Program-made: the position numbers and the translations under genes
The notes under the pieces: generated by a model
Told to the model about the DNA's origin: nothing
Seen by the model: the letters and a program-made list of their open reading frames with translations, nothing else
Database searches by the model: none
Origin: a virus
DNA: 26,525 nucleotides
Virus record (IMG/VR): IMGVR_UViG_3300020027_000029
Span: 1 to 26,525 of that record
Direction: 5' to 3' (one strand)
Shown: in pieces, positions 1-26,525 of the stretch
Numbering within the stretch: the stretch's first letter is position 1
Layout of the letters: each line of letters begins with the position of its first letter

Positions 1-3
1 CCC

Positions 4-28
4 AAAAAATGCCCCGGGGGAGCATTTT
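4..28. terminator. Hairpin terminator (possibly bidirectional)
   Basis: Bases 6-12 (AAAATGC) pair perfectly with 22-28 (GCATTTT) around a C/G-rich centre. The A-run on the left and T-run on the right mean the hairpin has a T tract whichever strand is transcribed, as in an intrinsic terminator. It lies before the first gene and may separate this late operon from whatever is to the left. Termination itself is inferred. Confidence 0.6.
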
Positions 29-135
29 CTGTGCACAATCCTAAAGGCACCCCTTAGAAAGGCATGGAAACCCTGACTCAACCCCGGGCAAGCTCGGTCA
101 AAGCGGTCACAACTTTTGTCACCAGGAGGTTTATT

Positions 136-384
136 TTGGGCGCACCGAACATGCATCTCACCTACGATCAGCTGGCGCATCGCTTCCAGTTCCACCCGGC
201 TGATTCGAACAACCGGAAGGAAGCGCACGAGACCGTGCGTAACGTTCTGCTCGACGCAGCCAACCAGATCGTCTTGGTCACCGGCCCACCGACCCGGGAG
301 CAGTCGGTCGCGGTTACCAAGCTCGAGGAAGCGATGTTCTGGGCGAACGCCGCCATCGCTCGCAGCGACGGACCCCACACGTAG
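136..384 (+). CDS. Acb2/Tad1-like small hairpin protein (candidate cyclic-nucleotide sponge)
   Basis: I place the start at TTG 136 because a perfect AGGAGG (124-129) sits 6 bases upstream. The upstream in-frame ATG at 64 has only a poorly spaced AAAGG. The product is 82 aa. Its core reads F-x-F-H-P near residue 20, then a helix with H-E-x-x-R, then P-x-x-R-E-Q followed by A-V-T-K-L-E-E-A-M-F-W-A-N-A-A-I-A-R. From memory this REQ...TKLEEA(M)xWANAAIAR signature belongs to the phage Acb2/Tad1 hairpin-domain family (DUF7681). Characterised members sequester cyclic oligonucleotides of CBASS or signalling molecules of Thoeris. Binding residues cannot be verified by eye, and many family members are untested, so the family call is firmer than the function. 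It is the first gene after the terminator at 4-28, upstream of packaging and structural genes, and could also be a small virion protein. Confidence 0.6.
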   Translation: MGAPNMHLTYDQLAHRFQFHPADSNNRKEAHETVRNVLLDAANQIVLVTGPPTREQSVAVTKLEEAMFWANAAIARSDGPHT

Positions 385-423
385 TCGCAGTTCCCAACCT
401 GTACCCCAACGAAAGGTTTTTTC

Positions 424-639
424 ATGCCGCCCATCGGCGACGACAACGTCACCCACGAGGCCGAGCACGCCTCGGCCACCGACGCGCAGATGCGTCGCAC
501 CAGCACGCAGGCCGCCATCCCCAACGCCGTCGTCGCCGTCGGCGCCGCCCCGACGAAGGCCGAGCACGACGCGGTGGTGGCCAAGCTCAACCTGGTCCTC
601 GGAGTCCTCCGCGACGCCGAGCTGATCCCCGCGGCCTAG
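424..639 (+). CDS. Small head-fibre/decoration-like protein
   Basis: This is a 71-aa protein with ATG 424 preceded by GAAAGG. The N-terminal half is polar and Ala/Thr-rich. The C-terminal part (from about residue 42, AAPTKAEHDAVVAKLN) is one amphipathic helix ending L-R-D-A-E-L-I-P. Short C-terminal helices of this type, with L-N-x-x-L-x-x-L-R-x-A-x-L-I, occur in phage head-fibre and trimeric decoration proteins. Its third codon positions are almost all C or G, as in the major capsid and tail tube genes here (16827-18917, 19559-20458). This suggests strong expression and supports a structural role. The function is not proven; a plain hypothetical protein is the alternative. Confidence 0.55.
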   Translation: MPPIGDDNVTHEAEHASATDAQMRRTSTQAAIPNAVVAVGAAPTKAEHDAVVAKLNLVLGVLRDAELIPAA

Positions 640-681
640 CCGGCCAAGGACACTCTTGGGGGCGGAGGCTTCCCGCCGGCC
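639..681 (+). other. Intergenic inverted repeats, possible hairpin
   Basis: In the gap after the 424-639 gene, GGCGG (661-665) can pair with CCGCC (673-677). The flanking self-complementary GCCGGC copies at 639-644 and 676-681 could form a competing outer stem. No T tract follows, so this is at best a weak terminator or an RNA-processing hairpin. I see no promoter or other gene in this gap. Confidence 0.3.
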
Positions 682-726
682 TTCGCCCTCGAGACAAATT
701 CTACGTGAGTGAAAGGAGTGTTGGAC

Positions 727-1074
727 ATGGCCCGAGCACGATCGTCTGAGAACGGTGATCAACGGCGCTCTCCCGCTCGCACTCCTGAAGCCCGTGAAGA
801 TGAGCTGACGGGAGTTGCGTACGATCTGGCTGAATCTCAGATCCGCAGTGGAACCGCGTCATCACAAGTTATCACCCACTTCCTGAAGGCGGGATCTCGT
901 CGTGAGCGAATGGAGCAGATGCGCATGGAGCATGAGATCGAACTGATGGAAGTGAAGAAGCAGCAACTGGAAGGTCAGAAGCGAGTGGAGGAGCTCTATG
1001 TCTCTGCGCTTGAGGCCATGCGTTCCTACTCTGGGTTTGGGCCACAGCCCGAGCTCGATGAGGACGTCGGCTAG
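727..1074 (+). CDS. Putative small packaging protein (terminase small subunit-like)
   Basis: ATG 727 is chosen because AGGAG at 714-718 is 8 bases upstream; the in-frame GTG at 709 overlaps that site. The product is 115 aa. It has a basic, disordered N-terminus, then A-R-E-D-E-L...A-x-D-L-A-E-x-Q-I-R-x-G-T-A-S-S-Q-V-I-T-H-F-L-K, and a long charged coiled coil (about residues 61-105) ending V-E-E-L-Y-x-x-A-L-x-A-M-R-S-Y-S-G. The GTASSQVITHFLK and VEELY...MRSY segments recur, from memory, in small phage proteins encoded beside HNH/terminase genes and presumed to act in packaging. The HNH nuclease two genes downstream fits. No DNA-binding motif is evident, so the small-terminase role is an inference. 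Confidence 0.5.
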   Translation: MARARSSENGDQRRSPARTPEAREDELTGVAYDLAESQIRSGTASSQVITHFLKAGSRRERMEQMRMEHEIELMEVKKQQLEGQKRVEELYVSALEAMRSYSGFGPQPELDEDVG

Positions 1075-1168
1075 TCGGCAGTGCTACGAGCTTACCTTCC
1101 TGGAAGCAGGATGGGACCTCCCCGACCTCTGGGGTAACGATGCGGTCGGGGGTTGGTCGGACATCTAA
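1058..1168 (+). CDS. Possible 36-aa small ORF filling the gap
   Basis: ATG 1058 opens a frame that overlaps the end of the 727-1074 gene by 17 bases and fills the otherwise empty gap up to the next gene. The product would be 36 aa, acidic and Trp-rich, with L-E-A-G-W-D-L-P-D-L-W-G-N and G-G-W-S-D-I at the end. No clear ribosome-binding site precedes ATG 1058, so translation would depend on coupling to the upstream gene. The composition looks protein-like, but this could be chance. I do not recognise it. Confidence 0.35.
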   Translation: MRTSASRQCYELTFLEAGWDLPDLWGNDAVGGWSDI

Positions 1169-1182
1169 GGAGGAGGGAAAGT

Positions 1183-1500
1183 GTGAGCGAAGTTCGTCCT
1201 AGCATACAAGTCGACCACATGACGATTGCCGAGTTCAAGGACGAGGGTTATTTGCAGGAGCTGAATCGTAAGTTCCTGCACCCGTTGGGTCTTGCCTTGG
1301 AAGTCGTGGTCGACGAGAACGGTAACGCCACCGAGTTTGGTGGGGTGTGGGATTTTCGTGACGATGCCGAGGGCATCATCTACGGAGGCGCCGGTCCTGA
1401 CATCGTGAAGGCCAAGCGGATTCGGCACTACGAGGAGGATCGCAAGCCGGAACGCATCGCGCGCGTAGGGTACTGGATTCAGCCGGCTGATGCGGACTAG
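1183..1500 (+). CDS. Conserved hypothetical phage protein
   Basis: GTG 1183 is selected because AAGGAGGAGGG (1168-1177) lies just upstream; the earlier in-frame GTG at 1156 overlaps the possible small ORF and lacks a site. The product is 105 aa and soluble. It begins V-D-H-M-T-I-A-E-F-K-D-E-G-Y-L-Q-E-L-N-R and contains D-F-R-D-D-A-E-G-I-I-Y-G-G and V-K-A-K-R-I. I recall similar short proteins in the packaging region of many actinophages with no assigned role. Its stop is overlapped by the HNH start (1490), suggesting coupled translation. Confidence 0.7.
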   Translation: MSEVRPSIQVDHMTIAEFKDEGYLQELNRKFLHPLGLALEVVVDENGNATEFGGVWDFRDDAEGIIYGGAGPDIVKAKRIRHYEEDRKPERIARVGYWIQPADAD

Positions 1501-1900
1501 AAAGTATTCGGAGCTGCGTCGGCTGACCACCTTCGAAGAGCGCTTCGAGTACCTCTCTCTGTTGGGAGCGGTGGGTGAGGCCACGTTCGGTTTCGATCGT
1601 TGGATCAATCAGCGATTTTATCGTTCCCGAGAATGGCAACAAGTTCGTGACGTGGTAGTGCTGCGTGACGAGGCGTGTGATCTTGGCATCCAAGGCTACG
1701 AGATCCGGAGCCGGCTGTTGGTCCACCACATGAATCCGATCGTACCAGATGACCTCGCGCGCGGGGAACAGTGGGTACTCGATCCGGAATACTTGATTAC
1801 TACTACACACCGTACGCACAACGCGATTCACTACGGTGATCAGAGCCTGTTGCCCAGACCCTTCGTCGAGCGACGCCCGGGGGACACACGGCTTTGGTGA
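1490..1900 (+). CDS. HNH endonuclease
   Basis: This 136-aa protein starts inside the preceding gene (11-base overlap) with no strong ribosome-binding site of its own. The HNH beta-beta-alpha-metal core is visible: W49 and R53, then D60/C63, the H79-H80-M-N82-P-I strand, and a T105-T-H107-x-x-H110-N111-x-x-H114-Y-G helix. H80, N111 and H114 are likely metal/catalytic positions by analogy with phage HNH nucleases of the HHxNPI...HNAIHYG type. Such nucleases often flank terminase genes and help cleave at cos in several HK97-like phages. Here the terminase large subunit is about 6.7 kb downstream. A free-standing homing nuclease is less likely because the gene sits within the packaging module and overlaps its neighbour. 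Confidence 0.85.
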   Translation: MRTRKYSELRRLTTFEERFEYLSLLGAVGEATFGFDRWINQRFYRSREWQQVRDVVVLRDEACDLGIQGYEIRSRLLVHHMNPIVPDDLARGEQWVLDPEYLITTTHRTHNAIHYGDQSLLPRPFVERRPGDTRLW

Positions 1901-1912
1901 AAGGAGGTCCGT

Positions 1913-2626
1913 ATGGCGAAGTATATTCTTGACACTCGTCTAGGTGAGGACCACTACGTGGTCTGCACGGAAGCGATTCGTCGCGGCGTCATCGAGCCGG
2001 AAGATCTCAACGAGGGTCGACGGACGATGCCCGAGCAGTGGGCGTTCTGGCGTAACCAACCGCCGCTGGCGGCGTTTCCTTCGGCGAATGCTCCGCACAT
2101 CTGGTTGCTGCGCAACTATCACGCGATCGACGCCAACTCACTCCGAGGAGCGGCGAAGCGCCTGGCCAACTTCTACAAGTCATTGGGTATCCCGGTGGTG
2201 TTCAACGTTCCGGGCGAAGACTGGCACGCTCAGCCGACGTCCGGTGGGCCGTTGAAGGCGGCGGCAGCCAAGATTCGTCGCGATCGGGACAAGGCAGTGC
2301 TGCACAAGGGCGAGCGCGAGAACGCGGTCAAGTTCTTCAAGCACCAGCTGCACTACATCCACGACCCGGACACCAAGCAGCCATACTTCCGACCGAACGG
2401 GACCAAGCCGGAGGACGGCTGGGGCACGCTGTTCGACGACGAGTTCGAGGCTGCGGTCCGCAAGTTCCAGCGCGACCACAAGCTCACGGCCGACGGACGC
2501 ATCGGCGCGGTGACCGATCGCAAGATCGACACGGCGTACGCTCGGGCGCAGAAGCGTCGCAAGCGCCCGTCACCCAAGGAGCGGGCCAAGGCTCGCTCGG
2601 CCGCACACGCGCGCGGGGAGCTGTGA
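1913..2626 (+). CDS. Endolysin: M15-like peptidase with peptidoglycan-binding domain
   Basis: This 237-aa protein starts at ATG 1913 behind AAAGGAGG. The N-terminal domain (about 1-110) carries P61-H62 and N-Y-H70-A-I-D73-A-N, then V-P-G-E-D-W104-H105. This resembles the M15 (VanY/Ply500-like) zinc peptidase pattern, with an early His, an Asp in HAID and a final W-H. I propose H62 or H70, D73 and H105 as zinc ligands. The C-terminal domain (about 135-206), with F-D-D-E-F-E-A-A-V-R-K-F-Q-R-D-H-K-L-T-A-D-G-R-I-G, is a PG_binding_1 module. The tail is Arg/Lys-rich. It would cleave peptide stems of the host wall at lysis. There is no signal peptide, so export would need a holin. Its stop overlaps the M23 gene start. 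Confidence 0.8.
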   Translation: MAKYILDTRLGEDHYVVCTEAIRRGVIEPEDLNEGRRTMPEQWAFWRNQPPLAAFPSANAPHIWLLRNYHAIDANSLRGAAKRLANFYKSLGIPVVFNVPGEDWHAQPTSGGPLKAAAAKIRRDRDKAVLHKGERENAVKFFKHQLHYIHDPDTKQPYFRPNGTKPEDGWGTLFDDEFEAAVRKFQRDHKLTADGRIGAVTDRKIDTAYARAQKRRKRPSPKERAKARSAAHARGEL

Positions 2627-3405
2627 TGACCCAAGCTCGCACGTTCAAGCTCGACGAAGCCGGCCAGCCCATGAAGGGCGAAGACGTCAAGGTCTGGCAG
2701 CAACGGATCAAAGGTCTGTTCAAGAAGATGGACATCGACTGTCCCATCGAACCTGACGGTACCTACGGTGTGAACACACGTTCGTTCACCGCCGCGCTGT
2801 GTCATGCCTCGGGGCTGTCGTCGGGTAAGGCCATGTGCAATGGTGTCACTTCGGAGCTGCGGACCAAGCTGCGCAACAACGACCTCACGCCCGCGCAACG
2901 GAAGACCAAGGGGTCCAAGGCACGTCGGGATTACCGACAGAAGCTGCGCCGGCAATGGGCGGTGAAGAAGGTCCATCCACCGGTCAACGCCATCCTCGAG
3001 GATTCGTGGGGGTATGTCCCCGGGGTCCATGATGGTCTCGACGTCATCTGCAAGGCCAACGCGGCGGTGTTCGCCATGGTCAAGGGGCGAGTGTTTGATG
3101 TTCGCACCGAGGGCTGGTGGAGCAAGTCTCCGTCTGGCGATGTCAGCAAGGGCGATGGCATCGTGCAGATCGAAGTGCTGGAGACGGTGGGGCCGTTTGT
3201 GAAGGGGATGCACATCGGCTACGGTCACTGTGAGCATCCACGGGTGAAGGCAGGCGACATCGTCGAGGCCGGCGAAGTCATTGCGTTGGCCGGCCTGGCC
3301 AACCTGTGGCACGTTCACCTCATGGTCAACGATGGCAGCACCACTCGAGGGAAGGGCAATCGCAATCCGCGACCGCTCCTCGACTACTCCGTCAAGCACG
3401 GATGA
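2626..3405 (+). CDS. M23 (LytM-type) zinc endopeptidase, second lysin
   Basis: I choose ATG 2626 (overlapping the previous stop as TGATG, with GGGGAG upstream); GTG 2623 is one codon earlier. The product is 259 aa. Residues about 10-85 form a peptidoglycan-binding-like helical module (D-V-K-V-W-Q-Q-R-I...P-D-G-T-Y-G-V-N-T-R-S-F). Residues about 117-245 are an M23 domain with H135-D-G-L-D139, Y-G-H201 and the H229-V-H231 pair, which match the zinc and catalytic positions, plus the family's V-K-A-G-D-I-V-E-A-G-E strand. It would cut peptidoglycan cross-bridges. No signal peptide is seen. It lies between the M15 lysin and a tiny membrane protein, so a lysis role is likelier than a tail-tip role. 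Confidence 0.88.
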   Translation: MTQARTFKLDEAGQPMKGEDVKVWQQRIKGLFKKMDIDCPIEPDGTYGVNTRSFTAALCHASGLSSGKAMCNGVTSELRTKLRNNDLTPAQRKTKGSKARRDYRQKLRRQWAVKKVHPPVNAILEDSWGYVPGVHDGLDVICKANAAVFAMVKGRVFDVRTEGWWSKSPSGDVSKGDGIVQIEVLETVGPFVKGMHIGYGHCEHPRVKAGDIVEAGEVIALAGLANLWHVHLMVNDGSTTRGKGNRNPRPLLDYSVKHG

Positions 3406-3500
3406 AGTTCGTTCCCAGTGGAGGCGGCCTGTTCTTGGCGGCCTCGGTCATCTTCGTGATCGGTCTGGGCATCGGCTTCTGTGTCGGACGATTCGGGTAA
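3402..3500 (+). CDS. 32-aa single-span membrane protein (holin/lysis candidate)
   Basis: ATG 3402 overlaps the M23 gene stop by four bases (ATGA), a typical coupled start. The 32-aa product is a short polar N-terminus (M-K-F-V-P-S) followed by one hydrophobic segment (about residues 9-29, G-L-F-L-A-A-S-V-I-F-V-I-G-L-G) with R-F-G at the end. Its position between two lysins suggests a role in lysis, as a holin, pinholin or regulator. The single short span is minimal, and the function is inferred from location only. Confidence 0.6.
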   Translation: MKFVPSGGGLFLAASVIFVIGLGIGFCVGRFG

Positions 3501-3523
3501 TCAAAATGGGGAGTAGTTTAACT

Positions 3524-4147
3524 ATGGGTCAACCATTGGCCACAGTGAGTCAGATCGACGTCGCGCTAAGACGACTCACTCAGCCTCGAGTCCACCGCAC
3601 CCAGGAGTTGTCGATTGAGTTTGGTCGGGACAAGCTTCCCGGCAGCTTGGTCTTGTCTCTTGGACTGCGTGAGACGTGGCTGCGCAATATTCTGGGGGGC
3701 GCCAAGCAAGTCGGCGGTCGGTGGGTGGGTCTTGATCCCGAGACCGACTGGGCAGAGATGGATGCCGGCGCCCTGCAGATCAGCAAACGCTATCACAAGG
3801 ATGCGCTGCTGGAGATGGAGGGGGCGCTCTCGGGTACCTGGGCACTGATCGAGGGTGCCAACGCGTATGACAAGGGCTTTGTGCCCACCTTCCGAGATGC
3901 GGTCCCGTTCGTCTTGCAAGAGATGGCGGACTCTCTCGATTTCGCGCGTGCGCAGGAGGTTCCGGAAAGCATGCGTCAACGATTTGCCGTTGCGGCGCAC
4001 AATGCCGGAAGAGGCGGGGCTTTGTCCGGTTTCCGAGCCGGAGACATCGATCGCAACACCGCCGGCGGCGACTACTCGTCGTGGGTTCTGGATGCCAACG
4101 GGAAGGTTCAGCACTGGCTCGAGGCGCATCTGAACTGGAAGATCTAG
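3524..4147 (+). CDS. Lysozyme/lytic transglycosylase-like lysin
   Basis: ATG 3524 is used because GGGGAG (3508-3513) lies 10 bases upstream; ATG 3506 in the same frame is an alternative. The product is 207 aa. L-G-L-R-E50-T-W-L-R contains the likely catalytic Glu, G82-A-L-Q-I-S matches the GxxQI substrate-groove motif of lysozyme-like folds, and A-V-A-A-H-N-A-G-R-G-G-A matches the AYNAG-type motif of transglycosylases. A C-terminal G-D-Y-S-S-W-V-L segment completes the domain. It would cleave the glycan strands, complementing the two peptidases upstream. Splitting lysin activities over three separate genes is notable. Confidence 0.75.
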   Translation: MGQPLATVSQIDVALRRLTQPRVHRTQELSIEFGRDKLPGSLVLSLGLRETWLRNILGGAKQVGGRWVGLDPETDWAEMDAGALQISKRYHKDALLEMEGALSGTWALIEGANAYDKGFVPTFRDAVPFVLQEMADSLDFARAQEVPESMRQRFAVAAHNAGRGGALSGFRAGDIDRNTAGGDYSSWVLDANGKVQHWLEAHLNWKI

Positions 4148-4181
4148 TACCTGACCAGCTTATCTGCAAGGAGACGACTTC

Positions 4182-4598
4182 ATGGCCAACAAGAGCGCTG
4201 CCGCGAAGAAGCGCAGCGAGGCGGCGAAGAAGGCTGCCGAGACGCGGAAGAAGAACGAGGAGGAGGCCCAGGCTGCCGAAGCGGAAGCCGCCAAGGCGAA
4301 GGCCGCCGAGGAAGAGACTCCTCCGACCGAAGAGAACCCGCCCAACCCCGGTGACGACACCCCTTCCGCCGAGGACACCCCTCCCGCTGAGGATGAGGAT
4401 CAGGAGACCGTGGAAGCGGTCGAGTCGGAGCCTGACTACGAGATGACCGAGGAGGAGACCACCGGGCTGTCTGAGTATCAGCCGAAGCATCCGGTACTTG
4501 AGGCCGCCGGTCAGGATCAGCATGCCGTGGAAGAGCATCGGCAGGCCCAGCTCGCGGATCAGCGGGAGGATCACAACTACCGAACGGCAGGCTGGTAG
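4182..4598 (+). CDS. Charged low-complexity protein, unknown function
   Basis: ATG 4182 is preceded by AAGGAG. The 138-aa product begins with a Lys/Ala-rich helix (A-A-A-K-K-R-S-E-A-A-K-K-A-A-E), continues as an Ala/Glu coiled coil, then an acidic Pro/Thr/Glu-rich stretch (about 45-90). It ends in a more ordered segment with H-P-V-L-E-A-A-G and H-N-Y-R-T-A-G-W. Codons are strongly G/C-ending, suggesting decent expression. I do not recognise a family. The composition would suit a scaffolding-like, disordered virion or DNA-associated protein, but there is no direct evidence. Confidence 0.65.
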   Translation: MANKSAAAKKRSEAAKKAAETRKKNEEEAQAAEAEAAKAKAAEEETPPTEENPPNPGDDTPSAEDTPPAEDEDQETVEAVESEPDYEMTEEETTGLSEYQPKHPVLEAAGQDQHAVEEHRQAQLADQREDHNYRTAGW

Positions 4599-4623
4599 TA
4601 CCGACACCGTTGTGGTCCTGTCA

Positions 4624-4643
4624 ATCGGATGTCGCTCTCCGAT
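4624..4643 (+). other. Intergenic hairpin
   Basis: In the 115-base gap between 4598 and 4714, ATCGGA (4624-4629) pairs with TCCGAT (4638-4643) across an 8-base loop. No T tract follows, so it is not a convincing terminator. It may affect mRNA stability or be chance. I see no other gene in the gap. Confidence 0.3.
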
Positions 4644-4713
4644 GCACGGCGCCACCGCCAGCGAGCTGAAGGACTGGGATAGGTTCGCTTCAATCTACAA
4701 AGGAGTGATATTC

Positions 4714-4887
4714 GTGCAGGACGAGACGCCGCAGGACTCGCAGCAGGAGGCCACCGAGGACTCGGGGCTGCAGACGCCTCAGCCGGACCAGCCACATCCG
4801 CCGGTCAGCGAGACTGTCGAGTCGGAGGACGAGACGCTCGACACCGCGGACTCCGACGAGGATGACGACTCCGACGACGGGGAGTAG
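4714..4887 (+). CDS. Very acidic small protein, unknown function
   Basis: GTG 4714 is chosen because AAAGGAG (4699-4705) lies 8 bases upstream, although the frame is open further up. The product is 57 aa, almost entirely Asp/Glu/Ser/Thr/Pro/Gln, ending D-E-D-D-D-S-D-D-G-E. No domain is recognisable and it should be disordered. It sits between the charged 4182-4598 protein and the head-tail adaptor. A possible role is as a DNA-mimic or assembly helper, but this is speculative. Confidence 0.5.
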   Translation: MQDETPQDSQQEATEDSGLQTPQPDQPHPPVSETVESEDETLDTADSDEDDDSDDGE

Positions 4888-4917
4888 CCCAAGCCAAGAC
4901 GAGAAAGGGGGTGGAGA

Positions 4918-5358
4918 ATGGAACAGAGCATCCTGAAGAGCACCAAGAAGATTCTGGGCGTGGGCCCCGATGACGAATCGTTCGATCTCGACATCATCAC
5001 CCATATCAACGCGGAGTTCTCCATCCTCTCCGATCTGGGTGTGGGACCCGACGAAGGCTTCGTCATCGAGGACGACACGGTCCAGTGGGCAACGTATTTT
5101 CCCGACGAGGAAGATCCGGTCAAGCTGAAGATCTGGATGAGCAAAGTCAAGGCCTGCGTGTGGATGCGCACTCGACTGTTGTTCGATCCGCCTACGTCGT
5201 CATATCACCTGGACGCACTCAAGGCACAGCTGCTGGAGCAAGAGTGGCGCCTCAGTGCCAACCGCGAAGCGGTCGAGTACGTCGATCCTGCTCCGCGTGA
5301 GACGGATGACGACGAGCCGGCCGATACGACACCGGTGTTCGACGGCGGTGAGATCTAG
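4918..5358 (+). CDS. Phage gp6-like head-tail connector/adaptor
   Basis: ATG 4918 follows AAAGGGGGTGGA. The 146-aa product has S-I-L-K-S-T-K-K-I-L-G-V near the N-terminus, D-L-D-I-I-T-H-I-N, L-G-V-G-P-D-E-G-F, V-K-A-C-V-W-M-R-T-R-L-L-F-D-P-P-T-S-S and L-E-Q-E-W-R-L-S-A-N-R-E. This is the known layout of gp6-like adaptor proteins that form a ring under the portal. The C-terminal 25 residues are acidic and disordered. Normally this gene follows the major capsid gene. Here it lies upstream of the terminase large subunit, about 14 kb from the other connector genes (18933, 19240), so the neck genes have been split. Confidence 0.75.
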   Translation: MEQSILKSTKKILGVGPDDESFDLDIITHINAEFSILSDLGVGPDEGFVIEDDTVQWATYFPDEEDPVKLKIWMSKVKACVWMRTRLLFDPPTSSYHLDALKAQLLEQEWRLSANREAVEYVDPAPRETDDDEPADTTPVFDGGEI

Positions 5359-5361
5359 GCC

Positions 5362-6678
5362 ATGGCTGTCACGTTCAAACTCAAGCGGGGTCTCTCCGAC
5401 GAGTGGGAAACCAAGAATCCCATTCTCGCGGCGGGTGAACCGGGTGTCGAGAAGGACACCAGTCTGTTGAAGATTGGCGACGGCACGACGCCGTGGAACT
5501 CACTGCCATATTCCGTCGGTGGCGGAGGAGAACCCGGCCCCGAAGGCGCTGAAGGACCGGAAGGTCCAGAGGGACCCCAGGGTACTCAGGGGATTCAGGG
5601 ACCTCGTGGTTTGACAGGTCCGGAAGGCAGCCTTGGTCCGGAGGGTCCCGAAGGCCCAGAAGGACCAACCGGCCCAACTGGCTCAGAGGGTCCTCGCGGG
5701 TTCAAGGGGGATCCGGGGGACGACGGTGCCGACGGAGTTGCCGGCGCTGACGGTACCGACGGAGTTGCCGGCGCTGACGGTACCGACGGAGTTGCCGGCG
5801 CTGATGGCGCCGAGGGTCCTGCCGGCCCAGAAGGTCCGGCTGGTGATATTGGTCCAGAGGGTCCGCAAGGTCCCGAAGGTCCTGCCGGCCCAGAAGGCCC
5901 GGAAGGTCCTGCTGGCCCAGAAGGCGATGCCGGCCCCGAAGGCCCTGAAGGTCCGGAAGGATCCGGTGGCGGTGGTAGCAGCATGGAGGTGCATGCTTCT
6001 ATCTCGGCACGTCCGGCCGCATCAACCGTTCCGTATACTTTCATCGTAGTCACTGATCAGCCTCCTGATTCGAAGCTGCAGTGGTCGGATGGCACGAAGT
6101 GGTATGCGGTGGCGACGGGAGCTGAGGTTCCGGACACCCTGGATCTGTTCTTCACCGCCAATGGCGACACCAACGGTCTCATCTACTGGCTGGGTACTCG
6201 GAGTGGTGGCTTTGCCACACCGGTCCCGACCTCGATCGGTTTGTCCCTCGACGGAACTCAGCTCAAGCTCGATGCGTCGTCGGCGGAAGCCAGTTTGAAT
6301 CAGCTCTATGCTCTGGTCGATCGTACGGCGAACGTATTCGCAACGAACAACGTCGCCGGTCCGACCATTCGCTTCGATCTGAAGAATCGAAAGATGAAGG
6401 TCAACCGATACGCGCTGCGCGCGCGTCAGGACGCGGTCGGCAACATGCCGAGAAACTGGGTGCTCGAAGCATCGAATGACGCATCCAGCTGGACGACGTT
6501 GAAGACGCACGCAGCGGACACCACGCTGACCACAGCATCACAGTGGGCTTCGTTCGCGATTACCAATACGGATTCATGGCGTTATCTACGCTTGCGCGGT
6601 ACGGGCGTGGACAGCAGCGGAAGCGCGCAGTACATCGTGCTCGGTGAAGTCGAGTTCTATGGAACCTTGACGCTCTGA
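5362..6678 (+). CDS. Collagen-like fibre protein with C-terminal discoidin-like domain
   Basis: ATG 5362 starts 4 bases after the adaptor stop. The 438-aa product has three parts. Residues 1-50 (F-K-L-K-R-G...[12 protein letters not shown]...K-I-G-D-G-T-T-P-W) form a module common at the start of phage fibres. Residues about 55-205 are Gly-X-Y collagen repeats, mostly G-P-E, G-A-D and G-P-A triplets, then a Gly/Ser linker. The C-terminal part ends in a beta-rich domain (about 320-438) with [12 protein letters not shown] and G-E-V-E-F-Y-G, typical of F5/8 C (discoidin-like) carbohydrate-binding folds. It is probably a trimeric fibre that binds the host surface; whether head- or tail-attached is open. 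The next gene is the 2H-phosphoesterase protein. Confidence 0.85.
5734..5808 (+). repeat. 27-bp tandem repeat inside the collagen-like gene
   Basis: Units at 5734-5760 and 5761-5787 are identical, and a partial third copy (5788-5808) differs only in its last bases. Each encodes nine residues (G-V-A-G-A-D-G-T-D). Identical nucleotides, not only residues, point to recent slippage or recombination, a likely source of fibre-length variation. Confidence 0.85.
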
Positions 6679-6702
6679 TGAGAAACGAAAGGAGTTGAGT
6701 AC

Positions 6703-8391
6703 ATGAGTAACCTCGTCATCGTCGCCATTCCGGATGAGAACGATCGCGTTTGGAAGGTCTCGAGTGAGAAGATCCCCCATCTCACCCTGTTGCACTTGGG
6801 TGATTCGGATGACGTGGCGAACCTCGATCAAATCATGCTCTTCGCGGAGCATGCGGCCAACACGACGCTGCGGAGGTTCTACCTACCGGTGGATCGTCGC
6901 GGTGAACTGGGCGATGCCAAGGCGGACGTGCTCTTCTTTAAGAAGGGACGTTACGACTACAAGGCGGTTCGGGATTTCCGGGTTCAGCTGCTGAAGGACG
7001 ACAACATCCGGACAGCCAACGATTCGGTCGCACAGTTCGAGGGCCCATGGAATCCCCATCTGACGTTGGGGTATCCGGACAAGCCGGCCAAGCCCGATGC
7101 CACCGATCGCGACTTCGGGTTCTACGACGTCGGTTTCAACAAGATCGCCGTGTGGGTCGACAACTACGACGGCCCGGAGTTCCTGCTCAAGGACTACTGG
7201 GACGAGTGGGAGGCGCTGGAGTCCGTGCCCATGGATGTCGCCATGAGCGATATTCGTCCGCTGGATCCTGTCGCCCATACCTCCGATGTAGGCGCCAAGT
7301 TTCTGGCACACTACGGGGTTAGGGGCATGAAGTGGGGGGAGCGCAAGGTAGGAGAACCAAATGGCTGGCTGGACCCCTCCGGTCGTGAGGTCAGCTCAGA
7401 TATCTCTAAGGCAGCGATCGGTGTCATCGTGCCTGTCGTTGCTCCGCTCACCATTCCGGCACAGGTTCGCTTGATTCGAGGTGGAGCTCGCGCACTTAAG
7501 GCGCGCTCACTTCACAAGGAGGAGCAGAAGTTCGAGAAGGTCGCCAAGTCACAGGAAGGCTTCGTCGCAATTCACAACGGAGCCGCCGCTAAGATCAACC
7601 GCGACATCGGTCCGCTCAACGCAAAGCATCCGGGGGATTTGACCAAGGATTCCGCCAAGCAGAAGGCGTATGACAAAGACGTCACGAAGCTGATGCAGGA
7701 TGCTTACCGCGAGTCAGCCAATTCGCTTACCAACAAGCGAGGCACCAAGCACGTCGATCTCGAATTCCACAACGACGGCATGGACTTCACCATCAAGGTG
7801 AAGGACGGTCCGCCGATCCCCACGGTGGAGCGAGTCAAGCACGCTGCCGAAGACGAAGGTCCGAGTGAGGCCACGTTCAAGGGAAAGATCAAGCGCGACG
7901 CCACCGGTCATATCGTCGGACTGAACTTCGACGACTTCGATCAGGTCGTGGAGCACTCGGCAGTCGATGTAGGTGCCGAGTTCGTTCTCGAACACGTCGG
8001 CGTCAAGGGCATGCGCTGGGGGGTGCGCAAGGAAGAGCCGGCGGCGGTGGGAGTCACCGCCACCTCGGTCGTCCCACACGGGGCGCGGCGCAAGACCAAG
8101 ATCAAGACCGAGGGTGGGGAGAACCATCCGGCCAGCCAGGACGCCGTCAAGGTGGCTGTGGCCAAGGCTAAGCTCAGGAAGAGTGGTACCTCAGCGCTGA
8201 GCAACCAGGAGTTGCAGGAGCTCCAGACTCGAATGAACCTGGAGCGCAACGTCAGTCAGCTCGTGGGTGGAAGCACGGCAATCGGTCGCGGACGCAAGTT
8301 CGTCAAGGATCTCACCGGCGCCAACAAGGAGTTCAACGAGACGATCGGTACGGGCATCCAGTCGGCTCGTCTCGTCAAGCAAGTGCGATAA
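6703..8391 (+). CDS. 2H phosphoesterase-domain protein with two GVKGMKWGVR-type motifs
   Basis: ATG 6703 follows AAAGGAG. The 562-aa product is multidomain. Residues 1-165 carry the two H-x-T motifs of the 2H phosphoesterase superfamily, P-H26-L-T28-L and P-H119-L-T121-L-G, with a following beta-rich stretch (G-F-Y-D-V-G-F...V-W-V-D-N). Residues 203-215 read H-Y-G-V-R-G-M-K-W-G-E-R-K and 431-443 H-V-G-V-K-G-M-R-W-G-V-R-K. Both match a short motif that, from memory, recurs in phage virion-region proteins with no settled function. Between them lies a hydrophobic segment (about 239-258, I-G-V-I-V-P-V-V-A-P-L) and a helical region. The C-terminus (about 490-562) is helical with L-S-N-Q-E-L-Q-E-L-Q-T-R. 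2H enzymes hydrolyse 2'-5' or cyclic phosphodiesters; the phage anti-CBASS enzyme Acb1 belongs to this superfamily. The substrate here is unknown. Confidence 0.75.
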   Translation: MSNLVIVAIPDENDRVWKVSSEKIPHLTLLHLGDSDDVANLDQIMLFAEHAANTTLRRFYLPVDRRGELGDAKADVLFFKKGRYDYKAVRDFRVQLLKDDNIRTANDSVAQFEGPWNPHLTLGYPDKPAKPDATDRDFGFYDVGFNKIAVWVDNYDGPEFLLKDYWDEWEALESVPMDVAMSDIRPLDPVAHTSDVGAKFLAHYGVRGMKWGERKVGEPNGWLDPSGREVSSDISKAAIGVIVPVVAPLTIPAQVRLIRGGARALKARSLHKEEQKFEKVAKSQEGFVAIHNGAAAKINRDIGPLNAKHPGDLTKDSAKQKAYDKDVTKLMQDAYRESANSLTNKRGTKHVDLEFHNDGMDFTIKVKDGPPIPTVERVKHAAEDEGPSEATFKGKIKRDATGHIVGLNFDDFDQVVEHSAVDVGAEFVLEHVGVKGMRWGVRKEEPAAVGVTATSVVPHGARRKTKIKTEGGENHPASQDAVKVAVAKAKLRKSGTSALSNQELQELQTRMNLERNVSQLVGGSTAIGRGRKFVKDLTGANKEFNETIGTGIQSARLVKQVR

Positions 8392-8405
8392 AAGGGGGTG
8401 TTCGT

Positions 8406-8558
8406 TTGGGTCTCGCTCTGATTCTCATCGGACTCGTCGTGTTGGTCCTGTGGTCGACACTGCTCGGGGGTCTCCTGATCATCGTCGGGATTGCCCTGTT
8501 GTTCGTGCCGAACACGTACGGCTATTCGTCATGGCGAGGCCGTAGGGGACCACCGTAA
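8406..8558 (+). CDS. 50-aa two-span membrane protein (holin-like candidate)
   Basis: TTG 8406 lies 7 bases after AGGGGG (8393-8398). The 50-aa product starts G-L-A-L-I-L-I-G-L-V-V-L-V-L-W, turns at S-T-L-L-G-G, and continues L-L-I-I-V-G-I-A-L-L-F-V-P, giving two short hydrophobic helices. It ends in a basic tail (S-W-R-G-R-R-G-P-P). Two spans with a positive C-terminus suit a holin or other small membrane protein. The location directly before the terminase large subunit and away from the lysins makes the holin assignment uncertain. Codon use and tight spacing to both neighbours support a real gene. Confidence 0.6.
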   Translation: MGLALILIGLVVLVLWSTLLGGLLIIVGIALLFVPNTYGYSSWRGRRGPP

Positions 8559-8574
8559 TAGAAAGGAGGGGTAA

Positions 8575-10320
8575 GTGGCACTGTCCAACTCAGCAGTCCC
8601 GGTGTACTACGGGCAGTTTCGCCACGCGGTGATGCGCGGAGAAATTCCGGTCAACCGGGAGATCTCTATGGAGATGAACCGGATCGACGCGCTTGTCACA
8701 AACCCCAACATCTACTACGACGATCAGGCGGTGGAGGGTTTTCTGCGCTTCTGCGAAGGGGAGATGACCCTGACGGAAGGCAGTGACCTCCACCTCCTGT
8801 TCACGTTCAAACTGTGGTCCGAGCAGATCTTTGGCTGGTACTACTTTGTGAACCGGTCGGTCTACGTCCCCTCGGACGGTAACCACGGTGGCCACTACGA
8901 GACCCGAACGGTCAAGATTCGACTGATCAAGAAGTTCTATCTGATCGTGGCCCGAGGGTCGGCCAAGTCGATGTTTGCCGCTTTGATCCAGGCCTACTAC
9001 ATGACGGTCGATACCTCGACCACCCACCAGATCACCACGGCCCCGACCATGAAGCAGGCCGAAGAGGTGATGTCTCCGATTCGCACGGCTATCACCCGTT
9101 CACGTGGACCATTGCTCAAGTTCCTCACCGAGGGATCGATGCAGAATACCACGGGTAATCGGATGATGCGGCAAAAGCTGGCGGCTACCAAGAAGGGTAT
9201 CGAGAACTTTCTCACCGGATCTCTTCTGGAGATTCGCCCCATGGCCATCAACAAGCTTCAGGGTCTTCGGACCAAGATTGCCACAGTCGATGAATGGCTT
9301 TCCGGCGATCTGAGAGAAGATGTCATCGGGGCAATTGAGCAGGGAGCATCCAAGTTGGATGACTACTTGATCATTGCCATCAGCTCAGAAGGTACAGTCC
9401 GAGCCGGTTCGGGTGACACCATCAAAATGGAACTAATGGACATCCTTAAGGGGGAGTTCATTGCTCCGCACATCTCAATCTGGCACTACAAGCTAGACGA
9501 TCTGGAAGAAGTTGCTGATCCAGAGATGTGGTTGAAGGCGAATCCGAATCTGGGACAGACGGTTACCTACGAGACGTACCAACTGGATGTTGAACGCGCG
9601 GAGAAAGCTCCGGCAGCGCGTAACGATATTCTCGCTAAGCGCTTCGGCATCCCGATGGAGGGCTACACGTACTTCTTTACCTATGAGGAGACGCTCCCCC
9701 ACCGAGTTCGTGAGTTCTGGCAGCTACCCAGTGCGTTGGGAATGGATGCTTCTCAAGGCGATGACTTCTGGGCTTTTACTTTCATGTTCCCGCTGGGCGG
9801 AGATCTCTACGGGATCAAGACTCGGAGCTACATCACCGAGCGCACGCTCATGTTGTTGCAGTCGGCCATGCGACAGAAGTACGAAGAATTCATCACTGAG
9901 GGCAGCTTGCACGTGATGAACGGAACGATTCTGAATTGGGAAGAGATCTACGACGATCTCGATGCTTATATCATCGCTTCTGAATACGACATTCGTTGCT
10001 TTGGCTACGACCCGTACAACGCCAAAGAGTTTGTCAATCGGTGGGAGGCTGAGAACGGCCCGTTCGGGATTGAAAAGGTGATTCAGGGGGCCAAGACGGA
10101 ATCCGTGCCGCTCGGAGAGTTGAAGAAGCTGTCCGAGGATCGCAATCTTATTTTCGACCAGTCTCTGATGTCGTTTGCCATGGGCAACGCTATTACGCTG
10201 GAAGATACTAACGGCAACCGTAAGCTCCTCAAGAAGCGACAAGAGGAGAAGATCGATAACGTGGCGGCCTTGATGGACGCCTACATCGCAATGAAAGCCA
10301 ATCCGGAGGCGTTCGAATAA
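8575..10320 (+). CDS. Terminase large subunit
   Basis: GTG 8575 follows GAAAGGAGGGG. The 581-aa product is full length for the family. The ATPase domain has the Walker A variant V125-A-R-G-S-A-K131-S132 and Walker B I-A-T-V-D239-E240-W, preceded by an adenine-binding-like region. The C-terminal nuclease domain has G-M-D391-A-S, Y-D479-P-Y-N and A-L-M-D568-A-Y, the expected acidic metal ligands of the RNase H-like fold. It forms the packaging motor on the portal and cuts DNA into genome lengths. It overlaps the SGNH gene by one base (TAATG). The probable small subunit is about 7.5 kb upstream at 727, not adjacent as usual. Confidence 0.93.
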   Translation: MALSNSAVPVYYGQFRHAVMRGEIPVNREISMEMNRIDALVTNPNIYYDDQAVEGFLRFCEGEMTLTEGSDLHLLFTFKLWSEQIFGWYYFVNRSVYVPSDGNHGGHYETRTVKIRLIKKFYLIVARGSAKSMFAALIQAYYMTVDTSTTHQITTAPTMKQAEEVMSPIRTAITRSRGPLLKFLTEGSMQNTTGNRMMRQKLAATKKGIENFLTGSLLEIRPMAINKLQGLRTKIATVDEWLSGDLREDVIGAIEQGASKLDDYLIIAISSEGTVRAGSGDTIKMELMDILKGEFIAPHISIWHYKLDDLEEVADPEMWLKANPNLGQTVTYETYQLDVERAEKAPAARNDILAKRFGIPMEGYTYFFTYEETLPHRVREFWQLPSALGMDASQGDDFWAFTFMFPLGGDLYGIKTRSYITERTLMLLQSAMRQKYEEFITEGSLHVMNGTILNWEEIYDDLDAYIIASEYDIRCFGYDPYNAKEFVNRWEAENGPFGIEKVIQGAKTESVPLGELKKLSEDRNLIFDQSLMSFAMGNAITLEDTNGNRKLLKKRQEEKIDNVAALMDAYIAMKANPEAFE

Positions 10321-11609
10321 TGGGAAACATGTTCACCGCTCATCTGTTCGGGCGTAGCAAGCGTGGCGATCGCGAAGAAGTCAGGATCAAGCTGTTCGAG
10401 TTGGACGGAAGTCCGTTCGCGGGTGGTCGCGGTGGTCAGCCACCGGTCGAGGAACTGTGGGCTTACGGTCACAGCTTGCTCGTCGTTGACGCAAATCCGA
10501 CCGTCGTTGAGAGGATCGGACGTGCGCTGGGTCTACCGGCGGATGCGATTCACAACCGGGCCGTGGATGGCGGTATTCTCGCTGCGGATGAGGACCCGGC
10601 TACGAGTCCCATCGTCATGGTCGGCGGGGCGGTGCGGGTGCTACAGGATTGGCCGGGGGCAGCGTTGCCCGCACCCTTCGATCAGCCCAGAGCCTTCGGC
10701 GCCGACAAGTACGCGATGATCCAGCACGGATTCAACGATTTGATCTGGGGTGAGGTCTTCGGACAGTCCTCAGATGGAACACTGTTCGGGGTCGAGGGAT
10801 CCCTACGCGCAGCCATCGCGCGCCTTCGCGCATCACGTGTGGACGAGAGCAACGGCGGTGCGCCGATTGCCTATGCCGCTCCGGACGGTGCGGTCGCGGC
10901 GTGGACCAACGTGGCCAGTGTCCTGCGCAACTCCGGCTCGGGATACCACCGGCAGAGCAATCCGAGTGGTGGAACGCTGCCCGGCTCAGCGATTACGTAC
11001 ACCATTCCGGACGGTTATCGGGGTGAGCCCATTTTCTGGGGATTCATCGGTCACGCCGATTCCGACGGTGTGATTTGGACGATCAAGGTCGACGGTGTGA
11101 CGGTGGCCACCTATGACCTGAGCGACTTCGACGGTGCCATCGGGAACTACACCGCGTTGGGCGTTCGGCTTGCCGAGGTTGCCCCCACGGCAGCAGTCGT
11201 CACCGCCACACCTTCGATTCCCGCAGGCAAGGCCGCCTTGTTCGACTATGTGTCGATTGAGGCCGGTTTGCCGGGACCGATTCAGGTGCTCGGAAACCCG
11301 CGTTGGCCGGAAGCAACCTACGACATATTCCATGCCGGCGGCGCGGCCTCGCTCGAGGACACGACCCTGACCGAATTGGATGACGTGCTCGAGTCGGTGT
11401 GCGCTGAGTTTGACAGCTTGGTGCTGTACACGCCGATGATGTCCGCAACCAACAAGCAGCGCCACCTGTTCTCACTCGAGGCCATCGGGGCGTCTCCCGC
11501 GGGGATCCATTTCTCCAACGCCGGCGCAGCACGAGTGGCAGCACGCGCTGCGAGCGCCTACTGGAACCAGGTCGACCTCCCCGTGGTCGCGCCCGAGAAC
11601 GCCGAGTAG
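10320..11609 (+). CDS. SGNH-hydrolase-like esterase, putative virion protein
   Basis: ATG 10320 overlaps the terminase stop, with GGAGG at about 10304-10308. The 429-aa protein has an N-terminal module (1-45: F-T-A-H-L-F...V-R-I-K-L-F-E-L-D-G-S-P-F) resembling the N-termini of the 12236 and 12842 products. SGNH hydrolase blocks follow: Y-G-H-S52 (block I, GHS instead of GDS), G137-F-N139-D-L (block III) and G-I-H397-F-S-N-A-G (block V). The usual Asp three residues before His is Ala, so a Ser-His dyad is possible. A beta-rich insertion (about 195-315), with I-W-T-I-K-V-D-G-V-T-V, looks like a carbohydrate-binding domain between blocks III and V. It may deacylate a host surface glycan or lipid. 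There is no signal peptide. Confidence 0.7.
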   Translation: MGNMFTAHLFGRSKRGDREEVRIKLFELDGSPFAGGRGGQPPVEELWAYGHSLLVVDANPTVVERIGRALGLPADAIHNRAVDGGILAADEDPATSPIVMVGGAVRVLQDWPGAALPAPFDQPRAFGADKYAMIQHGFNDLIWGEVFGQSSDGTLFGVEGSLRAAIARLRASRVDESNGGAPIAYAAPDGAVAAWTNVASVLRNSGSGYHRQSNPSGGTLPGSAITYTIPDGYRGEPIFWGFIGHADSDGVIWTIKVDGVTVATYDLSDFDGAIGNYTALGVRLAEVAPTAAVVTATPSIPAGKAALFDYVSIEAGLPGPIQVLGNPRWPEATYDIFHAGGAASLEDTTLTELDDVLESVCAEFDSLVLYTPMMSATNKQRHLFSLEAIGASPAGIHFSNAGAARVAARAASAYWNQVDLPVVAPENAE

Positions 11610-11634
11610 ACCACACCAACTAGGGAGGCGTTCA

Positions 11635-12213
11635 ATGAGAACCCAAGAGTTCGTCTCCCCTGAGGAGGCACTGGAGCACTTCGGCATCAAGGGTATGAAG
11701 TGGGGGGTACGGAAGACAGATCAGCCCAAGTCCGAAGCAGCAGGACTGCTCAAGGGTGCGTCGGTTACGCGTACCACCAAGAACGGGGATGAGTTCACCA
11801 TTTCCCAAACTCCCCCCAACTGGCTTCAGAAGGCGTTGGCAAAAGCCAGTCCGACCTACCGAGAGCAGTTCAATGACTCGGCGTATTTGTCCATCAAGGA
11901 CAAGAACGGTAAGAAGATCGGCGCGGCTAACTTCTGGAACAAAGGCCCCGATACGGTCTATCTCAACTGGATCACGATCAACAAGCATGCTCGTGGTAAC
12001 GGTTATGCCAGCGCGGTGCTCAAGTCGGCAGAAGATCATTCTCGCGCCGCGGGCAAGAAGCAGATGGTTCTCGAAGTGCCGGGTAATGCCCCTGACGCTC
12101 GTCATATCTACGAGGGTATGGGGTTCAAGGTCACGAAAGAGCCTACGGCGAAGGAAGCCAAAGCGGATCCGCTGTGGGGTGGCCTTACCCACATGGAGAA
12201 GAAACTTGACTAA
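11635..12213 (+). CDS. GNAT acetyltransferase with N-terminal GVKGMKWGVR-type motif
   Basis: ATG 11635 follows GGGAGG. The 192-aa product starts with 14 residues, then H15-F-G-I-K-G-M-K-W-G-V-R-K27, the same motif found twice in the 6703-8391 product. Residues about 85-175 form a GNAT fold: I-T-I-N-K-H-A-R120-G-N-G-Y-A (acetyl-CoA pyrophosphate loop), A-V-L-K-S-A-E-D-H, L-E-V-P-G-N-A-P-D-A and I-Y-E-G-M-G-F-K-V, the classical last GNAT motif. The substrate is unknown. The shared motif suggests it is recruited to the same place as the 2H protein, perhaps the capsid. It is flanked by virion-protein genes. Confidence 0.8.
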   Translation: MRTQEFVSPEEALEHFGIKGMKWGVRKTDQPKSEAAGLLKGASVTRTTKNGDEFTISQTPPNWLQKALAKASPTYREQFNDSAYLSIKDKNGKKIGAANFWNKGPDTVYLNWITINKHARGNGYASAVLKSAEDHSRAAGKKQMVLEVPGNAPDARHIYEGMGFKVTKEPTAKEAKADPLWGGLTHMEKKLD

Positions 12214-12235
12214 ACCATAAGGAGGTGTTCGCGTA

Positions 12236-12829
12236 ATGAGTGATGACTTCATCGAGGCTCGTATTCTGCCTCGACGGCACGAAGGCGACGTCGAAGTTGC
12301 TCGCCTGGAGTTGTATCACCCAGACGGCTCGCCTCTGGTAATTCCGGAGGCTGGCGGGGGGTCGATGGTTTTCGACGGATATTCCACCTTCGCGACCGAT
12401 GCGCTGCAGACGGCACATGAGGCGGTGCCGTTTGGGAACGTCGAGATCACCTACGTCGATGGATTCGAAGTTGACGAAGATGGGTCTTTGGCCATCGATG
12501 CTCCTGCGGGAGCATACTGGGTGAAGTTCGCGGTCAACATGACTTTTCCTGAAGGCGAGCCTACGGCTGGGTTCATGCACATGCGCATCGACATGGCTTA
12601 CGTGAATCCGAACACTGGGAACCCGGCTGTTGCCAATCTGGGCATCATCGAAATCAGCAGTCAACACGACGCGATGGGGTACGGTGACTTTGGGTTCGAT
12701 GATTTCCCGATCGTCAAACAGACCGTCGGCGTTGCTCCGGTAGCAGGTCAGATCAAGTTCACGACCGAACCGAACGCTACCGATCAGCCCGTGACTGTGA
12801 ATCCGAGAATTACTCTCGTCAAACTGTAA
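12236..12829 (+). CDS. Putative virion structural protein, beta-rich
   Basis: ATG 12236 follows AAGGAGGTG. The 197-aa product has an N-terminus (F-I-E-A-R-I...V-A-R-L-E-L-Y-H-P-D-G-S-P-L) similar to that of the SGNH protein, followed by a beta-strand-rich region with many Asp/Gly turns and no hydrophobic membrane span. I do not recognise a family. Its position among fibre and enzyme genes and the shared N-terminal module suggest a minor structural protein anchored in the same way as its neighbours. Confidence 0.6.
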   Translation: MSDDFIEARILPRRHEGDVEVARLELYHPDGSPLVIPEAGGGSMVFDGYSTFATDALQTAHEAVPFGNVEITYVDGFEVDEDGSLAIDAPAGAYWVKFAVNMTFPEGEPTAGFMHMRIDMAYVNPNTGNPAVANLGIIEISSQHDAMGYGDFGFDDFPIVKQTVGVAPVAGQIKFTTEPNATDQPVTVNPRITLVKL

Positions 12830-12841
12830 AGGGGGGATAGT

Positions 12842-14887
12842 ATGGCAAGAGTGCAGTCAGAGAAGGTACGTCAGGCGATCCTCACCGGGGATTCTACGTG
12901 GGACCCAATCAACATCCCTGAGAAGTTGGCGTTGTTCGACGAGGAAGGAAACCCGATCAACCTGCAGACCGCAGGTGGAAATGGGGTTCCACTGGGCGGC
13001 ACCGATGGTCAGATATTGACCAAGCAGTCCGCTACGGATTACGACATCAACTGGGAGAACGCGCCAGTTGCTCTCCCACCCGGGGGTGATGCGGGGCAGA
13101 TCTTGGCCAAGGCCAGCGATGACGACGCTGACGCTGAGTGGGTCGATCCGCCAGAAGGTGGCGGGGGTGGCGGCGAAGCAGCCTATATCTTCCGCGAGAC
13201 GTTCGACACGGATCTTTCCATGTACGTCCCGGATCTGCAGCAGGTTGTCGAGACGGATTTCGAGGATCTCGTAGTCGAAGATGGCGCGATGTATCAGACT
13301 GGCGCAGTCGATCACACCTTCCATGCGATTGACGGCGAGTTCGTCAACGGCATTATGGTGGCGAAGGTTATGCCGTCGGATACCATGATGCTTTCGGTCG
13401 TCAAGTGGATTGACGACGAGAACTGGATTATGCTTCAGTACTTGCGTCATCACGACGCGCTTCAGCTGTACTACACGGTGGGCGGCGAACTCACCAACTT
13501 GGTTACGCTGAATGAGCCTAGTGACGGTGGGCCTCTATATTTTGCGTTGGGAATAGACGGCCAAAACGTCTTCGGCGCGGCTTACTACGCTGATCCAAGG
13601 TCTGGGGCCCCGCCTTATTATTCCGTGTACGATCGTATCGAAGATGCCGATGCGGCGGCGTTGGTTGATATACCAGGTCGTGCGGGTCTTCGCTTCGGTG
13701 GCTATAGCTCAGGTTTCGTCGATCCCGGCGAGGACTATAAGCTTCTCGAGCACTGGGCGACTGATCTCACCTCCTTCCTTACGGCGGGAGGCGGCGGAAG
13801 CGGCGGAAACGGTCTGTTTGGCGATGCCTGGAAGGGCGAGTACGACGACGATGATCCTTACGTTGCAGGAGATGTCGTTCGCTATGCGAGCAGCCTCTAC
13901 TTCGCGACGGCAGATTCGGTGGTCGATGGGCCTGCTCCTGGCGAAGAGGTGGAAGCCGCGCCTCTTGAGCCGAATAACATCTACCCGTCCGAGATGTCGG
14001 TGAAGCTGGGGCCGAATATCCCGGTAGACATCACTATCCTCGTGTCTGGGATGGCGGACGCTGTATATTTCTACTTCGATGTGACGACGGCCGGTACCCT
14101 GACCTTCCATAAGGGTGCGCTTGGACATCTGTGGATCTCACAACCGGATAACAACGATTTGTTCTACGACGAATCGGATGATCGTACGGAAACATTGACG
14201 CAAACCGGTCGGTATTTCGCCGCAATGCGTCTGTACGGTGCGGGTCCTATCGACACCATGTTGGAGTTGATTCCGGGTACTGCGGTCCTAGAAGAACTAC
14301 CGAGCAGCAATCCGTGGGAACTCGTCATTTCTGGCCCGGGTGCGGCTATGAAGTTTCGAGGGGTTTGGACTTCAAGTCTCGACTTCGTTCTCGGAGACGT
14401 AGTGATCGATACCAGTCATACCTACGTCTTGAAGGTGCCTGAACTGATAGCGGGTCAGACTCGCCCAAGCGAAGAGATCCCCCCCGAAGATGTGGTCGAG
14501 GGACCGGGTGGCGATATCGGTACTGTTGATTGTTATCGCATCAGTCCGATTACAGGAGATCGTCTTATCGAAGACGCGGCCGGAGGGTTGGCTTTCTTCT
14601 TCGATCTTCTCGAGGGTGGGACCGTCACTATCACCGATCCGATGCTTAGTGGAGAGTTCATTAATCTCTGCGACGATTCGGGTACGTCAATTGCTACGAA
14701 CCATCCGGTGCCTGGGTACGGTGGAGCGATAGTGAAGACGGGACTGACACCAGGGCGATATTTCCTGAATCACCAGGACGCCTTCGCTACTCCGCCCTAC
14801 GACATGAACCCGACGATTGTGCTGTCTGACGATGCCGAGTGGGATTTCGGTGACGAGAAGTGGACCAAGATCGCGGTCATCGACTGA
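12842..14887 (+). CDS. Large modular fibre/adhesin-like structural protein
   Basis: ATG 12842 follows AAAGGGGGG. The 681-aa product starts with a short module (L-A-L-F-D-E-E-G-N-P-I), then two copies of a phage fibre motif G-x-x-G-Q-I-L-x-K-x-S-x-x-D-x-D-x-x-W (near residues 58-76 and 81-99) and a Gly linker. A LamG/concanavalin-like region (about 112-320) follows. Two chitin-binding-like modules appear (W-K-G-E-Y-D...Y-V-A-G-D-V-V near 330 and F-R-G-V-W-T...L-G-D-V-V near 503), each followed by a beta-sandwich with G-R-Y-F. It is a carbohydrate-binding receptor or decoration fibre by architecture. Neither a catalytic site nor a chaperone domain is apparent. It lies directly before the portal gene. 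Confidence 0.7.
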   Translation: MARVQSEKVRQAILTGDSTWDPINIPEKLALFDEEGNPINLQTAGGNGVPLGGTDGQILTKQSATDYDINWENAPVALPPGGDAGQILAKASDDDADAEWVDPPEGGGGGGEAAYIFRETFDTDLSMYVPDLQQVVETDFEDLVVEDGAMYQTGAVDHTFHAIDGEFVNGIMVAKVMPSDTMMLSVVKWIDDENWIMLQYLRHHDALQLYYTVGGELTNLVTLNEPSDGGPLYFALGIDGQNVFGAAYYADPRSGAPPYYSVYDRIEDADAAALVDIPGRAGLRFGGYSSGFVDPGEDYKLLEHWATDLTSFLTAGGGGSGGNGLFGDAWKGEYDDDDPYVAGDVVRYASSLYFATADSVVDGPAPGEEVEAAPLEPNNIYPSEMSVKLGPNIPVDITILVSGMADAVYFYFDVTTAGTLTFHKGALGHLWISQPDNNDLFYDESDDRTETLTQTGRYFAAMRLYGAGPIDTMLELIPGTAVLEELPSSNPWELVISGPGAAMKFRGVWTSSLDFVLGDVVIDTSHTYVLKVPELIAGQTRPSEEIPPEDVVEGPGGDIGTVDCYRISPITGDRLIEDAAGGLAFFFDLLEGGTVTITDPMLSGEFINLCDDSGTSIATNHPVPGYGGAIVKTGLTPGRYFLNHQDAFATPPYDMNPTIVLSDDAEWDFGDEKWTKIAVID

Positions 14888-14917
14888 TGTTCTTAACTGT
14901 GAGGAAGGAGGTGATGT

Positions 14918-16252
14918 ATGGCAAAGCTCGGAGCTCGGCTGAAGCATGCTTGGAATGCGTTTTCCGATAGTGACAGCGCAAGAAATCGCCCGATTGACAT
15001 GGTTGGGGGTGGGGGTTCCTACCTCAGTGTCGGTCCTGATCGGCAGCGTCGGCGTTTCTCAACCGAGCGATCGATCATCTCCTCGATCTACACTCGAATC
15101 GGTATCGATGTGTCAGCGATACCTATGCGACACGTTCGCATGGATGACCAAAATCGATACATGGAGGACATCGACAGTGGACTTGACAGTTGCCTGACCC
15201 TCGAGGCCAACGTAGATCAAGCCGGTCGGGCGTTCCGGCAGGACGTGGCCATGACCATTCTGGACGAAGGTATCGCAGCCATCGTTCCGGTAGAGACCAC
15301 GCTGTCTCCGGAGGAATCGGGCAGCTGGGATATCAAGACCATGCGGGTAGGTCGTGTCACATCGTGGTTTCCCAGGCACGTGCGGGTCTCGCTCTACAAC
15401 GAAGAGCGTGGTATGCGTGAGGAACTCACGTTGCCAAAGAAGATGGTGGCGATCATCGAGAATCCGCTGTATTCGGTGATGAACGAGCCGAATTCGACGC
15501 TGCAACGTCTGATTCGTAAGCTCAATCTTCTGGATGAGGTGGACGAGAAGTCCTCTTCGGGCAAACTCGACATGATCATTCAGCTTCCGTACGTGATCAA
15601 GTCGGAAGCACGACGTCAGCAGGCCGAACAGCGGCGGAAGGACATCGAGTTCCAGCTGACAGGCAGCCAGTACGGCATCGCCTACACAGATGGTACCGAG
15701 AAGATCGTTCAGTTGAATCGTGCGGTGGAGAACAATCTGTTGCCACAGATTCAGGAGCTCAAGACTCAGCTCTACGCTGAATTGGGGCTTACGGCTGAAG
15801 TCATGAACGGTACGGCCGATGAGAAGACGATGTTGAACTACAACGCCCGCACGATCGAGCCATTGCTGGATGCGATCGTGGAGGCCATGCTCCGAGTCTT
15901 CCTCACGAAGACAGCGCGCACACAGGGCCAGTCGATCATGTACTTCCGGGACCCGTTCAAGTTCGTCCCGATCGGTGGTGAGGGTGGTATCGCCGATATC
16001 GCCGACAAGTTCACTCGTAACGAGATCACCTCGTCCAACGAGATTCGGCAGGCCATCGGTATGAAGCCGCGTCCTGAGCCCAAGGCTGATGCGCTGATTA
16101 ACTCCAACATGCCTCAGGGTAAGACGGGGGTGGCCATCGATTCCACAGCCGAAGAGATCGTCGATGACGAACCCGATCCGGTTGTGGCTCAGCTGACCGA
16201 AGATCTGGCCAGCACCGAAGCTGAGGTCGATGCGGCACTGGCGGGTGGGTAA
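14918..16252 (+). CDS. Portal protein (HK97/SPP1-like)
   Basis: ATG 14918 follows GGAAGGAGGTG. The 444-aa product contains I-I-S-S-I-Y-T-R-I-G-I-D-V-S near residue 53, a wing/stem region with I-Q-E-L-K-T-Q-L-Y-A-E-L-G-L-T-A-E-V-M-N-G and long helices (I-E-P-L-L-D-A-I-V-E-A-M-L), then F-T-R-N-E-I-T-S-S-N-E-I-R-Q-A-I-G-M, the usual portal clip/crown pattern. The C-terminus is acidic. The dodecameric portal is the DNA entry ring and docks the terminase. Its stop overlaps the scaffold-like gene (TAATG), and the capsid fusion follows, the normal head-gene order. Confidence 0.9.
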   Translation: MAKLGARLKHAWNAFSDSDSARNRPIDMVGGGGSYLSVGPDRQRRRFSTERSIISSIYTRIGIDVSAIPMRHVRMDDQNRYMEDIDSGLDSCLTLEANVDQAGRAFRQDVAMTILDEGIAAIVPVETTLSPEESGSWDIKTMRVGRVTSWFPRHVRVSLYNEERGMREELTLPKKMVAIIENPLYSVMNEPNSTLQRLIRKLNLLDEVDEKSSSGKLDMIIQLPYVIKSEARRQQAEQRRKDIEFQLTGSQYGIAYTDGTEKIVQLNRAVENNLLPQIQELKTQLYAELGLTAEVMNGTADEKTMLNYNARTIEPLLDAIVEAMLRVFLTKTARTQGQSIMYFRDPFKFVPIGGEGGIADIADKFTRNEITSSNEIRQAIGMKPRPEPKADALINSNMPQGKTGVAIDSTAEEIVDDEPDPVVAQLTEDLASTEAEVDAALAGG

Positions 16253-16788
16253 TGCTAACGCCTACCGAGTTCGAACTCCAACACGTCTACGACCCGGTCG
16301 CGGCCCGTGAGTACTACCTTCGGACCCGAAAGCTGAAGGGCCGACAGCCGGGGGCTGGTGACGATCCCAGGACGGGTCTGACCCGTGGACAGATCGCCAG
16401 CAATGCCAAGACCCGGCAGCGTAAGGAACTCGCCGCCCGCATCCAGTCTCTCTCGAAAAAGTTGGACCGGCTCGAAGCCAAGATCCGAGAGATGGAGAGC
16501 AAGGCGAAAAGTGAGGACCGTAAGGGAGAGGCAAAGAAGGAACGGGCGGCCAAAGAGGCGGACAAGCCGAAGACCGCTGCCGAAAAGGCTGAAGCTGCTC
16601 GCGAAAGTGAGAAGTATCGCGACAAGAACAAGCAGAAACTGAAGAATCAGGCGAAGCAAGCCAGCAGCAAGTCTGGCGGCGGTAGCTCCAAGAAGTCGGG
16701 AACGAAGACGGTTACCGATTTTAAGGCTTTGGCCACCAAAGTTAAGGGGCAGATCGCAGTCGCCAAACAGAAGCTAGCTGCGCTCTAA
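16252..16788 (+). CDS. Scaffold-like protein with YDPxxAREYYLRTRxLKGR motif
   Basis: ATG 16252 shares a base with the portal stop. The 178-aa product has a short motif (residues 13-31: Y-D-P-V-A-A-R-E-Y-Y-L-R-T-R-K-L-K-G-R) then a long Lys/Glu/Ala coiled coil (about 65-140) and a Ser/Gly/Lys-rich C-terminal part ending in another helix. Similar YDPxxAxEYY...LKGR motifs occur, from memory, in phage head-region proteins of Gram-positive hosts. The place between portal and the protease-capsid fusion and the coiled coil fit a scaffolding protein. Direct evidence for scaffolding is lacking. Confidence 0.6.
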   Translation: MLTPTEFELQHVYDPVAAREYYLRTRKLKGRQPGAGDDPRTGLTRGQIASNAKTRQRKELAARIQSLSKKLDRLEAKIREMESKAKSEDRKGEAKKERAAKEADKPKTAAEKAEAARESEKYRDKNKQKLKNQAKQASSKSGGGSSKKSGTKTVTDFKALATKVKGQIAVAKQKLAAL

Positions 16789-16826
16789 GAGCGCCGAAGA
16801 TCCAAAAGACGAAAGGAACAGTCAAA

Positions 16827-18917
16827 ATGGGAGAAAAGTCCCGCCGACTGGATTTCGGTGACTCTTCGCCGGAGAACAGTCTGATGCATTCGGCCGCTGC
16901 GGTCAAGCCCGACTTCAGTGGCTGGGCCACGAAGTTCGGTCTGCGCTGCTCGGACGGGCGCACTATCCTGAACGGTGCCTTCGAGCACCAGGACGGAGAC
17001 CGAGTTCCGCTGGTCTGGCAGCACGGGCACAGCTCGCCCGAGAACGTCCTGGGACACGCGATCCTGGAGACCAAGAAGCAGGGTGTCTACTGCTACGGGT
17101 ACTTCAACGACACGGCCCAGGCCCAGAACGCGAAGACGTTGGTGCAGCACGAGGACATCTCGGCGCTGTCGATCTTCGCAAATTCGCTCATCGAGAAGGC
17201 CAAGCAGGTCTCGCACGGCATCATCCGCGAGCTCTCGCTGGTCCTGGCCGGCGCCAATCCCGGCGCGCTGATCGACAACATCGAGATCGCGCACGCGGAC
17301 GGTTCGGTGGATACGGTCGCTGACGAAGCGATTATCTACACCGGCCTGGAGCTGGAGCACGCCGACGGTCCCACCGCTGAGGCGGAAACGGAGATCGAGA
17401 CGGTGACGGTGACCGAGACGGTGACGGTGACGGACAACGATCCGACCGTTTCGGACGTCTACGCGACGATGACTTCGGAGCAGCAGGAGGTCGTCCACTA
17501 CATGGTGGGCGCAGCTCTGGAGAGCACGGCAACCCCCGAAAGCACCACCGAAACCGAGACCTCCGACGAGGAGGGCATCACCCACGACGACAAGGACGAG
17601 AACGAGATGAGCGGACGAAACGTCTTCGAGCAGGCCCGCGAGGACCGCGAGGCCGCGCCCCGGACCGTGCTTTCGCACGACGCGATGCGTGGCATCGCCG
17701 CCGACGCCGTCAAGCGTGGCTCGCTGAAGGAGGCAGTGGAGGACTACGCCTTCAAGCACGGCATCGAGAGCATCGACACGCTGTTCCCGGATGCGCGGAC
17801 GATCACCGACACCCCGGAGTTCGACAAGCGCCGGACCGAGTGGGTGTCCGAGGTCCTCAACAAGGTCCGCAAGAGCCCGTTCTCGCGGATCAAGTCGATC
17901 ACGGCGGACATCACCCACACCGAGGCGCGGGCGAAGGGCTACATCAAGGGCACGCTGAAGAAGGAGGAGTTCTTCGGCCTGATGAAGCGCGTCACGACCC
18001 CGAGCACGGTGTACAAGAAGCAGAGGCTCGATCGCGACGACATCATCGACATCACGGACTTCGATGTCGTGCTGTGGCTGAAGGCCGAGATGCGGCTCAT
18101 GCTCGACGAGGAGATCGCGCGCGCCATCCTCATCGGGGACGGCCGTGACGTCGACGACGAGGACAAGGTCCGGGACCCGAAGGGCGCCACCGACGGGGCC
18201 GGCATCCGTTCGATCCTCAACGACGACGACCTCTACGCGGCGACGATCACGATCGACGTCGACGGGGACCTCAAGAAGACGGACCTCGTGGACAAGATCC
18301 TCGAGTCCATGCGGTTCTACAAGGGCTCCGGGCTCCCGACGTTCTACACGACGCTGCCCGTCATGACGCAGATGCTGCTGGCCCGAGACACGCACGGCCG
18401 GCGCTTCTACCGCACCGCCACGGATCTCGCGGCGGAGCTGGGCGTCGACAAGGTGGTGACCTGCGAGGTCATGGAGGACGAAGTCGACCTGGTCGGGCTC
18501 GTCGTCAACCTCCAGGACTACACGATGGGCGCCGACCGCGGTGGCGAGGTGTCGTTCTTCGACGACTTCGACATCGACTACAACCAGTACAAGTACCTGA
18601 TCGAGGCCCGCGCTTCCGGAGCCCTCACCAAGATCCGGTCCGCGCTGGTCATCAAGCAGGCCGCGTCCGGCGCCACCAAGGTCATGCCGGCCGAGCCGGT
18701 GTTCGATCCGGACGACTCCGAGATCACGATCACCGACACCACGGGAGTCACCTACCGCCGCAGCGATACCAACGCGGCGGTGACGAGCTCCGGCTCGCCG
18801 TACGTCGTCGACGAGGGCGTGGACCTCACGATCTACGCCGTCGCCAACGCGACGTACTTCTTCGACAACAACGTCGAGGACGAGTGGACGTTCCGCGGCA
18901 CGGCCGGCGGCGCGTAG
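16827..18917 (+). CDS. Prohead protease-major capsid protein fusion (HK97 fold)
   Basis: ATG 16827 follows GAAAGG. The 696-aa product joins two functions normally encoded separately. Residues about 30-150 match S78 prohead protease: V-P-L-V-W-Q-H66-G-H (His), A-L-S115-I-F-A-N (Ser) and I-R-E135-L-S-L-V-L-A-G-A-N-P-G-A (acidic residue and terminal motif). Residues about 170-265 are a low-complexity Thr/Glu/Val/Asp linker. The HK97-type capsid domain follows from about residue 266 (G-R-N-V-F-E-Q), with W-L-K-A-E-M-R-L-M-L-D-E-E-I-A-R-A-I-L-I-G-D-G. The last 70 or so residues look like an Ig-like surface domain ending E-D-E-W-T-F. Codons are strongly C/G-ending, as expected for the most abundant virion protein. 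The linker must be cut to free the capsid subunit. Confidence 0.88.
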   Translation: MGEKSRRLDFGDSSPENSLMHSAAAVKPDFSGWATKFGLRCSDGRTILNGAFEHQDGDRVPLVWQHGHSSPENVLGHAILETKKQGVYCYGYFNDTAQAQNAKTLVQHEDISALSIFANSLIEKAKQVSHGIIRELSLVLAGANPGALIDNIEIAHADGSVDTVADEAIIYTGLELEHADGPTAEAETEIETVTVTETVTVTDNDPTVSDVYATMTSEQQEVVHYMVGAALESTATPESTTETETSDEEGITHDDKDENEMSGRNVFEQAREDREAAPRTVLSHDAMRGIAADAVKRGSLKEAVEDYAFKHGIESIDTLFPDARTITDTPEFDKRRTEWVSEVLNKVRKSPFSRIKSITADITHTEARAKGYIKGTLKKEEFFGLMKRVTTPSTVYKKQRLDRDDIIDITDFDVVLWLKAEMRLMLDEEIARAILIGDGRDVDDEDKVRDPKGATDGAGIRSILNDDDLYAATITIDVDGDLKKTDLVDKILESMRFYKGSGLPTFYTTLPVMTQMLLARDTHGRRFYRTATDLAAELGVDKVVTCEVMEDEVDLVGLVVNLQDYTMGADRGGEVSFFDDFDIDYNQYKYLIEARASGALTKIRSALVIKQAASGATKVMPAEPVFDPDDSEITITDTTGVTYRRSDTNAAVTSSGSPYVVDEGVDLTIYAVANATYFFDNNVEDEWTFRGTAGGA

Positions 18918-18932
18918 GCCTGAACCCCGGAC

Positions 18933-19259
18933 ATGGCGAGGTATCACGGCAAGGTCGGGTATGGTGATACCGTCGAAAGTGCGCCTGGTGTGCACTCCGA
19001 CACCATCGTAGAGCGTCTCTACTACGGCGATGTTATTCGCAATAGCAGGACGCTCCGCGAGGGGGAGAACCTGAATCAGGATCTCTCCGTCGGCAACTCG
19101 ATAAGCATTGTCGCCGATGCTTATGCTCGTGAGCATTTCTTCGCCATTCGATACGTGGAGTGGGCGGGGGTGTACTGGACAGTGGCGAACGTGGAAGTCC
19201 AGCACCCCCGTCTTCTTCTCAACCTGGGGGAGGTCTATCATGGCCCAACCCCGGGTTGA
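18933..19259 (+). CDS. Head-tail connector/head-closure-like protein
   Basis: This 108-aa protein starts at ATG 18933, 16 bases after the capsid stop, with a weak ribosome-binding site (GGAC). It is beta-rich: Y-H-G-K-V-G-Y-G, V-E-R-L-Y-Y-G-D-V-I-R-N, L-S-V-G-N-S-I-S-I-V-A-D, Y-V-E-W-A-G-V-Y-W-T-V-A-N-V-E. Small beta-barrel proteins at this place are usually stopper/head-closure proteins, and the sequence resembles such actinophage neck proteins from memory. Its end overlaps the next gene by 20 bases. Confidence 0.7.
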   Translation: MARYHGKVGYGDTVESAPGVHSDTIVERLYYGDVIRNSRTLREGENLNQDLSVGNSISIVADAYAREHFFAIRYVEWAGVYWTVANVEVQHPRLLLNLGEVYHGPTPG

Positions 19260-19542
19260 GCTTCAAACGATCCTGGAAGGGATCACGGAGCATGTGTATT
19301 TTCAGCCTCCGATAAACATCGAGATGCAATTCCCGTGCATTGTCTATGCGCGGGACGGAAGCGAAACGGAGCACGCGGGGAACAAGCTCTACCGACTCAC
19401 CAAGCGGTACCAGGTGACGGTCATCGACCGGAATCCCGACAGCGTCCTGCCAGACGAAGTGGAAGAGTTGCCTCTGTGCGATTTCGACCGATTTTTCGCG
19501 GCGGACAATCTCAATCACTACGTTTTCACCCTCTTCTTCTGA
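19240..19542 (+). CDS. Tail terminator-like protein
   Basis: ATG 19240 lies inside the preceding gene, with GGGGGAGG upstream, and supplies the best start. The 100-aa product has L-Q-T-I-L-E-G-I-T-E-H-V-Y-F-Q-P-P, F-P-C-I-V-Y-A-R-D, a Y-Q-V-T-V-I-D-R-N-P-D-S core and L-N-H-Y-V-F-T-L-F-F at the end. This alpha/beta layout and position (after the connector, before the tail tube) match tail terminator/completion proteins that cap the tail tube. The family assignment is from pattern and context. Confidence 0.7.
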   Translation: MAQPRVELQTILEGITEHVYFQPPINIEMQFPCIVYARDGSETEHAGNKLYRLTKRYQVTVIDRNPDSVLPDEVEELPLCDFDRFFAADNLNHYVFTLFF

Positions 19543-19558
19543 GAAAGGAACCATCTGC

Positions 19559-20458
19559 ATGGCACCACTGACGTGGGACCAGGTCGGCGAACGACTGTTC
19601 GAGACCGGTGTCGATCACGGAGTCCTCTACATCCCGGACGAGGTCGGGGCCTACGACGAGGCGCATCCGTGGAACGGTCTGACAACCGTCACCGAGTCGC
19701 CGTCGGGCGCGGAGTCCAACCCGCAGTACGCCGACAACATCAAGTACCTGAACCTCATCTCCGCCGAGGAGTTCGGCGCGACGGTCGAGGCCTTCACGTA
19801 CCCCGAGGCCTTCGCGCAGTGCGACGGTTCGGCGCTGCCCTCTCCGGGCATCGTCCTCGGACAGCAGGGCCGCAAGGTGTTCGGCCTGGCGTACCGCACG
19901 AGGCTCGGCAACGACCTCGAGGGTGTCGACCACGGCTACAAGATCCACCTGATCTACGGCGCCCAGGCAGCGCCGTCGGAGAAGGCCTACGGCACGATCA
20001 ACGACTCTCCCGAGGCCATCACGTTCTCGTGGGAGGTCACCACCACGCCGGTCCCGGTCGCGGCTGAGATCGAGGGCGTGCAGCTCAAGCCCACGGCCCA
20101 GCTGGTCATCGACTCCACCAAGGTGGACGCCGACGATCTGGAGGCGCTCGAGGAGATCCTGTTCGGCTCGGCAGGCGATGACGCCCGCCTCCCCCTGCCG
20201 GATGAGGTCATCGCCCTGTTCACCGGCGAGGTCGTCGAAGTGGATCTGGGTACCCCGGCCAACCAGCCGACGTACAACGCCGGCACGCACGTCCTGACCC
20301 TCCCCGCCGTCACCGGCGTGCAGTGGAAGGTGAACGGCATCAACAAGGCCAACGGCGCTCAGCCGGCGCTCGGCGTCGGAGAGACCGCCGAGGTGCAGGC
20401 CGTTGCCCAGGCCGGGTACAACCTGGACGGCGACGACGACTGGACGTTCGACTACTAG
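19559..20458 (+). CDS. Major tail (tube) protein with C-terminal Ig-like extension
   Basis: ATG 19559 follows AAAGGA. The 299-aa product begins L-T-W-D-Q-V-G-E-R-L-F-E-T-G-V-D-H-G-V-L-Y, with A-F-T-Y-P-E, F-G-L-A-Y-R-T-R-L-G-N-D and G-Y-K-I-H-L-I-Y-G, the pattern of a tail tube subunit. From about residue 220 an Ig-like domain follows (W-K-V-N-G...Y-N-L-D-G-D-D-D-W-T-F-D-Y). The same W-T-F ending occurs on the capsid fusion. Codons are strongly C/G-ending, as expected for a highly expressed protein. A second, shorter homologue lies at 21041-21691. Confidence 0.85.
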   Translation: MAPLTWDQVGERLFETGVDHGVLYIPDEVGAYDEAHPWNGLTTVTESPSGAESNPQYADNIKYLNLISAEEFGATVEAFTYPEAFAQCDGSALPSPGIVLGQQGRKVFGLAYRTRLGNDLEGVDHGYKIHLIYGAQAAPSEKAYGTINDSPEAITFSWEVTTTPVPVAAEIEGVQLKPTAQLVIDSTKVDADDLEALEEILFGSAGDDARLPLPDEVIALFTGEVVEVDLGTPANQPTYNAGTHVLTLPAVTGVQWKVNGINKANGAQPALGVGETAEVQAVAQAGYNLDGDDDWTFDY

Positions 20459-20485
20459 TCGTCCCAAGTTGAAAGGAGCCAGAGG

Positions 20486-21028
20486 ATGCTCAGGATTCAA
20501 GTCGGTGCAACCGATTCTTACGACGAAGCGACATCTCAATTCGTCGAACAAGGTGGCATCACCTTGGAACTAGAGCATTCTCTGGTCTCTCTTTCAAAAT
20601 GGGAGGCAACTTTTGAGAAGCCGTTTCTCGGAAACAAAAGTAAAACTTCGGAAGAGATCTTTACGTATGTGAAGTGTATGTTGATTAGCCGCGAAGTTCC
20701 AGAGGATCTTCTCCACAAACTCTCTGAGCAGAACTTTAAGGAGATCAACGAGTACATCGACGCCAAGATGACGGCAACGTGGTTCAGCGACCAACCGGGC
20801 GCTCCTCGAACTCGAGAAGTTATCACGGCTGAGCTCATTTACTACTGGATGACGGTGTTCAACATTCCGTTCGAATGCGAACATTGGCATCTCAACCGAC
20901 TTTTCACGCTTATTCGGATCTGCAACGTCAAGCAGGCCAAGCCAAAGAAGATGAGCCGCGCTGAGATCTCTGCGCGTAACCGAGAGATCAACGAGCAACG
21001 CAAAGCACAAATGGGAACCAAGGGGTAG
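20486..21028 (+). CDS. Tail assembly chaperone-like protein
   Basis: ATG 20486 follows GAAAGGAG. The 180-aa product contains L-E-L-E-H-S-L-V-S-L-S-K-W-E-A, K-T-S-E-E-I-F-T-Y-V-K-C-M, A-T-W-F and E-L-I-Y-Y-W-M-T-V-F-N-I-P-F-E-C-E-H-W-H-L-N-R-L-F-T-L-I-R. This pattern belongs, from memory, to a family next to tail tube genes in phages of Gram-positive bacteria, with a likely chaperone role for the tape measure. The gene is visibly less GC-rich and uses more A/T-ending codons than its tube-protein neighbours. No overlapping frameshift partner is visible. Confidence 0.6.
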   Translation: MLRIQVGATDSYDEATSQFVEQGGITLELEHSLVSLSKWEATFEKPFLGNKSKTSEEIFTYVKCMLISREVPEDLLHKLSEQNFKEINEYIDAKMTATWFSDQPGAPRTREVITAELIYYWMTVFNIPFECEHWHLNRLFTLIRICNVKQAKPKKMSRAEISARNREINEQRKAQMGTKG

Positions 21029-21040
21029 AAAGGAGGCCAT

Positions 21041-21691
21041 ATGACCGTACTTGAATGGGACAAGACGGGAGACCGTCGGTTCGAGACAGGCGTCGACCGT
21101 GGCGTCCTCTATCTACGTGACGGAGCGGCGGTCCCGTGGAATGGGTTGACTTCGATTTCCGAAGAGACGTCTCGGGAAGTCAAGTCGTACTACCTCGACG
21201 GGGTGAAGTATCTCGACCATCATGTTCCGGGGTCTTACGCAGCGACGCTTTCCGCGTTCACATATCCGGATGAGCTTGACGCACTCATGGGCAACGAGGA
21301 ATTTGCTCCGGGGGTCATTCTCCACGATCAAAAGTCATCGGTCTTCCACCTGTCCTATCGAACCAAGATCGGTAACGACGTAGAAGGCGTGGACTTCGGA
21401 TACCGGCTTCATATTCTCTACAATATCATGGCCGTTTCGAACGGAGCCGCCATGTCGTCGATTGGGGACGCGGTTACGCCAAGTGCTTTCGAGTGGGCTC
21501 TGACGGGTACGCCGGCGAACATGTACGGCGTTCGTCCTACCAGTCACATTTCTCTCGACTCTCGGCATCTTGATTCGTTGCAGTTGGTGGCGATCGAGAA
21601 CCTACTTTACGGGACAGAAGAAGACGAGCCGACGATGCCCGACGCGGTGGATCTGCTCGAGATGTTGGATCCGGTGGGTGATCCGACATGA
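21041..21691 (+). CDS. Second tail tube-type protein (paralogue)
   Basis: ATG 21041 follows GAAAGGAGG. The 216-aa product is clearly homologous to the 19559-20458 product without its Ig-like extension: R-R-F-E-T-G-V-D-R-G-V-L-Y, P-W-N-G-L-T-S, A-F-T-Y-P, L-S-Y-R-T-K-I-G-N-D-V-E-G-V-D-F-G-Y-R-L-H. Codon use is less biased than the major tube gene, so expression is probably lower. A minor tube or tube-end (initiator/adaptor) subunit is a reasonable guess. Its stop overlaps the next ATG by 4 bases (ATGA). Confidence 0.8.
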   Translation: MTVLEWDKTGDRRFETGVDRGVLYLRDGAAVPWNGLTSISEETSREVKSYYLDGVKYLDHHVPGSYAATLSAFTYPDELDALMGNEEFAPGVILHDQKSSVFHLSYRTKIGNDVEGVDFGYRLHILYNIMAVSNGAAMSSIGDAVTPSAFEWALTGTPANMYGVRPTSHISLDSRHLDSLQLVAIENLLYGTEEDEPTMPDAVDLLEMLDPVGDPT

Positions 21692-22560
21692 GGGTTGATT
21701 TTCAAGGCGACGCACAGCCTAATCCGGAATTGGTGTTTCCAGATCCGGGTTCTGACGATACTTTCCCGCCGCTCACTCTGGTGCTTCCCGAGGGAGTGTT
21801 TTTGCCGGCATCATACATCGCCATGGGATACACTCATTACGAGGTTTGGTGCATTGGTGGTGCGGGTGGACGGGGTAGCGATTCCGGAGGTCGAGGATAT
21901 TTGATCAACGAGGATGGGTCACCGGCGCCATTTGGATCTCCGGCTGCGGGTATTGCTCATCTTGATCTTACTTGGCCTTACTACTTCGAAGAGTTTCCCG
22001 AAGACACGCAGCACTGGCATGATCCGCGTATCAGTCAACCGGAGTGCTACGGCGGCGGAGGTGGCGGGGGTGGGTTGCACGTAGTCTCGGGACTTCTGGC
22101 AGTGCTCCCCGACGAAGTAACGGTTGTGGTTGGTCAAGCTGGTGTAGACGCTCCGCTGGCTCAGAATGCTCGCCCAATAGACATCACTCCGACGATCGAC
22201 GATGTGCCATATTCTCCAGGCAGCGTTTACGACGAACCACATCTTACTTTCGTTCCTCCGGAATCGGGGGAAGATGGCGGTGCTTCGACGTTCAATGGCT
22301 TAACCTGTCGGGCATCAGGCGGTAAGGGAGGTGGCCCTTCAGGATATTGGACCGGTAGTCCGCCTCGGTTTGTAATCTCTGGTAACGGAGGAGCTGGCGG
22401 GGCCGGTAACCGAACCACGGCGGGAGGTGGAGCCGTTGGGGCAACCGAGCCGTTCAATCCACCCGACGGTTCGTGGGATGGAGATATCGGCAAAGGTGGC
22501 GGTGGCGGTCGAGGCGGTAGTAACACGCCGCCACTTTCTGGACCTGGATACGGGGTGTAA
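21688..22560 (+). CDS. Glycine-rich minor tail/adhesin protein
   Basis: ATG 21688 overlaps the previous stop (ATGA). The 290-aa product has a short N-terminal segment and then Gly-rich stretches (Y-G-G-G-G-G-G-G-G near 115; G-G-K-G-G-G; G-N-G-G-A-G-G-A-G-N; G-G-G-G-R-G-G-S). Gly-rich domains of this type serve as receptor-binding tips of phage tail fibres. It ends abruptly, and the next ORF (22563) carries what looks like the usual C-terminal end of such proteins. Confidence 0.65.
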   Translation: MRVDFQGDAQPNPELVFPDPGSDDTFPPLTLVLPEGVFLPASYIAMGYTHYEVWCIGGAGGRGSDSGGRGYLINEDGSPAPFGSPAAGIAHLDLTWPYYFEEFPEDTQHWHDPRISQPECYGGGGGGGGLHVVSGLLAVLPDEVTVVVGQAGVDAPLAQNARPIDITPTIDDVPYSPGSVYDEPHLTFVPPESGEDGGASTFNGLTCRASGGKGGGPSGYWTGSPPRFVISGNGGAGGAGNRTTAGGGAVGATEPFNPPDGSWDGDIGKGGGGGRGGSNTPPLSGPGYGV

Positions 22561-22562
22561 CC

Positions 22563-22859
22563 ATGGCCGATCAAACTTGGGTGGAGTGGGGATTGTTTCG
22601 AGCGGCCGGACCCAGTGGACGGGGGTCGTATTCTTACGCTGACCCAACCGTGTTTGGGGGCAGAGAGCTTCCGGAAAACCGAGTGGTCGTGGTTGGTTAC
22701 GGGAACGGTGGAGGCATATACGGATCTCCGGTATCCAAACCCATGATCGCCGGTCGAGGTGGCGGCGCAAAGGCGCTCGCGTCTCTGGCACACGGTTCCC
22801 ACGCTACGGGATTCAACCCCAACGGGCTCGTGGTGATCCGACTTACTCGCATCGAATAG
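22563..22859 (+). CDS. Small glycine-rich protein, possible continuation of the adhesin
   Basis: ATG 22563 starts two bases after the previous stop in another frame. The 98-aa product has G-Y-G-N-G-G-G-I-Y-G, G-R-G-G-G-A-K and ends F-N-P-N-G-L-V-V-I-R-L-T-R. The N-P-N-G-L-V-V-I-R-L ending is the usual C-terminal strand of Gly-rich adhesins. So this may be a separate subunit, or the displaced end of the 21688 protein after a frame change. The ribosome-binding site is weak (GGGGTG), so translation is probably coupled. Confidence 0.6.
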   Translation: MADQTWVEWGLFRAAGPSGRGSYSYADPTVFGGRELPENRVVVVGYGNGGGIYGSPVSKPMIAGRGGGAKALASLAHGSHATGFNPNGLVVIRLTRIE

Positions 22860-22873
22860 GAAAGGGAGGAGTC

Positions 22874-23254
22874 TTGATCAAAGTTACGAATCGAGGCTCC
22901 TTCCGTCATATGGAGGCCTTCGCCAAGCGAATTCAATCTCGGTCATATTTGACGCAGCTCGCAAAGTACGGCCCCATTGGGGTAGCGGAGCTTCAGAAGG
23001 CTACGCCCAAGGACAGCAGCGAAACCGCGAATTCGTGGTACTACGAGATCGTGGACAAGCCCGGATATTTTGCCATTCACTGGTACAACGCCAACGTGGA
23101 GGATCCGGGCAGGATTCCGATTGCTGTGCTCATCCAATACGGGCACGGCACCGGAGGGGGTAGCTATGTGGAAGGCGTTGATTACATCAACCCCGCGTTG
23201 CGCCCGATATTTGATCAGATAGCCGTCGACATGTGGAAGGAGGTGACCAAGTAG
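22874..23254 (+). CDS. HK97 gp10-like tail/neck protein
   Basis: TTG 22874 is chosen because GGGAGG (22864-22869) is 4 bases upstream and the sequence from here (I-K-V-T-N-R-G-S-F) matches the family N-terminus; ATG 22910 is an alternative. The 126-aa product contains L-A-K-Y-G-P-I-G-V-A-E-L-Q-K-A-T-P-K-D-S-S-E-T-A-N-S-W-Y-Y-E-I and I-Q-Y-G-H-G-T-G-G-G...I-N-P-A-L-R-P-I-F-D. It resembles gp10-like tail completion proteins. Those usually sit between connector and terminator; here it is just before the tape measure gene. Its stop overlaps the next GTG. Confidence 0.7.
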   Translation: MIKVTNRGSFRHMEAFAKRIQSRSYLTQLAKYGPIGVAELQKATPKDSSETANSWYYEIVDKPGYFAIHWYNANVEDPGRIPIAVLIQYGHGTGGGSYVEGVDYINPALRPIFDQIAVDMWKEVTK

Positions 23255-26200
23255 TGCCGAGTATTGACGAGCGCGTTGTCTCCATGGCATTCGAGAACGC
23301 CAAGTTCGAATCCGGAGTGGCGCACACGATGGCCACGCTGTCCAAGCTGGATGTGGCGATCAAGAACATCGGTTCGACCAGCGGGCTGCAGAACATTGAA
23401 GCTCAGGCCAACAAGGTCACCTTGGCAGCTCCGATGTCGGCGCTGGAGAAGCTCAAGTCCAAGATGGGCTTCCCGGAGGCCAAGACGGCCTTTGCTGAGG
23501 TAGAAGCTTCGTCGCATAAGGTCACCTTCTCGGGAATTACTGGCGCGATCGATAAGGTTACGTCCAAGCTTGGGTTCCCGGAGGCTAAGGGCGCTTTCGC
23601 TGAGATCGAAACGGCATCAGACAAGGTCAATCTGTCTGGTCTCAACACCGCTATCGAGAAGACAGCTGGTAATTTCTCGGTGCTTTCGGGTGCCGCGGCA
23701 GTGGCTATCGGCAATATTTCCTCTCAGGCGGCGATGGCTGTTGGCAAAGCAGTCACTCAGTCACTGAATGCGATCAAAGATGGGTTCTCCGATTACGAGT
23801 TGAAGATCGGTTCAACCCAGACCATCATGGCCGGTACTGGTGAGAACATCGGTACCGTCACCAAGTATCTCAAGGAACTCGACGTCTACGCGGATCGAAC
23901 GATCTACAACCTCCGTGACATGACGGGTAACATCGGTAAGTTCACCAACGCCGGAGTGAAACTGCCACTGGCCGTGAACGCGATGAAGGGTATCGCGAAC
24001 CTGGCGGCTCTGTCTGGAGCCAATACCGAAGAAGCGGCTCGAGCGATGTACAATCTTGGTCAGTCTATTGGCCAGGGTACGGTGCGCATGGCGGATTGGC
24101 GTTCAGTCGATCTTGCCAACATGGGTACGAAAGAGTTCAAGGAGCAGCTCATCGATGCCGCCCTAGCGGCCGGAACGCTGACGAAGGGCTCCGACGGAAC
24201 TATCAAGTCGCTCAAGGGCAACGAAGTCAACTTCAAGACTTTCGGTGTCACTTTGCAGGATCAGTGGTTGACGGCCGAAGCACTGACCACAACGCTGAAC
24301 AAGTACTCCGACGAGACCACCGGTCTGGGTAAGCGGGCCTACGCCGCAGCTTCAGACGTCAAGACGATGACGATGGGTCTCACGACTCTCGCTGCAGCAG
24401 CCGGTACCAGCTGGACAGACACCTTCGACATCATCATCGGCAACCTTCCGGAAGCCACGAAGTTGTGGACGAACGTCACCAACGCCATCGGTGGATTCAT
24501 CGGCAAAACGGGCGAAGCCCGTAACAAGATGCTCAAGGAGTGGAAGGATCTTGGCGGGCGGGAAGAGCTCATCAAGGGACTTAAGGACGCCTTCGGGGCC
24601 TTGTTCGCAGTCTTGGGCGCGGTAGGTAAAGCGTTCCGAGATGTATTCCCGGCCAAGACGGGCGCAGATCTCTACGACATGACGAAGAGCTTTGCCGCGT
24701 TTGCCAAGGCGCTCATGCCTTCTGATGAGACTTTGAAGAACCTGCGGAGAACGTTCCAGGGTTTCTTCGCGGTTCTGTCCATCGGTTGGAGCATCGTCAA
24801 GGGAATCACTGGCGTCATATTCGATCTCCTCGGGGTGGCTGGAAAAGGCTCCGGGGGATTCTTGGAGATCACTGGAAGTATCGGAGATTTCCTCTCTCAA
24901 GTGGATGTGGCCATCAAGAAGGGTGGGGTACTCACCGGGTTCTTCGAGAGCCTTACAGCGGTCCTGAAGCTCCCTCTAGAGCTTCTCAGGAACATCGCTG
25001 GCGCTATTGGTGGTTTGTTCGGGGCAGAGACCGATTCCAGTGGCGTTCAGGAGTCTTTGGACGGAGTCAGGTCCTCGGCTAAGCCACTTACGGATATTCT
25101 GGACAAGTTGTCCGGGGCGTGGGACTGGATGGTCCGAGCGCTAAACGATGTCGCCGGTGCGGTCAAACCCGTGCTCGACAAGATCGTTACGGAGATCCAG
25201 GGTTTCGCCGGGTTGGTCGCAAACGCGATCGATTCTATGAACTGGGACGCCGTGTTCCTGGCCCTGCAGACAACCTTCCTCGGTGGTCTGTTCCTGGCGG
25301 TCAAGAAGGCCATTGGGGGCGGCATCGGGGATATTGGCGGCGGCGTGCTCGAGAACGTCAACGGGATCCTCAAGGGTCTTACCGGCAATCTCGAGGCCAT
25401 GCAGAAGAACATCCAAGCCAAGACGCTGTTGGCCATCGCTTCGGCGATTGCCGTTCTGGCCGCGGGTATTTTCGTTCTGTCGACGATCGACGGGGCGGAC
25501 CTGTCCAAGGCTATGACAGCTGTGGCTGTGGGTATGGGCGAACTGGTTGCCGTCATGTTCGCCATGAGCAAGGCAGTGACCGGCGGCGCGTTCCTAACGT
25601 TGCCGTTTATCGCTGCTGCCATGATTGGTCTCGCTGTGGCTCTGGTTATTTTGGCTGGAGCGATGAAGCTCATGGCTACCATGAGTTGGGAAGAGTTGGC
25701 CAAGGGTCTGGTCGGTCTGGGTGGGGCTTTGGCGGCAGTGGGTGTCGGAACCAAGCTCATCGCTGGTCCTCAGATCATCGCTGCCGGTTTGGCGATGATT
25801 CCGTTGGCCATTGGTATCAACCTCCTGGCCCTCGCGATGAAGCAGTTGGGCGGTATGAAGTGGGAAGATCTGGCTAAGGGTCTGGCGGGTGTCGCTGGAG
25901 CACTTCTGTCTATCGCTGCCGGCATGGTTCTCATGCCTCCGACTCTCCCGGTTACCGCGGTCGGCATCCTTATTCTGAGCGGGGCATTGATTCTGTTGTC
26001 TGGAGCCATCGCCAGCTTTGGAAACATGGATCCGAAGGCGTTGGCGCAAGGACTCCTCGGAGTTGGCCTGGCACTATCTGCCATCGGTCTTGCCATCGCG
26101 TTGATCCCGCCCACGATTGCTCTTCAAGCAGCTGGGTTGGTTATCCTCGGGATCGCACTTACCGGAATCGCTGGAGCCGTCGCTCTATTCGGGTCCATGG

Positions 26201-26525
26201 ATTTGGCTTCGTTGGCCAAGGGCATTGTTGCCATCGCTGGCACTTTGCTCGTTCTGGCAGTTGGTCTCACGGCCATGACCGGAACTCTGGGTGGGTCGAT
26301 AGCGTTGCTGGCTGCTGCCGGAGCTTTGGCCATCCTGGCTCCGACGTTGGCTTTCATGGGTACCTTGAAGTGGTCAACCATATTCAAGGGGCTGGCAGCG
26401 ATTGCCCTTGTGTTGGGAACGCTGGCTCTCGTCGGCGCAATCGCCTCTACCGGGCTTATTGCTCTGGGCGGAGGCTTGGCAGTACTGGGTCTCGGTATGC
26501 CTACCATCGCAGCGGCCATATATTT
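23254..26525 (+). CDS. Tape measure protein, 3' end beyond window
   Basis: GTG 23254 overlaps the previous stop (TAGTG) and has AAGGAGG at 23237-23243. At least 1,090 aa are visible with no stop. The N-terminus has three 35-aa repeats (from 23413). A tape-measure domain follows (about 170-330), with E-L-K-I-G-S-T-Q-T-I-M-A-G-T and R-T-I-Y-N-L-R-D-M-T-G-N-I-G-K-F-T-N-A-G-V. From about residue 720 the protein is hydrophobic, with repeated about 57-aa units of M-x-W-E-x-L-A-K-G-L then Ala/Gly/Leu/Ile-rich helices. It sets the tail length, and its hydrophobic part probably inserts into the host membrane during DNA entry. It follows tube, chaperone and gp10-like genes as expected. Confidence 0.9.
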   Translation, partial: MPSIDERVVSMAFENAKFESGVAHTMATLSKLDVAIKNIGSTSGLQNIEAQANKVTLAAPMSALEKLKSKMGFPEAKTAFAEVEASSHKVTFSGITGAIDKVTSKLGFPEAKGAFAEIETASDKVNLSGLNTAIEKTAGNFSVLSGAAAVAIGNISSQAAMAVGKAVTQSLNAIKDGFSDYELKIGSTQTIMAGTGENIGTVTKYLKELDVYADRTIYNLRDMTGNIGKFTNAGVKLPLAVNAMKGIANLAALSGANTEEAARAMYNLGQSIGQGTVRMADWRSVDLANMGTKEFKEQLIDAALAAGTLTKGSDGTIKSLKGNEVNFKTFGVTLQDQWLTAEALTTTLNKYSDETTGLGKRAYAAASDVKTMTMGLTTLAAAAGTSWTDTFDIIIGNLPEATKLWTNVTNAIGGFIGKTGEARNKMLKEWKDLGGREELIKGLKDAFGALFAVLGAVGKAFRDVFPAKTGADLYDMTKSFAAFAKALMPSDETLKNLRRTFQGFFAVLSIGWSIVKGITGVIFDLLGVAGKGSGGFLEITGSIGDFLSQVDVAIKKGGVLTGFFESLTAVLKLPLELLRNIAGAIGGLFGAETDSSGVQESLDGVRSSAKPLTDILDKLSGAWDWMVRALNDVAGAVKPVLDKIVTEIQGFAGLVANAIDSMNWDAVFLALQTTFLGGLFLAVKKAIGGGIGDIGGGVLENVNGILKGLTGNLEAMQKNIQAKTLLAIASAIAVLAAGIFVLSTIDGADLSKAMTAVAVGMGELVAVMFAMSKAVTGGAFLTLPFIAAAMIGLAVALVILAGAMKLMATMSWEELAKGLVGLGGALAAVGVGTKLIAGPQIIAAGLAMIPLAIGINLLALAMKQLGGMKWEDLAKGLAGVAGALLSIAAGMVLMPPTLPVTAVGILILSGALILLSGAIASFGNMDPKALAQGLLGVGLALSAIGLAIALIPPTIALQAAGLVILGIALTGIAGAVALFGSMDLASLAKGIVAIAGTLLVLAVGLTAMTGTLGGSIALLAAAGALAILAPTLAFMGTLKWSTIFKGLAAIALVLGTLALVGAIASTGLIALGGGLAVLGLGMPTIAAAIY
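23413..23676 (+). repeat. 35-aa (105-bp) repeats at the N-terminus of the tape measure gene
   Basis: Units start at 23413, 23518 and 23623, exactly 105 bases apart. The first two share K-V-T, an amphipathic helix and G-F-P-E-A-K-x-A-F-A-E; the third is partial. They may add helical segments or extra length to the tape measure. Confidence 0.8.
25486..26525 (+). repeat. About 57-aa hydrophobic tandem repeats in the tape measure gene
   Basis: Units begin at 25486, 25681, 25855, 26026, 26197 and 26365, with spacings of 195, 174, 171, 171 and 168 bases. Each opens with a form of M-x-W-E-x-L-A-K-G-L and then a long Ala/Gly/Leu/Ile/Val stretch likely to be membrane helices. The array continues past the window edge, so the copy number is unknown. 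Confidence 0.85.

What the first reader, a model, noticed from the sequence alone, without database searches (positions are those of the whole stretch)
6703..12213. GVKGMKWGVR-type motif shared by a 2H-phosphoesterase protein and a GNAT: a possible virion-targeting tag
The same 13-residue motif (H-x-G-V/I-K/R-G-M-K/R-W-G-x-R-K) occurs three times: at 7309-7347 and 7993-8031 in the 2H protein, and at 11677-11715 in the GNAT protein. The host proteins are otherwise unrelated and the DNA copies are diverged, so this is not a fresh duplication. From memory similar motifs recur in phage head-region proteins with no settled role. A short conserved motif joined to different enzymes is what a packaging or docking tag would look like, with the enzymes delivered in the particle. 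No such role is shown here.
Basis: partly seen in the sequence, partly recalled or inferred. Interest (0 to 1): 0.8.

Follow-up and report, generated by a model that had tools for sequence, protein, structure and literature searches.

The report
Phage head cargo-tag peptide (DUF7211)
A short, nearly invariant peptide is attached to many unrelated enzymes and toxin-like domains in one kind of virus of bacteria, always beside the genes that build the virus head, so it probably acts as an address label that loads these proteins into the particle; this has not been shown by experiment.

Summary
The motif occurs three times at the stated places and is Pfam DUF7211 (PF23847, 25 aa, unknown function).

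- In 18 of 18 sequenced relatives the tag clusters in the head module, nearly always between the gene before terL and the portal gene.
- Across 50,697 phage records, genus counts with the tag match those with one fused protease-capsid gene (95/95, 55/55, 54/54, 7/7, 4/4, 4/4). No plasmid has it.
- Around capsid genes from viral contigs, 52 tags lie upstream and none downstream.
- The 2H protein is a 2H phosphoesterase fused to a conserved core head protein encoded beside terL. Its Lactococcus phage 1706 ortholog, also tagged, is annotated 'structural protein'.
- Other tagged domains are effector-like: GNAT, ADP-ribosyltransferase/RES-like fold, papain-fold toxin, Ntox50.
- In a different phage lineage the same 2H domain rides on a MuF head protein without the tag.

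Not shown: presence of these two proteins in virions, ejection, docking partner, cleavage. A recurring L-x-H signature, also in the capsid linker, hints at a T4-CTS-like targeting-plus-processing peptide (speculative). Verdict: new variant of a known kind.

The parts
6703..8391 (+). Core head protein with an N-terminal 2H phosphoesterase: 2H domain, tag 1, middle domain, tag 2, conserved LSNxEL head module
6703..7212 (+). 2H phosphoesterase domain (aa 1-170) with both HxT motifs (H26-L-T28 and H119-L-T121); confident AF2 model, LigT/CPDase-like fold
7294..7347 (+). DUF7211 tag 1, in a predicted disordered linker
   Evidence: 40.4 bits; pLDDT below 50
7468..7932 (+). Middle domain (about aa 256-410), found only in tagged proteins (32 of 32 homologs in the loci held), with or without 2H
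7984..8037 (+). DUF7211 tag 2, in a predicted disordered linker
   Evidence: 37.6 bits
8134..8301 (+). Core head module (consensus ALSNKELQDLINRLNLEKQYKRL), at most one per locus, normally in the gene abutting terL; shared with Lactococcus 1706 ORF7
11635..12213 (+). Tagged RimI-like GNAT acetyltransferase (acetyl-CoA loop R120-GNGYA)
11659..11721 (+). DUF7211 tag of the GNAT protein (N-terminal)
   Evidence: 46.4 bits
8575..10320 (+). Terminase large subunit, landmark of the tagged gene block
14918..16252 (+). Portal protein, downstream border of the tagged block
16827..18917 (+). Fused prohead protease-major capsid protein (phrog_3270), the constant partner of the tag across phages; candidate docking site
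16252..16788 (+). Protein between portal and capsid with its own N-terminal LxH..YDPxxAxEYYxRTxxLKGR motif; absent in several tagged phages
4918..5358 (+). phrog_4247 virion structural protein, the gene that precedes the core protein in relatives (1706 ORF6 position)

Best explanation
DUF7211 is a modular prohead-incorporation tag. Tailed phages with the fused protease-capsid gene carry one core inner-head protein, encoded beside terL and bearing the tag. Further genes between that protein and the portal gene carry the same tag joined to swappable domains: 2H phosphoesterase, GNAT, ADP-ribosyltransferase/RES-like, papain-fold and other toxin-like domains. Through the tag, a flexible [DE][DE]xLxH[YHF]GVKGMKWGVR[RK] peptide, these proteins dock on a component shared by all these phages (most likely the inner face of the fused protease-capsid protein, otherwise the portal) and are enclosed in the prohead. 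The enzymes are then probably ejected with the DNA to modify the host or blunt its immunity. In the window the 2H enzyme is fused to the core protein itself, and the GNAT is a separate tagged cargo. Shown here: confinement of the tag to this head module, at most one core protein per locus, domain shuffling around tags, predicted disorder of the tags, effector-type domains. Inferred: docking, enclosure, partner, ejection, targets.
For: 18/18 complete phage records carry 2-9 tags, almost all near or in the terL-portal interval. Genus counts for tag and fused capsid match. Around viral capsid-fusion genes: 52 tags in 328 kb upstream, 0 in 249 kb downstream. Motif-found loci: 110/115 viral and 38/45 bacterial-genome loci hold the same TerL, portal or capsid, always on the same strand. 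Of 343 placed tagged proteins, 337 lie before terL or between terL and portal. Core module: 171 proteins in 171 loci, 141 of 167 abutting terL. 1706 ORF7 is annotated 'structural protein', carries the tag and matches the core model built without it (E 1.8e-5). Tagged domains: 2H, GNAT, Ntox50, papain-fold deamidase, M90 and an ART/RES-like fold. In other phages the same 2H domain rides on a MuF-type capsid maturation protein, without any tag. Tags lie at pLDDT below 50 between folded domains. Tags on non-homologous proteins of one contig resemble each other more than tags of other contigs (flank identity 0.50 versus 0.37; all-site permutation 0/500).
Against: No virion proteomics exists for the window's phage. 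The single virion claim rests on a GenBank label (1706 ORF7) whose source paper could not be read. Co-occurrence with the fused capsid gene partly reflects descent of a whole head module and does not single out the partner. A few tagged genes lie elsewhere: after the major tail protein in D_HF5_2C, gene 4 in Crocheter, six just after the portal gene. Most tagged proteins have no recognised domain, so cargo is not proven to be enzymatic in general.
Confidence: 0.62

Rival explanations
1. Targeting plus processing: the L-x-H of the tag is the cleavage site of the phage's own prohead protease, as L/I-x-E is for T4 gp21. Tagged proteins are propeptide- or polyprotein-like precursors cut during head maturation, so 2H-tag-middle-tag-core would be split into separate enzymes.
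For: In 95 distinct tags collected without selecting for H, -4 is L/I in 92 and -2 is H in 94. The linker between protease and capsid domains, which must be cut, has [LIVM]xH[ASD] in 130/137 genes, and [LIV]xH is 12 times denser there than in the capsid domain. The portal-capsid intervening protein has it near the N-terminus in 11/11; controls: 30/188 downstream genes, 6/206 TerL. In T4, IP and Alt propeptides both target and are cleaved (PMC9026906).
Against: Only 64% of portal N-termini keep the H, which is weak. LxH does not explain the strict GVKGMKWG that follows. No N-terminal sequence of a mature protein is known here.
Confidence: 0.2
2. Pure assembly role: tagged proteins are scaffold-like or portal-vertex assembly factors that use the tag to bind portal or terminase and are not delivered into the host.
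For: The gene position between terL and portal and the core module with long helices fit assembly factors. Most tagged proteins show no known enzymatic domain.
Against: Intact 2H and GNAT active-site motifs and Ntox50, papain-fold and ART/RES-like domains are not expected of scaffolds. The same 2H domain is swapped onto MuF proteins.
Confidence: 0.15
3. The tag is a short basic nucleic-acid-binding peptide that carries proteins into the head by holding the DNA being packaged.
For: The tag is basic and lies in flexible linkers.
Against: The strict G, W and H positions and the acidic residues at -6/-7 look like a protein-binding motif. DNA binding would not confine it to one capsid type.
Confidence: 0.06
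4. The tag is only a recombination or duplication remnant of the core head gene with no role of its own on other proteins.
For: Tags within a contig are more alike, as local duplication would give.
Against: Near-invariance across phages of Actinomycetota, Bacillota and Lactococcus and at both N-terminal and internal sites of many unrelated proteins needs selection.
Confidence: 0.04

Closest known systems
Pfam PF23847 (DUF7211)
   Same: All three motif copies are members above the curated cut-off
   Different: Pfam gives no function, and no paper in the library names it
T4 capsid targeting sequence (IPI, IPII, IPIII, Alt)
   Same: Short, usually N-terminal peptide shared by otherwise unrelated internal proteins, including a host-modifying enzyme; contains an L/I-x-charged triplet
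   Different: No sequence relationship was tested; internal and repeated copies occur here; the phages have a fused protease-capsid; neither targeting nor cleavage has been shown
MuF polymorphic toxins of temperate phages (PMC5576092)
   Same: Head-associated carrier with a swappable effector; overlapping domain types (Ntox50, metallopeptidase)
   Different: The carrier here is a 20-25 aa peptide, not the MuF domain; genes lie before the portal gene, not directly after it; several tagged genes per phage
Polyvalent proteins of phages and conjugative elements (PMC5512222)
   Same: 2H phosphoesterase and RimI-like GNAT domains predicted to be packaged and injected
   Different: That work, in the passages read, does not describe this tag; the proteins here are small and use a common tag
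P1 DarB capsid targeting sequence (PMC9024508)
   Same: Peptide-directed loading of an anti-defence protein into the head
   Different: Different phage type and sequence; demonstrated experimentally there, not here

Membership tests
Pfam PF23847 (DUF7211) | Score above the gathering cut-off of 27 bits | tested here: met
   46.4, 40.4 and 37.6 bits
2H phosphoesterase superfamily | Two HxT/S motifs and the 2H fold | tested here: met
   H26-L-T28 and H119-L-T121; Foldseek hits LigT, CPDase, Usb1 with E 1e-5 to 1e-3; Pfam score 23.8 is below its 27-bit cut-off
GNAT acetyltransferases | Pfam Acetyltransf_1 above cut-off and the acetyl-CoA loop Q/R-x-x-G-x-G/A | tested here: met
   43.7 bits versus 20.7; RGNGYA at 120
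T4-type capsid targeting sequence | The same short peptide on several unrelated internal head proteins | tested here: inconclusive
   Same peptide on 497 tagged ORFs in 119 groups without detectable similarity outside the tag: met. That these are internal head proteins is shown for none here, only suggested by gene context and the 1706 ORF7 label
T4-type capsid targeting sequence | The peptide is sufficient to carry a foreign protein into the head | not testable with these tools
   Needs an experiment
T4-type capsid targeting sequence | Removed by the prohead protease at its consensus site | tested here: inconclusive
   LxH recurs in tags, capsid linker and the intervening protein, but in only 64% of portals; no protein termini known
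MuF toxin family | MuF domain (PF04233 or relatives) in the carrier | tested here: not met
   No MuF match in 173 tagged representatives; it is present in the untagged 2H carriers L328-L330
MuF toxin family | Gene immediately downstream of the portal gene | tested here: not met
   337 of 343 tagged genes lie before the portal gene
Polyvalent proteins | Several effector domains in one polypeptide, in a virion gene context | tested here: inconclusive
   2H plus a middle domain plus the core module in one protein, but only one recognised effector domain
Virion protein (1706 ORF7 family) | Homology of the core module to an annotated structural protein, with the same gene position | tested here: met
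   E 1.8e-5 with a model built without Lactococcus sequences; both directly before terL

The most novel reading that the evidence does not exclude
DUF7211 is a capsid-targeting-and-processing propeptide that arose independently of T4's in the fused protease-capsid lineage. L-x-H is the protease's cleavage consensus, shared by capsid linker, tags and other inner-head proteins, and the tag lets these phages load and swap anti-host enzymes (2H, GNAT, ART-like, toxin domains).
Probability: 0.25. Interest if true: 0.85.

Novelty: new variant of a known kind. Interest (0 to 1): 0.7.

Why it matters
A 20-residue tag that marks head cargo would turn hundreds of 'hypothetical protein' genes of actinobacterial and gut phages into predicted packaged effectors. 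It would give a simple sequence rule for finding injected anti-defence enzymes, and a candidate address label for loading foreign proteins into the heads of siphophages of Gram-positive bacteria. It also turns the question of what sits between terL and portal in these phages into a direct proteomics test.

Tried and rejected
Chance or fresh duplication: rejected. Wide occurrence outside virion genes: no plasmid match; bacterial-genome hits sit in prophage head modules. The 16252 product as universal partner: rejected, because it is missing in several tagged phages. Membership of MuF toxins: rejected. Defence-system models (PADLOC): no match to the 2H or GNAT proteins. Solved structures of the tag, the 2H protein or the fused capsid by sequence: none. 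Literature search for the motif letters or for DUF7211: nothing. Tag versus capsid distance correlates (Spearman 0.45) but cannot separate the partner from shared descent. One paper search failed because a term was too short. Structure prediction of a tag-capsid complex was not possible (single chains only). In the first clustering single linkage merged 330 proteins, so stricter groups were used to choose representatives.

Full report
WHAT IS THERE. The window is a 26.5 kb viral contig with a siphophage late region: TerL 8575-10320, portal 14918-16252, fused prohead protease-capsid 16827-18917 (phrog_3270, E 9e-235), major tail proteins 19559 and 21041. The motif stands in frame at 7309-7347, 7993-8031 and 11677-11715 and nowhere else. 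It is Pfam DUF7211; all three copies exceed the curated cut-off and 14 control genomes have none. The three DNA copies are 30-31/39 identical. The family has no known function, and neither its name nor its letters occur in the paper library.

WHERE THE TAG OCCURS. tblastn with a 20-residue consensus finds 231 of 50,697 phage records. An independent search with the fused capsid protein finds 246. By genus: Arthrobacter 95/95, Gordonia 55/55, Streptomyces 54/54, Curtobacterium 7/7, Microbacterium 4/4, Rhodococcus 4/4. Equal counts do not prove identical records; the link was checked directly in the records opened. The shortfall in Lactococcus (4/13) reflects divergent tags: the three Lactococcus phages tested with the HMM all have them. 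In 18 complete records (about 1.1 Mb) every record has 2-9 tags, and nearly all lie from the gene before terL to the gene before the portal. Exceptions: gene 4 of Crocheter, and tags between major tail protein and tape measure plus one further copy in D_HF5_2C. Plasmids (72,556) have none.

In viral contigs fetched by the capsid gene, not by the tag, 28 of 32 loci with at least 5.4 kb upstream have tags; the total is 52 tags in 328 kb upstream and 0 in 249 kb downstream. In loci fetched by a degenerate DNA pattern for the tag, the same TerL, portal or capsid family is present in 110 of 115 viral and 38 of 45 bacterial-genome loci and always on the same strand; the held stretches are short, so the rest may simply not reach these genes. 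These sets overlap somewhat and are not fully dereplicated.

THE TAG ITSELF. From 95 distinct tags collected without selecting for H: acidic -7/-6, L or I at -4 (92/95), H at -2 (94/95), aromatic or H at -1, then G-V/I-K-G-M-K/R-W-G-V-R-K/R. In most proteins it starts within the first 30 residues, and some have two or three copies. In the AF2 model of the 2H protein (33 sequences, mean pLDDT 73) both tags fall in stretches below pLDDT 50 between folded parts, and so does the tag of an unrelated tagged protein. Tags on non-homologous proteins of one contig are more alike than tags of different contigs (0/500 permutations). This fits a common partner per phage, but local duplication would do the same.

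THE 2H PROTEIN IS A HEAD PROTEIN WITH AN ENZYME ATTACHED. Its C-terminal part, after tag 2, holds a module (ALSNKELQDLINRLNLEKQYKRL) found in 171 tagged proteins in 171 loci, at most one per locus, and directly before terL in 141 of 167. 46 of 176 loci with room upstream of a full TerL lack a detectable copy. Lactococcus 1706 ORF7, directly before terL, has two tags and the module (E 1.8e-5 with a model built without Lactococcus sequences) and is labelled 'structural protein' in GenBank, as is ORF6; the window's 4918-5358 is a phrog_4247 virion structural protein, probably the ORF6 counterpart. From memory, the 1706 labels rest on virion mass spectrometry (Garneau et al. 2008); I could not read that paper. 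Homologs show cassette shuffling: 2H-tag-middle-tag-core, middle-tag-core, ART-like-tag-core, up to three tags.

CARGO TYPES. In 173 representatives of tagged proteins, Pfam finds 2H, GNAT (RimI-like), papain-fold glutamine deamidase, Ntox50, DUF6883, M90 peptidase and P-loop domains. Ntox50 and the deamidase are in the same frame as the tag. A domain in 35 of 497 tagged proteins had no Pfam match; its model is ranked next to ADP-ribosyltransferase/RES folds (MbcT Z 9.0, rmsd 3.7, 144 aligned; NatT, ParT and others Z 6-7) and to a cyanophage pre-ejectosome protein (Foldseek probability 0.96, Z 7.5). Z under 8 alone is weak, but most of the top rows share one fold. The window's 2H and GNAT keep their active-site motifs, and the 2H fold is confident.

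INDEPENDENT CONTROL. The same 2H domain occurs in Microbacterium and Arthrobacter phages of another head type, there fused to the MuF-like capsid maturation protein after the portal. Three such genomes have no tag at all, even at E 1, while Streptomyces phage SendItCS, with 2H on the core protein, has two. So the enzyme travels with head proteins in both lineages, and the tag goes with the fused protease-capsid lineage.

MECHANISM. Shown: the association, the architecture and the predicted disorder. Inferred: the tag docks cargo and core protein on a partner common to these phages. TerL, portal and the fused capsid are universal in the phages opened; the 16252 product is not. The prohead interior of the fused protease-capsid protein is my first choice, because cargo must be enclosed. 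Ejection and function in the host are inferred from precedent: T4 Alt and IPs (PMC9026906), P1 Dar proteins (PMC9024508, PMC12810830), polyvalent 2H and GNAT (PMC5512222), MuF toxins (PMC5576092). A 2H enzyme could degrade nucleotide signals of CBASS or type III CRISPR, in line with the suggestion made for polyvalent 2H domains; this is inference.

CLEAVAGE HINT. L-x-H also marks the protease-capsid linker (130/137; 12-fold denser than in the capsid domain) and the N-terminus of the portal-capsid intervening protein (11/11), against 30/188 downstream genes and 6/206 TerL in controls. Portals keep it in 120/187. It could be the protease's cleavage consensus, which would make the tag a targeting-and-processing propeptide. 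I give this 0.2-0.25.

STATUS. The motif is known as a family without a function. As a cargo tag it would be a new variant of a known kind (T4 CTS, P1 CTS, MuF fusions). The main gap is proteomics.

Noticed in passing
window 16827-18917 (internal Met near aa 259) and homologs: Conserved internal translation start inside the fused protease-capsid gene: in 118 of 141 distinct genes a Met precedes the (R/H)NVF block, 94 of 118 have a Shine-Dalgarno-like sequence just upstream (control internal Mets 162/1560), and the Glu of the upstream EG is GAA in 62/64 versus 36% elsewhere. A free capsid protein may be made besides the fusion.
   Followed up: partly
window 16252-16788: Second short shared motif at the N-terminus of the portal-capsid intervening protein: LxH..YDPxxAxEYYxRTxxLKGR, conserved across Gordonia, Streptomyces, Arthrobacter and Microbacterium phages.
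   Followed up: partly
window 14918-14965: Portal N-terminus carries a conserved L-x-(H)-A-W-N-A-F segment; 120 of 187 portals have [LIVM]xH[AS][WYF] there.
   Followed up: partly
window 5362-6678: Collagen-like, Mtd_N and F5/8-type tail-fibre or receptor-binding gene inserted between the phrog_4247 structural gene and the core protein gene; other unassigned large genes (10320-11609, 12236-12829, 12842-14887) fill the terL-portal interval.
   Followed up: no
L310 (OR148986) 7307-9330: Human saliva phage D_HF5_2C has tagged genes between major tail protein and tape measure, the clearest exception to the terL-portal location.
   Followed up: partly
L298: A contig binned as Thermoplasmata archaeon carries the tag next to a TerL of the same family; either an archaeal virus or a binning error.
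   Followed up: no
L124:7046-7885 and 34 other tagged proteins: Unannotated domain (R..Y[AV]..D..Y ... GY.A..D.ND) with a predicted ADP-ribosyltransferase/RES-like fold, absent from Pfam at E 0.001.
   Followed up: partly
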